Below are positions 1 to 64,000 of a DNA stretch of 64,000 bases, piece by piece. Under the pieces are notes generated by a model. That model saw only the letters and a program-made list of their open reading frames with translations, had not been told where the DNA came from and did not search any database. This stretch comes from Oscillospiraceae bacterium (GTDB taxonomy: Bacteria > Bacillota > Clostridia > Oscillospirales > Oscillospiraceae): contig JAGASJ010000087.1 in NCBI GenBank assembly GCA_017621795.1, positions 30,178 to 94,177 on the forward strand. Reading direction: 5' to 3'. Both the position numbers and the translations under genes were made by a program. Numbering within the stretch: position 1 is the stretch's first letter; each line of letters starts with the position of its first letter.

Positions 1-1
1 C

Positions 2-3000
2 ACCGGCACACTGGATGAGCTGGTGAAGACCATCTCCGAAAACTACCTCTGCGGCAACTGTGATCACGCGGATTCCTTCGGCGCCACCGATATGCTGGGC
101 GATATGGATGGTCTGTATGTGATGGACCACCTGCTGTCCACAGAGTACTACAGCGGCGCAATGATGACCCTTCTGATGGAGTATTTCACAGAAGAGCTGA
201 CCATGGAAGACCGCGCGGAGTACTTCCTGAAGAACCGTTTGGACGGCGCAAGCACCCGTAACGAGGTGCGTAACGCGGTCTACAATGCCTACAGCTACAA
301 CAAAATGATCAGCACCCTGGAAGATACCCGTGAGTTTAACACCCAGGATATGGAAACTTTGCGCAAGGCAGTTTGCTACTCCTTTGCAGACTATATGTGC
401 AAGCTGGCCGGCGACTATGTGGAGGCAGGCGAAAACCCCTACTACACCGTGTTCCAGTCTGAAAGCTCTGTTTTGGCACCCGGTGTCACACAGGAGATCA
501 AGTACGCCCAGTCTGCAGACGGCAAGCAGATGGTATTCTTCATTGCCACCGCAGACATCACCCGTGACGATGTAAACCTGTACGCCAACTACCACAACAA
601 CCAGCCCGTGATCGGTGCCTGGAAGATGGCCCGCGTACTGGATCAGGCACAGGCCGCACAGAATCGCTGGGGCGATCCCGAAAGCCCCGATTATATCGAA
701 AACTATCAGGTGGTGGTCAGCACCAACGCCGGCGGTTACGATATGAGTGACGGCGAGCCCTCCGGCATCCTGATCATGCGGGGTGTGGAGTATCATCCCA
801 TCGACAAAAACGGCTTTGTGGGCATTTTGGATGACGGCACTGCCGTGATCGGCACCCGTGACGAGTGGGATACCTACAAGGATCGTGTACAGGAAGCTGT
901 TGCAGGCTTCGGCACCATGCTGGTCAAGGACGGCAAGGTGAACATCACCGCTACCTCCGATTACTATAAGAGCCGTGCAAGCCGTACCTCCATCGGTATT
1001 ACCAAGACCGGTAAGATCGTGATGATGGTACTGGATGGCCGTCAGGAGCCCTATTCCTGCGGCGGCAGTATGGTTGAGATCGCACAGATCATGATGGAAG
1101 CAGGCTGTGTGACCGCAGTGAACTTAGACGGCGGCGGATCTTCCACCTTCGTGGCAAGACCGGAAGGCGAAACCGAGCTGAAGGTTATTAACAGACCTTC
1201 CGACGGTGACCCCCGTTCCGTCAGTACCTCTTTGTTCGTGGTTTCCACCGCCCCCAGCTCCACCAAGTTCGACCACGCAGTGGTGGATTCTGAAGTGGCA
1301 CACCTGACCGTTGGCTCTTCCGTACAGATGAACGCCGCCGGTGTCAGCGCTACTGGTAACGCAGTAGAGCTGCCCGAGGGTACGACCTGGGCAGTCAGTG
1401 ACGAAAATGTAGCCACCATTACCCAGGATGGCATCCTGACTGCTCTGCGTAACGGCGCAGTGGAAGTGCAGGTCTATCTGGATGGCGGTCTGGTCGGCAG
1501 CAAGACCATGAATGTGGTCATTCCCGACCGTGTTTACTTCACCAAGACCAATATGAACGCAGTATACGGTCAGACGGTTGCACTGCCTGTCCGTGCGCTG
1601 TATGAAAATAAGACCGTTGCCATCAATGGTGGCGATGTGTCCTTTACCCTGAGCGATCCCACTGCCGCTATGGTCGGTGAGGGCTTCGGCTTCACCGGAA
1701 AAGTGGGCAGCAAGATCAAGCAGGTGGAAGTGACCGTCAGCCTGACGAGCAATCCCGCAAGCAGCAGCACAATGACGGTTTACCTGTTCAATCAGGGCGA
1801 GGCCACCTTCGACTTCAATCAGGCCACCGGTGGTGACCGTCAGCTGGCTTGGGACCGGAACGTCTCCAATGCCACAACCATTGACGGCGTAACATATATG
1901 ATCGAAAATGCAGACGAGAAGATGGTCGCCTCCTACATTTTCGCCATTGATATGACCCAGATCCCCATCCCCGCAAGGCTGAAGGATCTGACTTATATGC
2001 TGCCCGGCAGCGACCTGGCAGATGCGTCCGCCTGGACCTTCCTGCTGAGCCTTGCCCAGCGTATCAGTGACCTGACAACTGTTCGTCCCACGGTCAAGTT
2101 CAGCGACAATGTGGATGTGGATTACTCTCAGATCAAGGTGGTCAACGACTACTTTACCTTGGAGAGTGTGGAGTTTGATGAGCAGACCAACACGCTGACC
2201 GCAAACCTGCGCTGGAAGCGTCAGAGCCAGCCCATCAACCAGGCAAATGCCAACCCCATGTGCATCCTCAGCGGCGTCAAGGTGACCCCCAAGGAAGACG
2301 CCCAGTGGGACAGCAAGGATCGGCTGAATGTGGTGCTGGACGGCGAAGTCTCCTACACCATTTATATGCGCGCCAGCTCCCTGTACTCCTTCTCTCAGAA
2401 GCCTGAGAATCAGGAGACCTTTGGCCTGACCGCTTACGACAACACCGCCAACTACCCCGACGATCGGGGCGGCAAGTTCTCCGATACCTACAAGGAATTT
2501 GACGACAGCTTCACCCTGTGCAGAGAAGTCAAGAACGGCTGGAACGTAGAAGACGGCGGCTTCAGCTACTTTGTAGACGGCGAAAAGGTGACAGGACCTG
2601 TGCTCATCAACGACAAGTATCACCTGTTTGATGAGACCGGCTTTACCCCCACCAAGGAGCCCTATACCGGCCTGTTCCAAATGGATGGCGGTACTTACTA
2701 CGCCCGTTTGGGTGAGCTGAGCAAGGGCTGGCATCAGATCGGCGAGCAGTGGTATCTGTTCGACTGGGTGACCGGTGAAGGCATCAACGGTGCTTACGAA
2801 AGCGAATTTGCCGGCGTGACCTATGAGTTTGACAACGGCAAGCTGCTTCACGGCGTGTGGGTCAGAACGGAGCAGGGCCTGCAGTACTACTACGGACCCC
2901 ACTACTACAAGCAGGGCTGGAAGGACATTGAAGGCGAGCGCTACTTCTTCAAGGAGTATTACGCAATGACCGGTGTTTCTCCGGTACGTCCTGCCCACAG

Positions 3001-5119
3001 CGTGTATGACACCTGGTATGAATTTGACAATGACGGCAAGCTCATCGGTGAGGCAAAGGACGGCCTGTACTGGTACAACGGCAACCTGTATTACGTGGTC
3101 GATACCCTGTCTCAGCACACCGGCTTGTACCTCATTGACGGCAATTACTACTACTTCCTCAGCAATTACACCGCTGTGCACAGCCAGAGCCGCTGGGTCA
3201 GCAATACCGTAGTTCCCAATGGCACTTACCGTTTCGATGCAGACGGCAAGATGCTGATGGATACCGCCATTGTGGAGGAAAACGGCGAGCTGTACTATTA
3301 CTACCAGGGCCGCCGCGTGGCCAATGCAGGCCTGGTGCAGATCGACGGTGACTTCTACTGCATCGGCGAAGGTGCGATCGCGGTAAGAAATCAGACCTTG
3401 TGGGTAGAGCGCAGCAACGGCCTGAAGCCAAAGGGCGTATACACCTTCGGCGCAGACGGAAAGCTGGAAGTGCTCAACGGCATCCACGACGGCATCTACT
3501 ATGTGGATGGCGCAAAGACCAACGCCGGTGTGGTATTGGAAGACGGCAATTACTACTATGCCCAGTGGGGCGGCCAGATCGCTACCAACTGCAGCCTGTG
3601 GCTGAGCAACACCAACGGCTACTTCCCCGTAGGCACCTACCGCATTGACGCAGAGGGCAAGATCCTGCTGGATACCGCCATTGTGGAAGAAAACGGCACG
3701 CTGTACTACTACGAGAATGGCTGCAGAGTCAACTTCCCCGGCCTGGTGCTGCTGGACGGTGCTTACTACTATGTGCAGGGCGCAGCGGTGGTTACCACCG
3801 ATAAGACCTTGTGGGTAGAAAAGAACAACGGCCTGAAGCCCAAGGGCACTTATACCTTCGGCGTAGACGGCAAGATGGTGATCTATAACGGCATCGTAGG
3901 TGACTACTACTACGAAAACGGCACCAAGGTGAATGCCGGCCTGGTAGAATTTGAGGGTAATTACTACTACACCGTCTCCGGCGGTAAGCTGGTAAAGAAT
4001 ACCACCTACTGGGTATCTGTCACCCATGGCAAGCTGCCCACCGGCACCTACCGCTTCGATGCAGAGGGTAAGATGCTGCTGGATACCGCCATCGTGAACG
4101 AAAACGGCACACTGTACTACTACGAAAACGGCCGCAGAGTCAACTTCCCCGGCCTGGTGCTGTTGGACGGCGCTTACTACTATGTGGAAAGCGGTGCCAT
4201 CGTTGCTGCCGATAAGACCTTGTGGGTAGAAAAGAACAACAACCTGAAGCCTAAGGGCACTTATACCTTCGGCGCAGACGGCAAGATGGTGATCTATAAC
4301 GGCATCGTAGGTGACTACTACTACGAAAACGGCACCAAAGTGAATGCCGGCCTGGTAGAATTTGAGGGTAATTACTACTACACCGTCTCCGGCGGCAAGC
4401 TGGTAAAGGATACCACCTACTGGGTATCTGTCACCCATGGCAAGCTGCCCACCGGCACCTACCGCTTCGATGCAGAGGGTAAAATGCTGCTGGATACTGC
4501 CATTGTGGACGAAAACGGCACACTGTACTACTACGAAAACGGCCGCAGAGTCAACTTCCCCGGTCTGATTCTCCTGGACGGCGCTTACTACTATGTGGAA
4601 AGCGGTGCCATCGTTGCCACCAACAAGACTTTGTGGGTGGAGAAGAACAACGACCTGAAGCCCAAGGGCACTTATACCTTCGGCGCAGACGGCAAGATGG
4701 TGATCTATAACGGTATTGTTGGCGATTACTACTATGTCAACGGCGACAAGGTTGCCGCAGGCCTGGTAGAGTTTGAGGGCAATTACTACTACACCATCTC
4801 CGGCGGCAAGGTGATCAAGGATACACCCTACTGGGTATCTGCCACAGGCGGCTACGTACCGCAGGGTACTTACCGCTTCGATGCAGAGGGTAAGATGCTG
4901 CTGGATACCGCCATTGTGGACGAAAACGGCACACTGTACTACTACGAAAACGGCCGCAGGATCAACTTCCCCGGTCTGATTCTCCTGGACGGCGCTTACT
5001 ACTATGTGGAAAGCGGTGCCATCGTTGCCACCAACAAGACTTTGTGGGTGGAGAAGAACAATGACCTGAAGCCCAAGGGCACTTATACCTTCGGCGCAGA
5101 CGGCAAAATGGTTCAGTAA
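2..5119 (+). CDS. Phosphodiester glycosidase-domain wall-binding protein (5' end outside window)
   Basis: The frame is already open at base 2, so the true start and any signal peptide lie to the left; the GTG at 23 is only the first internal start codon. Bases about 730-1245 encode a phosphodiester glycosidase (NAGPA-type) domain with its NLDGGGSST motif near 1120-1146. An Ig-like BIG_2-type segment follows (about 1275-1510), then a beta-rich stretch I do not recognise (about 1530-2500). From about 2520 to the stop lie Tyr/Trp/Gly-rich repeats of the choline/glucan wall-binding type. From 3400 these settle into a 411-bp (137-aa) unit repeated almost identically, and the last copy stops abruptly after GADGKMV. 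The gene precedes an exopolysaccharide cluster on the same strand. A role in trimming or binding surface glycans is inference. Confidence 0.85.
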   Translation, partial: TGTLDELVKTISENYLCGNCDHADSFGATDMLGDMDGLYVMDHLLSTEYYSGAMMTLLMEYFTEELTMEDRAEYFLKNRLDGASTRNEVRNAVYNAYSYNKMISTLEDTREFNTQDMETLRKAVCYSFADYMCKLAGDYVEAGENPYYTVFQSESSVLAPGVTQEIKYAQSADGKQMVFFIATADITRDDVNLYANYHNNQPVIGAWKMARVLDQAQAAQNRWGDPESPDYIENYQVVVSTNAGGYDMSDGEPSGILIMRGVEYHPIDKNGFVGILDDGTAVIGTRDEWDTYKDRVQEAVAGFGTMLVKDGKVNITATSDYYKSRASRTSIGITKTGKIVMMVLDGRQEPYSCGGSMVEIAQIMMEAGCVTAVNLDGGGSSTFVARPEGETELKVINRPSDGDPRSVSTSLFVVSTAPSSTKFDHAVVDSEVAHLTVGSSVQMNAAGVSATGNAVELPEGTTWAVSDENVATITQDGILTALRNGAVEVQVYLDGGLVGSKTMNVVIPDRVYFTKTNMNAVYGQTVALPVRALYENKTVAINGGDVSFTLSDPTAAMVGEGFGFTGKVGSKIKQVEVTVSLTSNPASSSTMTVYLFNQGEATFDFNQATGGDRQLAWDRNVSNATTIDGVTYMIENADEKMVASYIFAIDMTQIPIPARLKDLTYMLPGSDLADASAWTFLLSLAQRISDLTTVRPTVKFSDNVDVDYSQIKVVNDYFTLESVEFDEQTNTLTANLRWKRQSQPINQANANPMCILSGVKVTPKEDAQWDSKDRLNVVLDGEVSYTIYMRASSLYSFSQKPENQETFGLTAYDNTANYPDDRGGKFSDTYKEFDDSFTLCREVKNGWNVEDGGFSYFVDGEKVTGPVLINDKYHLFDETGFTPTKEPYTGLFQMDGGTYYARLGELSKGWHQIGEQWYLFDWVTGEGINGAYESEFAGVTYEFDNGKLLHGVWVRTEQGLQYYYGPHYYKQGWKDIEGERYFFKEYYAMTGVSPVRPAHSVYDTWYEFDNDGKLIGEAKDGLYWYNGNLYYVVDTLSQHTGLYLIDGNYYYFLSNYTAVHSQSRWVSNTVVPNGTYRFDADGKMLMDTAIVEENGELYYYYQGRRVANAGLVQIDGDFYCIGEGAIAVRNQTLWVERSNGLKPKGVYTFGADGKLEVLNGIHDGIYYVDGAKTNAGVVLEDGNYYYAQWGGQIATNCSLWLSNTNGYFPVGTYRIDAEGKILLDTAIVEENGTLYYYENGCRVNFPGLVLLDGAYYYVQGAAVVTTDKTLWVEKNNGLKPKGTYTFGVDGKMVIYNGIVGDYYYENGTKVNAGLVEFEGNYYYTVSGGKLVKNTTYWVSVTHGKLPTGTYRFDAEGKMLLDTAIVNENGTLYYYENGRRVNFPGLVLLDGAYYYVESGAIVAADKTLWVEKNNNLKPKGTYTFGADGKMVIYNGIVGDYYYENGTKVNAGLVEFEGNYYYTVSGGKLVKDTTYWVSVTHGKLPTGTYRFDAEGKMLLDTAIVDENGTLYYYENGRRVNFPGLILLDGAYYYVESGAIVATNKTLWVEKNNDLKPKGTYTFGADGKMVIYNGIVGDYYYVNGDKVAAGLVEFEGNYYYTISGGKVIKDTPYWVSATGGYVPQGTYRFDAEGKMLLDTAIVDENGTLYYYENGRRINFPGLILLDGAYYYVESGAIVATNKTLWVEKNNDLKPKGTYTFGADGKMVQ
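3400..5119 (+). repeat. Tandem 411-bp coding repeat (wall-binding module)
   Basis: The codons for the LWVE motif recur at 3400, 3811, 4222, 4633 and 5044, exactly 411 bp apart. Each 137-aa unit holds two related half-units of about 68 residues, one containing LKPKGTYTFG and one containing GTYRFDAEGKMLL. The copies after 3811 are nearly identical at nucleotide level, so they have been homogenised recently or can change in number by recombination. Confidence 0.95.
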
Positions 5120-5129
5120 TATCAATATT

Positions 5130-5154
5130 CCCCCATCCCGAAAGGGATGGGGGG
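5130..5154 (+). terminator. Hairpin after the wall-binding gene
   Basis: A perfect 10-bp stem (CCCCCATCCC, loop GAAA, GGGATGGGGG) starts 11 bases after the stop codon at 5119. There is no clear T-run, so it may be a weak terminator or an mRNA 3'-end protector. Confidence 0.55.
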
Positions 5155-5160
5155 TATATC

Positions 5161-5186
5161 AAAGCTTCCTTTTGCAAGGAGGCTTT
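5161..5186 (+). promoter_or_regulatory. Leader hairpin overlapping a Shine-Dalgarno sequence
   Basis: AAAGCTTCC (5161-5169) pairs with GGAGGCTTT (5178-5186) with one G-U pair. The right arm includes most of an AAGGAGG ribosome site (5176-5182) placed 7 nt before the ATG at 5190. It may terminate readthrough or hide that start; the second start at 5214 keeps its own site. Confidence 0.4.
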
Positions 5187-5213
5187 GATATGCCACGAAA
5201 GGAGCAGAGCAAA

Positions 5214-6380
5214 ATGAAAAAAGTGCTTTTTGTCATACACTCAATGGGCTTTGGCGGCGCAGAAAAAAGTCTTGTAAATCTTCTGCACGAATTGCCCACC
5301 GATCAGTATGAGATCGATGTTCTGCTCTTTCAGGAAAAAGGCGGATTACTGCCCCAGCTTCCAAAAACAGTGCATGTATTGCAGACCCCTGCTGTATTGC
5401 GGAGGCTGTATGGGCCGTTAAAGCAGGCGGGAAAATATTTTTTCCCCAAGCTGATCGGAACAGCTCTTTCCCGGGCGAAAAGCAAAACCCCCAAGGCGGC
5501 GATCGGTGCGCGGTGGAAGAAGTATTACAGCAAGCGTATCGGAATGCTGGAAAAAACCTATGATGTGGCGGTTGCGTATGTGGCCGGTGAGATGCTTTAC
5601 TATGTTGCCGAAAAGGTGAGTGCAAAGCGCAAATTGGCGTGGATACATAATGACTACCGCACCGCGGGATACGCCAAAGAATATGACGCGCCTTACCTTG
5701 CGCAGATGGACGGCATCGTTTCGGTGTCTGAAAAATGTGTGCAGGTGCTGCAGGAGGAATTTCCGCGCCTTGCAGAGAAGATTCACTACATTGAAAACAT
5801 CACCTCCCGGGAGCTGGTGCATCGGCAGGCACAAAAAGAAAAGCCGCTGGATTTTGACGGCACAAAGATCCTGTCTATCGGCCGTTTGCATCCCCAAAAG
5901 GGCTTTGATCTGGCACTGCAGGCGGCAAGCCTTTTGAAGCAGCAGAATTTCCCCTTTCAGTGGTATATCTTGGGGATGGGTACAGAGCTTTCGGCACTGG
6001 AGCAGCTGCGCAGGCAGTTAAAGGTAGACGATTGCGTCCACTTTTTGGGTACAAGCTCCAATCCCTATCCCTATATGGCCTGCTGTGATATGCTGGCGCA
6101 GACCTCCCGCTATGAGGGGAAATCCGTGGTGCTGGACGAGGCAAAAATCCTTGCAAAGCCCATTGTGGTTACCGATTATCCCACTGCGAAGGACCAGATC
6201 GAAAATGGGTTGGAGGGGCTGATCGTGCCTCTGACGCCCCAGGGCATTGCCCAGGGTATCAGGCAAATGGCAGAAGATACCGCCCTGCGTGACAGGATCG
6301 TGGGTTACCTGTCGGAAAATTCCTACGGCAATCGGGATGAAGTGGAAAAATATATAAAATTGTTGGATGGCATAAAATGA
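5214..6380 (+). CDS. GT4-family glycosyltransferase (exopolysaccharide synthesis)
   Basis: A 388-residue GT-B fold enzyme that would transfer a sugar from a nucleotide donor to the lipid-linked repeat unit on the inner membrane face. The N-terminus MKKVLFVIHSMGFGGAEKSL is the Gly-rich acceptor-side loop. The C-terminal half has SIGRLHPQKGFD and the EGKSVVLDE donor-binding segment (E-x7-E). I chose ATG 5214 because it aligns with the start of the following paralogue and has AAAGGAG at 5198-5204. An in-frame ATG at 5190 with AAGGAGG is a real alternative that adds eight residues. The stop overlaps the next gene by 4 bp. The donor and linkage cannot be read from sequence. Confidence 0.88.
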   Translation: MKKVLFVIHSMGFGGAEKSLVNLLHELPTDQYEIDVLLFQEKGGLLPQLPKTVHVLQTPAVLRRLYGPLKQAGKYFFPKLIGTALSRAKSKTPKAAIGARWKKYYSKRIGMLEKTYDVAVAYVAGEMLYYVAEKVSAKRKLAWIHNDYRTAGYAKEYDAPYLAQMDGIVSVSEKCVQVLQEEFPRLAEKIHYIENITSRELVHRQAQKEKPLDFDGTKILSIGRLHPQKGFDLALQAASLLKQQNFPFQWYILGMGTELSALEQLRRQLKVDDCVHFLGTSSNPYPYMACCDMLAQTSRYEGKSVVLDEAKILAKPIVVTDYPTAKDQIENGLEGLIVPLTPQGIAQGIRQMAEDTALRDRIVGYLSENSYGNRDEVEKYIKLLDGIK

Positions 6381-7567
6381 AAAAGGTTTTGATTGTAATT
6401 CACGATATGGGAATCGGCGGGGCACAAAAAAGCCTGCTCAGCTTTTTGCAGAGCTTCAGCCAAATGCCCCGATCCGGGGAGTATGCCCTCTATCTGACTG
6501 CCATCAAGCTCTGCGGTACGTTTTATAAGGAGATCCCCCAAAATGTAACACTGCGCAAGCCCTCCGGGGGACTGCGCTTTATGGGTACCCCCCTGAGCCT
6601 GCAGCTTTTAAAGCATTTCTCCCTGAGAGGCTTCATCGGAAAAATGAAGTGGATCTTTGGGAAAGGAAAAGCCCCAAAGGAACTGAATTTGCAGCAAAAG
6701 CTGTGGCACTGCTGGAAAAAGTATGTGCCTGAGGAGCAGGAAGAATTTGATGTGGCCGTTGCTTATATGGACGGCGCGCCGTCCTATTACGTGATGGACA
6801 AGGTGCGTGCCCGCAAAAAGGTTTTGTGGGTGCATAACGAGTATCAGAAATTGGGCTATGACCCCCAATTCGACACCCCCTATTTTCAGGCCTGCGACAA
6901 GCTCATCACCATTTCCCAAAGCTGCAAAGCCTGCCTTGTACAGGCGTTTCCCGATTTGGAGGACCGCATTGTCCTTTTGGAAAACATCTCCGGCAAGCAA
7001 ATGATCGAAGCCGCCGCCAACGGGGAGCGCAAAACCTTGTTTGACGGCGTTTCCGGTTTGCGTCTTCTGTCTGTGGGGCGGCTGAACAGCCAAAAGGGCT
7101 TTGATATTGCGCTGAATACGGCGGCGCTTCTGAAAGAAAAGGGAATCGGGTTTACCTGGGTAATTTTGGGAGAAGGACCCTTGCGGCAGGAGCTGGAACA
7201 GCAGCGAAGGGCTTTAGGTCTGGAGAACGAGGTGCTATTTCCCGGCGCAACCGACAATCCCTATGTCTATATGAAAAAGTGCGATATTCTGGTGCAGTCC
7301 TCCCGCTTTGAAGGAAAATCGGTGGTGCTGGACGAGGCGAAGCTGCTGGCAAAGCCCATTGTGTCCACAAACTATAACACGGTAGGGGACAGCCTGACCC
7401 ACGGTGAAACCGGTTACATTACCGGGATGGATGCAGAATCCCTGTGTGAGGGCATCTGCACCCTGGCATCCGACAGCGCATTGTGCCGCCGCCTTGAAAG
7501 CAATCTTCGGCAGATGGAGGACTGTTCTTCCCAATTAACACAGCGGTATATAGAAATTATGTTATAA
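6377..7567 (+). CDS. GT4-family glycosyltransferase, paralogue of the upstream gene
   Basis: A 396-residue GT-B glycosyltransferase sharing the upstream gene's plan: MKKVLIVIHDMGIGGAQKSL at the N-terminus, LSVGRLNSQKGFD in the middle, and FEGKSVVLDEAKLLAKP as the donor-site E-x7-E segment. The ATGA overlap with the previous gene (6377-6380) suggests translational coupling and tandem duplication. It probably adds another sugar to the same undecaprenyl-linked repeat unit. Specificity is unknown. Confidence 0.88.
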   Translation: MKKVLIVIHDMGIGGAQKSLLSFLQSFSQMPRSGEYALYLTAIKLCGTFYKEIPQNVTLRKPSGGLRFMGTPLSLQLLKHFSLRGFIGKMKWIFGKGKAPKELNLQQKLWHCWKKYVPEEQEEFDVAVAYMDGAPSYYVMDKVRARKKVLWVHNEYQKLGYDPQFDTPYFQACDKLITISQSCKACLVQAFPDLEDRIVLLENISGKQMIEAAANGERKTLFDGVSGLRLLSVGRLNSQKGFDIALNTAALLKEKGIGFTWVILGEGPLRQELEQQRRALGLENEVLFPGATDNPYVYMKKCDILVQSSRFEGKSVVLDEAKLLAKPIVSTNYNTVGDSLTHGETGYITGMDAESLCEGICTLASDSALCRRLESNLRQMEDCSSQLTQRYIEIML

Positions 7568-7584
7568 TAATAAGGTATAAAAAG

Positions 7585-8607
7585 ATGACGTATTTTAGTG
7601 TGATCATTCCCGTATACAACATTGAGCAGTATGTCCGCCGCTGTGTGGATTCTGTTTTGCAGCAGGACTTTGCGGATTATGAGGTGATTTTGGTAGACGA
7701 TGGCTCTACCGATCAAAGCGGAGTGCTGTGCGATCAGCTTGCCCAAAATAATCCCCGGGTTCGGGTGATCCACAAGGAAAACGGCGGCCTGTCCAGTGCC
7801 CGCAACGCAGGTGTCAGACAGGCAAAGGGTAGATATATTTGGTTTGTAGACGGGGACGACTGGATCGAGCAGGGGGCACTGCGCACCCTGTATACCTGTA
7901 CGCAGGAGACGGATGCAGATCTGATCAAATTTGGCTACATTCGGGTGGAGGATTCTGCCCAATGGGTGTGCAGTACTTCTGTTGCACCGCAGGTCTATAC
8001 AGACCTGACGGCGTTGCAGCAGGAGGCGTTTACTTACGGCGGACGGTATCTGCTTTCTGCCTGGAGCCACGTCTATAAGCGGGACTTTTTGCAGAAAAAT
8101 GATTTAAGCTTTGTTTCCGAGCGGGAGATCGGCAGTGAGGACTACCTGTTTAATCTGCAGGCACTGCTGTGCGCCGAAAAGATCGCGGTGATCGGGGATG
8201 CCCTGTATTATTACGAGCAGAGAATGGGCAGCCTGACCCAGCGGTACAAAAAGGAGCTTCCCCGACGCTATACACAGCTGTATAGCCATTTGCGCCGATA
8301 TGCAAAACGGCAGGGCAAGGATGGCTATATGGGCAAGATCTGCGCCTTTTATATCTGGCACCTGATCCGGGGCACCTGCATTCCAAATGCCTATATGCAA
8401 ACCGCAGACCATACCCTGAAAGAGGGTCGGCGGGAAGTGCGGCAGATGCTGAAAAATCAGTCGGTACGCAGAGCACTGGGGCAAATGGACAGAGCTGTAT
8501 ACAGCAAAAAAGAGCGGCTTTTTATCCGCTTTATGCAATATAAGCTTGAGCCGGCGATCTACTGGCTCTATGTAAAGAAACCTGCTAAAAGAGGGAAAAA
8601 CAAGTGA
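7585..8607 (+). CDS. GT2-family glycosyltransferase
   Basis: A 340-residue GT-A enzyme. The first 100 residues have the family-2 pattern: SVIIPVYNIEQYVRRCVDS, then VDDGSTD, GLSSARNAG and the metal-binding VDGDDW. The C-terminal part is basic and amphipathic, as in capsule transferases that sit on the membrane. It starts 17 bp after the preceding gene with only a weak TAAGG ribosome site at 7571, and its stop overlaps the GTG of the polymerase gene. It is expected to act with the two GT4 enzymes on the lipid-linked oligosaccharide. Confidence 0.9.
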   Translation: MTYFSVIIPVYNIEQYVRRCVDSVLQQDFADYEVILVDDGSTDQSGVLCDQLAQNNPRVRVIHKENGGLSSARNAGVRQAKGRYIWFVDGDDWIEQGALRTLYTCTQETDADLIKFGYIRVEDSAQWVCSTSVAPQVYTDLTALQQEAFTYGGRYLLSAWSHVYKRDFLQKNDLSFVSEREIGSEDYLFNLQALLCAEKIAVIGDALYYYEQRMGSLTQRYKKELPRRYTQLYSHLRRYAKRQGKDGYMGKICAFYIWHLIRGTCIPNAYMQTADHTLKEGRREVRQMLKNQSVRRALGQMDRAVYSKKERLFIRFMQYKLEPAIYWLYVKKPAKRGKNK

Positions 8608-9860
8608 GAATTCGATTGCGTTTTCGGCGTCGGCTGGCGCTGGAGGATATAAGATTTTATATATGCGCCCTCTGCGTGCTCACTTATGCGCTTTTAGAGC
8701 ACATGAGCATTGGTATCCCCTGGTTTTCAGGGATGAAGATGCCGTTTCTGTACCTGGGCGCACTGTGCGCGTTGCCCGAGATCAATTTGGTGCTGAAAAG
8801 ATTCAGGATCAGAAAGTATTTTTACGTGACCTGTGTGACCGTTGCGCTGTGCGGATTTTTGTTCTTGTCGGCCTATATGAACAGGGTGCCCAGGTTCGGT
8901 ATTGTGCCTTATAAAAACACCTACCGACTGATTTTGTATGTGATAGAGCTGCTGATCTTGACCTTTTGGGTGTCGGAGAAGGGGTGGTTTGATCGCATCT
9001 TGCACCTGGCGTTTGGCTATGTGCTCGTTATGGTCCTCACAGTGGACTTTATGATTTTTGCGGGCATCGACCTTTTGGGAATGATGCAAGATGGCGTGTA
9101 TATTATCGGCACCAAGTTTACCGTGGTGTATATGCACATGAATCTTTTGAGCCTGTGGCTGGTAAAAATGCAGGATAAGCTGACCTTTACCGGCTGGCAG
9201 CGGGCACGGATGATCTTCATGGGTGTTGTGATGCTGGTGGTGACCTTCCGGGTCAACTGTATGTCCGGTGTGCTGGGGTGCGTTATGTTGCTGTTTCTGC
9301 TGTGGAGAACACAGCGCGGCAAGCATCTGACCAGAAGGCTGCTGTGCTCCCCCAGGGTGCTGCTGCTGTTTGTGGTGGGATCGGTGCTGTTTGTGTTTGC
9401 AGTGCAGATGCTGGTGGCCATTCCCGCTGTAAGCTACTTTATTGAGTCGGTTTTGGGACGGGACAACAACCTGACAGGCCGTCTGCAGATTTATGAGATG
9501 TTCTCTGCGGAGATGCAGGGCAACTGGCTGTTTGGCTTTGGTATGGGCAATGCCAATTCGGCGGCTATGGCCCTTTTTGGCTACGCCAACGCCCAAAATG
9601 CGGTTTTGCAGTGGATTTTGCAGACCGGTGTATTGGTCACTGTCCTTTTGGTCGCGGTGATGGTGCTGGTGTTTGCGCGCCTGTATAAATACCACAGCCT
9701 GCAAAAAATGATGCCTATGGTTGCGCTGATCTATGTATACATTACGCTGGGTACAGTGGAAACCACGTTCTCTATGAGCTTTATCCTGTGGGTGTTTATG
9801 CTGCTGATGTATGTCAACCAACCGCCCCATATACCGGCTCATAAGAATAACCAACGGTGA
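8604..9860 (+). CDS. Polysaccharide polymerase / O-antigen ligase-like membrane protein (Wzy-type)
   Basis: A 418-residue, very hydrophobic protein with about ten predicted membrane spans and an Arg-rich N-terminus (MRIRLRFRRRLAL). The segment around residues 285-330 (NNLTGRLQIYE, then GNWLFGFGMGNANS and NAVLQWILQTGVL) matches the large extracytoplasmic loop of Wzy/O-antigen polymerases. It would join repeat units outside the membrane after flipping. The GTG start overlaps the previous stop, and its own stop overlaps the next gene's GTG. Wzy proteins diverge strongly, so the call rests on topology, this loop and context. Confidence 0.75.
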   Translation: MRIRLRFRRRLALEDIRFYICALCVLTYALLEHMSIGIPWFSGMKMPFLYLGALCALPEINLVLKRFRIRKYFYVTCVTVALCGFLFLSAYMNRVPRFGIVPYKNTYRLILYVIELLILTFWVSEKGWFDRILHLAFGYVLVMVLTVDFMIFAGIDLLGMMQDGVYIIGTKFTVVYMHMNLLSLWLVKMQDKLTFTGWQRARMIFMGVVMLVVTFRVNCMSGVLGCVMLLFLLWRTQRGKHLTRRLLCSPRVLLLFVVGSVLFVFAVQMLVAIPAVSYFIESVLGRDNNLTGRLQIYEMFSAEMQGNWLFGFGMGNANSAAMALFGYANAQNAVLQWILQTGVLVTVLLVAVMVLVFARLYKYHSLQKMMPMVALIYVYITLGTVETTFSMSFILWVFMLLMYVNQPPHIPAHKNNQR

Positions 9861-10981
9861 AAAATATGAAAATTGCCATTTTATCTATGCAGAGAGTGGT
9901 CAATTACGGCTCTGTATTGCAGGCGTACTCTTTGCAAAAGCTGATTGAGGAATGCACCGGCGAAAAGCCTGTATTCATAGATATTGAGGAAGAGCGCACC
10001 GTGCCCTCTGACCGTTCCGATTTGAAGCGGAAGGATGGGGGAAAGCCTATGGCCTATCCCGGGGGACTTTTGCAGAAGGCAAAACGTTACTGTATGGCAA
10101 AGGGCTCTTCCCGCAAGAAAAAAAGGATCTGCGCCTTTATGGAAAAGCAGCTGGGGCTGAAAAAGGAGCACAACTGCGGCGGGTATGACTGGGTAGTGAT
10201 CGGCAGTGACGAGGTGTTTAACCACCGTCAGGGGGTAAACCTGCAGCTGCACGGCGACGTGCGGCAGGCCGATCGGGTGCTCAGCTATGCCGCCTCCTGC
10301 GGCGCGGCTACGGCAGAGGACGTCCCCCCGGCACATCGGGAGCAGGTCTGCCGGGCACTGAACCGCCTGCAGGACATCTCTGTCAGAGATGCGGGCACGG
10401 CGCAGTACGTACAGGCATTGTGCGGAAGGGAAACGGTGCGCCATTTGGATCCGGTATTGGTAGGTCCGCTGCATCAGCGGCACCACAAAAAGGTACATTT
10501 GCCCCCGTATCTGCTGGTGTATGCCTACGGGCATCGAATTTCCTCAGAGGAGGAGATCCGCGCCATTCAGGCGTTTGCCAAAAAGCAGGGGCTAAAGACT
10601 GTGGCAGTGGGCGGCTCCCAATTTTGGTGTGATTACTATATGGCCGCCACACCTATGCGCCTGCTGGATTATTTCCACCAGGCAGAATATGTGATTACAG
10701 ATACCTTCCACGGCTGTGTTTTTTCTGTGCTCCACAAAAAGAAATTCGGTGTTCTGGTGCGGGAAAGCAACCGCAACAAGATCACAGGCCTTTTGAAGGA
10801 CCTGCAATTGGAGCGCCAACAGATCGAAGATCCCGCGCAGCTGGAGCAGGTAGTCACTGCGCAGATCGACTATGACGCGGTGGAACAATTATTGGAAAAG
10901 GAGCGCCGGCGGTCCAAGGCATACCTGCGCGCCCGGTTAGGATATAACGATGAAGCATATCGAGAACATTCCCCAAAATGA
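9857..10981 (+). CDS. Polysaccharide pyruvyl transferase family protein
   Basis: A 374-residue member of the CsaB/WcaK-type pyruvyl transferase family, which places pyruvate ketals on surface glycans using phosphoenolpyruvate. Visible marks are ILSMQRVVNYGSVLQAYSLQ at the N-terminus, YDWVVIGSDEVFN, LDPVLVG, and TDTFHGCVFSVLHKKKF near the C-terminus, where the family's invariant His lies. The GTG at 9857 overlaps the polymerase stop; an ATG at 9866 is an alternative. It overlaps the next gene by 32 bp. Such genes often pair with an FrhB-like iron-sulphur gene, as here. Confidence 0.85.
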   Translation: MKNMKIAILSMQRVVNYGSVLQAYSLQKLIEECTGEKPVFIDIEEERTVPSDRSDLKRKDGGKPMAYPGGLLQKAKRYCMAKGSSRKKKRICAFMEKQLGLKKEHNCGGYDWVVIGSDEVFNHRQGVNLQLHGDVRQADRVLSYAASCGAATAEDVPPAHREQVCRALNRLQDISVRDAGTAQYVQALCGRETVRHLDPVLVGPLHQRHHKKVHLPPYLLVYAYGHRISSEEEIRAIQAFAKKQGLKTVAVGGSQFWCDYYMAATPMRLLDYFHQAEYVITDTFHGCVFSVLHKKKFGVLVRESNRNKITGLLKDLQLERQQIEDPAQLEQVVTAQIDYDAVEQLLEKERRRSKAYLRARLGYNDEAYREHSPK

Positions 10982-12113
10982 ATGTACCGGCTGCGGCGGA
11001 TGTATTGCGGTCTGCCCCAAGGACGCAGTCACTATGGGGACAGACGAATACGGTAATTACCGTCCCCAAATCGACCCACATAAATGTGTGGACTGCCAAA
11101 GATGCACACAGTTTTGCGCGCAGATCCACGCCGCACCCAAAAAAGCACCCTTGCAGGTGTATGGCGCGGTGGGGAATACAGCGGATTTGGTGGGCAAAAG
11201 CTCCTCCGGCGGTGTGTTTGCCACAGTTGCGGCGGCGCTGATCGAACAAAAGGGGCAGGTATACGGTGCGGCATCCCAATGCGTTGATGGCAAGCTGCAG
11301 GTGTATCATCAAGGCGCCTCCAATATTCAGGAAATGCAGAAAATGCAGGGGTCCAAGTATGTGCAAAGCAGGGCGTGGGAGGTTTACCGCGCTGTCAGCC
11401 GCAGTCTGCAAAAGGGACAGACGGTGCTTTTTACCGGTACCCCCTGTCAGGTAGCCGCGGTGAAGGCCTATACCGGCGATCCGGATAATCTGATCACCAT
11501 GGATCTGGTGTGCCACGGTGTGCCTGCGGCACAGATGCTGAACGAAGCCCTGGCCCTTTTTGCAAAGCGTCTGCGGGGCAAGGTAACGGATTTTGCATTC
11601 CGTGATAAAAGCAAAGAAAAGCAGTTTACAAGCCGCTTGACTTTGCGCAAGGGCAGAGGCACAAAAACCTATTTTGTCCGTGCCCGATACCTGAGCTTTT
11701 ATAATGCCTTTTTACAGGGCGACAATTATCGGGAGAGCTGCTATAGCTGCCGCTATGCAGGTATGGATCGGGCTTCCGACATCACCATTGGCGACTATTG
11801 GGGGATGCAGAAGCACCATAGCCATCAAATGCAGGGAAGAGAAGATTGGTCTTGCGTACTGGTCAATACAGAAAAGGGAAGCGCGTTTTTGGCGCAGTAC
11901 GGCAAAGACCTGACCCTTGTGGAGAGTAAGCCCCAATGGGTAGCAGAGCAAAACGGACAGCTGCGCGCACCCAGTGCAAAGGGCCCTCATAGAGCCCGCC
12001 TGCTGGCGCTTTACAAAAAAGGCGGCTATAAGGCTGTGGAAAAAGCGTTTGTAAAGGAAAACGGCGGTCCGCTAAGATACCGACGGAGACTGTATAAAAG
12101 CCTTCGACAATAA
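10950..12113 (+). CDS. Ferredoxin plus FrhB/FdhB C-terminal domain protein (F420 hydrogenase beta-like)
   Basis: A 387-residue protein with two [4Fe-4S] motifs near the N-terminus (CTGCGGCIAVCP and CVDCQRCTQFC). These are followed by a coenzyme F420 hydrogenase/dehydrogenase beta-subunit-like domain (SSSGGVFATV, GTPCQVAA, and a later Cys-rich CYSCRYAGMDRASDITIGDYWG). Homologues in glycan loci are usually next to polysaccharide pyruvyl transferases; whether they reduce a sugar intermediate is unproven. The 32-bp overlap with the upstream gene indicates co-translation. The family is clear; its function here is inference. Confidence 0.82.
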   Translation: MKHIENIPQNECTGCGGCIAVCPKDAVTMGTDEYGNYRPQIDPHKCVDCQRCTQFCAQIHAAPKKAPLQVYGAVGNTADLVGKSSSGGVFATVAAALIEQKGQVYGAASQCVDGKLQVYHQGASNIQEMQKMQGSKYVQSRAWEVYRAVSRSLQKGQTVLFTGTPCQVAAVKAYTGDPDNLITMDLVCHGVPAAQMLNEALALFAKRLRGKVTDFAFRDKSKEKQFTSRLTLRKGRGTKTYFVRARYLSFYNAFLQGDNYRESCYSCRYAGMDRASDITIGDYWGMQKHHSHQMQGREDWSCVLVNTEKGSAFLAQYGKDLTLVESKPQWVAEQNGQLRAPSAKGPHRARLLALYKKGGYKAVEKAFVKENGGPLRYRRRLYKSLRQ

Positions 12114-12133
12114 ATCCCCAAAAGGAATCCCTT

Positions 12134-13711
12134 ATGAAAATAGAACGAACGAAAAATGCAAAAAAAAGCATCGCCGCCGGGCTGATTTTTAAGGTGGCGC
12201 AGATGATCCTGCCCTTTTTTATGCGCACGGTGATGCTTTATTATATGGGCGAGGAATACTTGGGGCTGAACGGCCTGTTCACCTCTGTTCTGCAGGTGCT
12301 GAATCTGGCGGAATTGGGTGTAGGATCTGCGATGGTCTTTAGTATGTATAAGCCTATTGCGGAGGACGATACCCCCCGTATATGCGCCCTGATGCGGCTC
12401 TACCGCACCTATTATCGGGTCATTGGACTGGTGGTTGCGGTGGCGGGTGTGGCGATTGCGCCCTTCATTCCCAAGCTGATTGCCGGGGACGTACCCAAAG
12501 AGCTGAACGTCTATGTGCTGTACTTTCTGAATTTGGGCGCGACGGTGCTCAGCTATTGGCTGTTCGCCTACAAAAACTGCTTGCTTCAGGCCCATCAGCG
12601 TACCGATGTGAGCAGCATTGTGGGGATTATCACCAACATCCTTCAATACGCAATTCAGCTTTTTGTGATACTGTATCTGAAGGATTACTATCTGTATCTC
12701 ATTACGGTGCTGGCAATGCAGGTGGTCAATAATCTTGTGACGGCAGTGCTGGCAGGCAAAATGTACCCCCAATATCGTCCCCAGGGTCGGTTAGACCCTT
12801 CCGAGGTGCGTGAGATCAATGGCCGCGTGCGGGACCTGTTTGCGGGAAAAGTGGGGCAGGTGGTGTTCCGTTCGGTGGATACCATCGTGATCTCTGCGGT
12901 GCTGGGGCTGACCGTGCTGGGCCGATACCAAAGCTATTTCTTTATTATTACCTCCATTACCGGCGTGGTAGATATTATGATGAATGCCATCATCGCCGGT
13001 TTGGGCAACAGCTTCCTGACGGAAACCAAGGAGAAAAACTTAGAGGACCTGAAGAAATTTGCGTTTTTATTCCTGTGGCTGGGCGGCGTGTGTGCTTGCC
13101 TGCTGATCGGAATGTACCAGCCCTTTATGGAGATCTGGGTGGGGAAGGAAAAGATGCTCCCCTATGGCATCGTACTGTGCTTAGGGCTTTATTTCTTTAT
13201 TTACGCCCTGAATAAGCTGCTCAATGTCTATAAGGATGCCGCGGGCCTGTGGCACGTGGACCGTTTCCGCCTTTTGACGGCGGCGGCGGTAAATTTGATA
13301 CTGAACATTTTGTGGGTAAAGCCCTTCGGTTTGTACGGTATACTGTTGTCCACCGTGGCAGCCTGGGTCTTCGTGGCGATTCCCTGGATTCTGCACAATA
13401 TTTTTACCCGACTGTTTGAGCGGAAAGACCGGGGTGCGGTCCTGACGGTTTTACTGGGGGAGAGTGCAGGGGCAGTGCTCAGTGCCGGGCTGGTCGTACT
13501 GGCAACGGTTTTTCTGAAGGGCAGTCCCTGGCTGCGCTTGCTTTTGGGCGGTGCGGCAGGGGCAGTGATTCCCCTTGCGGTGACCATTTTTTTGTACCGA
13601 AAAACACAGGTGTTTGCAGACAGTATGCGTTTTGCAGACCGCCTGACAAAAAATAAATTGCACTTACATAGAAGATTATGCCCGAAAAAGAGAAAGGAGG
13701 GCGGTGATTGA
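12134..13711 (+). CDS. Oligosaccharide flippase (Wzx-type, MATE/MVF superfamily)
   Basis: A 525-residue membrane protein with 12 or more predicted helices. The N-terminus (KKSIAAGLIFKVAQMILPFF) and LGLNGLFTSVLQVLNLAELG are typical of Wzx/RfbX flippases. It would move the undecaprenyl-linked repeat unit to the outer face for the polymerase at 8604. A basic C-terminal tail (RRLCPKKRKEGG) follows the last helix. It begins 20 bp after the FrhB-like gene, and its stop overlaps the ATG of the phosphoesterase gene by one base. Confidence 0.88.
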   Translation: MKIERTKNAKKSIAAGLIFKVAQMILPFFMRTVMLYYMGEEYLGLNGLFTSVLQVLNLAELGVGSAMVFSMYKPIAEDDTPRICALMRLYRTYYRVIGLVVAVAGVAIAPFIPKLIAGDVPKELNVYVLYFLNLGATVLSYWLFAYKNCLLQAHQRTDVSSIVGIITNILQYAIQLFVILYLKDYYLYLITVLAMQVVNNLVTAVLAGKMYPQYRPQGRLDPSEVREINGRVRDLFAGKVGQVVFRSVDTIVISAVLGLTVLGRYQSYFFIITSITGVVDIMMNAIIAGLGNSFLTETKEKNLEDLKKFAFLFLWLGGVCACLLIGMYQPFMEIWVGKEKMLPYGIVLCLGLYFFIYALNKLLNVYKDAAGLWHVDRFRLLTAAAVNLILNILWVKPFGLYGILLSTVAAWVFVAIPWILHNIFTRLFERKDRGAVLTVLLGESAGAVLSAGLVVLATVFLKGSPWLRLLLGGAAGAVIPLAVTIFLYRKTQVFADSMRFADRLTKNKLHLHRRLCPKKRKEGGD

Positions 13712-15582
13712 TGACGGAAGAAATGGAAAGAGAAAGCGGCGTAGAGGCGATTGAGCAGCTGGTGCGGTCGGAGGAGGAAGAACGGGCGCACAGCCACCAC
13801 AGCCACCACAGCCATCACGGCCATCATCACCATAAGCACCACCACAGCCATCATAAGCACCGCCGCAAGCACAGCTCCCAAAAGGGTGAAAAGCTGAAAA
13901 AGTGGTGGAAGCGCTTTTCTGCCAAGGCATATAAGAAGAAAAAGACCATTATAGGCGTCAGCGTTACGATCATTGTGTTGGTATTTGCCGCGGCGATCGC
14001 GGCGGAAATCATCCGAAACGGAGAAAAAGAGCTGCAGAATTTAACGGCCCGCGTGGAAAGCGGCTGGAGTCAGACCATCAAGCAGGAAGAGCTGACCGGC
14101 ACAGTGGAAGGCTGGCAGGCGTCCGATGTAATTCCCTTTAGCTTCTCAGTGAAGAATGAGGAGCAGAGTGTTTTGCGGATCCAGGAAAGCCTGACCCTGA
14201 AGGTCACTGCCGCGGCAGACAGTCCCCTGGCGGTAAAGCAACAAGAGGATGCAAAAATTCTTTTGCGGGATCATGAGGGGCAAGTGCTTGAAACTGTGGA
14301 GGACCGCTTTGCGTTAACGTCGGGTGGCTATGTAGTGACCTATGTTTTGCCGGAGACCCTGTTGCACAAGGAAGACGGTAAGGTACTGCGAAGCTACAGC
14401 CTGTACATCGACCCCTACACCCTGTCCAATTATCAGGGGGCGGACATAGAGATCTTGGTGCGTGTGGATGCGCATGCGCAGAAAAAGAGCGACATTATTC
14501 CGGAAAACGCCCTGTCCGGCAAGGCGACGTTGTGGCGTAAGCTGTACTTTAAGGGCACGATGGGGCAGATGGATATACAAACAAGGCTGCCCAATCACTG
14601 GAAGGACCACGCCCAGGAGAAGGTGGCAACCATCAATAAGCTGATGGCGGGAAGTGAAGATAAGGCATCCTTTTTGTGGTATTCGGATGCCCACTGGCAG
14701 CAAAGCTATAAAATTTCTCCCAGCCTGTTAAAATACATCAGCGCAAACGCATATATTGATAAGACCGTGTTTGGTGGTGACCTTGCCACCTCCGGTAATG
14801 AGCTGGAAAGCCTAATGGAGTGGCGTGAAGCAGTCCGTGATGTGGAAAATCACCACAGTGTTATCGGCAATCACGACAACGAAAGCCCCATGCTTCCCAG
14901 TGAGGAGGCCCGCTACGATTTTCTGATCGCGCCGGAACGGACCCCGGATATGGTCCAGCCGGAAGGTGCACTATATTATTATATAGACAACGAACAGGAA
15001 AAAACTCGCTACCTGTACCTGTCCACCGGCAGAATGTGGGTGATGGAGGATGAGCTTCGCTTTGTGGCCGACAGCCTGAATTCCACACCGGCAGGCTGGC
15101 GTGTGGTGGTGCTGAGCCACATTTGGTTCCAGTATGAGGATACTGCCGCCCCCACCGTGGGCAGTGTGCCGGATTACTGCCGGGAGCTGATGCGGATGTT
15201 TGATCGGTATAATGCCCGCGAAAGTGGCGTCAATCCCCTGTGTATGGTGCCTTACGATTTCACAAACGGACAGGGCGAAGTGGTGCTCTGCGTGGGTGGT
15301 CATACCCATACAGATTATGATTTCCGCACCGAAGGCGGCATTGCGGTAATGCTGATGGAGACAGACAGCTACCAGGTCCGTGCCAACAGCCTGGCAGTTC
15401 GCCAAACAACTATGGAAGCGGCTGTCAGCGCGGTGATCGTGGATTATGATGCGCAGGTGGTTCGCGTGGTGCGTGTGGGACGGGGCGAGGACCGTACATT
15501 CCCTCTATACGCCGAAAAAAAGAGAAATAATCCCGAAAGTGACGAAAAAAAGGGTTGTAATTCAGGACCCAATGCGCTATAA
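13711..15582 (+). CDS. Membrane-anchored metallophosphoesterase with His-rich cytoplasmic tail
   Basis: A 623-residue protein. Residues about 29-60 are almost entirely His, Ser and Lys (about 20 histidines). They precede a basic stretch and one membrane helix (about 87-107), so the His-rich tail should lie in the cytoplasm and the rest outside. After a beta-rich segment comes a calcineurin-like phosphoesterase domain with YSDAHW, GGDLAT, GNHDNE, LSHIW and GGHTHTD metal-ligand motifs. ATG 13711 is chosen over TTG 13708 because AAAGGAGG lies 10 nt upstream. Position between the flippase and the Wzz-kinase gene suggests action on a phosphorylated glycan or lipid carrier; the substrate is unknown. 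Confidence 0.8.
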   Translation: MTEEMERESGVEAIEQLVRSEEEERAHSHHSHHSHHGHHHHKHHHSHHKHRRKHSSQKGEKLKKWWKRFSAKAYKKKKTIIGVSVTIIVLVFAAAIAAEIIRNGEKELQNLTARVESGWSQTIKQEELTGTVEGWQASDVIPFSFSVKNEEQSVLRIQESLTLKVTAAADSPLAVKQQEDAKILLRDHEGQVLETVEDRFALTSGGYVVTYVLPETLLHKEDGKVLRSYSLYIDPYTLSNYQGADIEILVRVDAHAQKKSDIIPENALSGKATLWRKLYFKGTMGQMDIQTRLPNHWKDHAQEKVATINKLMAGSEDKASFLWYSDAHWQQSYKISPSLLKYISANAYIDKTVFGGDLATSGNELESLMEWREAVRDVENHHSVIGNHDNESPMLPSEEARYDFLIAPERTPDMVQPEGALYYYIDNEQEKTRYLYLSTGRMWVMEDELRFVADSLNSTPAGWRVVVLSHIWFQYEDTAAPTVGSVPDYCRELMRMFDRYNARESGVNPLCMVPYDFTNGQGEVVLCVGGHTHTDYDFRTEGGIAVMLMETDSYQVRANSLAVRQTTMEAAVSAVIVDYDAQVVRVVRVGRGEDRTFPLYAEKKRNNPESDEKKGCNSGPNAL

Positions 15583-15583
15583 T
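15555..15583 (+). promoter_or_regulatory. Sigma-A-type promoter of the Wzz-kinase gene
   Basis: TTGTAA (15555-15560), a 17-bp spacer and a perfect TATAAT (15578-15583). It overlaps the last codons of the phosphoesterase gene, so the regulatory genes that follow can be transcribed separately from the glycosyltransferase genes. Confidence 0.75.
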
Positions 15584-15609
15584 TAGGATACGATACTGTG
15601 GATAACTGT

Positions 15610-15636
15610 CTGTATACCCTTTTTCAGGGCATACAG
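15610..15636 (+). promoter_or_regulatory. 5' leader hairpin of the Wzz-kinase gene
   Basis: CTGTATACCCT (15610-15620) and AGGGCATACAG (15626-15636) form an 11-bp stem with one mismatch and a 5-nt loop. It lies between the promoter and the GGAGG ribosome site at 15639-15643. An alternative outer pairing AACTGT/ACAGTT (15604-15609 with 15633-15638) is possible. A role in mRNA stability, attenuation or antitermination is inference. Confidence 0.5.
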
Positions 15637-15650
15637 TTGGAGGATTTACT

Positions 15651-17264
15651 ATGGATGAACAGGCTGTACAAATGACAGCAAATCAAAAGCGGGATAATGA
15701 GCCTGTAGAAATTGATCTTCTGCGTTTGTGGAATGCTCTGCGCAGAAAGTTTTGGATGGTCATTATTGCCACCGTTTTGGCAGGCGTCCTGGCCTTTACA
15801 TACACCATGTTTGCGGTCACCCCGCTTTATAAAGCCACCGCCTTGTTTTATGTGAATAACAGCGACCTGTCCGTAGGCGACGCATCCTTCAGCATCTCCT
15901 CCGGCGACATTTCTACATCTAAAAGTCTGGTTTCTTCCTATATTGTAATTTTGAACACCAGAGGCACCATCAATGACGTGATCGATTACGCCGGCTCCGA
16001 CCGGAGCTACGGCGAGGTGCGGGGCATGATCTCCGCCGCGGCAGTGAACGAAACCGAAATCTTCGCCGTGGATGTGACCAGCACAGACCCTGCAGAAGCG
16101 GAGAGCCTGGCAAATGCCATTGCCCACGTGATTCCCAAGCGGATTGCCAACATTATTGAAGGCTCTTCCGCCAAGGTTGTGGACTATGCTGTGCAGCCTG
16201 CTTCCCCCTACTCCCCCAGCTACACCAAAAACACTATGACCGGTCTGATGTTGGGCTTTTTGATCTCCGCGTTGCTCATCGTTTTGGTGGAAGCCTTTGA
16301 TGTGACCATCAAAGAGGAAGAGGATCTGGACCGCTGCTGCAAATACCCCATATTGGCTAGCGTGCCCGATATGACCAGCGACAACAAAAAGGGTCGGTAT
16401 TACTACCGTTCCTCCTATAAGCACAGCAGATATGCCTATGCCGACAAGGAACGGGGCAAGGGCCTCATTGGCAGCAACATCGGTTTTGCCGCCTCGGAAG
16501 CATACAAGATGCTGCGCACCAAAATCAAGTACTCCTTTACAGATGATAATAAGTGCCACGTGATCGCCATTTCTTCTGCAATGGCAGGCGAAGGCAAGAG
16601 TGTATCCTCTGCCAACCTGGCGCATACACTGGCACAGTTCGGTGAACGGGTGCTTTTGATCGACTGCGATATGCGCCGTCCCACCGTGGCGGAAAAGCTG
16701 GGGCTGAGTAAGACCCAGGGCCTTTCCGACTATCTGACCGGCACGATGGAGATTAACGGCCTGCTGCAGCGCTACAGCAGCAAGGCAAACGACAATGTGT
16801 TTTACGTGATGTCCGCCGGTCCCAATCCCCCCAATCCCATGGAGCTTTTAAGCTCTCCCAAGATGGAAACCCTGATGAAGAGCCTGCGCAATCTGTTCGA
16901 CTATATCGTGCTGGATATGCCGCCCATCGGTGAGGTTTCCGATGCACTGGTTTCTGCCCGCATTGCCGACGGCCTGCTCTTGGTGGTGCGTCAGAATTAC
17001 TGTAACCGCATTGCGCTGAAGGATGCCATTTGGCAGTTTGACTCTGTTGGCTGTAAGGTCTTGGGTGTGGTCGTCAACTGCTCCTATGACGATGCAAACA
17101 GCAAGTATAAATACGGCAAGTACAAGAAGTATGGCTACCGCTACTATCGTGGCAATCGCTACAGCCGTCAGTACTACCGTCAGGCCTACGGTGCAGACCG
17201 CACGGTGAAGGACCGCACACAGAATGCAGCCAAAACCGATGCCCGGTCTGATCAGAAAAGGTGA
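15651..17264 (+). CDS. Wzz chain-length determinant fused to BY-type tyrosine kinase
   Basis: A 537-residue fusion that combines what Streptococcus keeps as CpsC and CpsD. The Wzz part has a membrane helix near residues 32-52 and a second near 190-210, with an extracytoplasmic loop between. The kinase part has Walker A MAGEGKS (about 311-317), Walker A' LIDCDMRRP, Walker B VLDMPP (about 420) and a C-terminal tail of about 14 tyrosines (residues 484-521) as autophosphorylation sites. It controls chain length and export. It has its own promoter and an overlapping downstream phosphatase gene. The single-chain form resembles proteobacterial BY-kinases. Confidence 0.92.
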   Translation: MDEQAVQMTANQKRDNEPVEIDLLRLWNALRRKFWMVIIATVLAGVLAFTYTMFAVTPLYKATALFYVNNSDLSVGDASFSISSGDISTSKSLVSSYIVILNTRGTINDVIDYAGSDRSYGEVRGMISAAAVNETEIFAVDVTSTDPAEAESLANAIAHVIPKRIANIIEGSSAKVVDYAVQPASPYSPSYTKNTMTGLMLGFLISALLIVLVEAFDVTIKEEEDLDRCCKYPILASVPDMTSDNKKGRYYYRSSYKHSRYAYADKERGKGLIGSNIGFAASEAYKMLRTKIKYSFTDDNKCHVIAISSAMAGEGKSVSSANLAHTLAQFGERVLLIDCDMRRPTVAEKLGLSKTQGLSDYLTGTMEINGLLQRYSSKANDNVFYVMSAGPNPPNPMELLSSPKMETLMKSLRNLFDYIVLDMPPIGEVSDALVSARIADGLLLVVRQNYCNRIALKDAIWQFDSVGCKVLGVVVNCSYDDANSKYKYGKYKKYGYRYYRGNRYSRQYYRQAYGADRTVKDRTQNAAKTDARSDQKR

Positions 17265-17974
17265 GTTCGGTGACGGACTTTCATACACATATCCTCCCCT
17301 GCGTTGACGATGGCAGTCAGTCTGTGGAGCAATCCCTCCAAATGCTTTCAATGCAGGCACAGCAGGGGATTCAAAATGTGGTGCTTACGCCCCACTTTTA
17401 TCCCCAGTATCAGGAATTGGAGGAATTTTTGCAGCAGCGGGACGAGGCGTTTTTGCAGCTGCAGACGGCGGTGAAGGATCTGCCGCAATGTCCCCATCTG
17501 CATTTGGGCGCAGAGGTACACTACTACGGGGGAATGAGCAACTCCGAGGAACTTCGCCGCCTGACGGTGGGCAGTAGCCCCTATATCCTGATAGAGATGC
17601 CGGTCAGACCCTGGAACGACCGGGACTATCGGGAATTGGAGCTGATCCATCGAAAATTAGGGCTTATACCCATTATTGCGCATTTGGACCGTTATTTGGG
17701 CCCGTTCAGGACCGAGCGGATTTTCCGCCGCCTGGAGGCGCTTCCTGTGAAGATTCAGGTCAATACCGCCTTCTTTACGGAAAAGGCCACCTGCCGCAAG
17801 GCTCTCAGATATCTGCAGGCAAAGCGGATCCACTTCATTGGCTCCGATTGCCACAGCACAGAGCACCGCAAGCCCAATATGAAAGAGGCAATAGACAGAA
17901 TATGCCGGGGAACAGACGGGCAGATGCTTGCCTACCTGCAGTCCCAGGCAGAGGCTGTTTTTTGTAAAATGTAA
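17261..17974 (+). CDS. PHP-family tyrosine-protein phosphatase (CpsB/YwqE-type)
   Basis: A 237-residue polymerase/histidinol-phosphatase (PHP) domain phosphatase expected to dephosphorylate the Tyr-rich tail of the kinase encoded just upstream. Metal-binding motifs are visible: DFHTHILPCVDDG at the N-terminus, LTPHFYP, HLGAEVHY, and IGSDCHS near the C-terminus. Translation starts at a GTG that overlaps the kinase stop (GTGA, 17261-17264), which would hold kinase and phosphatase output in proportion. The length is normal for CpsB. Confidence 0.92.
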   Translation: MSSVTDFHTHILPCVDDGSQSVEQSLQMLSMQAQQGIQNVVLTPHFYPQYQELEEFLQQRDEAFLQLQTAVKDLPQCPHLHLGAEVHYYGGMSNSEELRRLTVGSSPYILIEMPVRPWNDRDYRELELIHRKLGLIPIIAHLDRYLGPFRTERIFRRLEALPVKIQVNTAFFTEKATCRKALRYLQAKRIHFIGSDCHSTEHRKPNMKEAIDRICRGTDGQMLAYLQSQAEAVFCKM

Positions 17975-18015
17975 AACTTTGCCGATGGCAAATCAAATAT
18001 TATGGAGATGATATT

Positions 18016-18717
18016 ATGAAGAAGTTAGTGAACATCCTGTTGGTTTTGGTGATGCTTTTCAGCATCGCTGTGCCCGCTGCCGCTGTGAACGAAGACTTTG
18101 TACCCAGCATCACCGAGAAGGACGCACCTGAATTGGTGGAGCAGGGCACCGACGAAAACGGCCAGCCCATTTACGGCGAAGTCGTGGACGCAGACGGTAA
18201 TGTTGTTTTTTCAGTTGGTGACGGCGTGATCCGTATTACTCCGCTGTCCAAGCTGGAGGAGCTGCGTAAAATTGACGTACCTGCCGCCGAAATGCTGGAA
18301 TTTGTATATGAATTCCTGCAGAAGAACAGCTATTATTTTGGCAGAGAAACGGTTGTACGCGACCTGTTCGACGTGACCGTTGTCAGCCGCGAGCTGGAGG
18401 AAGCGTTGGCACCCAAGGGCCAAACCATTACCCTGCGCTTCAATCTGAACGTGGCCGCTGATACCGAGCTGGAAGTGCGCACCTACAAGAACGACGAGTG
18501 GGTCGATGTAGTGGATGTGGTGAACAACGGCGATGGCACTGTCAGCGTGACCTTCGAGGATTTCTGCCCTGTTGCTTTCATTGTTGGTCACGTACAGATG
18601 GCAGGCGAAAAGGATTCCACCTGCTGGATCTGGTGGGTCGTGATCATTGTGGCTCTGCTGCTGATCGCTCTGCTGATCTTCTTGCTGTGGCGCAACAAAA
18701 AGAATAAGAAGGCCTAA
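18016..18717 (+). CDS. Signal-peptide, single-anchor membrane protein of unknown function
   Basis: A 233-residue protein I do not recognise. It has a clear signal peptide (MKKLVNILLVLVMLFSIAVP, then AAA), an acidic extracellular part with beta-rich segments, one C-terminal helix (WWVVIIVALLLIALLIFLLW) and a Lys-rich tail. A 40-residue stretch near 135-190 (KGQTITLRFNLNV through VSVTFEDFCPVAFIV) looks like a small beta-sandwich. It lies between the PHP phosphatase and LCP genes in the glycan cluster with a GGAGATGATATT ribosome region. A role in envelope or glycan assembly is inferred from position only. Confidence 0.7.
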   Translation: MKKLVNILLVLVMLFSIAVPAAAVNEDFVPSITEKDAPELVEQGTDENGQPIYGEVVDADGNVVFSVGDGVIRITPLSKLEELRKIDVPAAEMLEFVYEFLQKNSYYFGRETVVRDLFDVTVVSRELEEALAPKGQTITLRFNLNVAADTELEVRTYKNDEWVDVVDVVNNGDGTVSVTFEDFCPVAFIVGHVQMAGEKDSTCWIWWVVIIVALLLIALLIFLLWRNKKNKKA

Positions 18718-18740
18718 TGAACAGGAAATGAGTTGGTGAA

Positions 18741-19715
18741 ATGAGCACAAGGCATCATTTGCTGAAGGTGCTGGCAATCATCGCAATCGTTGCATTGGTT
18801 TTTGTGGTCGTGTTTTCCGCACTGCATCTTGCGGAGTCCTCTCTGGTCAAGAAAAACCCGGTAGAGGATCAGCATACCTCCAAGACCATTGTTCGGGACG
18901 GGGTGGCTTATTACCCCCGCCAGGACATTACAACGGTGCTCCTGATCGGCGTTGACGATTCGGGAGAAAAGGTGGGCAGTGTATCCTACCGAAACGATGG
19001 GCACGCAGATGTGCTTTTGCTGGCAATTTTAGACGACACGAATAAAACCTATAACATTATCTCTGTGAACCGAGATTCCATGGTTACAATGCCTGTTTTG
19101 GGCATTGGCGGTCGCCCTGCAGATACCCGCTACGGGCAAATTGCGCTCAGCCATACTTACGGCGGCGGTTTGGAAGACAGCTGCGAAAATGTAAAAAAGA
19201 CGGTATCCGACCTGTTCTGTGGCATTGGCATTGATTACTATGCCGCAATGAATATGGACGGTGTGCCGGTTTTGAACGACGCGGTAGGCGGCGTTGAGGT
19301 AGAGGTAGTGGACGATTTCTCCGGCATAGACGATACCATTGAAATGGGTACGGTGGTGCTGAAGGGAGAGCAAGCGCTGAACTTCGTGCGGATTCGTATG
19401 GGCGTAGGTGACCAGCTGAATTTGTCCCGAATGGATCGTCAAAAAGCCTTTATGGATGGCTTTATTCAGAAAATTCGCGGCCAGTCCGACGGGTATTTGC
19501 TGGATCTGTACGACAAGGTTGCCGACTATGTGGTAACCGACTGTAACGGCAATGCAATGGCAGATCTTGCAAGTCGCTTTGCAGAATACAGCTTGGATGA
19601 GATCGTTTATCTGAAGGGCGAAAATGTGAAGGGCGAGGTCTTTATGGAGTACCATTTAGACGCGGATGCGCTGGATCAGATGACTGTTGAGCTTCTCTAT
19701 GAGCCTAAAAAATAA
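18741..19715 (+). CDS. LytR-CpsA-Psr (LCP) family glycopolymer ligase
   Basis: A 324-residue protein with one N-terminal membrane helix (residues about 11-30) and an extracellular LCP domain. Recognisable segments are TVLLIGVDDSG, HADVLLLAILD, INSVNRDS-type ISVNRDSMV, YGGG, NDAVGGVEVEV and the Arg-containing FVRIRMGVGDQLNLSRMDRQ. LCP enzymes transfer glycopolymers from the undecaprenyl carrier to peptidoglycan. As the last gene of the cluster it is the likely attachment step. A strong terminator follows at 19728. The ribosome site is weak (GTTGGTG), suggesting coupling to the preceding gene. Confidence 0.9.
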   Translation: MSTRHHLLKVLAIIAIVALVFVVVFSALHLAESSLVKKNPVEDQHTSKTIVRDGVAYYPRQDITTVLLIGVDDSGEKVGSVSYRNDGHADVLLLAILDDTNKTYNIISVNRDSMVTMPVLGIGGRPADTRYGQIALSHTYGGGLEDSCENVKKTVSDLFCGIGIDYYAAMNMDGVPVLNDAVGGVEVEVVDDFSGIDDTIEMGTVVLKGEQALNFVRIRMGVGDQLNLSRMDRQKAFMDGFIQKIRGQSDGYLLDLYDKVADYVVTDCNGNAMADLASRFAEYSLDEIVYLKGENVKGEVFMEYHLDADALDQMTVELLYEPKK

Positions 19716-19727
19716 TAAAGATGGCAA

Positions 19728-19762
19728 AAGGGAGTGTTGCAAATTGTATGCAACACTCCCTT
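19728..19762 (+). terminator. Terminator of the exopolysaccharide cluster
   Basis: AAGGGAGTGTTGC (19728-19740) and GCAACACTCCCTT (19750-19762) form a perfect 13-bp stem with a 9-nt loop. The A/T flanks allow it to work in either direction. It closes the glycan cluster. Confidence 0.8.
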
Positions 19763-19838
19763 CCGCATTTTATCGAAAGCAAAAAAATTCTAAGTCAAAA
19801 GACAGCGCGTTTTGGTTTCAAATACGCGCATTTCCTTG

Positions 19839-19866
19839 TTGCAATTACGAAAAAAACCGCTATAAT
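19839..19866 (+). promoter_or_regulatory. Promoter of the sugar-utilisation operon
   Basis: TTGCAA (19839-19844), a 16-bp spacer and a perfect TATAAT (19861-19866), about 70 bp before the first gene. The rest of the 19716-19936 gap holds the terminator at 19728 and no gene I can support. No operator or cre-like site is obvious. Confidence 0.6.
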
Positions 19867-19936
19867 GGAACATAGGACAGACTGCATACTGCTCCGTAAT
19901 GGACGGGGTATGATTTGATGAAAAGGACTGTGTCAA

Positions 19937-20962
19937 ATGAAAGAATTTTCATATCGAGCAGACAATGCGGTGATCGCACTGGAATCACCATCACACTACA
20001 TTTGGGATTGCTCGGTGATTTACGCCGAAGGCAAGTACCACATGTTTTCTTCCCGCTGGCCTCGGGAGCTGGGCTTTGGCTGGAACTGGGTATATAACTC
20101 AGAAATTGCCCACTTCGTGTCAGACAAGCCGGAAGGACCGTATACCTTCCTGCGGGTGGTTTTACCCCGTCGGGGACGGGAATACTTTGACGGAATGAAT
20201 ACCCACAATACCTGTGTTCGCTACTGGAACGGAAAATATTACCTCTATTATATGGGCACCACCTACGGCGGCCCTGTTCCTTCAGAGGAGCAATCCCCGG
20301 AACGGAACGTAGAGGTGTGGAATCGTAAACGCATTGGTATTGCGGTGGCAGATTCCATATATGGGGAATTTGTCCGTCAGGACCGTCCGGCGCTGGAGCC
20401 TCGGGGCTGTCAGTGGTGGGATTGCACCATCACCACCAATCCTGCGGTTGCCATTTTGCCCGATGGGAAGACTTATATGATCTATAAATCCCGTTCCCAC
20501 GCCGGTGCAACGCTGAAGCTGGGCATTGCGGTGGCAGACCGTCCCGACGGTCCGTTTACCCGATTGAGCGATGAGCCGATTTTGGCAATGGAGCATCCGG
20601 ATATGCACGTGGAAGACCCCTTCCTGTGGTACGATGCGCAGAGAAAGAAATTCTGCGTAATAGCCAAGGACGACAGCAAAAACGGCCACTATGGCGTGAC
20701 AGGGGAGTGGGGCTGCGGCTTCTATGCCGAAAGCGATGATTGCATCCATTTTCATATTCCCGAGGATCCCAAGGTGTTTTCCCGCACAGTCCACTGGGCA
20801 GACGGAACAACCACCCAGCAGGGCAATATGGAGCGAACTTGGGTGCTGTTTGACCAGGCAGGACAGCCGGCATATCTGTTCAATGCCAGCGGTGCAGGCC
20901 CGATCCCCTATAGTTTTGAAGGGAAAACCTATGTGGTTGCCCAGAAGTTTGAAAAGATCTGA
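19937..20962 (+). CDS. Glycoside hydrolase, five-bladed beta-propeller (GH43-like, clan GH-F type)
   Basis: A 341-residue protein without a signal peptide, so it probably acts in the cytoplasm. It shows repeating blade-like segments (SVIYAEGKYHMFSSRW, CVRYWNGKYYLYYMGTTY, ILPDGKTYMIYKSRS, FLWYDAQRKKFCVIAKDD) as in GH43/GH117-like beta-propellers. It is the first gene of a sugar operon, with an AAGGA ribosome site at 19923. The substrate cannot be read from sequence; the downstream isomerases suggest an oligosaccharide carrying fucose, mannose, lyxose or a similar sugar. Fold assignment is fairly firm, family number less so. Confidence 0.65.
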   Translation: MKEFSYRADNAVIALESPSHYIWDCSVIYAEGKYHMFSSRWPRELGFGWNWVYNSEIAHFVSDKPEGPYTFLRVVLPRRGREYFDGMNTHNTCVRYWNGKYYLYYMGTTYGGPVPSEEQSPERNVEVWNRKRIGIAVADSIYGEFVRQDRPALEPRGCQWWDCTITTNPAVAILPDGKTYMIYKSRSHAGATLKLGIAVADRPDGPFTRLSDEPILAMEHPDMHVEDPFLWYDAQRKKFCVIAKDDSKNGHYGVTGEWGCGFYAESDDCIHFHIPEDPKVFSRTVHWADGTTTQQGNMERTWVLFDQAGQPAYLFNASGAGPIPYSFEGKTYVVAQKFEKI

Positions 20963-20976
20963 TTGGAGGATATCTT

Positions 20977-21531
20977 ATGAAAAAAGTTGTGTTGTTAGGC
21001 GATTCTATCCGGGCGATCGGCTATGGCCGCAAAGTACCGGAAATGCTGGGTGAGGAGTATACGGTATGGCAAAGCGAAGATAACTGCCGCTTTGTAAAGT
21101 ATACCCTGCGGATGCTTTTCGAGTGGAGAGAGGATATCAAGGACGCAGACATCATCCACTGGAATAACGGCCTGTGGGACACCTCCACAGGACTGTTCGA
21201 CGACGGTGGAAAGCCCTTCACCGAGGAAGAGGAATATGTGGCCAATATGCTGCGGGTAGCAGAGGAACTGCTGAAGATCACCCCCAACGTGATTTTTGCC
21301 ACCACTACCCCTGTTCACCCGGAATATCAGTATAACAGCAACGAGGTCATTAAGCGCTACAATGCGGTCCTCGTTCCCAAGCTGCAGGCAATGGGCATTC
21401 GCATTAACGATCTGCACAGCTTGGTCTCTCAGGATGTGGAAGGCTATATCTGCGAGGATCAGCTGCACCTGAATGAAAAGGGTGCGGAAGCTTGCGCCAA
21501 GCAGGTGGTAAATGCTATTCGCTCCATTTAA
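20977..21531 (+). CDS. SGNH/GDSL-family hydrolase (probable carbohydrate esterase)
   Basis: A 184-residue cytoplasmic hydrolase. The nucleophile block is LLGDSIR (Ser-10), the Asn block is HWNNGLWD, and the catalytic Asp-His pair lies in EDQLHLNEKG. It starts 14 bp after the glycosidase gene with GGAGG. Family members remove acetyl or other acyl groups from sugars. A second SGNH gene occurs at 22260 in the same operon, so the substrate is probably acylated at more than one position or type (inference). Confidence 0.8.
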   Translation: MKKVVLLGDSIRAIGYGRKVPEMLGEEYTVWQSEDNCRFVKYTLRMLFEWREDIKDADIIHWNNGLWDTSTGLFDDGGKPFTEEEEYVANMLRVAEELLKITPNVIFATTTPVHPEYQYNSNEVIKRYNAVLVPKLQAMGIRINDLHSLVSQDVEGYICEDQLHLNEKGAEACAKQVVNAIRSI

Positions 21532-21573
21532 ATACATAAAACCGTTTTTTAAAATTAGTCTGGAGGAATCATT

Positions 21574-22260
21574 ATGAAGCGTTCTGAAATCAACAAAGCA
21601 CTTAAAGAGCTGGAAGCCGCCTGCGAGCAGTATCGCTGCTACCTGCCCCCCTTCTGCCACTTTACCCCGGAGCAGTGGCAAAACATTGGTCACGAATATG
21701 ACGAAGTCCGCGACTGTATGCTGGGCTGGGACATTACCGATTACGGTATGGGCGATTTTGAGAAGATGGGCTTTTCTCTGATCACTATTCGTAACGGCAA
21801 CCGCGCTATGGCAGACAAGTATCCCAAGGTTTACGCAGAAAAGCTGCTGTATCTGAAGGACGGTCAGTATGCGCCCAACCACTTCCACTGGTATAAAACC
21901 GAGGATATCATCAATCGCGGCGGCGGAAATGTGCTGATTCGTGTGTACAACAGCCTGCCCAACGAGGAAATTGACTACGAATCCGATGTTACCGTCCACA
22001 CCGATGGCCGTACATACACTGTGCCTGCAGGCAGTCAGATTCGCCTGACGCCCGGTGAGAGTATCCACATTCAGCAGTTCTTGTACCACGACTTTACGGT
22101 AGAGCCCGGCTCCGGAAACGTATTGCTGGGCGAAGTGAGCCAGTGCAATGACGATAATACCGACAACCGCTTCAATCCTCCTGTGGGTCGTTTCCCCACC
22201 ATCGAGGAGGACGAGGCACCCTACCGTCTGCTGTGCAACGAGTATCCGGAGGCAAAGTAA
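21574..22260 (+). CDS. D-lyxose/D-mannose-type ketol isomerase
   Basis: A 228-residue cupin-type sugar isomerase of the D-lyxose isomerase family, which interconverts D-lyxose with D-xylulose and D-mannose with D-fructose. Metal-binding residues are visible in PNHFHWYKTEDIINRGGG (two His and a Glu) with a later His in ESIHIQQFLYHDF. The length matches the family. A GGAGGAAT ribosome site precedes ATG 21574, and the stop overlaps the next ATG by one base (TAATG). With the PfkB kinase downstream, mannose to fructose to fructose-6-phosphate is a plausible route (inference). Confidence 0.85.
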   Translation: MKRSEINKALKELEAACEQYRCYLPPFCHFTPEQWQNIGHEYDEVRDCMLGWDITDYGMGDFEKMGFSLITIRNGNRAMADKYPKVYAEKLLYLKDGQYAPNHFHWYKTEDIINRGGGNVLIRVYNSLPNEEIDYESDVTVHTDGRTYTVPAGSQIRLTPGESIHIQQFLYHDFTVEPGSGNVLLGEVSQCNDDNTDNRFNPPVGRFPTIEEDEAPYRLLCNEYPEAK

Positions 22261-22874
22261 TGAAGATTTTATTTCAGGGAGATAGTATTACAGATGCCGG
22301 TCGGGATTACGCTGACCCCCATAACTTAGGCTTCGGCTATCCCAAATATGCCGCAGAGCTGCTCAAAGCCCAATATCCCGATGTTTCCTTCGAGTTTGTG
22401 AATTTGGGTATTAGCGGCAATCAGACCAAGGACCTGCTGGAAAGAGTGGAAACAGATTTTGTGGACATTCAGCCGGATATTGTGTCGATCATGATCGGCG
22501 TCAATGATGTGTGGCACCACGCAGAGGATCGTTCCTGGATCCCGAATGATGTGTTTGAAGAGCGGTACCGCCGCGTTCTGCAGGCTTTAAAGGACCGCAC
22601 AAACGCCAAAATCATGATCATTGAGCCGTTTTTGATTCCGGTGGAGGACAAGCTGTTCTTCCGTGAGGACCTTTCACCGAAGATCGAGATCATCCGCAAG
22701 CTGGCAAGAGAATTTGCGGATGTATATCTGCCCACGGATGGGCTGCTGCACGCCGCGATGATCGGCAAAGAGCCAACAGCGTTTGCTGCGGATGGCGTGC
22801 ACCCCACCCAATACGGTGCAGAGTATATCGGAGGGCTGTACGCACAGTACATTGCTCCCCTTATTAAAGAATAA
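22260..22874 (+). CDS. SGNH/GDSL-family hydrolase (second copy in operon)
   Basis: A 204-residue hydrolase with LFQGDSITDAG (nucleophile Ser), MIGVNDVWH (Asn block) and DGVHPTQYG (Asp/His), a textbook SGNH esterase arrangement. I place the start at ATG 22260, which overlaps the isomerase stop and has GGAGG at about 22248; a longer frame from 22233 lies inside the isomerase gene. It differs clearly from the SGNH gene at 20977, so it is not a recent duplicate. It probably deacylates a sugar in the cytoplasm. Confidence 0.85.
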   Translation: MKILFQGDSITDAGRDYADPHNLGFGYPKYAAELLKAQYPDVSFEFVNLGISGNQTKDLLERVETDFVDIQPDIVSIMIGVNDVWHHAEDRSWIPNDVFEERYRRVLQALKDRTNAKIMIIEPFLIPVEDKLFFREDLSPKIEIIRKLAREFADVYLPTDGLLHAAMIGKEPTAFAADGVHPTQYGAEYIGGLYAQYIAPLIKE

Positions 22875-22886
22875 GGAGATAATCCT

Positions 22887-23831
22887 ATGGATGTAGTTGC
22901 ATTGGGCGAATTGCTGATCGACTTCGCCACAATTACCACAGATGCGGATGGCTACCCCACAATGGCGGCCCATCCCGGCGGCGCGCCTGCAAATTTCCTG
23001 GCCGCGCTGACCAAATTCGGCTGTAAGACCGCCCTTCTGGGCAAGGTGGGCAATGATGCCTTCGGCAAGCTGCTCACAGGCACCCTGATCAGGGCGGATA
23101 TTGAGACCTCCGGCCTGATCGTTGCAGAGGATGTGTTTACCACACTGGCTTTTGTCACCTTCGATGAAAGCGGCGACCGTTCCTTCAGTTTTGCCCGCAA
23201 GCCCGGCGCGGATACCCGTATGTCATACGAGGAGCTGAATTTGAAGCTGATCGAGGATGCAAAGGTGTTCCACTTTGGCACATTGTCTCTTACTGATGAG
23301 CCTGCCCGTACCGCCACCTATAAGGCGGTTGCCTATGCCAAGAGCCTGGGCAAGATGATCACCTATGATCCCAATCTGCGCAAGCCCTTGTGGAGCAGTA
23401 TGGACGAATGCAAAAAGCAGCTTTTATGGGGCCTCAGCCAGGCAGATGTGGTAAAGATCAGCGATGAGGAAGTGGAATTTTTGTTTGGCTGTACGCCTGA
23501 AGAAGGCGCAGACAAGCTGCTGGGCGAATTTGGTGTGACGCTGGCAATGGTCACCTTAGGACCGAACGGCGCATACCTGAAGAACAAAACTGCCAGCACC
23601 TACGTGAAGTGCCCCAAGGTCCACCCCATCGACACCACCGGCGCCGGAGACATTTTCGGCGGCAGTGCAGTCAGCCGTCTGCTGAAGCTGGGCAAGGATC
23701 CCGGCGTGCTCAATGCAGAAGAGCTGCACTATGTGGGTAGCTTTGCGTCCGCAGCCGCAAGTCTTTCCACAGAGAAGCAGGGCGGCATTTCCAGCATTCC
23801 CGAGGAAGCTGAAGTATTGGCACATCTTTAA
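22887..23831 (+). CDS. PfkB-family sugar kinase (fructokinase-like)
   Basis: A 314-residue ribokinase-family kinase. It has GELLIDFAT at the N-terminus, HPGGAPANF (sugar-binding signature 1) and [11 protein letters not shown] (signature 2 with catalytic Asp), typical of ScrK fructokinases. It would phosphorylate the ketose made by the isomerases in this operon. It starts 12 bp after the SGNH gene with AAGGAG. Fructose is the most likely substrate by family. Since no FucK is present, it might also act on L-fuculose or a related ketose (inference). Confidence 0.85.
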
Positions 23832-23874
23832 TCCGCTGAAGACAGCGTTACATCATTTTTTTGGAGGAATCTGT

Positions 23875-25701
23875 ATGAAAAACCGTTACATTGGAGATTA
23901 CCCTGTAATTGGCATTCGTCCCATCGTGGATGGCCGACGTGGCCCGATGATGCTCCGTGAATCCTTGGAGCCGATTGTTTGGGCAATGGCAAACGCCGCC
24001 AAAAAGCTGTTTGAGGAGAATCTGTTTTACTCCAACGGCGAGCCTGTCAAGGTCGTTATGGCGGATACCTGCATTGGTCGCGTGCCTGAAGCGGCTGCCT
24101 GCGCCAACAAATTCAAAAAAGAAGGCGTAGACATCACCTTGTCCGTAACACCCTGCTGGTGCTACGGCTCTGAGACTATGGATATGGATCCCACTACCAT
24201 TAAGGGCGTATGGGGCTTTAACGGCACCGAGCGTCCCGGCGCTGTGTATTTGGCCGCTGTTTTGGCAGGTCACGCACAGAAGGGTCTGCCCGCCTTTGGC
24301 ATCTACGGTCATGAGGTACAGGATCGGGATCAGATCACAGAAGTACCCGAGGATGTAAAAGAAAAGCTGCTGCGCTTTGGCCGTGCCGCACTGGCCGTTG
24401 CCACCATGCGCGGCAAGTCCTACCTGCAGATCGGTTCTCAGTGTATGGGTATTGCCGGCTCCATTATGGATCAGGACTTTATGGAATCCTACCTGGGTAT
24501 GCGTGTTGAGTCTGTAGACGAGGTAGAGATCCTGCGCCGTATGGAAGAAGGCATCTATGACGAGGAAGCCTTCCGGAAGGCACTGGCCTGGACCAAGGAG
24601 CACTGCAAAGAGGGTCGGGACGATAACCCCGAGTCCGTCTCCTTCCTGGGCAAGGACCACAAAATCAAGTTTACCCCCGAGGAAAAGGAAAAGCAGTGGG
24701 AATTTACCGTCAAGATGTACTGCATCATCAAGGATCTGATGGCAGGCAATCCCAACCTGCCGGATAAGTTTGAGGAAGAGAAGGTTGGCCACAACGCTAT
24801 TGCAGGCGGCTTCCAGGGTCAGCGTCAGTGGACGGACCACTGGCCCAACTGTGACTATCCTGAGGCACTGCTCTCCTCCACCTTCGACTATGAAGGCGCC
24901 CGTGAGCCCTACACACTGGCTACCGAAAACGACGTGCTCAACGGCCTGGGTATGCTGTTTATGCGTTTGCTGACCCACCGGGCTCAGATCTTCGCGGACG
25001 TGCGTACATACTGGTCCGGCGAGGCAACACAGCGGGTCACCGGCTACAAGCTGGAGGGTAAGGCGGCTGAGTCCAACGGTATTATCCACCTGCTGAACTC
25101 CGGCGCGGCCTGTTTGGATGCCTGCGGTGAGTGCACCGACGAAAACGGCAATGCCATTATGAAGAAGTGGTGGGAAGTCACCGAGGAAGACATCAAGAAG
25201 ATGACCGATGCCACCGTATGGTGTGAGGCAGGCTTCGATAACTTCCGCGGCGGCGGATTCTCCAGCCACTATACCACCCGTGCAGAGATGCCCTGTACCA
25301 TGATTCGTCTGAATCTGGTTAAGGGATTGGGCCCTGTTCTGCAGATCGCAGAAGGCTGGACCGTCCGTCTGCCGGATGAGGTTTCCGACAAGCTGATGGA
25401 GCGTACCAACCCCACCTGGCCCTGCACCTGGTTCGCACCCCGTTGCGACGGCAAGGAGGGCTCTCCCTTCAAGACTGCATACGAAGTGATGCAGAACTGG
25501 GGCGCAAACCACGGCGCAATTTCCTACGGCCACATCGGTGCAGACCTGATCACCATGTGCTCTATGCTGCGCATTCCTGTGTGTATGCACAACGTGCCGG
25601 AGGAGGACATCTTCCGTCCCGCCGCATGGAACGCCTTTGGTATGGACAAGGAAGGTCAGGACTATCGCGCCTGCGCAACCTACGGCCCGCTTTATAAGTA
25701 A
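23875..25701 (+). CDS. fucI: L-fucose isomerase
   Basis: A 608-residue L-fucose/D-arabinose isomerase, the usual length. The N-terminus [17 protein letters not shown] and the C-terminus [16 protein letters not shown] are hallmark FucI segments; [17 protein letters not shown] is also conserved. It makes L-fuculose from L-fucose (or D-ribulose from D-arabinose) using Mn2+. The start is ATG 23875, preceded by TTGGAGGAAT; the open frame runs on upstream inside the kinase gene, but that part is not conserved. A 9-bp hairpin separates it from fucU. No fuculokinase or fuculose aldolase gene is nearby, which is unusual. Confidence 0.93.
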
Positions 25702-25709
25702 TAAACCAA

Positions 25710-25734
25710 GGTGGCGGCGTTTAAAGCCGCCACC
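25710..25734 (+). promoter_or_regulatory. Intercistronic hairpin between fucI and fucU
   Basis: GGTGGCGGC (25710-25718) pairs perfectly with GCCGCCACC (25726-25734). There is no T-run, so it is more likely an mRNA-stability or processing element than a terminator. Confidence 0.55.
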
Positions 25735-25755
25735 CATTTATAAGGAGATACGCTT

Positions 25756-26205
25756 ATGCTTAAAAATATTCCGCCGATTCTCTCCCCGGAACTACTGAAG
25801 GTGCTGTGCGAGATGGGGCATAGTGACCGCATTTGCATCGGTGACGGCAACTTCCCCGGTGCGGCAATGGCCAAGGCGAAAAACGCCATTTTCCTCCGCG
25901 CTGACGGTCACGGCGTGCCTGAATTGCTGGATGCCATTTTACAGGTGATGCCTTTGGACACCTACATTGAAAAGCCCGTCGTTTTGATGGAAAAGATGGA
26001 TTGCGATAAGGACCTGGATATTCCTGTTTGGAAGACCTATAAGGAGATCGTGGCAAAGCACGATGACCGCGGTGAAAATGCGGTAGGCAATATCGACCGC
26101 TTCAAGTTCTACGAGGAAGCCAAGGATTGCTATTGCGTGATCCAAACCGGCGAGACCGAGATCTATGCCAACGTCATTCTCCAAAAGGGCGTTATTAAGC
26201 TTTAA
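25756..26205 (+). CDS. fucU: L-fucose mutarotase (FucU/RbsD family)
   Basis: A 149-residue FucU/RbsD-family mutarotase that interconverts alpha and beta anomers of the sugar and feeds the correct form to FucI. Marks are LKVLCEMGHSDRICIGDGNFP with the catalytic His near residue 22, LDAILQVMPLDTY, and C-terminal QTGETEIYANVILQKGV. It follows fucI by 54 bp with AAGGAGATA and ends the operon before a bidirectional terminator. Confidence 0.93.
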   Translation: MLKNIPPILSPELLKVLCEMGHSDRICIGDGNFPGAAMAKAKNAIFLRADGHGVPELLDAILQVMPLDTYIEKPVVLMEKMDCDKDLDIPVWKTYKEIVAKHDDRGENAVGNIDRFKFYEEAKDCYCVIQTGETEIYANVILQKGVIKL

Positions 26206-26225
26206 AATCCGAAGAATTGTATATG

Positions 26226-26263
26226 AAAAAGTGCGTTGCTTTATTTCAAGCAACGCACTTTTT
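26226..26263. terminator. Bidirectional terminator between fucU and the barnase-like gene
   Basis: AAAAAGTGCGTTGCTT (26226-26241) and AAGCAACGCACTTTTT (26248-26263) form a perfect 16-bp stem with A/T runs on both sides. It separates convergent transcripts; the stop of the minus-strand gene lies at 26265-26267. Confidence 0.92.
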
Positions 26264-26264
26264 G

Positions 26265-26966
26265 TCAGTATAATCGGGTAAAGGAGCGATAGTGATCGCT
26301 GGTGTAGTAAACGATGCCGGTTTTTGTGTAGACCAGCCGTTTGCTGCCGCGACTGCCGGAAGTGGAGTAAAGTGTGCCAATGTCACATTCGTAATAGGTC
26401 TGCCCATCCGGGAGCAATCCTTCGTAGTTGTAGAATCGGTCACCGCCAATGCAGTATCCATTTTTGGATAACACCTTGGGAGCGGTGCTTCCAAAGCGGT
26501 TTTGGGCCTGACTTTTGGTGATAAAGTTGGAGGGCAGACAGTGATAGGTGTGAATGTAGGCCGCAACCTCATCTTTATAAGTAAGACCGGTGGCAGGCGG
26601 TTCGGTAGGCTTTTCGGTAGGCGGTTCGGTAGGCTTCTGCGTGGGCGCCTCGGTGGGTGCTTCGGTGGGTGCCTCGGTGGGTGCTTCGGTGGGTGCCTCG
26701 GTAGGAGCCTGAGTAGGAGCTTCCGTCGGTGCCTGGGTAGGTCTTTCGGTGGGCTTTTCCGTGGGTCGCGGGGCAGGAGCCTGCGTAGGCGGCTCGGTGA
26801 CCTCCGGCTCTGTGGTTTCCGGTACGGTGGTCTCCGGCACGGTGGTCTGTACGATGGCATCTGTTGTGACCTGGGTGGTTTCGGGAAGCTGCGGGCTTTG
26901 CGGCGCACAGCCTGCCATAGACAGAAGCAGTAATAAGGCTAAAAATAAAGATGTAAGCTTTTTCAT
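26265..26966 (-). CDS. Barnase-family ribonuclease displayed as a lipoprotein
   Basis: A 233-residue protein in three parts. It has a lipoprotein signal peptide with lipobox SMAGC (Cys-20), a Pro/Thr/Glu-rich linker of about 100 residues built from PTEAPTE-like repeats, and a C-terminal barnase domain (residues 127-233). The barnase catalytic set is intact by alignment to family memory: Glu in TYYECD (193), Arg in SGSRGSKR (206 and 210), and His in SDHYRSF (225). The enzyme should hydrolyse RNA outside the membrane. The barstar-like gene 24 bp upstream protects the cell before export. Possible roles are RNA scavenging or contact-dependent competition (inference). Confidence 0.9.
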   Translation of the reverse strand: MKKLTSLFLALLLLLSMAGCAPQSPQLPETTQVTTDAIVQTTVPETTVPETTEPEVTEPPTQAPAPRPTEKPTERPTQAPTEAPTQAPTEAPTEAPTEAPTEAPTEAPTQKPTEPPTEKPTEPPATGLTYKDEVAAYIHTYHCLPSNFITKSQAQNRFGSTAPKVLSKNGYCIGGDRFYNYEGLLPDGQTYYECDIGTLYSTSGSRGSKRLVYTKTGIVYYTSDHYRSFTRLY

Positions 26967-26990
26967 TTCTCTATGATCCTTATGTATATA

Positions 26991-27263
26991 TTATGGCGTC
27001 ATCATTACGGTCAGGCGGGGGTTTTCCTCACAAGCCTCACGAAAAACGTAAAGCAGCTTTCCGCACCAGTCCCCAACAGCATAATGCAGTGCGTGAAAAT
27101 TGGTAAGAGTAAGCTCTGTTTGCTTTGAAATGTCCGTCAGGCAGTCGTAAAGGGCATCTAAATTGTGGCCGTAGTAATCGGGGAAGGAGAGGGCCTGCGC
27201 CAATGCCTGATGTACAGCGGCAGGGGTGCTGAGCGGCTTGCAGTCGATGGTGATTTTCTTCAT
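26991..27263 (-). CDS. Barstar-family ribonuclease inhibitor
   Basis: A 90-residue barstar. FPDYYGHNLDALYDCLTD (residues 28-45) carries the barnase-blocking residues equivalent to barstar Tyr-29, Asp-35 and Asp-39; the Trp-38 position is Tyr here. The C-terminal FREACEEN matches barstar too. It is the first gene of a two-gene operon with the barnase-like lipoprotein, so the inhibitor is made first. Ribosome site AGGAG lies 6-7 nt before ATG 27263, and a strong promoter is at 27327-27355. Confidence 0.9.
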   Translation of the reverse strand: MKKITIDCKPLSTPAAVHQALAQALSFPDYYGHNLDALYDCLTDISKQTELTLTNFHALHYAVGDWCGKLLYVFREACEENPRLTVMMTP

Positions 27264-27276
27264 AATATTCTCCTGA

Positions 27277-27302
27277 AGTAACCGATTTAACCATCGGTTA
27301 CT
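27277..27302 (-). repeat. Inverted-repeat element in the barstar leader
   Basis: AGTAACCGAT (27277-27286) and ATCGGTTACT (27293-27302) are perfect 10-bp arms around 6 nt, directly upstream of the ribosome site. Nearly the same sequence occurs at 47556-47587 between eutL and eutE. It could be a repressor operator or an RNA hairpin. Confidence 0.7.
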
Positions 27303-27326
27303 AAAATTTAATTACGCATCCTACTT

Positions 27327-27355
27327 ATTATAGCCCACCCCCATAGGAAAGTCAA
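27327..27355 (-). promoter_or_regulatory. Promoter of the barstar-barnase operon
   Basis: On the minus strand, TTGACT (27355-27350), a 17-bp spacer and perfect TATAAT (27332-27327). The inverted repeat at 27277-27302 lies in the transcript leader. Confidence 0.8.
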
Positions 27356-27390
27356 TGAGAAACCCAAACACCGGCGGTATACTCAGCGGC

Positions 27391-28065
27391 CTATTCCAGT
27401 ACCGCCTTTAGCTTCATGAGGGCCTTTTTTTCGATACGGCTAACGTAGCTGCGGCTGATGCCGGTGATCTTTGCCACATCCCGCTGCTTTTGGGGTGTGC
27501 CGCCGCCCAATCCGTAGCGCAGGGTAATGACCTGCTTTTCCTGCGGGGTGAGCACCCGGTCTATGGCGCTGAGCATCTTTCTGATATCCTCCCGATTGCT
27601 GATGCGCTCCAATAGATCCTCATCCTGTGCCACCACATCCATCAGCGAAAGGGCCGCGCCGTCTCCCGCGGTCTCAATGTAATCCGACAAGGAGACGTCC
27701 TGACTGCTCTTTTTCTGACTGCGGAAATACATCAAAATTTCATTTTCCACGCAGCGGGCGGCATAAGTACCCAGCCGAGCACCTTTGGAGGGATCGAAGC
27801 TTTCGATGCCCTTGATCAGCCCGATGGTGCCGATGGAGATCAAGTCTTCCTGATCGGCATTTTGGGCGTAGTATTTTTTCAGAACGTGGGCGACTAAGCG
27901 GAGATTGTGTTCGATCAGCACATTGCGTGCCTGCAAATCTCCGTTTTTAAACCGGGTGATATACGCGTCTTCTTCCTGGCGTGTCAGAGGCCGGGGAAAG
28001 CTTCCCGAGCCTAACTGCAGTGCAAACATCAATCCGCTGACGATGAGCCAGACGGCGGCGATCAT
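27391..28065 (-). CDS. sigK: Sporulation sigma factor, pro-sigma-K
   Basis: A 224-residue late mother-cell sigma factor. The N-terminus MIAAVWLIVSGLMFALQLG is a hydrophobic pro-sequence like that removed from pro-sigma-K, followed by FPRPLTRQEEDAYI. Region 2 (DLISIGTIGLIKGIESFDPS) and region 4 (KQRDVAKITGISRSYVSRIE) are intact. I set the start at ATG 28065 because GGAGGTGA lies just upstream, whereas the longer frame to 28116 adds only a basic extension. No skin-type element interrupts the gene. It shows the organism belongs to a spore-forming lineage. Confidence 0.92.
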   Translation of the reverse strand: MIAAVWLIVSGLMFALQLGSGSFPRPLTRQEEDAYITRFKNGDLQARNVLIEHNLRLVAHVLKKYYAQNADQEDLISIGTIGLIKGIESFDPSKGARLGTYAARCVENEILMYFRSQKKSSQDVSLSDYIETAGDGAALSLMDVVAQDEDLLERISNREDIRKMLSAIDRVLTPQEKQVITLRYGLGGGTPQKQRDVAKITGISRSYVSRIEKKALMKLKAVLE

Positions 28066-28240
28066 ACGCCTCACCTCCAATATACTGTATTGCCCCCTGC
28101 CAGTCCTTTTTCCCAATCCCGGGCAATAAAACTCAAATCAGCCTAAGTAGGTGAGAGAAAACCGTATACCATCAAGCCCCCCCGCACAATCAATCCTCCC
28201 CCGTAACATTTTCTATCAATTTTTAGTAAACAATCGAAAA

Positions 28241-28277
28241 AAGCACCTGTTGCTCATTAAATAAGCAACAGGTGCTT
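28241..28277 (-). terminator. Terminator after the RES gene
   Basis: AAGCACCTGTTGCT (28241-28254) and AGCAACAGGTGCTT (28264-28277) form a 14-bp stem. Read on the minus strand it is followed by a T-run (28240-28235), so it ends the defence operon. The remainder of 28066-28357 holds no gene I can support. Confidence 0.85.
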
Positions 28278-28357
28278 GCAGGCTCATTTGGTTTGTCAGA
28301 AAGACAATAATATCTCTATATTCAGTGTCCGCTGTGATTCATCCTCTCTTGTATTAG

Positions 28358-29365
28358 TTACACATTCTTTGTCCATTCTAAATCATTTATTTCAGATTTG
28401 AGCCTTGGGGTACCGATTTTATAAATCAGAGGATCATCCAATTTTAAATCAATTCCTTTTACTTCTACTAAATCTGAAGCAAAAGCGGAACAGTCTTCAG
28501 GATTAAAAAGAACGATATTTATTCCTTCTCTATGTAGAGAACTTCTAAATCTTAATCCGTCAAATCCCATGTTTTTAATTTCTTCGGCAATATACTGTGT
28601 GGGCAGATACTTTGTTGCATCACCGTTATACGGCTTTGAAAACATCTCTCCTATTGTGTTGTACAATCTCGGTAGTTCTACCACTTCATCATTCACTATG
28701 TCGTGGATATCTAAAGTTAAGTCGTATAGTTTAACATCCTTTGTCAATCTAAACCTTGCAACACTTACCGTATCACCTATAATTGGTCTTACTTCATATA
28801 CAGGGGTTACTGAATCTTCACTTAAATATAAGTATCGAATATGATCAGGATTTGCTCTCCCATTGCCGACAAGATCTGCTTTTGGAGCGCCTGAATCCTC
28901 AGCATTCCAGCCTTTGAATCTCACATTTTGTTTCCACTTCTTTTGTGCGTTAACAAGTTCCGGTGTTTCATCATAATCGTAATTACCATAAATCTCCGGC
29001 ATCAAAGAAAGAATCTTTTCCTCATCCGTCCATTCGTTAAGTATTTTTTCAATCTCAGATTTACTACATCCGTTCTCCTGCAAATAGTATTTTACAAGTT
29101 TGTTGAAATTGCTCTTTTCGAAAACACGGGCACGATATAAAACAACACCTTTTTTGAGGATCGTTACTGCGTTTTCTTTGCACTCGTAGATCTCATCTAT
29201 AACTGCATGCTTGACCGAAAAGCGATTTTTATAGATTAATTCTTCTTCGAAGTTCTTCCATTGCGAGTTCCTTTGTTTGATGTCTTCCATAAGCATTGCG
29301 AGCAGGAGAAACTTCCATTCATCGCTATTCATATGTTCAAAGTCCGTTTTTATATCTTTATCCAT
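28358..29365 (-). CDS. RES-domain protein (NAD+ phosphorylase / toxin family)
   Basis: A 335-residue protein whose C-terminal half is a RES domain: LYRAR (Arg-78/80), RYLYLSEDSVTPVYEVRP (Glu-191), and GFDGLRFRSSLH (Ser-275/276). Characterised RES toxins degrade NAD+ by phosphorolysis and arrest growth. The N-terminal 140 residues are an extra helical, acidic region as seen in longer, defence-linked RES proteins. No Xre/MbcA-type antitoxin gene lies beside it, unlike in the usual two-gene modules. It is the last gene of the restriction operon run, 35 bp after the ART-like gene, with AAAGGAG as ribosome site. NAD+ depletion after infection is inference. Confidence 0.8.
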   Translation of the reverse strand: MDKDIKTDFEHMNSDEWKFLLLAMLMEDIKQRNSQWKNFEEELIYKNRFSVKHAVIDEIYECKENAVTILKKGVVLYRARVFEKSNFNKLVKYYLQENGCSKSEIEKILNEWTDEEKILSLMPEIYGNYDYDETPELVNAQKKWKQNVRFKGWNAEDSGAPKADLVGNGRANPDHIRYLYLSEDSVTPVYEVRPIIGDTVSVARFRLTKDVKLYDLTLDIHDIVNDEVVELPRLYNTIGEMFSKPYNGDATKYLPTQYIAEEIKNMGFDGLRFRSSLHREGINIVLFNPEDCSAFASDLVEVKGIDLKLDDPLIYKIGTPRLKSEINDLEWTKNV

Positions 29366-29400
29366 CTTTTCTCCTTTTTACTGTTCACGCATGTATCTAA

Positions 29401-29961
29401 TTAGTAACAATCCCTATTTCGCTTATTCCATTTCAAATCGTATAACCAATTACGCTTAACCCTAACTATATATTCGTCCTCTTTCTTGTATTCCTCATAA
29501 AAGGACTCTCTAAAATAAGGCGTTGGACGATATGTGCCCTTTTTGATACATTCACTCAAAGGAAAGAAACTGCGTTCGTGCTCTATAGCATTTTCATCCT
29601 CAAACTGTAAATATTCTTCTGTATCACAAATTAGCAAATGTCCCGTATGATTCTCAGAAAATCTTTCGGCAGTGTATATCCTTCCGGTAAAACTTTGTAT
29701 CTCTCGATTGGAAAGACGTTGACAGGAACGAAATAGAACAGGTCTTTCTGGAGGCAAATATATTTTTAATACAAGATCCCACACATCGTAGTAAGCTTTC
29801 GTCTTCTCAGCGCCATCAGTCATCACCCAGTTACATATAAATGAAACGGACTCCTGTAATAGTGGAATATCTTCGGTCATGAAAGCCACAATGTTCTCTG
29901 CTATTTTCCTCTTATTTTTCGATCCTATTCTATACAAGAATTCCTTCGCCTCATTTCTCAT
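29401..29961 (-). CDS. Small protein, possible divergent ADP-ribosyltransferase fold
   Basis: A 186-residue protein of unknown function. The order of motifs resembles R-S-E ADP-ribosyltransferases: VLFRSCQ (Arg-78), IQSFTG (Ser-90/Thr-92), TAERFSE, and KKEDEYIVRV (Glu-161, Glu-163 as a possible E-x-E). I see this by eye only; it could be an unrelated fold. The first 70 residues are helical. It sits 35 bp downstream of hsdR and 35 bp upstream of the RES gene, with a weak ribosome site, so it is probably translated as part of the same message. Confidence 0.6.
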   Translation of the reverse strand: MRNEAKEFLYRIGSKNKRKIAENIVAFMTEDIPLLQESVSFICNWVMTDGAEKTKAYYDVWDLVLKIYLPPERPVLFRSCQRLSNREIQSFTGRIYTAERFSENHTGHLLICDTEEYLQFEDENAIEHERSFFPLSECIKKGTYRPTPYFRESFYEEYKKEDEYIVRVKRNWLYDLKWNKRNRDCY

Positions 29962-29996
29962 TCTTTTGTAAGAACATACTTTTTCAAGAAAAAATA

Positions 29997-32900
29997 TTAA
30001 TACTCATTATCCGTCCACATTTCACACTGGCTGATAACAGTCTCAATGGCATCTTCATACTGTTCCGGCGGATAATCGTACTTCTTTAGCAGACGCTTAA
30101 CCATCTTGCGCATCTTGGCACGTGCGGTCTCTTTCTTCTGCCAGTCAATCGTCCTGTTTTTACGAAGCAACTCGGTAAGCTCCTGAGTCATTTGCACAAG
30201 CACATCATTTTTGTAAAAATCTTTAATTGCTTGTGGCTTCGTCAAAGCATCGTAAAACGCAAGTTCTTCCTGTGTTAATCCTAGATCTTCGCCAGCTTTG
30301 TGAGCCTTTGCAATTTCCTCTGCTGCTGCCAAAAGTTCCTTAATGACTTCATCGTTGCTGATATGCCCATTGTAGTAAGCGTTCATAATACGGGCAATCA
30401 TTTCCGAGAACTTTTGTGATTGTACAACATTGGTTCGCTTATACAGGGAAACCTGTTCAGCAAGTAATTTCTTCAAAATCTCCACAGCAATATTCTTTTG
30501 TTTCATCTTGGAGATTTCTTCAAGAACATTGGCATCAAACAACGAGAAATGCTCACCCATCTTTCGACTGTCGAACAGGCTGATAACGCCTTCACTCTGG
30601 ACACTTGCCTTCAACAGTTCATTGATTTGTGCATTGATCTCTGTGAGGGACATAGGCTTTCCGCCGTTGCCGCCATAAGTAAGCTTTATAACGGTAGATC
30701 TCACCGCCTCAAAATAGGCAGCTTCTCGGCGTTCCTTATCCGTAGTCATACTGGAACAGAGCGACATTGCCTGCCGCATCAGCATCGATTCTTTAAGGTA
30801 CAAATCCTTTCGATCCTGCGCTTGCGCATCCAGCACAAAGTTTGCACCGTCCGTAATAGCTTGTGCCATTTCAAGTGCAGAGCCTTTGATAAACCCGCTG
30901 TAATCGAAACCGTGGAATAAATCACGGCATACCTGCAGTTTTTCCTGGAACTTGGGATATGCTGTCTTTGCAATATCCATATCACCGTATTTAGAACGGT
31001 CACGGGCGGTATACTCGTTCATTGCCGCTTTAAGTGCAGATGCAATGCCTACATAGTCAACGACAAGACCGCCTTCTTTGTCACCAAACACACGATTCAC
31101 ACGGGCAATTGCCTGCATCAAATTATATCCGTGCATAGGCTTGTACACATACATCGTAGCCATTGACGGAACGTCAAAACCGGTGAGCCACATATCGACA
31201 ACAATAGCGATTTTCATAGGATCATTATTGTCCTTGAATTTGCGGGCAAGTTCTTCTTTGTGGCGCTTAGTTCCAATTATTTCTTTCCAGTCCTCTGGAT
31301 CGTTGTTGCCGCTGGTCATAACGACACCCATCTTTTCTTTCCAATCGGGTCTCACCTCTAAAATGCGGCGGTAGATCTTCATTGCAATGGGGCGCGAATA
31401 GGCAACGATCATCGCCTTGCCAGTCAGGAGGTTTGCTCTTCCTGATTCGTAATGCTTGACGATATCATCCACCAGAGAGGTAATGGTAGAATCTGCACCA
31501 AGTACACTTTCCATTTGCCCAAGCATTTTCTTTGATTTTTCAATGGTAGTAGAATCGGCTTGTTGCTCTAATAAATCGTATGTAGAGTCAATAAGTTTCA
31601 GCGTATTTTCGTCTAACTTTAAGTGAACAACGCGGCTTTCGTAGTAAACAGGACGAGTTGCACCATCTTCAACCGCCTGCGTCATATCATAGATATCGAT
31701 GTATTCACCGAACACCTCACGGGTATTGCGATCCTTGGACGATACCGGAGTTCCTGTAAAGCCGATAAATGTGGCATTAGGCAAAGCGTCACGAATGATA
31801 CGAGCATTACCAACAACAATGCGCGCCTCGGTTTCGCCCTGCGCATTTTCGCTCATAACAACACGCTCATCCATACCGTACTGTCCGCGATGCGCTTCAT
31901 CAGCCATAACTACGATGTTGCGGCGGCTAGATAACGGTTCTTCGCTTTCCTCAAACTTAAACATGGTAGTGAAGATAATTCCGTTTGCCTCTCTACCGTC
32001 CAACAACTGTTTCAGATGCACCTTGCTTTCTGCCTGTACCGGTGTTTGCCGCAAGAACGAGGCACATTTAGAAAACTGGGAATAAAGCTGATCATCAAGA
32101 TCGATTCTGTCGGTCATAACAACAATAGTCGGACTATCTAGTGCATCTTGCAGTAAATGGGCATAGAACACCATAGACAGTGATTTGCCACTGCCTTGCG
32201 TATGCCAAAACACGCCGCCTTTACCATCGGTAACGGTAGCGATTTTCGCACGCTCAACCGCTTTGCGAACAGCAAAGTACTGATGATAGCCTGCTAATAT
32301 CTTAAATGCTTTTGCCTGTTCCACAGAGAAACAAATAAAATTCTTGATAATATCCAGTAGCTGTGCCTTGTCGAACATCCCCTCATAGAAGGTCTGAAAA
32401 TCTGCGAGGGTTACGGTTTCTGTTCCGTCTTTGGATTTCCATTCCATAAAACGATCAAGGCCAGAGGTGATCGTGCCTGCTTTGTTTGTAGTCAGATCAC
32501 TGATTACACAGATGGCGTTGTAATTGAAAATAGACGGGATATCCAGCATATAGTTGCGGATCTGATTATACGCATTCTCGGCATTAACCTCATCCTTTGA
32601 CGGACTTTTCAGTTCGCACAAAACCAAGGGTAAACCGTTTATAAACAGAATAATATCAGGACGGCGATTGTTGCCATTTTCTATGTAGGTAAATTGATTT
32701 ACAACATAAAAACTGTTGTTCTCAACGTTTTTGTAATCCACAAGGTAAACAAGAGAGTTTCTTTCTTCACCGGACACATAATATTTAACCGGCACACCAT
32801 TCTGCAGATAGTCCATAAATAGCATGTTCTTCTGCAACAGACTACCTGTATCAAAATCACGCAGCTTGGCTATCGCTTCTTGAATGGCATCTAGAGGCAA

Positions 32901-33056
32901 CCCCTTATTCAGTTTCACAAGACTATCCTGAAGGACAGCATCCAGCAGAGGGCTGGAATAATCACGCTCCATATCGGGCGCATAGATGTGGGTATAACCC
33001 ATCCTCTCGAACAGCTCAATAATAGCTTGCTCGTATAATTCTTCTGTGAAGTGCAT
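29997..33056 (-). CDS. hsdR: Type I restriction enzyme, R subunit
   Basis: A 1019-residue motor-nuclease subunit of normal length. Near residue 140 is the PD-(D/E)xK nuclease core (RPDIILFINGLPLVLCELK). The SF2 translocase follows with Walker A HTQGSGKS (about 285-292) and DEAH box (about 385), then QAIARVNRVF as motif VI. The C-terminal quarter is the helical domain that docks on HsdM. It cuts DNA lacking the modification made by HsdM/HsdS at 34.3-37.0 kb. It is separated from hsdS by two non-restriction genes, an unusual insertion. The ribosome site is AGGAGG. Confidence 0.95.
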   Translation of the reverse strand: MHFTEELYEQAIIELFERMGYTHIYAPDMERDYSSPLLDAVLQDSLVKLNKGLPLDAIQEAIAKLRDFDTGSLLQKNMLFMDYLQNGVPVKYYVSGEERNSLVYLVDYKNVENNSFYVVNQFTYIENGNNRRPDIILFINGLPLVLCELKSPSKDEVNAENAYNQIRNYMLDIPSIFNYNAICVISDLTTNKAGTITSGLDRFMEWKSKDGTETVTLADFQTFYEGMFDKAQLLDIIKNFICFSVEQAKAFKILAGYHQYFAVRKAVERAKIATVTDGKGGVFWHTQGSGKSLSMVFYAHLLQDALDSPTIVVMTDRIDLDDQLYSQFSKCASFLRQTPVQAESKVHLKQLLDGREANGIIFTTMFKFEESEEPLSSRRNIVVMADEAHRGQYGMDERVVMSENAQGETEARIVVGNARIIRDALPNATFIGFTGTPVSSKDRNTREVFGEYIDIYDMTQAVEDGATRPVYYESRVVHLKLDENTLKLIDSTYDLLEQQADSTTIEKSKKMLGQMESVLGADSTITSLVDDIVKHYESGRANLLTGKAMIVAYSRPIAMKIYRRILEVRPDWKEKMGVVMTSGNNDPEDWKEIIGTKRHKEELARKFKDNNDPMKIAIVVDMWLTGFDVPSMATMYVYKPMHGYNLMQAIARVNRVFGDKEGGLVVDYVGIASALKAAMNEYTARDRSKYGDMDIAKTAYPKFQEKLQVCRDLFHGFDYSGFIKGSALEMAQAITDGANFVLDAQAQDRKDLYLKESMLMRQAMSLCSSMTTDKERREAAYFEAVRSTVIKLTYGGNGGKPMSLTEINAQINELLKASVQSEGVISLFDSRKMGEHFSLFDANVLEEISKMKQKNIAVEILKKLLAEQVSLYKRTNVVQSQKFSEMIARIMNAYYNGHISNDEVIKELLAAAEEIAKAHKAGEDLGLTQEELAFYDALTKPQAIKDFYKNDVLVQMTQELTELLRKNRTIDWQKKETARAKMRKMVKRLLKKYDYPPEQYEDAIETVISQCEMWTDNEY

Positions 33057-33079
33057 ATTGGTGCCTCCTATAAAAGGTT

Positions 33080-33631
33080 TTACTTGTTCGTGAGAGTTAA
33101 CTCATTCCAAATTCTTTTGTGGTATTTATGAGCAAACTCGCTCATCGTATTGATATAGTCTTTTTTGCATTCTTTTATATTTTTATCGCCTATAATTGCC
33201 ATTAGCACCTTCCACAAGGAAGTATAGAGCTCGTGAACATCGTTTTCCAATATGCCAGGAAACAAAAACTCCATTTGATGCAGTGAGTGTTCAAATGTGT
33301 ATACTTTTTTTATGACAATTTTGAAATCAAGTTCTTCATACTTAAGTTCGTCAAAAAATAGCATACAGTCCTTGCGCATATCTTCTACAGTTTCACTTTT
33401 TTGCAAAGCTTTATTGAACGAAACACAACGTTCAAATAACTGAAAGACTTCATACCGCTTGTCGAACAATGCAATCTTGTTCTGCTCTTCGGCAATCTTC
33501 TTAGGAACTCTTATTGCGTAAAATAACGCGAAAGCAGAAATTAAAATTGTAATAATAGTCAATCCTAACTGTACATAATCAATCCAGCTAGGATTTCCTA
33601 ATTCTTCAATTGCTTTAATTAATTCTTCCAT
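33080..33631 (-). CDS. Single-pass membrane protein embedded in the restriction operon
   Basis: A 183-residue protein I do not recognise. One N-terminal membrane helix (residues about 18-43, YVQLGLTIITILISAFALFY) is followed by a long helical cytoplasmic region rich in Lys, Glu and aromatic residues. It lies 12 bp after the TIR gene and 23 bp before hsdR, with GGAG before ATG 33631, so TIR and membrane protein look like a pair. Small membrane effectors accompany TIR or nucleotide-signal proteins in several defence systems; a similar role here is inference. Confidence 0.65.
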   Translation of the reverse strand: MEELIKAIEELGNPSWIDYVQLGLTIITILISAFALFYAIRVPKKIAEEQNKIALFDKRYEVFQLFERCVSFNKALQKSETVEDMRKDCMLFFDELKYEELDFKIVIKKVYTFEHSLHQMEFLFPGILENDVHELYTSLWKVLMAIIGDKNIKECKKDYINTMSEFAHKYHKRIWNELTLTNK

Positions 33632-33643
33632 ACATTCTCCATA

Positions 33644-34321
33644 TTACAATTTTGACAAATCAATGGAATATCCGTTTTTCTGCATTTCCTTTGCAAGCGA
33701 AAGTTTGGCGTCTTCTACATTATCCTTAAAGGGTATGTATATAAGCCCATGTATATCCGAAGGAGATTCCATATCTTCTGCTTGTGATAATAGAATTGCT
33801 ACTTTTTCTCGTCCTTTTGAAGCAAGTAACATACCGAGTTCTAAAACTACATTTTGACGAACACGATATTTTTTATTGGCTTCATTATCTTTTGCATATC
33901 CGATATCATCGGGAGTGGCAAGAACTATACCGAAATCAGCCTGTGCAGTATATTCTTCCAATTTCTCAATAATAGTTGCACCTGCAGAAGGTAACTGATC
34001 TAGTATCAGAGGCTCTAAATCCCAACGACGGAGCATAGCTTCTAATTGTGTGCGCGCATATTTATTATGTCCGTATACAACAAACACTTTATTATTTTGA
34101 GGGGTAGTATTAGCAGATGTATTGCTAAATAATTGCTCTATAATATCTTTGTTTTTACCTTGACAATTTACGGTTCCTTTGTCCCAACAATTAATAACAC
34201 AACCATTTTCTAATTTTAAAACCGTTCCTAAATCATTTCCAGATCGTGTTTCGGAAGAAATCTTGAAATTTGATTTTTTTAAAATTGCTTTTGCATTTTC
34301 TAGTGTCATAATAATAGCCAT
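33644..34321 (-). CDS. TIR-like nucleotide-binding protein (CAP12/Pycsar TIR type)
   Basis: A 225-residue protein. Residues about 78-225 form the TIR-like domain found in Cap12/TIR-STING and Pycsar effectors: VFVVYGHNKYART, then DFGIVLATPDDIGY and RVRQNVVLELGMLL, where Glu-161 matches the catalytic Glu of NAD+-cleaving TIRs. The first 65 residues contain GCVINCWDKGTVNCQGKN, reminiscent of the TBP-like N-terminal domain of RNase HIII, so nucleic-acid sensing is conceivable. The gene sits 24 bp after hsdS with AAAGGGG before the ATG. NAD+ hydrolysis and abortive infection are inferred from the family, not shown. Confidence 0.8.
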   Translation of the reverse strand: MAIIMTLENAKAILKKSNFKISSETRSGNDLGTVLKLENGCVINCWDKGTVNCQGKNKDIIEQLFSNTSANTTPQNNKVFVVYGHNKYARTQLEAMLRRWDLEPLILDQLPSAGATIIEKLEEYTAQADFGIVLATPDDIGYAKDNEANKKYRVRQNVVLELGMLLASKGREKVAILLSQAEDMESPSDIHGLIYIPFKDNVEDAKLSLAKEMQKNGYSIDLSKL

Positions 34322-34345
34322 TTCATTATCCCCTTTATGTTTATT

Positions 34346-35473
34346 TTATATTTGAATGTCAGAGACATCAATCTCGCCGGACATGAGCCTCGGCAAGAGT
34401 GTATCCCTCAACTCAGCCAATTTTGCGGCTTCGCGGCTGTTCGCCTGCATTGCTTGATACATTGGAGCGACCACCGATTCGAACTCGGCAAGGCGCTCGG
34501 CAGGAGGAATGGCAAGTTCCAGTGCGTTAAGTATGTCAGTGGTCATGCTTGGCACAGCAGAACCGGCATTCATGGAAGCAAGATCCTTGGCCTTCACAAA
34601 ATGGAACACGAATTTTGCTACATTCGGAACCTTCATCTCGGTGTAGAACATGGTGTCAACTGACCAGAACGGCTCATTCACATACATGACATTGTTAAGC
34701 GTTCCTTTTCTGGGGATCAGAACGGATTCACCCGTGTACAAAGGACGCTCAACATAGCGCATAATGCCACCCGATCCGAACACGGGATACACACCGTCTG
34801 CTAACTTTTTGTGGTCTTTGCCATATTTGACAGTGATGAGGTCGGATAAATGTCCTTGCGTCCATGCAGGATCAGCATTGGTAATGAACATTGAGGCATA
34901 GATTGCCTGCGCCTGCTGCTGTAAATTATCGTTTATACGCTTGTTATTTTCTATTTTCCTATCGATTGAAACTAAAATGCTTGCAATTTTATCTTGTGTT
35001 GATCGTTCGCAAATTGGCACAGTTAGTTCACGAATAACTTTCATAGGAACAGTCATCTGTGTACTGCCGTGAGCATGGTTCAGCATTTGCTGTTTAAATT
35101 CATCGCTACGGATATAGAGAAACAGGTATTGTGGATTAATTTTTGAGATATCCGGAGCAATTTTGGCAACATTGGGTGCCAAGTGGTATCTATTATTTTC
35201 AGTTATTTGTGCCGTTTCTCCAATTGTGCCTGTGTAGGAGAGAACAATATCATTTACGTATAACTTGCTGCGTGTAAGACTGTCTGAAACGGATCGCTCA
35301 ATTCTTCGCACATCATCCAAAACCAAACTTCCATTTTTAAGATTAAGTGCACGAACCGTGATAATCTCTCCGTCCGGTATATACTCCATGTATTTTGTAA
35401 ACTCAAATCCTGCCAGTTTGGTAACATCTGCGATTTCGTCCATTCGAACTCGTTCTATCATACCTATCACCAT
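34346..35473 (-). CDS. hsdS: Type I restriction-modification specificity subunit
   Basis: A 375-residue subunit with two target-recognition domains (about 1-180 and 195-375). Each is followed by a conserved helical spacer: QDKIASILVSIDRKIENNKR in the middle and AKLAELRDTLLPRLMSGEI at the end. It determines which bipartite DNA sequence is methylated or cut. The start may be ATG 35473 or ATG 35461; neither has a strong ribosome site. There is one complete copy and no inverted partial copy, so no sign of phase-variable shuffling. The recognised site cannot be predicted here. Confidence 0.93.
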   Translation of the reverse strand: MVIGMIERVRMDEIADVTKLAGFEFTKYMEYIPDGEIITVRALNLKNGSLVLDDVRRIERSVSDSLTRSKLYVNDIVLSYTGTIGETAQITENNRYHLAPNVAKIAPDISKINPQYLFLYIRSDEFKQQMLNHAHGSTQMTVPMKVIRELTVPICERSTQDKIASILVSIDRKIENNKRINDNLQQQAQAIYASMFITNADPAWTQGHLSDLITVKYGKDHKKLADGVYPVFGSGGIMRYVERPLYTGESVLIPRKGTLNNVMYVNEPFWSVDTMFYTEMKVPNVAKFVFHFVKAKDLASMNAGSAVPSMTTDILNALELAIPPAERLAEFESVVAPMYQAMQANSREAAKLAELRDTLLPRLMSGEIDVSDIQI

Positions 35474-35505
35474 CCTATGTGTTGCATCTTTCCTATACTG
35501 GTTTT

Positions 35506-37011
35506 TTAGATATTATATCCCATCGCCCCCAGTTTCTGCTGGATTTCAGCTTCCAGCTTATGGGACTGGTCAAACAGTTCAGAGAGTTCGCCGGTCAATC
35601 GTGCCATTTTCTCTTCAAAGGGCTCACCGTCATCCTGCTGTTCCTCAATGCCGACATAACGACCGGGGGTGAGGATATAGTCTTGCTTTGCGATTTCTTC
35701 TGTAGTTACTACAGCACAGAAGCCCTTCTGATCCTCCAATGTGCCGTCAGCATAAGCATTATAGGTATCTGCAATTTTAGCAATATCCTCTTCGGTCAGT
35801 TCCCGCAGTTTCCGGCTAACCATAGTACCCATCTTCCGGGCATCAATGAACAGCGTCTTGCCCTTCTGCTTTTTGTTCTTTGCCAGGAACCAGAGAGAAA
35901 CTGGAATCTGGGTGGTATAGAACAGCTGGGTAGGCATTGCTACAATGCACTCCACCAGATCCGCATTGATGATATTTCTGCGTATTTCGCCCTCACCGCC
36001 AGACTGGGAGGAAAGGGAGCCGTTTGCCAGCACCATACCGATCTTACCGTTGGGTGCCAGGTGGTGGATCATGTGCTGCAGCCATGCAAAGTTGGCATTT
36101 CCTGCAGGAGGCATACCATACTTCCAACGCACATCATCCTTCAGTTTATCTGCGCCCCAATCAGAAAGATTGAAGGGCGGGTTTGCCATAATGAAATCGG
36201 CACGAAGTGTCGGGTGGCAATCGTTAAAGAAAGTATCTGCATTATAGCTGCCAAGGTTGGCTTCAATGCCACGAATGGCAAGGTTCATTTGAGCCATCTT
36301 CCATGTAGTCGGGTTAGAGTCCTGACCGAATACGGAAATGTCACTTAGATTACCAGCATGGTTTTCGATAAACTTCGCACTCTGTACGAACATACCGCCC
36401 GATCCACAGCAAGGATCATACACGCGGCCATTGTAGGGCTGTAGTACTTCGACCAACGTGCGTACCACACAGGCAGGTGTATAGAATTCACCCGCCAATT
36501 TACCTTCCTGCTCAGCAAATTTCGACAAGCAGTATTCATATGTTCTGCCCAGTATATCACGGCTAGAGCCTGCTTCTACCATCTTAATGTTCGTAAAGAG
36601 GTCAACCACATCGCCCAAACGGCGCTTGTCCAGTTCGGGACGAGCAAAATTCTTGGGAAGAATGTCTTTGAGTCGCTTGTTTTCCTTTTCAATTGCTCTC
36701 ATGGCATCGTCGATCACAGTACCGATCTCCGCGGTATGCGCCTTGGACGCAATAACGCTCCAACGAGCATTTTCGGGAACAAAGAAGATGCCTTCGGAAA
36801 TGTATTCGTCTACATCTTCTTCGAATCCGTCACCTTCAGCAACAAGTGCCTGATATTTTTCATCGAAACGATCGGATATATATTTGAGGAAAATCAATCC
36901 CAAAACGACGGATTTATATTCGGATGCGTCGATGTTACCGCGTAACACACATGCAGCATCCCATATTTGTTTTTCAAAGCCGATATCGGCTGTATTTACC
37001 TTATTAGCCAT
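35506..37011 (-). CDS. hsdM: Type I restriction-modification N6-adenine methyltransferase subunit
   Basis: A 501-residue methylase with the HsdM N-terminal helical domain and an AdoMet-binding domain. YDPCCGSGGMFVQS is motif I and IMANPPFNLSDW is the catalytic NPPF motif IV. Together with HsdS it modifies host DNA and forms the core on which HsdR assembles. It is the first gene of the minus-strand run hsdM-hsdS-TIR-membrane protein-hsdR-ART-like-RES. AAAGGAGC precedes ATG 37011. No clear promoter is visible between it and the 13-bp inverted repeat at 37063-37111. Confidence 0.95.
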   Translation of the reverse strand: MANKVNTADIGFEKQIWDAACVLRGNIDASEYKSVVLGLIFLKYISDRFDEKYQALVAEGDGFEEDVDEYISEGIFFVPENARWSVIASKAHTAEIGTVIDDAMRAIEKENKRLKDILPKNFARPELDKRRLGDVVDLFTNIKMVEAGSSRDILGRTYEYCLSKFAEQEGKLAGEFYTPACVVRTLVEVLQPYNGRVYDPCCGSGGMFVQSAKFIENHAGNLSDISVFGQDSNPTTWKMAQMNLAIRGIEANLGSYNADTFFNDCHPTLRADFIMANPPFNLSDWGADKLKDDVRWKYGMPPAGNANFAWLQHMIHHLAPNGKIGMVLANGSLSSQSGGEGEIRRNIINADLVECIVAMPTQLFYTTQIPVSLWFLAKNKKQKGKTLFIDARKMGTMVSRKLRELTEEDIAKIADTYNAYADGTLEDQKGFCAVVTTEEIAKQDYILTPGRYVGIEEQQDDGEPFEEKMARLTGELSELFDQSHKLEAEIQQKLGAMGYNI

Positions 37012-37062
37012 TAAAATGCTCCTTTATTTTTTTCAAGTATCTACAAATTTCGCACCGATAGC

Positions 37063-37111
37063 CCCAAAGTGTCAAATTGATACTGTGGAATCCCATAGTT
37101 GACACTTTGGG
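37063..37111. repeat. Perfect 13-bp inverted repeat at the hsdM upstream boundary
   Basis: CCCAAAGTGTCAA (37063-37075) and TTGACACTTTGGG (37099-37111) enclose 23 nt that contain a further imperfect dyad (ACTGTGG and CCATAGT). It lies directly after the stop of the DUF3990-partner gene (37115) and about 50 bp before hsdM. It may be an operator, a terminator without T-run, or an insertion scar. Confidence 0.7.
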
Positions 37112-37114
37112 ATT

Positions 37115-37531
37115 TTAATCTTCGTTTCGTTGGCGGTATATTTCTTTCAAATCCTCGATTGCTACCTCGGGGGCGAGGGTGTGGAAGATGAGCCAGTTGC
37201 GGTTCATGGTTTCGGCGGGGGCTTGTTTGTAGATTTCCTTGCTGTCCTCGCCGGTGGTAAAGTGCCAGAAGCGATACAGATAGCCGCTCCAATAGAGGGT
37301 CTCTCTATCAAACACGTTGCCGGTCTTGGTCAGCGCAACCGTCTCTGCCAGCTCGGCAAGGAGGTATTCTTCACCCGCCCACTGCATACGGTTAAACTTG
37401 GAATCCAGCCCCCTGGCAACCGGGGATGCCATAAACGCCTTGATAAAGGTGGCGCTGTCGTAACCCTTCTTGCCCGACAGTTCAAACAGTCTGCCCTGAA
37501 TATCACACAGTTTCAGTTCCAGTTCATTCAT
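37115..37531 (-). CDS. Partner protein of the HTH-DUF3990 gene (putative toxin-antitoxin component)
   Basis: A 138-residue, mostly helical protein I cannot place in a named family with certainty. I start it at ATG 37531, which overlaps the upstream gene by 8 bp and has GGAG 7 nt before it; the longer frame to 37600 lies inside the upstream gene. It contains SGKKGYDSATFIKAFMASPVA, a pattern reminiscent of small DUF3990-associated proteins. The overlap implies strict co-translation, as in toxin-antitoxin pairs. Which of the two neutralises the other is unknown. Confidence 0.65.
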   Translation of the reverse strand: MNELELKLCDIQGRLFELSGKKGYDSATFIKAFMASPVARGLDSKFNRMQWAGEEYLLAELAETVALTKTGNVFDRETLYWSGYLYRFWHFTTGEDSKEIYKQAPAETMNRNWLIFHTLAPEVAIEDLKEIYRQRNED

Positions 37532-38390
37532 ACTGCTTCTCCAAAATCTCATCAAAGAAGTTTCCTTCACGGCGGTAATTCTTGCAAATATCATTGGCAA
37601 GGGCGATGCCCTTTTGGCGGTTCCGGTCGCTTTCGTCCTGCAGGAAACGGCGTTCCATCATCGACAGCGGAATCTCCCGTTCAATACGGACAGCGGCGCA
37701 GGCCTTTTCTGTAGTCGCCACGTACTGTTTGCCCAGCTTCAGGGCGGACAGACTGTTCACCAGCGCCATATCCGTAATATTTCCCATAAAGAAATTATCC
37801 AGCACGTAAAACATTCTGTCGTTGGCGATACTGCCGATCACAAGATCCTTGCCGGCATCGATACGGCTGTACTTCTCATAGAAGGATGTGCCCGTGATCT
37901 TATCCATTCTACCTCTGTGGAAAGCAACCAGCATTGCCCAATCCAGGTCGGCCTTGATCTCCACGGCATCAAGTTCTTTTGCGTCAATAGACACAATGTA
38001 AAACTTGGACTTTTCAAAGTCGCAGATCAGCGTCAGCGGCTGGCCCGGCTCGGTGCCCATATAGAAGCCCCTGCCGAAGTCGCACATCTCACGGCTCTTG
38101 GGTGCAATATCTCCCACGATGCCGGACTTGGAGCCGTGGTACAGAAGGATCCGTCCATCCTCCAAGTTCACAGACGCGGCTTCGTTTGCGATTTTATCCA
38201 GTACGAACCTGCAGACCGGGACACTCTGCTCCTTGCAATAGTCGTACAGCTTCGCCTGAGCAAGCTTGGTGGGAATAGCCCTGCCGTTTTCCCAACGGTT
38301 GACTGTGGCAAAGTTCACGCCCAGCTTTTCCGCAAAGTCCGCCTGGCTTAGTCCCAGATAATCTCTTATAGACTTTATCAGCTTTTGCAT
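37524..38390 (-). CDS. XRE-type HTH fused to DUF3990 (ADP-ribosyltransferase-like) domain
   Basis: A 288-residue fusion. Residues 1-55 are an XRE helix-turn-helix (YLGLSQADFAEKLGVNFATV, NRWENG). From about 80 to 250 lies a DUF3990-like domain: LLYHGSKSG (His-85), FGRGFYMGT (Tyr-110), then a core like ART-fold proteins. It probably combines a DNA-binding autorepressor with a toxin-like enzyme in one chain. The ribosome site AAGGAGG is 7 nt from ATG 38390. A strong promoter with an 8-bp dyad around its -10 box lies upstream, fitting autoregulation (inference). Confidence 0.75.
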   Translation of the reverse strand: MQKLIKSIRDYLGLSQADFAEKLGVNFATVNRWENGRAIPTKLAQAKLYDYCKEQSVPVCRFVLDKIANEAASVNLEDGRILLYHGSKSGIVGDIAPKSREMCDFGRGFYMGTEPGQPLTLICDFEKSKFYIVSIDAKELDAVEIKADLDWAMLVAFHRGRMDKITGTSFYEKYSRIDAGKDLVIGSIANDRMFYVLDNFFMGNITDMALVNSLSALKLGKQYVATTEKACAAVRIEREIPLSMMERRFLQDESDRNRQKGIALANDICKNYRREGNFFDEILEKQYE

Positions 38391-38408
38391 AATAAGCCTC
38401 CTTGTTCA

Positions 38409-38460
38409 ATATAACAAGTGTCATCATTTATATTATAGCCAATGTTATATGTTCCGTCAA
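38409..38460 (-). promoter_or_regulatory. Promoter and probable autoregulatory operator of the HTH-DUF3990 gene
   Basis: On the minus strand: TTGACG (38460-38455), a 17-bp spacer and perfect TATAAT (38437-38432). ATATAACA (38409-38416) and TGTTATAT (38443-38450) are perfect 8-bp arms on both sides of the -10 box, a good candidate binding site for the encoded HTH protein. Confidence 0.75.
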
Positions 38461-38499
38461 TGGATTTTGCGTAAAAGTTTCGATTTATCACCGAACTTC

Positions 38500-38528
38500 T
38501 TGCTATTTTTATCGGTGCGGTATATAAT
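38500..38528 (+). promoter_or_regulatory. Promoter of the M16 peptidase-lgt operon
   Basis: TTGCTA (38500-38505), a 17-bp spacer and TATAAT (38523-38528), 32 bp before the ATG at 38561. It is divergent from the promoter at 38409-38460. Confidence 0.65.
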
Positions 38529-38560
38529 AAAGGGTAGTTTCCAAAAATAAGGAGCGATTT

Positions 38561-39820
38561 ATGATTCAGACCACACAGGTGCAGGAGGGTATCACACTGC
38601 ACTGCTGCACTGATACAAGATTTAAAACCGGTTGCCTGACCGTTCAGCTGGTGCGTCCCATTACTGTGGGCGAGGCGGCGATGAATGCCCTGCTGCCTGC
38701 GGTGCTGCTGCGGGGCAGTGCCCGTTACCCCGACCTGCGGAGCATCACATTGCGCCTGGACGACCTGTACGGCACAACAGTGGGCACACAGGTGCGCAAG
38801 ATCGGAGATTACCAGACCACGGGGCTGTATTGCGGTTTTATTGACGACCGCTATACGGTGGAAGGCGCGGGCTTTTTCTCCTCGGTCATTGATTTTCTAA
38901 GGGAGCTCATGTTGCGCCCGCGGACAGAGGACGGCGCTTTTTGCCGGGAATTTGTAGAGAGCGAGAAGAAAAATCTACTCAGCGCCATTGAAGCACAGCG
39001 CAATGATAAGCGGATCTATGCCGCAGACCAGCTGATGAAGTATATGGGCAAGGCCGATACCCTGGGCATCTCCCGTATGGGTGAGCCGGAAAAGGTGGCT
39101 CAGATCACCCCGCAGGCGCTTTATGAACATTATCAGCGCATATTGCGGGAGAGCAAAATAGAGCTGTTTTATGTGGGCGGCTGTCAGCCGGAGACGGTTT
39201 TTCGGCTGGTAAAATCGCTGTTTCAGGATGTAAATAGATGTTATGTAAACCTGCCTGCCCAAACACCCTTCTGCGATGGGGGAAAAACCCGCAATATTCA
39301 GCAGATGGATGTCACTCAGGCGAAGCTGCAAATGGGATTTTTGTTGGATACCGCGGCTGACAATGGGGATTTCGTGCCGATGCAGGTCCTGAACAATGTT
39401 TTAGGCGGTATGACCGGCAAACTGTTTATGAATATTCGGGAGAAGCAATCTCTGTGCTATGACATTGGCTCGGTATACCAGGGCTGTAAGGGGGTACTGG
39501 CGGTGTCGGCGGGAATGGACTGCGCCGATGCGGAAAAGGTGGAGCAGGGCGTTTTGGGGGAGATAGAAGACTGCTGTCGGGGAGAGATCACCCCCGAGGA
39601 GCTGGAAAGCGCCAAGCAGACCCTGTACAGCAGCCTGCGCACGGTGCACGACAGCCCCGGAGGCATTGAAAATTACTACGGAACAGGTGCATTAAGCGGC
39701 CTGTCACTGAGTATTGAGGAATATATACGCCGTGTGCGGGAAACCACGGTGGAGCAGATTTCGGATTTGGCGAAGAGACTGCAGCTGCACAGCGTGTTTA
39801 TTTTGAAGGGGGTGCAGTGA
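38561..39820 (+). CDS. M16 peptidase-family protein lacking the zinc motif (YmfF-like)
   Basis: A 419-residue member of the M16 (pitrilysin) family. The position where HxxEH should lie reads LLPAVLLRGSARY, with no zinc ligands, so it is probably the non-catalytic half of a heterodimer with the next gene, as in the YmfF/YmfH arrangement of Bacillus. The C-terminal LEDPGG-type region (SPGGIENYYGTGALSG) is kept. It starts with AAGGAGCG 6 nt upstream, and its stop overlaps the start of the partner gene. Confidence 0.85.
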   Translation: MIQTTQVQEGITLHCCTDTRFKTGCLTVQLVRPITVGEAAMNALLPAVLLRGSARYPDLRSITLRLDDLYGTTVGTQVRKIGDYQTTGLYCGFIDDRYTVEGAGFFSSVIDFLRELMLRPRTEDGAFCREFVESEKKNLLSAIEAQRNDKRIYAADQLMKYMGKADTLGISRMGEPEKVAQITPQALYEHYQRILRESKIELFYVGGCQPETVFRLVKSLFQDVNRCYVNLPAQTPFCDGGKTRNIQQMDVTQAKLQMGFLLDTAADNGDFVPMQVLNNVLGGMTGKLFMNIREKQSLCYDIGSVYQGCKGVLAVSAGMDCADAEKVEQGVLGEIEDCCRGEITPEELESAKQTLYSSLRTVHDSPGGIENYYGTGALSGLSLSIEEYIRRVRETTVEQISDLAKRLQLHSVFILKGVQ

Positions 39821-41100
39821 TGGAAAAGCGGGAATACCCCCGATTGAATGAAACGGTCTACTGGGACAAGCTGCCCAACGGATTGACACTGGCCATTGTG
39901 CCTAAAAAAGGCTTTTCCAGAAAAACCGCGTATTTCGCCACCGGAATGGGTGCGGTGCACCGCCGTTTTCGGATGGACGGCAAGGATTACGAGGCGCCTA
40001 TGGGCGTGGCCCATTTTTTGGAGCACAAGCTGTTTGATATGCCCGAGCGGGATATCTCCGGGGAATTTGCGGCATTGGGCGCAAGTGTCAATGCCTTTAC
40101 CAGCTATGATATGACTGCCTACTATTTTTCTGCTACCGAGCATTTTGAAAAGTGTTTGCAGCTGCTTTTGGAGATGGTGACAAAGCCCTATTTTACCGAC
40201 GAGACGGTGCAAAAGGAGCAGGGCATCATCGGGCAGGAAATCGATATGAACTTAGACAGTCCGGAGACCCGTATTTTTGAAAATCTCTCCAAGGCGATGT
40301 ATGAAAAGCACCCGGTGCGGGAGCCGATCTTGGGCACGAAGCAGACCATTGCCTGCATTACGCCCCAGGTGCTTTATGATTGCCACAGGGCGGGCTATAA
40401 TCCTCAAAATATGCTGCTTTGCGTGGTGACGGATACCGACCCGGAGCAGGTGCGGCAGCTGGCGCAGACCTACACGGCCTGTATGGAGCAGCCCCGGGTG
40501 GAATTTGAAAGCTGCTGGCAGGAGGAAATGACCTGCCCTACACCGGTCATCCGGGATCGTATGGAGGTGGCACGGCCCATCTTCCAGGTGGCATTTAAAT
40601 GCGAGCCCTTTCACACAGGGGCGCAGGGTGTTTATGAGGAATTTGTAGGGGAGCTGGCGGCAGAGGCGCTGTTCGGTGAATCCTCTCCCTTATATCTGAA
40701 GCTTTACGAGGAGGGGCTGATCGACCCGTCCTTCGGCGGCGGACTGGACAGCCTGCAGGATTATGTGACCCTGAACGCCATCGGTGACAGCGATGATCCG
40801 TTTGCGGTGCGGGATGCCATTTTGCAGGAGGGAGCCCGCATTGCCGCCCAGGGCATTGGCGAAGAGGACTTTTTGCGTATGAAGCGCAGTGCTTTAGGCA
40901 GTCGCATTCGGGCGCTGGACCAATTTGACTCGGTGTGCTTCCGACTGTGCGCCTACTACTTTACAGGCTTTGACTATTTTGCATTCCCGGAAATTTATGA
41001 ACAGGTGCGTTCGGAGGATGTGCAGGCATTTATTGCCCGTGTGGTGACGCCCGAGCGCTGTAGTTTATCCCTGATCGAACCCAAGGAGGATCGCGTATGA
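39820..41100 (+). CDS. M16-family zinc peptidase (YmfH-like)
   Basis: A 426-residue zinc peptidase. The inverted zinc motif is intact in VAHFLEHKLF (HFLEH), with a downstream Glu in KEQGIIGQEIDMNLD. It likely pairs with the inactive M16 protein encoded upstream to degrade peptides. I prefer ATG 39820 over GTG 39817; both overlap the preceding stop. The stop overlaps the lgt start (ATGA, 41097-41100), so three genes are translationally coupled. Confidence 0.9.
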   Translation: MEKREYPRLNETVYWDKLPNGLTLAIVPKKGFSRKTAYFATGMGAVHRRFRMDGKDYEAPMGVAHFLEHKLFDMPERDISGEFAALGASVNAFTSYDMTAYYFSATEHFEKCLQLLLEMVTKPYFTDETVQKEQGIIGQEIDMNLDSPETRIFENLSKAMYEKHPVREPILGTKQTIACITPQVLYDCHRAGYNPQNMLLCVVTDTDPEQVRQLAQTYTACMEQPRVEFESCWQEEMTCPTPVIRDRMEVARPIFQVAFKCEPFHTGAQGVYEEFVGELAAEALFGESSPLYLKLYEEGLIDPSFGGGLDSLQDYVTLNAIGDSDDPFAVRDAILQEGARIAAQGIGEEDFLRMKRSALGSRIRALDQFDSVCFRLCAYYFTGFDYFAFPEIYEQVRSEDVQAFIARVVTPERCSLSLIEPKEDRV

Positions 41101-42077
41101 CAGACAAAATCATTTTTCCCAACATCGGAGGATTAGAACTCAATCCGCCGGATGGCATTCACATTTCAGAAAGCTTTACCCTGTATTTTTACGGTATGAT
41201 CATTGCGTTGGGGCTGGTGCTGGCGGTGGTTTATGCGTTGCGCCGCTGTAATCAGTTCGGCTTCCGACAGGATGATATTTTGGACGGCGTGCTGTGGGTC
41301 GTGCCGGTGTCGGTGATCTGTGCCCGCTTGTACTATGTGCTGTCACAGTGGGACTATTACGGCAGTAACCTGAAGGAGATCATCAATATCCGCGGTGGCG
41401 GACTGGCCATTTACGGCGCAGTGATCGGTGCGGCGATTTGCGTGGTGATTCACTGCAAAATTAAAAAAATCAGCCTGCCTGCATTGCTGGATCTGGTGGC
41501 ATTGGGCTTTTTGATCGGTCAGGCAGTGGGCCGTTGGGGGAATTTCATCAATCGGGAGGCATTTGGCTGCTATTCTGACGGATTGTTTGCGATGCGGGTG
41601 GCAGAAGCCAACCTGACTGTGCCCCACGATGCTTCTGCAAAATTTTTGGAGCAGGTGGATGTATTACGGCAAAATGCTATTGCCGGCGGCTATGAAGGCT
41701 ATATTCAGGTACATCCCACATTCCTATATGAATCGTTGTGGAATGTTGTAGGCTTCGTGGCACTGCACTTTTTGAGCAAAAAGCGGCAGTATGACGGGCA
41801 GATCGCCTTGGGCTATGTGGCTTGGTACGGCCTGGGACGGGCCATTATCGAGGGCCTGCGTATGGACAGCCTCTACTGGGGCCCCTTCCGCGCCAGCCAG
41901 CTGTTGGCGGCAGTCAGCTGCTTTGCGGCAGTGGTGGTGCTGGTGGTGATGGCGTTCAAGAAGCACCGCAAGGAAAATCTGTTTGTGAACCGCGTGCGGA
42001 TCTGTCGGGAGATGCAGGAGGCGGTGGAGGCCTTTGAGAAGGAAGGCACCGAGGAAGAAAACGCAGAGGAACGTTAA
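41097..42077 (+). CDS. lgt: Prolipoprotein diacylglyceryl transferase
   Basis: A 326-residue integral membrane enzyme that transfers diacylglycerol from phosphatidylglycerol to the lipobox cysteine of prolipoproteins, such as the barnase-like protein at 26265. The Lgt signature is GQAVGRWGNFINREAFG, with IRGGGLAIYGAVIGA upstream and VHPTFLYESLWN downstream. Seven or so membrane helices are predicted. The C-terminus has an acidic tail (EKEGTEEENAEE) longer than usual. It is coupled by a 4-bp overlap to the M16 gene and followed by a strong terminator. Confidence 0.95.
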   Translation: MTDKIIFPNIGGLELNPPDGIHISESFTLYFYGMIIALGLVLAVVYALRRCNQFGFRQDDILDGVLWVVPVSVICARLYYVLSQWDYYGSNLKEIINIRGGGLAIYGAVIGAAICVVIHCKIKKISLPALLDLVALGFLIGQAVGRWGNFINREAFGCYSDGLFAMRVAEANLTVPHDASAKFLEQVDVLRQNAIAGGYEGYIQVHPTFLYESLWNVVGFVALHFLSKKRQYDGQIALGYVAWYGLGRAIIEGLRMDSLYWGPFRASQLLAAVSCFAAVVVLVVMAFKKHRKENLFVNRVRICREMQEAVEAFEKEGTEEENAEER

Positions 42078-42095
42078 TTTCATAGCTGATCGATT

Positions 42096-42131
42096 AAAAA
42101 GAGTGTGTTCAAAACGAACACACTCTTTTTT
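42096..42131 (+). terminator. Terminator between lgt and the eut operon
   Basis: AAAAAGAGTGTGTTC (42096-42110), loop AAAAC, GAACACACTCTTTTTT (42116-42131). The stem is perfect with a T-run. The loop does not fit the ANTAR (EutV) binding hairpin, so I read it as an ordinary terminator. Confidence 0.9.
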
Positions 42132-42181
42132 GGTATATAAAGCGCGGATTGGGAAAAACTGTAGATAAAGGTGGTGATGAT

Positions 42182-43258
42182 GTGGAACAATTTTTCTGCA
42201 AAACTAAAATTATTTCAGGCACAGGCGCGCTCCAAAGCCTTAAAGAGCTTTGCTGTAAACGGCTGATGGTGGTGGGGGACCCGTATTTTCAGAAAAACGG
42301 GACGCTGGATCAGGTGGTAACGCTGGCACAGCCGTCCCAAAGCTGTATTTATACCGGTGTGGAGCCGGACCCCTCAGCCCATTTGGTGGCAAAGGGGACG
42401 GCACAGCTGAAGGCATTTGCTCCGGATACAGTGGTGGCTATAGGCGGGGGCAGTGCCATCGACTGTGCCAAGGCAATGGTGTATTTTTCAGGGCTGCAGG
42501 TGTTTTTCGTGGCCATTCCCACCACCTCCGGCGCAGGCTCGGAGGTGACAAATTTTGCGGTGATCACCCACGATGGGGTCAAAACGCCGCTGGTGGATGA
42601 TGCTCTGCAACCGGATATGGCGATTTTGGATGGGGCACTGCTACAGAATTTGCCCAAAAGCTTGATCGCGGATGCGGGCTTTGATGTGCTTGCCCACGCC
42701 TTGGAGGCGGCGGTGGCAAAGAATGCAGGCGGCATCAGCGGTGCGTTGGCCCAGTGGGCCTTTTCCACCGGCTGTGAAATGCTGCCCCGATCCTTTGAGG
42801 GGGACTTGTCCGCAAGGCTGGGGATGCACCAGGCAGCTACTGCGGCGGCGATGGCCTTCAGCAGTGCAGGCTTGGGACTGTGCCACGCCCTGTCACACAG
42901 CTTAGGGGGGCTGTACCATATTCCCCACGGGCGACTCAATGCCATTTTATTGCCTGCGGTGATCGGCGCAAACAGTGGTTGGGGAAATTATGCCCCGATC
43001 GCACGAAGCAGCGCTATGGGCGGTGCGGCAGACGCAATGGCGGTACGGAGCCTGAAAAGCGGACTGATTTCCCTGAGAAAGCGGCTGAGACTGCCATCTA
43101 CCTTAACCCAGGCAGGTGTGTCTGCCGCCCGGCTGCGGACGGATACCCCTGCCATCATCCGAGGGACGTTAAGCGATCCCTGCTGCAGCACAAATCCCCG
43201 CCCGGTGGACGAACAGCTGATTCGAGGGATTCTGAAAGAGGTGTCCGGTGCAGTCTAA
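42182..43258 (+). CDS. eutG: Iron-dependent alcohol dehydrogenase of the ethanolamine microcompartment
   Basis: A 358-residue iron-containing alcohol dehydrogenase that would reduce acetaldehyde to ethanol and regenerate NAD+ inside the shell. Visible segments are VAIGGGSAIDCAKA (NAD-binding), IPTTSGAGSEVTNFAVI, and the metal-binding His residues in GLCHALSHSLGG and PHGRLNAILLP. The start is GTG 42182, because AAAGGTGGTGAT (42167-42178), one mismatch from the anti-SD complement, lies just upstream. It opens the eut operon and overlaps eutA by 11 bp. It is shorter than a typical EutG at the N-terminus. Confidence 0.88.
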   Translation: MEQFFCKTKIISGTGALQSLKELCCKRLMVVGDPYFQKNGTLDQVVTLAQPSQSCIYTGVEPDPSAHLVAKGTAQLKAFAPDTVVAIGGGSAIDCAKAMVYFSGLQVFFVAIPTTSGAGSEVTNFAVITHDGVKTPLVDDALQPDMAILDGALLQNLPKSLIADAGFDVLAHALEAAVAKNAGGISGALAQWAFSTGCEMLPRSFEGDLSARLGMHQAATAAAMAFSSAGLGLCHALSHSLGGLYHIPHGRLNAILLPAVIGANSGWGNYAPIARSSAMGGAADAMAVRSLKSGLISLRKRLRLPSTLTQAGVSAARLRTDTPAIIRGTLSDPCCSTNPRPVDEQLIRGILKEVSGAV

Positions 43259-44624
43259 AACATTATATTCTGTGGGATTGGATGTGGGAACGACCACCAC
43301 CCAAATGGTGATCTCCCGTCTGCAGGTGGAAAACCGATCCTCCGGCTTTACCGTGCCGCAGATGGTGATCGGAGATCGGGAAGTGGTGTACGAAAGCCCG
43401 GTGATCTTTACCCCTGTGGAAAATCATCTGGTGGATGGCAAAGCCATTATCGCTTTTATGGAGGCACAGTACGAAGCCGCAGGACTGCAAAAAGCGCAGA
43501 TCGACACCGGTGCGGTGATCGTCACCGGGGAGACCTCCCGCAAGGAAAATGCCCATCAGGTTCTGAGCAATCTATCCGGTGCGGCAGGATCGTTTGTGGT
43601 GGCAACCGCAGGCCCGGATCTGGAAAGCATTTTAGCGGCAAAAGGGGCAGGTGCAACGGAGTTTTCCCGACAGTCGGGGCAGCGGATCTTGCATATAGAC
43701 ATTGGCGGCGGCACGTCCAATATGGCACTGATAGAAAATGGACAGGTGGTGTCTACCGGCTGCTTCAACGTGGGTGGCCGACTGCTGAAGCTGGATGAAA
43801 GCGGAAAAATACTGTATAGATCCCCGGTTTTGGAGGGGCTGACTTCCTTAAAGATCGGGGATAGCCCCACGCTGCAGGAGCTGACGGCTTTGGCAGAAAT
43901 GCTGTGCAGTGCGCTGGAAATGGCCTCGGGACGAAAACCGGAAACCGCGCTTTTGCGGCAGCTGGAAACCAAGGAGAGCCAAAAACCCTGGGCAGTGCCT
44001 GAGGGGGCGCTGACTGTATCCTTTTCCGGCGGCGTTGCCGACTGCATCGAGGGGGAAAAAGACCCTTTTGCCTACGGCGATTTAGGGGTGCTGTTGGGAA
44101 AAGCCATCCGAAAAAGCAGCCTGTGTGCGTCAAATTATCGCATCGGCAGTCAGACCATTCGCGCCACAGTCATCGGCGCAGGCTGTCACAGCACAGCCCT
44201 TTCGGGCAGTACCGTTTACCGCAAAAATGTCAATTTGCCCCTTAAAAACCTGCCGGTGGTGCACATTCCTTACGAAAAATGCCTGGATGCGGATTTTTCG
44301 GAGGTGGTGCGTGCGCAGCTTCATCGGGTGGACAGCGCCAACGGCGTGCTGTATTTGGAGGGGCTTCCCCAAATGGATTATGCACTTTTGACGGCTGTGG
44401 CGTCCGGGCTGGGGGCACTGCCCCAAGAGCCGCTGATGATCTGTATGGAACGGGATTTTGGGAAGGCTTTGGGGCAGAAAATCAGCCTGCAATATCCCCA
44501 TAAACCGATTTTATGCTTAGACGGACTGCTGTTTGAAGGGCAGAGCTATTTGGATGTGGGCAGCCCTGTAGGGCCGTGCTACAGCGTGGTGATGAAAACC
44601 CTTGTTTTGCAAAAAAATGAATAG
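43248..44624 (+). CDS. eutA: Ethanolamine ammonia-lyase reactivating factor
   Basis: A 458-residue ASKHA-fold ATPase that removes damaged cobalamin from ethanolamine ammonia-lyase. The N-terminus YSVGLDVGTTTTQMVISRLQ is the phosphate-1 loop; HIDIGGGTSNMALI is phosphate-2; FSGGVADC precedes the adenosine site. It starts at GTG 43248 within the end of eutG. Its place just before eutB and eutC is the standard order. Confidence 0.92.
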   Translation: MQSKTLYSVGLDVGTTTTQMVISRLQVENRSSGFTVPQMVIGDREVVYESPVIFTPVENHLVDGKAIIAFMEAQYEAAGLQKAQIDTGAVIVTGETSRKENAHQVLSNLSGAAGSFVVATAGPDLESILAAKGAGATEFSRQSGQRILHIDIGGGTSNMALIENGQVVSTGCFNVGGRLLKLDESGKILYRSPVLEGLTSLKIGDSPTLQELTALAEMLCSALEMASGRKPETALLRQLETKESQKPWAVPEGALTVSFSGGVADCIEGEKDPFAYGDLGVLLGKAIRKSSLCASNYRIGSQTIRATVIGAGCHSTALSGSTVYRKNVNLPLKNLPVVHIPYEKCLDADFSEVVRAQLHRVDSANGVLYLEGLPQMDYALLTAVASGLGALPQEPLMICMERDFGKALGQKISLQYPHKPILCLDGLLFEGQSYLDVGSPVGPCYSVVMKTLVLQKNE

Positions 44625-44644
44625 GAAGCGGGAGGAACGTACTC

Positions 44645-46009
44645 TTGTTATTAAAAACGACACTTTTAGGAAAAACCTATATTTTTAAAGATTTGAAGCA
44701 GGTATTGGCTATGGCCAATGAGGAAAAAACAGGCGATAAGCTGGCAGGCCTGGCGGCGGAAAGTGCCCGGCAGCGGGTGGCGGCGAAGGTGGTGCTGTCG
44801 GCAGTGACCCTGGGGGATCTGCGGGAAAATCCCGCAGTGCCCTACGAACTGGATGAGGTCACCCGCATTATTCAGGACGATGTGAATGAGCAGGTATATC
44901 GCCGCATCCGCAACTGGACGGTGGCAGAGCTGCGGGAGTGGCTGCTGGATGAAAAGACCACCGGCGCGGATATCCGCAAGCTCAGCCGCGGTCTTACCTC
45001 GGAGATGGTAGCGGCGGTGGCAAAGCTGATGAGCAATCTGGATCTGATCTACTGCGCCAATAAAATCACCGTTACCGCCCACTGTAATACCACCATCGGT
45101 CTGCCCAACACCCTTTCCTGCCGTCTGCAGCCCAACCATACCACCGATGACCCGGACGGCATCACCGCCTCTACCTTGGAGGGCCTGACCTTCGGCGCAG
45201 GCGATGCAGTGATCGGACTCAATCCCGTAACCGATTCCCCGGAGCAGGTGGGAAAGGTGCTGCGCCGTTTTCAGGAGATCAAGGAGCATTGGGAAATTCC
45301 AACCCAGATCTGCGTTCTTGCCCACGTGACCGCCCAAATCAAGGCGGTGAAGGCAGGTGCCCCTGCGGATCTGATCTTCCAATCCATCGCAGGCTCTCAA
45401 AAGGGCAACGAGGCCTTCGGCTTCAGCGCCGCAACACTGGAGGAGGCACAGCAATTGTTGCGCACAGAGGGCACGGCAGAAGGACCCAACGTGATGTATT
45501 TTGAAACAGGTCAGGGGTCTGAGCTTTCCAGCAACGCCCACTATGACACAGATCAGGTGACGATGGAGGCGCGGTGCTACGGTTTTGCCAAACGGTTTCA
45601 GCCCTTCCTGGTAAACACTGTGGTGGGCTTTATCGGTCCGGAGTATTTATACGATGCCCGTCAGGTGACCCGTGCGGGCCTGGAAGACCACTTTATGGGC
45701 AAGCTCACCGGCATTTCCATGGGCTGTGACTGCTGTTACACCAACCACATGAAGGCAGACCAAAATGACATAGAGAATTTGGCCTCGTTGCTGACCATGG
45801 CAGGCTGTAACTACTTTATGGGCATTCCCCACGGGGATGACATTATGCTCAACTATCAAACCACCGGCTTTCGGGAGACCGCCGCACTGCGTGAGATTAC
45901 CGGCAAGACGGCCATCCCTGAGTTTCAGAAATGGCTGGAAAAGATGGGCTTTGTGGAAAACGGCAAGCTGACGAAAAAAGCCGGAGACGGCTCTTGTTTG
46001 CTGTTTTAG
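44645..46009 (+). CDS. eutB: Ethanolamine ammonia-lyase large subunit
   Basis: A 454-residue TIM-barrel subunit that, with EutC and adenosylcobalamin, converts ethanolamine to acetaldehyde and ammonia. Typical segments are FKDLKQVLAMANEEKTGDKL at the N-terminus, RLQPNHTTDDPDGI, YFETGQGSELSS and MGCDCCYTNHMKADQNDIEN (substrate and cobalamin contacts). Translation starts at TTG 44645, with GGAGG at 44631-44635. The length is normal. Confidence 0.96.
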   Translation: MLLKTTLLGKTYIFKDLKQVLAMANEEKTGDKLAGLAAESARQRVAAKVVLSAVTLGDLRENPAVPYELDEVTRIIQDDVNEQVYRRIRNWTVAELREWLLDEKTTGADIRKLSRGLTSEMVAAVAKLMSNLDLIYCANKITVTAHCNTTIGLPNTLSCRLQPNHTTDDPDGITASTLEGLTFGAGDAVIGLNPVTDSPEQVGKVLRRFQEIKEHWEIPTQICVLAHVTAQIKAVKAGAPADLIFQSIAGSQKGNEAFGFSAATLEEAQQLLRTEGTAEGPNVMYFETGQGSELSSNAHYDTDQVTMEARCYGFAKRFQPFLVNTVVGFIGPEYLYDARQVTRAGLEDHFMGKLTGISMGCDCCYTNHMKADQNDIENLASLLTMAGCNYFMGIPHGDDIMLNYQTTGFRETAALREITGKTAIPEFQKWLEKMGFVENGKLTKKAGDGSCLLF

Positions 46010-46029
46010 GCGGCAAAGGAGGAGAAAGA

Positions 46030-46932
46030 ATGAACAAAGAGGAATTAACACAGCTGATTTCCGATCTTTTACAGCAGATGGACGGACAGCCTCAGGTGAA
46101 AGGGAGCGAATATAAGCCCCGGGATCCCGGCCCTGCCCCTGCACCCGGGGATTATGCAGACGGGGATTTTGTGCAGGACGTGTCAGCGCTGGACCTGCGG
46201 AAGCTTTATATGGTGGAAGACCCCGCAAACGGGGAAAAATTCCGCAGGCTGAAGGAAAAAACACCTGCCCGCTTAGGTGTAGGACGGGCAGGCCCGCGTT
46301 ATAAGACCCTGAGTATGCTCCGCTTTCGGGCAGACCACGCGGCGGCACAGGATGCGGTATTTTCCCAGGTGCCGGAGGACTATGCCCAAAAGCACGGCTT
46401 TATTCCTGTGCAGACCAAATGCAGGGATAAGGAGGAATACTTGACCCGTCCGGACTTGGGTCGATGCTTTGACGAAAGCAATCAGGCGGTGATTCGCAAA
46501 GCGGTTCCCAATGCACCGAAGGTACAGCTGGTGGTGGGGGACGGACTGTCCTCGGCGGCGATCTTAGCCAATGCCGCCGACTGCCTGGCGGCCATTCGGG
46601 ACGGTCTGAAACTGAAGGGTATTGAAACGGGAGAGGTGCTGTTTGTCCGTTACTGCCGTGTAGGTGCAGGCGATGCCATCGGTGATGTAACCGACTGTCA
46701 GGTGGTGTGTATGCTGGTAGGGGAACGACCGGGACTGGTGACAGACCAAAGTATGTCTGCCTATATCACTTATAAGCCTCACACGGGGGTGTCGGAATCC
46801 AGCCGCACGGTGGTATCCAATATCCATCCCCAGGGCACGCCGGCAGTGGAGGCAGGCGCATATATTGCGGAGCTGCTGGATACCATTTTGAAAAAGCAGG
46901 TCTCCGGTGTGGGTCTGCATTTGGAGGGCTGA
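46030..46932 (+). CDS. eutC: Ethanolamine ammonia-lyase small subunit
   Basis: A 300-residue subunit that binds the adenosylcobalamin cofactor with EutB. It shows LGVGRAGPRYKT, LVVGDGLSSAAI and ISDYITYKPHTG-like YITYKPHTGVSESSRTVVSNI. I start at ATG 46030, since AAAGGAGG precedes it; the open frame upstream to 45931 lies inside eutB. The first 85 residues are a flexible, Pro/Asp-rich extension before the core, comparable with N-terminal segments that target EutC to the shell. Confidence 0.95.
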   Translation: MNKEELTQLISDLLQQMDGQPQVKGSEYKPRDPGPAPAPGDYADGDFVQDVSALDLRKLYMVEDPANGEKFRRLKEKTPARLGVGRAGPRYKTLSMLRFRADHAAAQDAVFSQVPEDYAQKHGFIPVQTKCRDKEEYLTRPDLGRCFDESNQAVIRKAVPNAPKVQLVVGDGLSSAAILANAADCLAAIRDGLKLKGIETGEVLFVRYCRVGAGDAIGDVTDCQVVCMLVGERPGLVTDQSMSAYITYKPHTGVSESSRTVVSNIHPQGTPAVEAGAYIAELLDTILKKQVSGVGLHLEG

Positions 46933-46933
46933 T

Positions 46934-47557
46934 ATGATCGCCGTAAAAGTTTTGGCGGTACGGTATCTCAATGCCGCCACGGATGCCATGTGTAAGGCGT
47001 TAGGAGCACCGGAGGGGTATCCCTGCCTGGGCCTTTTGACTACCGATTGTGACGACGCCACCTATATTGCGTTGGATGAGGCAACCAAGGCATCTCAGGT
47101 GCAGGTGTGCTACAGCCACAGCTTTTATGCCGGTGCGGCCAATGCGTCTGCGCCTTATGCAGGGGAGGTCATCGGTATTTTGGCAGGGCCGACGCCGGGG
47201 GCAGTACGAAGCGGTATGGAGGCGGCGCTGGAGGCACTGAACCATATTGGCTTTGACAGTGTGGGGGATGTGCCGTTTTTGGCGCACACCGTAAGCCGCT
47301 GCGGCAGCTTCCTGGCAAAAGAGGCGGGGGTACAGGAGGGCTCGGCACTGGCCTATCTGATCGCGCCGCCCCTGGAGAGTATGTATGCCCTGGATGGGGC
47401 ATTGAAGGCATCAGATACAGTGTTATGTAAACTATACAGTCCCCCCAGCGAGACCAATTTCGGCGGTGGATTGCTCACAGGCACACAAGCGGCCTGCAGT
47501 GCCGCCTGTGCCGCCTTTGCGCAGGGCGTACGGGAAGTGGCGGAAAGACCGCTTTAG
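46934..47557 (+). CDS. eutL: Microcompartment shell protein, tandem-BMC trimer
   Basis: A 207-residue shell protein built from two circularly permuted BMC domains, as in EutL, whose trimers have a gated central pore. The N-terminus MIAVKVLAVRYLNAATDAM and GEVIGILAGPTPGAVRSGMEA fit EutL. I start at ATG 46934 (TGGAGG at 46922-46927). After the stop an inverted repeat (47556-47587) related to the barstar leader fills most of the gap to eutE. Confidence 0.9.
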   Translation: MIAVKVLAVRYLNAATDAMCKALGAPEGYPCLGLLTTDCDDATYIALDEATKASQVQVCYSHSFYAGAANASAPYAGEVIGILAGPTPGAVRSGMEAALEALNHIGFDSVGDVPFLAHTVSRCGSFLAKEAGVQEGSALAYLIAPPLESMYALDGALKASDTVLCKLYSPPSETNFGGGLLTGTQAACSAACAAFAQGVREVAERPL

Positions 47558-47587
47558 TAACCGCAGAGGATTTAATCATCGGTTACT
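47556..47587 (+). repeat. Inverted-repeat element between eutL and eutE
   Basis: AGTAACCG (47556-47563) and CGGTTACT (47580-47587) enclose 16 nt. Compared with 27277-27302 it has the same sequence apart from a 6-nt insertion and one substitution; the right halves share GATTTAA(C/T)CATCGGTTACT. Confidence 0.7.
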
Positions 47588-47611
47588 TTATGAACAGTAA
47601 GGAAGGGTGTT

Positions 47612-49033
47612 ATGGAACTGGATCAGGATTTACAGGCGCGTCAGGAGGCGCGTGCACTGGCAAAGCAGGCAGAGCTGGCACAAAGTCTGCTTGGAAAAAT
47701 GAGTCAGGAGCAACTAAACGGAATTTGCAAGGCGGTAGCGGAGGAATTTGCCCTCCACGCACAGGAGCTGGGAGCGCTGGCGTGCAAGGAGACCGGCTTT
47801 GGAAATCCGGAGGATAAGAAGACAAAAAACCTTTTTGCCTCCCAACGGGTATACGAGGCCATTAAGGATTTAAAAACAGTGGGCGTATTAAAAGAGAAGC
47901 CGGCGGAAAAGCTATGGGAAATTGGTGTGCCTGTAGGCGTGATCGCGGCCATCGTGCCCAGCACCAATCCCACCTCTACGGTGTGCTATAAGGCGCTGAT
48001 CGCATTAAAGGCCGGGTGCAGCATTGTGTTTTCGCCCCATCCCAAGGCCATTTCCTGCACGATGAAGGCCTCCGAGATCGTCAGCCGTGCCGCAGAGCGT
48101 GCCGGTGCGCCAAAGGGAAGCGTGGCGTGTCTGTCGATTCCCTCGATGGCAGGCTGTCAGGAGCTGATGGGGGCAGATCAGGTGCGGCTGATCTTGGCAA
48201 CAGGCGGTCCGGCAATGGTGCGGGCGGCCTATTCCTCCGGCAAGCCGGCCATCGGCGTAGGCGCAGGCAACGGCCCTGCGTATATCCACCATTCTGCCAA
48301 TGTAGAGCAGGCACTGAGGGATATTTTGCGCTCCAAAACCTTCGATTACGGCACAGTTTGCGCTTCGGAGCAGAGCATCATTGTGGAAAAGGCGATGGAG
48401 GAGCAGGTGTGTTATACTGCCGCAAAGCTGGGCTATTATTTTATGGATAAGGAGCAGGCAGGATGCTTGGCAAAGATTCTATTTCGACCAAACGGTGCGC
48501 TGAATCCGGAGATCGTGGGCAGAAGCGCCCAGGAGTTGGCGCAAAAGGCGGGCTTCTCCGTACCCAAGGGGGTACAGGTATTGGTGGCACGGGAGCAGGA
48601 GGCAGGTCCGACGCGACCTTATTCCATGGAAAAGCTGTGCCCGGTGCTGGCGTTTTTTGTAATGGAGAGCGAGGATGCGGTGCTGAAAAAGGCAGTGGAG
48701 GTGCTCAGCCACGAGGGCAGTGGTCATACCTTTGCCCTCCACGCCACCGAACGGAAGGTGGTGGAAAGATTTGCCCTGGAAATTCCCGTATCCCGTTTTC
48801 TGGTGAATACACCGGCGGCGCTGGGGGGTATTGGAGCAACTACGGCCCTGTTTCCGGCGCTGACTCTGGGCTGCGGGGCGGTGGGTGGAAGTTCTTCCTC
48901 CAATAATATTTCCCCCTTGGATCTGATCAATATCCGACGGGTAGCCTGGGGGCAGGAGGAAAGCAAAAGTCCCTCTGTGGACGACGCATTGGTAGAAGCC
49001 TTAGCGGCTAAAATTTTGGAACATTTAAAATGA
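47612..49033 (+). CDS. eutE: Acetylating acetaldehyde dehydrogenase
   Basis: A 473-residue aldehyde dehydrogenase that makes acetyl-CoA from acetaldehyde with NAD+ and CoA inside the microcompartment. Catalytic Cys-250 lies in YGTVCASEQS; APSTNPTS-type VPSTNPTSTVCYKA and HEGSGHTFALHA are also conserved in this class. The first about 40 residues are a helical, Ala-rich segment that may be the encapsulation peptide. AAGGAAGG precedes ATG 47612. It works with EutG and PduL to balance NAD+ and CoA. Confidence 0.94.
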   Translation: MELDQDLQARQEARALAKQAELAQSLLGKMSQEQLNGICKAVAEEFALHAQELGALACKETGFGNPEDKKTKNLFASQRVYEAIKDLKTVGVLKEKPAEKLWEIGVPVGVIAAIVPSTNPTSTVCYKALIALKAGCSIVFSPHPKAISCTMKASEIVSRAAERAGAPKGSVACLSIPSMAGCQELMGADQVRLILATGGPAMVRAAYSSGKPAIGVGAGNGPAYIHHSANVEQALRDILRSKTFDYGTVCASEQSIIVEKAMEEQVCYTAAKLGYYFMDKEQAGCLAKILFRPNGALNPEIVGRSAQELAQKAGFSVPKGVQVLVAREQEAGPTRPYSMEKLCPVLAFFVMESEDAVLKKAVEVLSHEGSGHTFALHATERKVVERFALEIPVSRFLVNTPAALGGIGATTALFPALTLGCGAVGGSSSSNNISPLDLINIRRVAWGQEESKSPSVDDALVEALAAKILEHLK

Positions 49034-49048
49034 AAGGAACAGTAAAAA

Positions 49049-49354
49049 ATGAACACAAATGCATTGGGAATGATTGAAACAAAGGGTCTTGTAGGTGCCA
49101 TTGAGGCGGCAGATGCCATGGTCAAATCCGCAAACGTTCAGCTTGTGGGAAAAGAGCAGGTTGGCGGCGGACTGGTGACCGTGATGGTGCGTGGGGATGT
49201 GGGTGCGGTAAAGGCCGCCACCGATGCCGGTGCCGCTGCCGCTGAGAAGGTGGGGGAGCTGATCTCCGTCCATGTCATTGCCCGTCCCCATACGGAGGTG
49301 GATCACATTTTGCCCAATAGCAAGCAGATGCCCGGCACCACTGCCGCGAAATAA
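49049..49354 (+). CDS. eutM: Microcompartment shell protein, single-BMC hexamer
   Basis: A 101-residue BMC-domain protein of the EutM/PduA type, the main hexagonal tile of the shell. [25 protein letters not shown] and [21 protein letters not shown] are the family core; the C-terminus [14 protein letters not shown] is also typical. The stop overlaps the ATG of eutT (TAATG). It is the only single-BMC gene in the window. Confidence 0.95.
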
Positions 49355-50046
49355 TGATCTACACGAAGCAGCAGGTACAGCAGAACATCCGCAACCGGGA
49401 CGGTAAGCGGGTGTTCTACCTGGGCGCAGAGGATCGGATCACCCAGGAGGCTCGGGATTATCTGCGTGATCGGGGGGTGGAGATATTGCCTTCCGAGCAG
49501 GCAAAGCCCCAATATTATGTGCTTCAAAATGGAGCGACACTGGAAAAAAAGCCTGAAAGTATGACCCATTTACAGGGGAATATTCTGGTATCCAAAACCC
49601 ATCCGCGGATCGCTTTTCGGGGCGCGCTGGATGAATTGGAGGGTGTGTTGCTGCTTTGCGGCAAGCGCCTGCCCCATCAGGCGGGAAAGCTGCAGGAGAT
49701 CCTGGAGCTGACAAGAAAAATTTTAAGCTGTGAAGTAATGGATGAGCCGCTGAAGGAAGCGCCCCTGTGCGGCTATACACAGGAAAACCTGCACCACCGC
49801 AGTCATTTTCCCCAAAAGTATTACGGCATTGCCCATTTTATGCCCGGAATGGAAGATTCTATTGCGGTATTGGAGCTCAATCGGGTGCGGACGGTGTGCC
49901 GGCGGGTGGAATTGATGGCGGCAAGGGCTTTTGAGGATGAAAAAGGGCTTTGCACACGGCAGGATCTACTGCAGGCGCTTAACAGAATGAGCAGTATGCT
50001 ATACGTTTTAATGCTGGAAGAAAAGTCCGGTATGGTGCAGAGGTAG
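49354..50046 (+). CDS. eutT: Cobalamin adenosyltransferase of the ethanolamine pathway
   Basis: A 230-residue corrinoid adenosyltransferase that makes adenosylcobalamin from ATP and cobalamin for EutBC. Marks are MTHLQGNILVSKTHPRIAFR and GALDELEG in the middle, and a C-terminal helical bundle (RVRTVCRRVELMAARAF). The pre-helical region keeps His and Cys residues but I see no complete HX11CCXXC metal motif as in Salmonella EutT. It overlaps eutM by one base. Confidence 0.85.
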   Translation: MIYTKQQVQQNIRNRDGKRVFYLGAEDRITQEARDYLRDRGVEILPSEQAKPQYYVLQNGATLEKKPESMTHLQGNILVSKTHPRIAFRGALDELEGVLLLCGKRLPHQAGKLQEILELTRKILSCEVMDEPLKEAPLCGYTQENLHHRSHFPQKYYGIAHFMPGMEDSIAVLELNRVRTVCRRVELMAARAFEDEKGLCTRQDLLQALNRMSSMLYVLMLEEKSGMVQR

Positions 50047-50050
50047 AAAA

Positions 50051-50647
50051 ATGAAGGAAAAGCTGATTCAGAAGGTCATCGACCGTATTTTTGTGGAGTT
50101 GGAGGCGTCGGGGCGGCACGTGCACCTGACAGAAAATCAGTGCAAGACCCTGTTTGGACATGGGCTGACTCCGCAACGCCCCCTCTCTCAGCCCGGACAA
50201 TTTTTAGCACAGGAACGGGTGACGGTGGTAGGGCCTAAGGGCCGTTTTGAACAGGTGGCGGTTTTAGGCCCTGAAAGACCGCAGGCGCAGGTGGAGATCT
50301 CCCTGACAGACAGCAGGGTGCTGGGCATTGCGTCCCCGGTGCGCCTGTCGGGAGATGTGGAAAACACGCCGGGGGCGACCATCATCGGTCCTTTGGGGCA
50401 GGTGTCCATCCCCAGCGGTGTGATCTGCGCCCAGCGGCATATTCATATCACACCGGAAAAGGCGCAGCTTTTAGGGGTGAAGGACAAGCAGATCGTGCGC
50501 CTGAAAACCTATACCCGGCGCCCGGTGGTATTTGAAGATGTGGCGGTGCGTGTCAGTCCGAACTTTGAAACCTACGTGCATTTGGACTATGACGAGGCAA
50601 ACGCCTGCGGCTTTCAAAAGGGAGATTTGGGGAGGATTTTATTATGA
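50051..50647 (+). CDS. pduL: Phosphate acyltransferase, PduL family
   Basis: A 198-residue phosphotransacylase that converts acetyl-CoA to acetyl phosphate and recycles CoA in the lumen. It shows the PduL zinc-site motifs GRHVHLT and AQRHIHIT, plus SLTDSRVLGI and GPLGQVSIP in between, arranged as two beta-barrel halves. It takes the role of EutD in this operon. It begins 4 bp after eutT and overlaps the next gene by 4 bp. Confidence 0.92.
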   Translation: MKEKLIQKVIDRIFVELEASGRHVHLTENQCKTLFGHGLTPQRPLSQPGQFLAQERVTVVGPKGRFEQVAVLGPERPQAQVEISLTDSRVLGIASPVRLSGDVENTPGATIIGPLGQVSIPSGVICAQRHIHITPEKAQLLGVKDKQIVRLKTYTRRPVVFEDVAVRVSPNFETYVHLDYDEANACGFQKGDLGRILL

Positions 50648-51042
50648 GGGCGTTGCTCATCGGGGAAGCCCCCCCTTTGCAGGGGTATGAATATGTGGCC
50701 CAGCCTCCTTATGAGGCGGTGGTGCTGGGCAGCCTGACCCTTTCGATGCTGCTGTGCTTTTCTGTGGAGGAGGCACTGCAGGCGCTTTCGGAGGGGAAAA
50801 CGGTGGTGCTGTATACACCGGGACTGCCTCCGATGCCAAAGAACAGGGCGTTGGCGGCATCGGTCGCAAGTAAAAAACGGGAGCTGAAAAACTGGGGCGT
50901 GGTGTTTACCGATGGGATGCAGAAAAGACTGATCACGGCAAAGGAGGCACAGCGAATGCACGATGCAGGTGAGCAACCTGGGGCAGGTGCGGTGCTGACC
51001 CCCTTGGCGCGGGAGATTTTAGAAGGAAAAGGGAGCAGATAA
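50644..51042 (+). CDS. Ethanolamine-utilisation-associated protein of unknown function
   Basis: A 132-residue protein. The C-terminal part (RLITAKEAQRM, then GAVLTPLAREILEGKG) resembles proteins found only in ethanolamine and propanediol operons (the eut_hyp type), but without a search I cannot confirm it. The N-terminal half has a Rossmann-like LLIGEAPPL and YEAVVLGSLTLSML. It lies between pduL and eutN with ATGA overlap upstream, so co-expression with the shell is certain; function is unknown. Confidence 0.6.
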   Translation: MRALLIGEAPPLQGYEYVAQPPYEAVVLGSLTLSMLLCFSVEEALQALSEGKTVVLYTPGLPPMPKNRALAASVASKKRELKNWGVVFTDGMQKRLITAKEAQRMHDAGEQPGAGAVLTPLAREILEGKGSR

Positions 51043-51043
51043 G

Positions 51044-51280
51044 ATGAAAATTGGAACGGTAACAGGGGTGGTTTGGGCGACCCGAAAGGCCGCCTGCCTG
51101 TCCGGACAGACTTTTTTGGTGGTTCAGACACCTACCGGGGAAATCGTGGCCGCCGATCAGGTGGGCGCGGGCAACGGTGATAAGGTGCTACTCGTCACCG
51201 GCACAGCGGCGGCGCGGTTTTGTATGGAGTCGCCGGTGGATGCGGCGGTGGTGGCAATTTTGGATCAGGGGGAAAAGTAA
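51044..51280 (+). CDS. eutN: Microcompartment vertex protein
   Basis: A 78-residue BMC-P (EutN/CcmL) protein whose pentamers close the corners of the shell. The core KIGTVTGVVWATRKAACLSG, VAADQVGAGNGDKVLLVTG and VDAAVVAILD is standard, although the family is usually about 90-100 residues, so the C-terminus is short. AAGGAAAAGGGAG precedes the ATG, and the stop overlaps the eutH start by one base. Confidence 0.93.
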   Translation: MKIGTVTGVVWATRKAACLSGQTFLVVQTPTGEIVAADQVGAGNGDKVLLVTGTAAARFCMESPVDAAVVAILDQGEK

Positions 51281-52362
51281 TGTCCGTGCACGAGATTTTG
51301 ATTGCCGTGATGGGGATATTTGCAGTCTTGGGCGCACTGGACCGCATTTTTGGCGGACGCGTGGGCTTGGGAAAGGAATTTGAAAACGGCATTATGGCCA
51401 TGGGCTCACTGGCGCTGGCAATGGTAGGTGTGATCACCTTAGCCCCGGTGCTTGCCAGGGTGCTCCGACCTGTGGCAGAACCGGTCTTTACCTTTTTGGG
51501 GGCAGATCCGGCGATGTTTGCAGGCACGATCTTAGCCTGCGATATGGGCGGCGGCGCACTGGCACAGGCAATGACCGAAGATCCCCAGGCGGCGCTTTTG
51601 GGCGGCGTGCTGTGCGGCTCGATGCTGGGGGCCACCATTGTATTTACCATTCCCGTGGCACTGGGGATCTTGACCGAAAAGGACAGACCCTTTTTGGCAA
51701 AGGGCATCCTGTGCGGTGTGGTGACCATACCGGTGGGTATTTTGGTGGGCGGCCTGGTGGCAGGCTTTCCCGTGCTGATGGTTTTGCGCAACCTGATCCC
51801 CATTGCGCTGATCGCCCTTTTCATTGCCATTGGTCTGTGGAAGGCCGAAAAATGGATGATCAAAGGCTTCAGTGTTTTCGGAAAAGGCATTGTGGCGCTG
51901 ATCACAGTGGGGCTTGCCTGTGCCATTGTGGAGGGGCTGACCGGCTTTGCCATCATTAAAGGAATGGCACCTATTTCCGAGGGCTTTCAAACGGTGGGCA
52001 CCATTGCCATTGTGCTGGCAGGGGCGTTTCCACTGGTATATGTGATCACACGGGTGCTGAAAAAACCCCTGATGGCCTTTGGAAAAGTGCTGAAGATCAA
52101 CGATACTGCCGCCGCGGGGCTGGTAGCCACCCTGGCAAATTCCATTGCCACCTTCGATATGGTGGAGAAGATGGATACGCGGGGGAAGGTGGTCAATATC
52201 GCATTTGCGGTGTCGGCGGCGTTTGTATTTGGAGACCATTTGGGCTTTACCGCAGGCTTTGCGCCGGAAATGCTGCCTGCAATGATCGCAGGGAAGGTGG
52301 CAGGGGGGGTCAGTGCGATTTTTGTAGCACTGCTTTTGACAAAAAACGGAAATAAATGTTGA
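51280..52362 (+). CDS. eutH: Ethanolamine permease
   Basis: A 360-residue integral membrane protein with about ten helices of the EutH family, importing ethanolamine for EutBC. DRIFGGRVGLGKEFENGIM and ILACDMGGGALAQAM are typical; the C-terminus VFGDHLGFTAGFAPEMLP is strongly conserved in EutH. I start at ATG 51280, which overlaps the eutN stop; the longer frame from 51220 lies inside eutN. Its stop is overlapped by the promoter of the metG T-box leader. Confidence 0.93.
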   Translation: MSVHEILIAVMGIFAVLGALDRIFGGRVGLGKEFENGIMAMGSLALAMVGVITLAPVLARVLRPVAEPVFTFLGADPAMFAGTILACDMGGGALAQAMTEDPQAALLGGVLCGSMLGATIVFTIPVALGILTEKDRPFLAKGILCGVVTIPVGILVGGLVAGFPVLMVLRNLIPIALIALFIAIGLWKAEKWMIKGFSVFGKGIVALITVGLACAIVEGLTGFAIIKGMAPISEGFQTVGTIAIVLAGAFPLVYVITRVLKKPLMAFGKVLKINDTAAAGLVATLANSIATFDMVEKMDTRGKVVNIAFAVSAAFVFGDHLGFTAGFAPEMLPAMIAGKVAGGVSAIFVALLLTKNGNKC

Positions 52363-52388
52363 CAAAACCCCTGCTTTGTAGCTATAAT
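52359..52388 (+). promoter_or_regulatory. Promoter of metG leader
   Basis: TTGACA (52359-52364), an 18-bp spacer and TATAAT (52383-52388). Both boxes are perfect; the -35 overlaps the eutH stop codon. Confidence 0.88.
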
Positions 52389-52394
52389 AGCCCA

Positions 52395-52627
52395 ATAAAG
52401 GCTGTGAACAAGAGAGTAAGCAGGCAGAAACGGTCAGAGAGCCTCGGTCGGTGCAAAGAGGTACGCAGGAAGCTTGCAGAAGATGGCTTGGGAGCTGAAA
52501 TGTCGATAGGTAGGCATTTTCGGGTGCGCCCGTGAACGCGCATAGAGGCACATTTTGTGCGAAACAAGGTGGTACCGCGTCAGTAGTCATTATTGTCGCC
52601 CTTGATTTTTATCAAGGGCGATTTTTT
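52395..52627 (+). promoter_or_regulatory. T-box riboswitch, methionine specific, with terminator
   Basis: The leader contains the T-box antiterminator sequence AAGGTGGTACCGCG (52566-52579) and an intrinsic terminator: TCGCCCTTGAT (52596-52606), loop TTTT, ATCAAGGGCGA (52611-52621), T-run. An ATG in GAAATG at 52500-52502 is the likely specifier codon; a second ATG at 52483 is less well placed. Uncharged tRNA-Met should stabilise the antiterminator and switch on metG. Confidence 0.92.
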
Positions 52628-52659
52628 ATTTCCACCGCAAAAGTTTAGGAGGAACGAAT

Positions 52660-54621
52660 ATGAGCCAGAAGAAACCCTATTATATTACAACCGCTATTGC
52701 CTACACTTCGGCAAAGCCCCATATCGGCAATACTTACGAGATCGTATTGGCCGATGCCATTGCCCGTTATAAGCGGCAGGCAGGCTACGATGTGTATTTC
52801 CAGACCGGCACGGATGAGCACGGTCAGAAGATCCAGCAGAAGGCAGAGGCCGCAGGCATCTCCCCCCAGGAGTATGTGGACAATGTCAGCACCCAGATCA
52901 AGGGCATTTGGGACTTGATGAACACCACCTACGACCGCTTTGTCCGCACCACCGACCCTATGCATAAGGAGAAGATCCAAAAGATCTTCAAGAAAATGTA
53001 TGAAAAGGGCGATATTTATAAGGGCACCTATCAGGGAAAATACTGCACCCCCTGCGAGTCCTTTTGGACAGAGAGTCAGCTGGTAGACGGCAAATGCCCC
53101 GACTGTGGCCGTGAATGTGTGGATGCGCAGGAGGAGGCTTACTTCTTCAAAATGAGCAAGTATGCCGACCGCCTGATGAAGCACATCGAGGAAAACCCCG
53201 GCTTCATCCAGCCCGAGAGCCGTAAAAACGAGATGATCAACAACTTCCTGAAGCCGGGCCTGCAGGACCTGTGCGTCAGCCGTACCAGCTTTACCTGGGG
53301 CATCCCCGTGGACTTTGATCCCGGTCACGTGACCTATGTGTGGCTGGATGCCCTGAGCAACTATATCACCTTCTGCGGCTATGACCCCGATGGCAACCAC
53401 GAGGATCGGTATAAGAAGTTCTGGCCTGCGGATCTGCACCTGATCGGCAAGGATATTGTCCGTTTCCACACCATCTACTGGCCCATCTTCCTGATGAGTA
53501 TGGGCGAGGAGCTGCCCAAGCAGGTATTCGGCCATCCCTGGCTGCTGGTACAGGGCGGCAAGATGTCCAAGAGTATGGGCAACGTCATCTATGCAGACGA
53601 TTTGGTGAAGCTGTTCGGCGTGGACGCGGTGCGTTACTACGTTTTGCACGAGATCCCCTATGCCTCCGACGGCATTATGACCTACGAGCTGATGATCGAG
53701 CGTATCAACAGTGAGCTGGCAAACATTTTGGGCAATTTGGTCAACCGTACGGTGGCAATGACCAACAAGTACTTTGACGGTGAAATCCAGACTCCCAACA
53801 CCCCCGACAGTCTGGATGAAGAGCTGAAGGCGGTGGCACTGGCAATGCCCAAAAAGGTGGAGCAGAAGATGGACGAGCTGAAGGTGGCAGATGCCATCGA
53901 CGAGGTCTTTGTGCTGCTGCGCCGTGCCAACAAGTATATTGACGAAACTGCACCCTGGGCGCTGGCAAAGGACGAAAGCAACCGTCCCCGTTTGGGCACG
54001 GTGCTGTATAACCTGTTGGAGGCGATCCGTTTTGCCGCCATTGCGCTGGAGCCCTTCCTGCCGGAGACCACTGGTAAGATCCTGTCGCAGATCAACGCCG
54101 AAAACGGTGGTCTGGAAAGCCTGACCGGCTTTGGTGTTTTGCAGGCCGGTAAGAAGGTAGGCCCCGGTGAGATTTTGTTTGCAAGATTGGATATGGAGAA
54201 GAAAATGGAAGAAATCAACGCAATGAACGCAGAAAAGGCGAAGGCCGCATTGCCTCCCATTGAAATTGAGGAATACAGCCAGGAGCAGGTGGATTTTGAC
54301 ACCTTCTGCAAGTCCGATTTCCGTGCGGTAAAGGTCAAGGACTGCCAGCCGGTAAAAAAGAGCGATAAGCTGCTGCAGTTCACACTGGATGACGGCACAG
54401 GCACAGACCGTCAGATCCTCTCCGGCATCGCCAAGTTCTATAAGCCCGAGGAGCTGATCGGTAAGACCCTGGTGGCCATCACCAACCTGCCGCCCCGTAA
54501 GATGATGGGCAGAGATTCCTGCGGTATGCTGATCAGCGCTGTGCACAAGGAAAAGGGCGAGGAAAAACTGAACCTTCTGATGGTCAGTGACGATATCCCC
54601 GCGGGCGCAAAGCTTTGCTAA
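52660..54621 (+). CDS. metG: Methionyl-tRNA synthetase
   Basis: A 653-residue class I synthetase. The HIGH-type motif is PHIGNTYE near residue 20, the zinc knuckle is CTPCESFW and CPDCGREC (residues about 128-150), and KMSKS lies near 302. The C-terminal 110 residues are the tRNA-binding OB-fold (FCKSDFRAVKVKDCQPV through PRKMMGRDSCGMLIS), which also mediates dimerisation. It is the only gene downstream of the T-box and is followed by a strong terminator. Confidence 0.97.
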   Translation: MSQKKPYYITTAIAYTSAKPHIGNTYEIVLADAIARYKRQAGYDVYFQTGTDEHGQKIQQKAEAAGISPQEYVDNVSTQIKGIWDLMNTTYDRFVRTTDPMHKEKIQKIFKKMYEKGDIYKGTYQGKYCTPCESFWTESQLVDGKCPDCGRECVDAQEEAYFFKMSKYADRLMKHIEENPGFIQPESRKNEMINNFLKPGLQDLCVSRTSFTWGIPVDFDPGHVTYVWLDALSNYITFCGYDPDGNHEDRYKKFWPADLHLIGKDIVRFHTIYWPIFLMSMGEELPKQVFGHPWLLVQGGKMSKSMGNVIYADDLVKLFGVDAVRYYVLHEIPYASDGIMTYELMIERINSELANILGNLVNRTVAMTNKYFDGEIQTPNTPDSLDEELKAVALAMPKKVEQKMDELKVADAIDEVFVLLRRANKYIDETAPWALAKDESNRPRLGTVLYNLLEAIRFAAIALEPFLPETTGKILSQINAENGGLESLTGFGVLQAGKKVGPGEILFARLDMEKKMEEINAMNAEKAKAALPPIEIEEYSQEQVDFDTFCKSDFRAVKVKDCQPVKKSDKLLQFTLDDGTGTDRQILSGIAKFYKPEELIGKTLVAITNLPPRKMMGRDSCGMLISAVHKEKGEEKLNLLMVSDDIPAGAKLC

Positions 54622-54640
54622 AAAGTCTGTCTTAAAACGA

Positions 54641-54668
54641 TCTGTAGGGTCACCTCTCTTGAGGTGAC
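54641..54668. repeat. TGTAGGG-type hairpin repeat, short copy
   Basis: TGTAG followed by GGTCACCTC, loop TCTT, GAGGTGACC. The same architecture (TGTAGGG plus a hairpin) recurs as a longer element at 62141-62203, pointing to a dispersed family. Confidence 0.55.
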
Positions 54669-54682
54669 CGCGGTCAACACGT

Positions 54683-54724
54683 AAAAACAGCACAAAATCT
54701 GCTTGCAGATTTTGTGCTGTTTTT
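54683..54724 (+). terminator. metG terminator
   Basis: AAAAACAGCACAAAATCTGC (54683-54702) and GCAGATTTTGTGCTGTTTTT pair almost perfectly, ending in a T-run at about 54724. Confidence 0.88.
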
Positions 54725-54817
54725 GTATCTCGGGCATCCGAGGACGGCAATGTTATTGCAGTGCCTTGTTAAAGCTTAAAGTTTATTTTCTCCTTCCCCT
54801 GCAGGGAAGACCGTTTA

Positions 54818-54975
54818 CGGCTCCCCTGTAGGGGAGCTGTCATATTGCCGATATTAGGCAATATGACTGAGGGGTTTACAGAGGGGATTCTTTGCTGCGG
54901 GCTTGTGATAAACGGAAACTCCGTTAACCCCTCCGTCTCGCCTTGCGGCGAGCCACCTCCCCTGCAAGGGGAGGC
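54818..54975. repeat. Dispersed palindromic repeat, copy A (two inverted units)
   Basis: Unit 1 (54818-54876) is a GC hairpin CTCCCC/GGGGAG, then a second hairpin CATATTGCC/GGCAATATG, then ACTGAGGGGTT. Unit 2 (54926-54975) read on the opposite strand has the same order: CCTCCCC/GGGGAGG, a CTCGCC/GGCGAG hairpin, then ACGGAGGGGTT. The remainder of the 54622-55042 gap carries only the metG terminator and the short hairpin repeat; I see no gene. Confidence 0.7.
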
Positions 54976-55042
54976 GTTGGTGGCGCTCCTTCATAACAGT
55001 AACGTATAGTTTTAGTCTGAACAAGGTACTACATATCCGCCC

Positions 55043-55933
55043 CTATTTGCTTTTTCGGCGGCTGATTACGGTGTAGATTGCCACGGTGAGGGAAATAGAG
55101 GCGACCAAAACGCCGTACATTACAGGAATGCCTACTTTGCTTCCGAAGAAGTAAATGTTGCAGTCCACGCTGTCCCGCAGGCTTTCCACCACCTGTTGGG
55201 GTATGCCCTCTGCATCCATCTGACGGAAAACGCCGCCCATACAGTGATTGCGCATCAGGGAAGTGGCATAAGTGCCCGGCAGGAAGGAGAGCGCCTTTTG
55301 CAGTCCGCTGCCAAAGCTGGAAATGGGCATATAAGCGCCGCAGATAAAGCCGTAGCAGGAGCTGACGATAGAGCCTACTGCCGATACGTGCCCCTGGGTG
55401 GACAGCTTGCAGTTCACCGCAGAGGACAGGGCCGTTCCAAACAGCCCCAAAAGCAGCACATCTGCCATCAGGTACAGCACGTCTGTGACGGTAAAATACC
55501 AGCCGATGCAGGCAAGATATACAAGCCCCACGCCCAGCGCCACAAAGCAGATCAGCAGGGTTGCCGCCGCGGTGGAGAGGAAGTAGCTCAGGGCCATGGT
55601 GGTGTTTTTCACCGGGGTCATGGTCAGATCCTTATATGCGCCGGTGATCTTATCCTGCACCATCAGCATATTGGAGCAAAAAGCCACCGTTACACAGCTC
55701 ACGGCCAGCAGTGAGGACAGCAGCTGGCCGCCCACCATTGCGTTAATAAGCCGCCCATCCAAAGCGATGCCCTCCGGCATTGCGGAGAGAAATGCATCCT
55801 TATACACCCGTGCAAGGAAGGTGGCATACAGCACTAATAGAATCAGCGGCGTGATCATCGAGGTAAAGAACAGCCCTTTGTCCTTGAAAAACAGCTTGCA
55901 GTTGCGTTTCGTCAGTGCACGAAGCTCCATCAT
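55043..55933 (-). CDS. ABC-2 type transporter permease
   Basis: A 296-residue membrane protein with six predicted helices and the ABC-2 layout of drug or lipid exporters: an N-terminal amphipathic stretch (LRALTKRNCKLFFKDKGLFF), a helix, a long extracellular loop, then a block of helices ending in a basic tail (VISRRKSK). Its ATG overlaps the ATPase stop by 4 bp. The substrate is unknown. Confidence 0.88.
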   Translation of the reverse strand: MMELRALTKRNCKLFFKDKGLFFTSMITPLILLVLYATFLARVYKDAFLSAMPEGIALDGRLINAMVGGQLLSSLLAVSCVTVAFCSNMLMVQDKITGAYKDLTMTPVKNTTMALSYFLSTAAATLLICFVALGVGLVYLACIGWYFTVTDVLYLMADVLLLGLFGTALSSAVNCKLSTQGHVSAVGSIVSSCYGFICGAYMPISSFGSGLQKALSFLPGTYATSLMRNHCMGGVFRQMDAEGIPQQVVESLRDSVDCNIYFFGSKVGIPVMYGVLVASISLTVAIYTVISRRKSK

Positions 55934-56832
55934 TGCTCTGCACCTCCCTCTATTTTCTTGCCGGTGACCGCCAGAAAGACGTCGTCCATTTTTCCCTTGG
56001 TGATCTCGTAGTCCACAAAAATATCCGGGAATTTACCGATCAGGGCGGTGGCCTGTGCGGTGTTTTCCACTTGTACCTTGTAGCCGTCCCGCACGGAAAT
56101 AAAAGGCTTTCCGAACTTCTGTACCTGCTCCTGTGTTACCCCGTAAAGGGTAATAAAGTCGCCGGTATAGGCGTTTTTCAGCTGCAGGGGGGTGCCCTCT
56201 GCCACGGATCTGCCCCGGTCTAAAATGACCACGAAATCCGCATCGGCCGCTTCCTCCATATAGTGGGTGGTGAGAAACACCGTCAGATGCTCCTCCCGGC
56301 GCAGATGGGCCAAAACATCCCAAAGCATTTTACGGGTCTGCGGGTCTAAGCCGGTGGTGGGCTCGTCCAGGATCAAAATTTCCGGCTTGTGCAAAAGTGC
56401 CCGGGCAATGTCTGCCCGACGGCGCTGACCGCCGGAGAGCTTCCCCACCGTCCGATCCATTATTTCCTCCAAATGCAGCAGCTCCGACAGCTCCTGTATC
56501 CGCTTTTGAAAATCTTTTCCCCCAATGCCGTACAGGGCGGCGCGGCTTTGCAGATTGTCCTTGACCGTCAGTGCACCGTCCAGCACCGAGGACTGGAACA
56601 CCACGCCCAGCTTTTTCTTGCTTTTTTGGGGATCTTCGCCACACACCGTCACACGGCCGCTGTCCTGAGAAAGCTGACCGCACATAATGGAAATGGTGGT
56701 GGATTTGCCTGCGCCGTTTTCTCCCAAAAAGGCAAACAGCTCCCCCTTTTTGACCTGAAAGCTCAGATCGTTCACGGCGTGGATCGACCCAAAGGACTTG
56801 TGCAGATTTTCAATTGTGATCACTTTATCCAT
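55930..56832 (-). CDS. ABC transporter ATP-binding protein (DrrA/CcmA-like exporter type)
   Basis: A 300-residue ATPase with Walker A GENGAGKST, signature LSGGQRRRADIARAL, Walker B ILILDEPTTGLD and the H-loop TTHYMEEA. The C-terminal extension after residue 220 is typical of drug and antibiotic exporters. I start at ATG 56832, since GAGAGGG precedes it; ATG 56847 is an alternative. It pairs with the ABC-2 permease. Being a two-component exporter in a gut-type Clostridium, it may carry a drug, lipid or peptide. Confidence 0.92.
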   Translation of the reverse strand: MDKVITIENLHKSFGSIHAVNDLSFQVKKGELFAFLGENGAGKSTTISIMCGQLSQDSGRVTVCGEDPQKSKKKLGVVFQSSVLDGALTVKDNLQSRAALYGIGGKDFQKRIQELSELLHLEEIMDRTVGKLSGGQRRRADIARALLHKPEILILDEPTTGLDPQTRKMLWDVLAHLRREEHLTVFLTTHYMEEAADADFVVILDRGRSVAEGTPLQLKNAYTGDFITLYGVTQEQVQKFGKPFISVRDGYKVQVENTAQATALIGKFPDIFVDYEITKGKMDDVFLAVTGKKIEGGAEQ

Positions 56833-56933
56833 AAAAAGCCCTCTCATGTAAATTTCCTACTCCAATTATACACATTAAGGGGTCAAATGTCTACTAAATC
56901 CTCCTCCTCGGTCGAAATCCTGCGATATGTGGC

Positions 56934-56968
56934 AAAGGCCCTGTGCGAAAATCGCACAGGGCCCTTTA
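56934..56968. repeat. 35-nt hairpin, first copy
   Basis: GGCCCTGTGCG (56937-56947) and CGCACAGGGCC (56953-56963) with AAA/TTT flanks. It is identical except for one loop base to 57273-57307; the two copies enclose palindromic repeat copy B. Confidence 0.8.
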
Positions 56969-57001
56969 GAGTGTCAAAGAACCCTATAAATGCGCAAATA
57001 C

Positions 57002-57250
57002 GGCTCCCTCTGACGAGGGAGCTGGCTAATTGCCGATTTTAGGCAATTAGACTGAGGGAGAGAAAAAACAGAAAAGTCTAACCATATTGTATAGACTTTT
57101 CTGAACTTTTCAGGCCTTCTCTCCCCCAGTCAGCCTGTTCGGCTGACAGCCGCCTGCGGGCGGCCCGGTCGCGGCTCTGGCTGTCCCCCGGACAGCCATT
57201 CACTACCGCGACTGCGCTTCGCTTACCCTCGTCAGAGGGGGCCAAGGGGA
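57002..57250. repeat. Dispersed palindromic repeat, copy B (two inverted units, expanded)
   Basis: Unit 1 (57002-57062): GGCTCCCTC/GAGGGAGC hairpin, CTAATTGCC/GGCAATTAG hairpin, ACTGAGGGAGAG, matching copy A. The centre (57069-57103) is a perfect 12-bp hairpin CAGAAAAGTCTA/TAGACTTTTCTG. Unit 2 (57117-57250) is inverted and carries extra hairpins (GTCAGCC/GGCTGAC, GCCGCC/GGCGGC, GGCTGTCC/GGACAGCC). No gene is seen between 56833 and 57308. Confidence 0.7.
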
Positions 57251-57272
57251 AAGGTACTTTTTTGACAGACTG

Positions 57273-57307
57273 AAAGGCCCTGTGCGAAAACCGCACAGGG
57301 CCCTTTA
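57273..57307 (-). terminator. Hairpin after the potCD gene (second copy of the 35-nt hairpin)
   Basis: GGCCCTGTGCG (57276-57286) and CGCACAGGGCC (57292-57302), starting 2 bases after the stop of the minus-strand polyamine operon. It most likely serves as its terminator. Confidence 0.65.
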
Positions 57308-57308
57308 C

Positions 57309-59324
57309 TTATTTTTTCTTTTTCCGCTTGGGTAAAAAGGGAAGTGCCGCAAATGCCACCAGCAATACAATGATGCCGATCAGAATAACGGTAGAGCTGC
57401 CGCCTTCTGTGCTGCCGCCCACCAAACGGACCGCCATAAACTGCTCGTCCATACTGCGGGAGACCTCTGCAGGCAGATAGCTGTAGCTGGTGCCGTTTTT
57501 CAGTACCTCATCGCTGGGATAGATCACGTCACTTTCTGCCAAATACTCTTCCATGTAGTCTCTTGCGCCCTCAATGGGGGAGCCGTAGCAGATATAGTCC
57601 ATATTGGCGCCGGAGATCTCGGGGTCGCACAGGAAGTTGATGAACAGCTCTGCCTCGGTTTTGTTCTTGGCGCAGGTGGGAACACACATGGCGTCGATAA
57701 ACAGATTAAAGCCCTGATTTTTCGGCAGGTAGAACGCCAGATTGGGATTGGCATCCATCATCATCATACAGTCGCCTGCATAATAGGGGGCGATCCAGGC
57801 GTTTTCACCCTCCATAGCGGCATAGATCTGATCCATTACATATTGCCGCACCAGGGGATTCTGCTCCTTAAGCAGCTTGGCGCAGTCGGCAAGCTCCTGG
57901 GGATCTTCGGTATTCACATCGTAGCCCAGCATATATTGGGCAATACCGAAGGCATCGCGGGAATTGTCGAACATCAGGATCTTACCCTTGTACTTTTCGT
58001 TCCACAGCAGTTCCCAGCCGGTCACATCCTCAGGGTCTACAAACTTTTCGTTGTAGATGATGCCCACCGTACCCCAGGTATAGGGGACAGAGTATTCGTT
58101 CAGCGGGTCGTAGTCGGTATTTTTAAAGGTCTGCTGTACATACTCGTAGTTGGGAATGTTGGAAAAGTCCAGCTTTTGGAGCATATCCTCCTGAATCAGA
58201 CGGGCGATCATATAGTCGGAGGGGATGATCACATCCACCGACAGACCGCCGCCGGACAGCTTGGCATACAGAGATTCGTTGGAATCGTAGGTGGTGTAGT
58301 TCACCCGAATATTGGGATGGCGCCGTTCAAATTCCTCAATGATATCCAGTGTTTCATCGGTGCCGTCGGCAATATTCTGACCCCAGTTCATCACATTCAG
58401 GGTCACCTTGCCGGAGCGGGTGCCGAAGATCAGCAGGCCGGCTGTGCCCAACACTGCCACACTGCACACTGCGGCGCACACACGGCGAAATACTTTTTTG
58501 CCGTGACTGTCTACGGTTTTGCGCTTTTGGTCCTTCCGCTTTTCTCCCCGGATCTGCAGAATGTTCATGGTGATCATCAGTGCGAAGATCAGCAGGAACA
58601 GCAGGGTAAACATGGCGTAGATCTTGGGGGACATCGGCTTTTTGGTGTAGGAGTAGATCTCCACCGGCAAGGTGGAAAAGCCGGAGCCGGTGACAAAGTA
58701 GCTGATCACAAAATCGTCCAAACTCATGGTAAAGGCCATGATCGCACCGGAGATGATACCGGGCATGATCTCGTGAATGGTCACCTTAAAGAAGGACTGC
58801 AAAGGCGTACAGCCCAGATCCATTGCCGCATCCTGCAGCGCAGGATCCATCTGCCGCAGCTTGGGCATCACGTTCAAAATGACGTAGGGCAGGCTAAAGG
58901 TGATGTGCGCCACCAAAAGTGTCCAGAAATTCAGACTCTCCCGCTGATGGAGCATACTGGTGCCCACAAACACAAACAGCAGCGAAAGGGAAATACCGGT
59001 CACAATATCCGGATTGGTCATAGGGATGTTGGTGAGGTTCATCACCAGCTTCCGCATTTTGGGGCGCATATTGTGGATCCCCACTGCCGCAAAGGTGCCA
59101 AATGCAGTGGCAATGGCGGTGGACAGCAGAGAGATCAGCAGAGAATTACCAAGCAGTGTCAGCAGATCCTCGTCCTTGAACAGCTCCTTGTACTGGCTGA
59201 AGGTAAAGCCCTCTATATGGGTCAGATCCTTGCCTGTGTTGAAGGATGCTACGATCAGCACCAGCATGGGGATATACAGGAAGACGAACATCAGGATGGT
59301 GAGCACGCGGGAAGTCTTTTTCAT
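57309..59324 (-). CDS. Polyamine ABC importer: permease PotC fused to substrate-binding PotD
   Basis: A 671-residue fusion. Residues 1-260 are a PotC-type permease with six helices and the EAA-like loop (DAAMDLGCTPLQSFFKVTIHE). A membrane helix near 280-300 leads into a PotD-type binding domain outside the cell (LNVMNWGQNIADGTDETLD to about 620), including VPYTWGTVGIIYN and GENAWIAPYYAGD. A final helix and KKKK tail anchor the C-terminus. Covalent tethering ties the receptor to its channel. It overlaps potB by 4 bp. Spermidine or putrescine is the expected ligand; the exact one is not readable. Confidence 0.92.
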   Translation of the reverse strand: MKKTSRVLTILMFVFLYIPMLVLIVASFNTGKDLTHIEGFTFSQYKELFKDEDLLTLLGNSLLISLLSTAIATAFGTFAAVGIHNMRPKMRKLVMNLTNIPMTNPDIVTGISLSLLFVFVGTSMLHQRESLNFWTLLVAHITFSLPYVILNVMPKLRQMDPALQDAAMDLGCTPLQSFFKVTIHEIMPGIISGAIMAFTMSLDDFVISYFVTGSGFSTLPVEIYSYTKKPMSPKIYAMFTLLFLLIFALMITMNILQIRGEKRKDQKRKTVDSHGKKVFRRVCAAVCSVAVLGTAGLLIFGTRSGKVTLNVMNWGQNIADGTDETLDIIEEFERRHPNIRVNYTTYDSNESLYAKLSGGGLSVDVIIPSDYMIARLIQEDMLQKLDFSNIPNYEYVQQTFKNTDYDPLNEYSVPYTWGTVGIIYNEKFVDPEDVTGWELLWNEKYKGKILMFDNSRDAFGIAQYMLGYDVNTEDPQELADCAKLLKEQNPLVRQYVMDQIYAAMEGENAWIAPYYAGDCMMMMDANPNLAFYLPKNQGFNLFIDAMCVPTCAKNKTEAELFINFLCDPEISGANMDYICYGSPIEGARDYMEEYLAESDVIYPSDEVLKNGTSYSYLPAEVSRSMDEQFMAVRLVGGSTEGGSSTVILIGIIVLLVAFAALPFLPKRKKKK

Positions 59325-60148
59325 ACCACCACGCCCCCTTCCCCGTCCTCGTCACCGCCGAAGCGGCTCATCATATTGGTACAGCCCAGCACCAAAAGCA
59401 TTAAAAGCAGGCTCAAAGCTGCGCCCAAGTTGGGATTATGACTGGTTTTAAATTGTTTTTCGATAACGTCGCCGATCAGCATCGTTTCTGCACCGCCCAG
59501 CTTTTGGGAGATGTAGAAGGTGGAGACCGCCGGCACAAACACCATCGTTAGTCCCGAAATAATACCGGGCATAGACAGGGGGAATACCACACGGGTAAAC
59601 ACCTGACGGCTGTTACAGCCCAAATCCTCCGCAGCCTCGATCAAACGGCCATCGATTTTCACAATGATGGCATACAGCGGCAAGATCATATAAGGCAGGT
59701 AGTTGTATACCATACCCAAAATGACCGCGCCGGGGGTGCCGATCATCTCCACCGGACCAATACCCAAAAGGCCCAGCAGATTGTTTAAAATACCGTTGGT
59801 TTCCAAGAGCCCTACCCAGGCCAGGGTACGAAGCAAAAAGCTCATACACATGGGGAGCATCACCAGCATATACAGGATCTTCTGGGTTACCGGCTTGCGG
59901 TGGGCAATAAAATAGGCAACGGGATAGCCCAAGATCAGGCAGATCACTGCAGACAGCAGGGAATACCAGGCAGAGATGCCCAGTGTGGGCAAATAGGCGC
60001 TTAGATCCGTCATATTGGAGAAGGTAAAGCGGCCGGTATCCGGATCGGTAAAGGCATAATACCCCATCACGCCCAGGGGGATGAGGGTAAAGAGCAACAT
60101 CCACAGAATATAGGGCGCGCTGAGGAGCAGTGACTTATTCTTCTTCAT
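59321..60148 (-). CDS. potB: Polyamine ABC transporter permease
   Basis: A 275-residue permease with six helices and the EAA loop [21 protein letters not shown] that contacts PotA. I choose ATG 60148, since GGAGG lies 9 nt upstream inside the potA end; ATG 60157 is too near that site. It overlaps both neighbours, fitting the order potA-potB-potCD. Its partner half-channel is the N-terminal part of the fusion protein. Confidence 0.93.
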
Positions 60149-61256
60149 CGGCGGCATCCTCCGTCAGCTCGTCATACTCGGCAGAGTAGGAGCTGTAGTC
60201 ACCGAACAGGCCGGAATACGCGCTCTTATGCATAATATGGATATCCTCCGGGTTCAGGCGGATACCGACAGTAGAGCCAACGCCCTGAAAATCTGTGGTC
60301 TGAATCAGCCACTTGAAGCCCTTGAAGTCCACAATGATATCGTAGTTGAGGCCCTTGAAGGTGACAGAGGTCACTGTGCCTACCAAATGACCCTCCTCGG
60401 GCGGTACAAAGTCGATATCCTCGGGGCGAATGACCACGTCCACCGGTTCGTTGGGCGCGAAGCCTGCATCCAGGCATTTGAAGGTTCTTCCGAAGAATTT
60501 TACCTTGTAGTCGGATAGCATCACGCCATCCAAAATGTTACTCTCGCCGATAAAGTCTGCCACAAAAGCATTCTTCGGCTCGTTATATATATCCTCGGGT
60601 CTGCCCACCTGCTGAATACGGCCCTTGTCCATTACCACTACGGTATCAGACATGGAAAGCGCTTCCTCCTGGTCGTGGGTCACATAGATAAAGGTAATGC
60701 CCATAGCCTGCTGGATCCGCTTCAGCTCGTTCTGCATATCCTTACGCAGACGCAGGTCAAGAGCCGCTAAAGGCTCATCCAATAACAGTACCTTGGGTCT
60801 GTTTACCAGTGCCCGAGCAATGGCAACACGCTGTTGCTGACCGCCGGAGAGAGAGTCTACAGAGCGATGGCCATAGCCCTTGAGTCCCACCACTTCCAGT
60901 ATTTCGTGTACACGCTGCTGAATTTCGTCCTTGGGAAGCTTAGCCACCTTCAGGCCGAAGGCAATATTGTCGTATACATCCAAATGGGGGAACAGCGCAT
61001 ACCGCTGGAATACGGTATTGATCTGCCGTTCATAGGGCGGAACGTCGTTGATGCGTTTTCCGTCAAAAAGCACATCGCCGGATGTGGGATTTTGGAAACC
61101 GCCGATGATCCGCAGTGTGGTGGTTTTGCCGCAACCGGAAGGGCCGAGCAGCGTGAGAAATTCCTTGTCGTTAAAATAGAGATTGATCCCATCAAGGACC
61201 TTTTCCCCGTCGAACTCCATCGTAAGATTTTGGAGTCTGATGAGTTCTTTGGACAT
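60135..61256 (-). CDS. potA: Polyamine ABC transporter ATP-binding protein
   Basis: A 373-residue ATPase with Walker [10 protein letters not shown], signature [15 protein letters not shown], Walker [13 protein letters not shown] and a C-terminal TOBE domain ([14 protein letters not shown], then [13 protein letters not shown]). It powers uptake through PotB and PotC. An acidic tail ([14 protein letters not shown]) ends the protein. GGGGGAGG precedes ATG 61256. It is the first gene of the operon, with a promoter at 61305-61333. Confidence 0.95.
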
Positions 61257-61284
61257 TATCCTCCCCCGTTTCTTTATCTAAATC

Positions 61285-61333
61285 GTCAAAGTTTGACAAG
61301 TATATTTGTACCCTATATTTCCCTAAATGTCAA
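61285..61333 (-). promoter_or_regulatory. Promoter of the polyamine operon with downstream palindrome
   Basis: On the minus strand: perfect TTGACA (61333-61328), a 17-bp spacer and TACAAA (61310-61305). A 13-nt palindrome GTCAAAGTTTGAC (61285-61297) lies just downstream of the -10 box, where a repressor could block transcription. Confidence 0.6.
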
Positions 61334-61439
61334 CGGCATTTTACGCTTGCTGCCTGAAGTTTTCCATATCTTTTTTCTTTTTTGCGGAAAAGGTATATAA
61401 ATGCAGTTTTTGGAAAGAATGGATAGTGGAGGTGCTAAT

Positions 61440-62081
61440 ATGCGCAACAATAAATTTTTAGACAGTCTGAAGGGTAAGGGCTACTACATAGCCCTGGGCC
61501 TGTGCGCTGTCGCAATCGGGATATCCGGCTATTTGTATTATCAAAACACCAATAACGAGGCAGATGACCCCAAAATCCAGGTATCTGTCACCACACCCAA
61601 CATCACAGAGGATGTACCCTCTGCCACCACCCCTCCTGACGCAACAAAGCCTCAGCAGGACACTGCGAAGCTGAAGCCTACCCGTCCTGTCAGCGGTGAC
61701 ACGGTGGCAGGCTATGCGATGGAGGTGCTGCAGTACAACCAAACCACCAGAGATTGGCGGGTGCACAACGGCATTGATATTGCCGCGCAGGCAGGTACGG
61801 ATGTGCTTGCCGCCGCTGACGGCACGGTTTATACTGTTTTTGAGGACGACACCATGGGCACCACTGTGGTTTTGCGTCACGATGGCGGCTACGTGACCAA
61901 GTATGCCAGCCTGGACAAGGAGGTAGCGGTGACCGTGGGACAGCAGGTGAAGTCCGGCACAGTCATTGGCAAGGTGGGCAACACCGCCCTTTTAGAGACG
62001 GCTATCGGAGACCATCTCCACTTTAGCGTCACCTGTGACGGAAAGCCGATGGACCCGGAAGCGTTTTTGAATCTCAGTTAA
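61440..62081 (+). CDS. spoIIQ: SpoIIQ-like M23 (LytM-fold) sporulation protein
   Basis: A 213-residue protein with one N-terminal membrane helix (residues about 17-37), a Pro/Thr-rich linker and a LytM domain (about 90-213). The zinc ligands appear intact: HNGIDI (His and Asp) and HLHFS (HxH). Size and layout fit SpoIIQ, the forespore partner of SpoIIIAH in engulfment; clostridial SpoIIQ often keeps the zinc site that Bacillus lost. I start at ATG 61440 (GGAGG 7 nt upstream). A general cell-wall peptidase is the alternative. Confidence 0.75.
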   Translation: MRNNKFLDSLKGKGYYIALGLCAVAIGISGYLYYQNTNNEADDPKIQVSVTTPNITEDVPSATTPPDATKPQQDTAKLKPTRPVSGDTVAGYAMEVLQYNQTTRDWRVHNGIDIAAQAGTDVLAAADGTVYTVFEDDTMGTTVVLRHDGGYVTKYASLDKEVAVTVGQQVKSGTVIGKVGNTALLETAIGDHLHFSVTCDGKPMDPEAFLNLS

Positions 62082-62087
62082 AAAAGA

Positions 62088-62114
62088 GGGTGTCTCATAC
62101 ATTTTGAGACACCC
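62088..62114. terminator. Terminator between the spoIIQ-like gene and the converging small gene
   Basis: GGGTGTCTCA (62088-62097) and TGAGACACCC (62105-62114), with an A-run on the left that becomes a T-run on the minus strand. It can work for both converging transcripts. Confidence 0.75.
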
Positions 62115-62140
62115 CGAAAAAATATTTATCCAATTCCAAC

Positions 62141-62203
62141 TGTAGGGAACGGCCTGTGTGCCGTTCCTTATTCTGTGGAATGACACATAGGTCATTCCCT
62201 ACA
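62141..62203. repeat. TGTAGGG-type inverted-repeat element, long copy
   Basis: Ends are TGTAGGGAA (62141-62149) and TTCCCTACA (62195-62203). Inside are two hairpins, GGAACGGC/GCCGTTCC (62146-62167) and GGAATGAC/GTCATTCC (62178-62199). The element is flanked by 14-bp direct repeats ATACATTTTGAGAC (62097-62110 and 62205-62218). Confidence 0.7.
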
Positions 62204-62238
62204 TATACATTTTGAGACCGCCTGTTTTCTGCATTTGA

Positions 62239-62598
62239 CTATTCTTTTGCACCTTGCTTATCCAAAATATCCAGCACTTCCTGCCCGCGGGCAGTCAGGG
62301 CAAAGCTCCCCCAAATGGGGCAATCTTCATATCGGGACATATCCGCACCCAATAAGGGCTTGTCGAAGTCGATGCTGATAAGCCCTTTTTTCTCTAAGCA
62401 CTGCAAGATCAGACTGTAGCGCTCCTGGGTTTCTTCTTCGTCCTCCCGATAAATGGGCGCTTGAGTGTCTGCTCTCCGCGCCACAGGCAAAAAGGCATTT
62501 TCTCCCAGTTGGTTCAAAAGCCGGAGCTCCGGCAGACTGAGCACCAGTTCTCCACCACAGCCGCCGCAATGGGCGCAGTCTCCGTTACATTGGGCCAT
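62239..62598 (-). CDS. Small Cys-rich, winged-helix-like protein of unknown function
   Basis: A 119-residue protein. The N-terminus has a cysteine cluster (MAQCNGDCAHCGGCGGEL) that could bind a metal. The rest resembles a small winged-helix domain (LSLPELRLLNQLGENAFLPV, then LILQCLEKKGLISIDF, then FALTARGQEVLDIL). I start at ATG 62598, since GGGAGGGAG lies 7 nt upstream; the longer frame to 62682 has no ribosome site. Similar short proteins occur in Clostridia, but I do not recognise a function. Confidence 0.7.
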   Translation of the reverse strand: MAQCNGDCAHCGGCGGELVLSLPELRLLNQLGENAFLPVARRADTQAPIYREDEEETQERYSLILQCLEKKGLISIDFDKPLLGADMSRYEDCPIWGSFALTARGQEVLDILDKQGAKE

Positions 62599-62716
62599 AT
62601 TCTCCCTCCCTGCATTTGTTGTTTCTTTAAGTATAACCGTTTTTGGGTATACACGCAACCTTTTTCGATGGATAAGCCTCATCCAAAATCATACAATAGC
62701 AGTAGGAGGGATGTAT

Positions 62717-63184
62717 ATGATCAAAAAACCGAAGAAGTTTTTGCTTTCGCTGGCGCTGCCTTTAGCAGTAGGCGGTCTTGCCACACTGCTCAGCGGCGGT
62801 ATGGGAGATTTTAAACAGCTGCAGCAGCCGCCGTTGTCTCCGCCGGGATGGGTGTTTCCTGTTGTATGGAGCATTTTATATCTGCTGATGGGCTACAGCG
62901 CCTATCGGGTATACAGCAGTGGAAAACCGCAGGTGCAGGTAAACCGTGCCCTGAAGCTGTATGGCGTACAGCTTGCGCTGAATTTTATATGGCCTATTTT
63001 ATTTTTCGGCTTTGACGCCTATCTGTTGGCGTTTTTTGTGCTGCTTTTGCTGTGGTTTGCCATTTTTCTCACGATGCGGGCCTTTGCCCCGCTGGACGAA
63101 ACAGCCTCCGATTTGCTCATTCCCTACATTCTGTGGGTCACTTTTGCAGGATATTTGAATATAGGCGTATATTTTTTAAACTAA
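62717..63184 (+). CDS. tspO: TspO/MBR family membrane protein
   Basis: A 155-residue five-helix protein of the translocator family. PPLSPPGWVFPVVWSILYLLMGYSAYRV and NFIWPILFFG carry the family's aromatic and Pro motifs for tetrapyrrole binding (shown here in part). I start at ATG 62717, because AGGAGGG is 7 nt upstream; ATG 62711 is too close. It may take part in porphyrin or stress responses, which is inference. Confidence 0.88.
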   Translation: MIKKPKKFLLSLALPLAVGGLATLLSGGMGDFKQLQQPPLSPPGWVFPVVWSILYLLMGYSAYRVYSSGKPQVQVNRALKLYGVQLALNFIWPILFFGFDAYLLAFFVLLLLWFAIFLTMRAFAPLDETASDLLIPYILWVTFAGYLNIGVYFLN

Positions 63185-63200
63185 ATTTTTCCAAAACCTC

Positions 63201-63228
63201 TTTTCAGAATGAAAAAATGTGTTATAAT
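63201..63228 (+). promoter_or_regulatory. Promoter of the rubrerythrin gene
   Basis: TTTTCA (63201-63206), a 16-bp spacer and TATAAT (63223-63228), 35 bp before ATG 63264. No PerR-type box is obvious. Confidence 0.6.
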
Positions 63229-63263
63229 AAGAACGCATTAAAAAACGAAAGGATGGAATCATT

Positions 63264-63803
63264 ATGGCTTCTAAATACGCAGGCACCCAAACCGAAAAGA
63301 ATCTGATGGCCGCCTTCTCCGGCGAATCCGAGGCGCGGAATAAGTATACCTACTTCGCCTCCAAGGCAAAGAAAGAGGGCTATGAGCAGATTGCCGCCCT
63401 GTTCCTGAGGACCGCTGATAACGAGAAGGAACACGCAAAGCTGTGGTTTAAGGAATTAGAAGGCATCGGCAACACCGCTGAAAACCTGGTTTCTGCCGCC
63501 AACGGTGAAAACTACGAGTGGACCGATATGTACGCCGGCTTTGCCAAAACTGCCGATGAAGAGGGCTTCCACGAGCTGGCCGAGCGTTTCCGCCTGGTTG
63601 CCGCTGTGGAAAAGCACCACGAGGAGCGTTACCGCGCTCTGCTGCACAATGTGGAGACTGCCCAGGTATTTGAAAAGAGCGAGGTCAAGGTGTGGGAGTG
63701 CCGCAACTGCGGTCACATCGTGGTTGGTACCAACGCCCCCCAGATCTGCCCCACCTGCAATCATCCCCAGGCCTACTTTGAGATCCACGCAGCCAATTAT
63801 TAA
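63264..63803 (+). CDS. rbr: Rubrerythrin
   Basis: A 179-residue non-haem diiron peroxidase that protects anaerobes from hydrogen peroxide. The ferritin-like part has [24 protein letters not shown] and [12 protein letters not shown] as iron ligands. The C-terminal rubredoxin-like part has WECRNCGHI and [11 protein letters not shown] for one Fe(SCys)4. Order and length are standard. It is monocistronic, ending in a strong GC hairpin. Confidence 0.96.
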
Positions 63804-63809
63804 AAACAA

Positions 63810-63839
63810 GGCGCGGTGCTTCCAATGAAGCACCGCGCC
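63810..63839 (+). terminator. Hairpin after rubrerythrin
   Basis: GGCGCGGTGCTTC (63810-63822) and GAAGCACCGCGCC (63827-63839) form a perfect 13-bp stem with a 4-nt loop; no T-run follows. Confidence 0.7.
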
Positions 63840-63867
63840 GCAGTCTGTCAAAAAACTTCCAATAAGC

Positions 63868-63898
63868 CTCCGTTTCTGGTATAATAAAGGAAACGGGG
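63868..63898 (+). promoter_or_regulatory. Promoter region of the transposase gene with dyad
   Basis: TATAAT lies at 63880-63885, with a poor TTCCAA -35 (63857-63862). CCTCCGTTTC (63868-63877) and GAAACGGGGG (63889-63898) form a dyad across the -10 box, which could limit transposase expression. Confidence 0.45.
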
Positions 63899-63906
63899 GT
63901 GTAATT

Positions 63907-64000
63907 ATGGAACAATGGAGAAAAGATGCGAGAAGTGAAGCAATTATTGTGGATTTAGAGGCATTAGTACCTCAAGATCATCTTCTTCGGAAGATAGAAA
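63907..64000 (+). CDS. IS1182-type transposase, 5' end only
   Basis: The first 31 codons of a gene that continues beyond the right edge. The segment VDLEALVPQDHLLRKIE is the conserved start of IS1182/IS5-group DDE transposases. The start is ATG 63907 with GGGGGTG upstream. Whether the element is complete cannot be judged here. Confidence 0.75.
   Translation, partial: MEQWRKDARSEAIIVDLEALVPQDHLLRKIE

Follow-up and report, generated by a model that had tools for sequence, protein, structure and literature searches.

A type I restriction operon of a gut Oscillospiraceae bacterium with a Cap12-type TIR protein between hsdS and hsdR

The window analysed here is a 64,000-nucleotide stretch of contig JAGASJ010000087.1, from the MAG of a gut bacterium of the Oscillospiraceae. 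Seven uninterrupted open reading frames follow each other on its minus strand in the order hsdM, hsdS, a TIR gene, a gene for a one-helix membrane protein (MEM), hsdR, a 186-residue orphan (P186) and a RES-domain gene. The intergenic gaps, from hsdM to the RES gene, are 32, 24, 12, 23, 35 and 35 bp, and the original prediction of a seven-gene minus-strand array with gaps of 12-35 bp is thus borne out by the ORF coordinates. Two further minus-strand genes lie 103 bp upstream of hsdM. The features, in the order in which the minus strand is read, are as follows.

38432..38460, minus strand: promoter-like site TTGACG-17-TATAAT (consensus scan, 11/12), preceding the HTH-DUF3990 gene
37524..38390, minus strand: HTH + DUF3990 protein (PF13151, 2.5e-28; HTH_3, 1e-9; PDC-M13/M42A)
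37115..37531, minus strand: partner gene of HTH-DUF3990 (PDC-M42B, 7.6e-7)
37063..37111, minus strand: 13-bp perfect inverted repeat, CCCAAAGTGTCAA...TTGACACTTTGGG, read from the sequence, upstream of hsdM
35506..37011, minus strand: hsdM (PF02384, 2e-112; PF12161, 6e-28)
34346..35473, minus strand: hsdS (PF01420, two stretches, 2.4e-23)
33644..34321, minus strand: TIR protein (PF10137, 2e-35; PDC-S35, 1.5e-96 over residues 5-225)
33080..33631, minus strand: MEM, one-helix membrane protein of 183 aa, an accessory gene of type I loci
29997..33056, minus strand: hsdR (PF04313, PF18766, PF11867; TIGR00348, 3e-179)
29401..29961, minus strand: P186, 186-aa orphan with one relative found
28358..29365, minus strand: RES-domain protein, predicted NAD+ phosphorylase (PF08808, 2.2e-16)
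28241..28277, minus strand: intrinsic terminator-like hairpin, 17 pairs and a T run, just 3' of RES

The type I restriction-modification subunit set of hsdM, hsdS and hsdR is intact, with TIR and MEM parting hsdS from hsdR, and site-specific methylation and cleavage are predicted for the Hsd system. Pfam and PADLOC agree with the identities first proposed for the hsd, TIR and RES genes. hsdM, hsdR and RES each have a good ribosome-binding sequence upstream; none is clear by inspection for P186. The seven genes are probably co-transcribed. In the terminator scan, the minus strand has a single terminator-like site, the one after RES, and none lies between operon genes; since the total for both strands is no higher than in shuffles (8 versus 9.0), the case for this hairpin rests on its length. 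Promoter-like sites, scored against a consensus whose matches are by themselves no proof of function, number 29, slightly more than in shuffles (22.0, sd 4.5). Two weak ones (9/12, minus strand) lie directly upstream of TIR (34371-34343) and of P186 (29987-29960), and these speak against one single transcript.

TIR and MEM are AT-rich relative to the hsd genes. The G+C content is 0.34 in TIR, 0.33 in MEM, 0.37 in P186 and 0.36 in RES, compared with 0.48 in hsdM, 0.44 in hsdS, 0.44 in hsdR and 0.54 in two flanking genes. An empty site that might mark an island boundary was sought in nine stretches beside the M16 peptidase in genus relatives (two of them shorter than 4.5 kb, and two in which the peptidase itself is missing from the gene calls). 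No hsd or sigma-factor match was found in them, and they therefore offer no common gene order from which a boundary could be read.

The HTH-DUF3990 gene and its partner adjoin the operon, and their membership in the system is uncertain. The promoter-like site ahead of them is the best-scoring of the region, and the partner probably begins at an ATG at 37531 (the listed ORF starts at 37600). In another genome (G548), a bare 69-aa HTH protein, matched by the HTH-DUF3990 protein, is encoded directly upstream of hsdM. The inverted repeat before hsdM lies in a region that folds at -25.3 kcal/mol over a 95-base stretch and is a candidate operator or leader hairpin.

The TIR protein consists of a small N-terminal domain and a Cap12/Pycsar-type TIR domain. 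The PADLOC candidate family PDC-S35, which no paper found in a literature search names, covers it nearly full length. Its residue E161 aligns to the Cap12 Glu and is kept in all 79 aligned rows, one of which is the window's. On this near full-length match and conserved Glu it is a PDC-S35/Cap12-type TIR, and it would be expected to hydrolyse NAD+. No CD-NTase or Pycsar cyclase is among the PADLOC matches listed for ten proteins of the region (for hsdS and hsdM, the top 25 matches each), and the locus therefore falls outside CBASS or Pycsar with a TIR effector. For the N-terminal domain, DUF3378, which we take to be the N-terminal domain of RNase HIII, is a lead. It matches weakly in the rows of 14 of 46 TIR relatives (E up to 1; best 8.9e-6) and has no match in the window's own TIR protein. 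When ten N-terminal pieces were scanned singly, two matched, both under the cut-off and neither of them the window's piece, and a comparison set drawn from 20 relatives was empty.

Among the closest TIR relatives (the best 80 of 113 by similarity to the query, a choice that favours the window's clade and so biases the type I share), 21 are encoded in type I operons and three more probably are. The gene mostly occupies the hsdS-hsdR or the hsdM-hsdS interval. The HsdM proteins of these operons fall into six groups (18 of 21 compared; L024, L029 and L058 have an HsdM fragment or none). Two loci with no TIR gene called, L040 (in-frame stop) and L098 (short match), are counted in the 80 as not type I, and two pairs of apparently identical contigs (L030/L012 and L078/L013) are each counted once. 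On a TIR tree built without 4 of the 79 rows (those below 170 or above 270 aa), the type I label takes 12 changes, at least seven of them forced by starred branches, against a mean of 20.3 when labels are shuffled. The starred clade that holds the window has type I operons in 11 of 13 cases, window included, and these span two distinct HsdM groups. Between the window and L019, the shared TIR block is 93.4% identical over 968 bp, and hsdM 78.5%. At five further loci the TIR gene adjoins an N6_N4 methylase or a DUF1156 protein, the latter presumably methylase-linked. At 50 of the 80 loci no type I or other methylase-type neighbour was seen, in stretches some of which are cut by contig ends, and TIR thus seems independent of one.

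The hsdS-hsdR interval was also compared without choosing operons by their TIR gene, in 13 further genomes that have an HsdR like the window's and an interval that can be read (two more distant HsdR matches, G266 and G722, were left out, and in G755 hsdR lies at the contig start). Accessory genes fill the interval in 8 of the 13 and 5 are empty. The contents are varied: members of the MEM family, Fic (PDC-S04), a GmrSD-type protein, DUF3800 and others, with a GmrSD-N gene occupying the window-type slot in G074. Several come from families with a known or candidate role in defence, and many have no known function. This variety identifies the interval as a cassette slot. Further genes can follow hsdR, as with Pycsar genes in G022 and CBASS genes in G712. 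MEM has no meaningful family match in Pfam, PADLOC, NCBIfam or PHROGs; its relatives occur in seven other genomes, in five of which the locus is type I or type I-like, and also at L019. MEM and TIR are separable, type I operons with TIR alone and with MEM alone both being found. How often such genes lie between hsdS and hsdR was the check proposed with the original prediction. Both recur in type I operons, in the proportions given above, yet none of the 13 window-like operons has a TIR gene in the slot. One type I lineage swaps accessory genes, several from defence families, at a defined slot, and one TIR family is shared by type I operons whose HsdM proteins fall into six groups.

The 3' end of the operon differs. 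P186 and RES form a separate tail, probably added cargo, and the pair occurs only in this MAG among the material sampled, which leaves that part of the original prediction weak by its own refutation test, confinement to one strain. P186 has no meaningful family match in Pfam, PADLOC, NCBIfam or PHROGs. Its sole relative found (41%) comes from a Sphingobacterium plasmid, and the genes listed for the plasmid stretch inspected include no RES gene; no relative was found in 149, 390 and 188 other genomes (partly overlapping sets), nor in phages or viral contigs. The ADP-ribosyltransferase fold once suggested for it is unsupported: there is no Pfam match, no PDB sequence match below E 0.6, and hhalign against RES and DUF3990 proteins gives less than 1% probability (two-row profile). 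The R-S-E motif is a transferase signature, and by eye the P186 segments LFRS...TGRIYTA...EHERSFFP are reminiscent of R-S-E transferases, the last part being lost in the plasmid relative. In the RES protein, R170, E191, S275 and S276 are invariant in five aligned rows, the window's row counted. No Xre/MbcA/ParS-type antitoxin match lies beside it, and P186 stands there instead. RES relatives were found in five other Clostridia genomes, and four of the five neighbourhoods were inspected. In one of them (L130) a DpdB-like gene separates the RES gene from an HsdR-like gene (1.3e-37) at a distance of 3.6 kb; no hsd match occurs in the remaining three. Of 68 plasmid RES matches, 8 were opened, and no hsd match lies closer than 7 kb to any of these. 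TIR and RES as a recurrent pair was rejected for this sample, as no RES match occurs in the 80 TIR loci. One account of the RES family describes NatT as a demonstrated NAD+ phosphorylase (PMC11535050), which supports the placing of RES in an NAD+-consuming family. The same 2024 account states that no RES toxin-antitoxin system had been implicated in immunity (PMC11535050), and the window's gene is a candidate for such a role.

Taken together, the locus may be a type I operon whose slot carries a dormant, phage-triggered, NAD+-destroying TIR as a second layer with its own trigger, a reading to which we give an even chance. The hsdS-hsdR interval would be a slot for interchangeable, largely defence-related genes, holding here a Cap12-type TIR and MEM. 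The TIR would most likely stay dormant until phage infection triggers it, perhaps by way of its small N-terminal domain; its destruction of NAD+ would then halt infected cells before the phage spreads. P186 and RES would be a second, separate cargo, with RES as another predicted consumer of NAD+. The trigger, abortive infection and any joint action of the parts are presumed. The original proposal, restriction first with NAD+ depletion as back-up, is reasonable in its layering because of the Cap12-type Glu, the recurrence in type I operons and the NAD+ phosphorylase activity within the RES family.

It may instead be that the Hsd complex silences the TIR, with MEM, and that anti-restriction proteins or loss of HsdR unleash NAD+ depletion. 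Such a guard has a precedent in PrrC, an abortive-infection effector embedded in the type I operon EcoprrI, held by the enzyme and, by one account, released when T4 inhibits it (PMC3874165). The window's TIR clade, 11 of 13 in type I operons with two distinct HsdM groups, is also in its favour. However, the majority of TIR relatives have no hsd gene in the stretch inspected, no Hsd-contacting region was identified in TIR, and a single slot fits unrelated effectors, among them TgvAB, which is described as acting there without HsdR cleavage (PMC11411939); we regard the guard as rather unlikely. A version in which NAD+ is destroyed in two stages of different chemistry, by a TIR-MEM guard firing on Hsd inhibition and by a RES phosphorylase kept by P186, is very doubtful; if true, it would be the first case of a RES enzyme shown to act in defence against phage and of a TIR linked to the condition of a type I restriction complex, as far as the literature searched tells.

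Two further explanations were considered. The slot may simply tolerate insertions, its genes hitch-hiking without joint function, as its varied, unrelated contents, several of no known function, its 5 empty intervals and the confinement of P186 and RES to this MAG would allow; but the conserved TIR and RES residues, the spread of TIR over type I operons with six groups of HsdM and the slot genes from known or candidate defence families make this improbable. Addiction, in which TIR, RES or the HTH-DUF3990 pair would kill cells that lose a mobile restriction operon, is suggested by the account of RES domains as mostly toxin-antitoxin toxins (PMC11535050), by P186 in the antitoxin's place, by the partner gene of HTH-DUF3990 and by the foreign base composition of the cargo. 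We consider it quite improbable, since neither an HTH nor a known antitoxin domain was found in P186 and its sole relative found lacks RES, the G+C content of HTH-DUF3990 is host-like, and no antitoxin candidate common to the TIR loci was noticed in a non-systematic look.

Several described systems resemble parts of the locus. The window TIR resembles PDC-S35/Cap12-type TIRs in profile match and conserved Glu, although its operon has no cyclase match. DarT/DarG, the effector of which uses NAD+ in DarTG2, takes the place in the RRDM island that TIR and MEM take here. That island, from E. coli EPEC, is described as having DarTG2 between hsdS and hsdR and, like the window, a small upstream regulator, hsdM, hsdS, effector, hsdR and a further gene (PMC12255303). 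In EcoprrI, too, an additional gene is embedded among the hsd genes, but PrrC is a tRNA anticodon nuclease where the window's effector is a TIR, and the embedded genes have no PrrC/RloC-kind match in Pfam, PADLOC or NCBIfam. TgvAB and RloF are also accessory defence genes between hsd genes; TgvAB, from a type I operon of V. cholerae VPI-2, is reported to defend with no need for HsdR cleavage (PMC11411939), and it restricts modified phage DNA, in contrast to the TIR. The RES-Xre toxin-antitoxin systems (MbcT, NatT) share the RES domain and conserved R/E/S with the window's RES but pair it with an Xre/ParS-type antitoxin, whereas here it adjoins the orphan P186. The original claim that no described system combines these parts thus stands in that no system with both TIR and RES was found, but not for effectors in the slot, since PrrC, TgvAB and DarTG2 are described and PDC-S35 is already in PADLOC. 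The operon is a fresh example of an already known kind of layered phage defence, with effectors in the hsd slot.

The seven minus-strand genes of the original prediction (window 28358..37011) are all present, uninterrupted and close together, in the order hsdM, hsdS, TIR, MEM (a one-helix membrane protein), hsdR, P186 and RES, with intergenic gaps of 32, 24, 12, 23, 35 and 35 bp. Profile searches give strong family matches for hsdM, hsdS and hsdR. The product of the TIR gene (225 aa) ends in a TIR domain of the Cap12/Pycsar kind (PF10137, 2e-35), and its residues 5 to 225 match the PADLOC candidate defence family PDC-S35 (1.5e-96). The final gene encodes a RES protein, and MEM (183 aa) and P186 (186 aa) have no meaningful family match in the profile searches. 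In a scan, the sole minus-strand terminator-like site lies 3' of RES, with none between genes, and weak promoter-like sites precede TIR and P186; a single transcript is thus predicted as likely. Upstream of hsdM, beyond 103 bp containing a perfect 13-bp inverted repeat, sit an HTH-DUF3990 gene and a partner gene of host-like G+C (0.51-0.53). In the related genome G548 a bare HTH, matched by the window HTH-DUF3990 protein, directly precedes hsdM. We regard the pair as neighbours and are unsure of their operon membership. A T-box leader (Rfam RF00230) is present on the plus strand at window 52395-52606.

Relatives of the TIR were sought with a three-row alignment against genome contigs. Neighbours were labelled with profiles grown from the window proteins and checked for strength, and 18 unclear neighbour proteins were tested with Pfam. 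Among the best 80 of 113 relatives, a sample biased towards the window's clade and with neighbours partly hidden by contig ends, 21 TIR loci lie inside type I operons:

TIR loci in type I operons: L019, L021-L029, L056, L058, L063, L072, L078, L081, L082, L088, L091, L093, L094
Between hsdS and hsdR: 9 of 21
Between hsdM and hsdS: 7 of 21
After hsdS, in a stretch without hsdR: 3 of 21
Before hsdR at a contig end: 1 of 21 (L029)
Between hsdR and hsdM: 1 of 21 (L063)

Three further loci (L065, L066, L096) probably belong here. Within the same 80, an N6_N4 methylase adjoins the TIR in L034 and L069, and a DUF1156 protein, which we take to be methylase-linked, does so in L033, L039 and L061; L079 resembles these by motif and size only. 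Neither a type I nor a methylase-type neighbour was seen at 50 of the 80. At 40% identity, the 18 TIR-linked HsdM proteins compared and the window's sort into six groups. A quick tree was built from 75 TIR rows, of which 24, among them L066, L096 and the window, are labelled type I; this label has to change 12 times across the tree, with starred branches forcing at least seven of the changes, versus 20.3 in shuffles. The starred clade that includes the window TIR has 13 rows, and 11 of these carry the type I label.

Close TIR relatives also occur outside hsd operons, at L020:8106-10678 and L098:422-2746, where a 384-aa protein directly precedes the TIR. In L020 this protein combines an HTH with an IrrE-like peptidase (M78) and lies behind a DUF5986 gene; the L098 genes are similar to this set by size. 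This is a different regulator-TIR module. L041, L042 and L043, whose contigs are deposited under Sphingobium, Comamonas and Pandoraea, encode identical TIR proteins, through either recent transfer or contamination.

A survey based on hsdR, with no selection for TIR, drew on two partly overlapping sets, 200 genomes from the family and 197 from the order. HsdR proteins at least 60% identical to the window's occur in 17 other genomes, and the hsdS-hsdR interval is readable in 13 (unreadable in G020, G666, G712 and G609), with accessory genes in eight and none in five.

Contents of the readable hsdS-hsdR intervals
G086: two small genes
G074: GmrSD-N protein
G125: 500-aa protein
G066: MEM
G022: 164-aa protein and MEM
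G029: MEM and Fic (PDC-S04)
G026: DUF3800
G617: 216-aa protein and MEM
G033, G548, G554, G741, G595: no accessory gene (in G595 an inverted hsdS piece only)

None of these 13 intervals holds a TIR. A window-like operon with TIR was found through the TIR itself, in a water-deer-colon MAG (L021; identity to the window proteins 92% for HsdM and 89% for HsdR); no match to MEM, P186 or RES was seen there. At more distant HsdR (33-35%), four of six intervals read have extra genes, PDC-S49 and PDC-S32 among them. Behind hsdR, Pycsar genes occur in G022 (L015:1037-3817, PycTM and two PycC-like cyclases directly behind a window-like hsdR) and a CBASS cyclase and effector in G712 (L175:2778-4612, cyclase, two-helix effector and a 145-aa gene), the latter directly preceded by an hsdR whose product shares 91% identity with the window HsdR across residues 102-1017. 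The window-type hsd lineage thus carries exchangeable cargo both in the hsdS-hsdR slot and behind hsdR. Inverted partial hsdS copies are found in relatives of the operon (L022, L151, L153, L154, L159, L179), accompanied by a gene that by eye resembles a tyrosine recombinase; specificity switching by inversion is likely.

A goat-rectum MAG (L019) and the window have 968 bp in common at 93.4% identity, spanning the last 70 bp of hsdS, the TIR and part of MEM, whereas hsdM DNA is 78.5% and HsdS protein about 30% identical. The G+C of TIR and MEM is 0.33-0.34, versus 0.44-0.48 for hsd. These features suggest that the TIR/MEM block was transferred into or between hsd operons.

MEM is seen both with and without TIR. 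Among 149 other genomes surveyed in the family, four have a relative, in each case at a type I locus or, for the divergent L018, a type I-like one; another lies in the slot of G617. Two further genomes of the class have one: in G332 it adjoins Hachiman-like HamA/HamB genes (L104:7498-11689), and in G200 no such neighbour was recognised within 8 kb. None was found on plasmids or, by pattern search, in viral contigs. We think that type I operons carry MEM as an accessory in its own right, and the likeliest guess is a membrane-acting effector or tether.

The P186-RES tail is absent from the end of every other hsd operon seen, so its link to the operon consists only of co-directional spacing and a common terminator. 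The only P186 relative found (L099:4343-4876) adjoins tet(X2) on a Sphingobacterium plasmid, with no RES in the stretch opened. The position of P186 ahead of RES would suit an antitoxin, but no antitoxin domain was found in it. Residues R170, E191, S275 and S276 of RES are kept in five aligned rows. The joint reading of TIR and RES is based on one MAG. According to a 2024 paper (PMC11535050), no RES toxin-antitoxin system had been implicated in immunity. Three of eight plasmid loci examined (L205, L206, L208; Rhizobium, Shinella and Moraxella) share one gene order, in which RES comes after sce7726-sce7725 family genes, and a fourth, NT-25 (L207), is alike in layout under other names; a three-gene RES system is possible.

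E161 is invariant in 79 of 79 TIR rows and aligns with the conserved Cap12 Glu, from which the TIR would be expected to hydrolyse NAD+. Its N-terminal 70 residues have a conserved G-G-QG pattern. A weak DUF3378 match, found in 14 of 46 TIR rows, is not seen in the N-terminal piece of the window TIR. In RNase HIII, DUF3378 is the N-terminal domain that binds nucleic acid; on that ground a nucleic-acid trigger is an idea and no more. On the best reading, the TIR would be a second defence layer with its own trigger, encoded together with restriction. The main rival is a PrrC-like guard, in which the Hsd complex would silence the TIR and failure of restriction would release it. The guard is ranked second because HsdR cleavage is dispensable for the defence conferred by TgvAB, a system of the same slot (PMC11411939).

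No description of a TIR within an hsd operon was found among the open-access papers searched, judged mostly by listing. According to PMC12988326, the PDC candidates come from 'guilt by embedding'; PDC-S35 within type I operons may already feature in the preprint behind that approach (Payne et al. 2024). The embedded-accessory kind is already established by PrrC, which sits inside a type IC operon (PMC3874165), by TgvAB and RloF (PMC11411939), and by DarTG2, located between hsdS and hsdR (PMC12255303). The window operon is a real, well-formed embedded accessory defence, with a recurrent TIR cargo and a clear slot, and is not categorically new.
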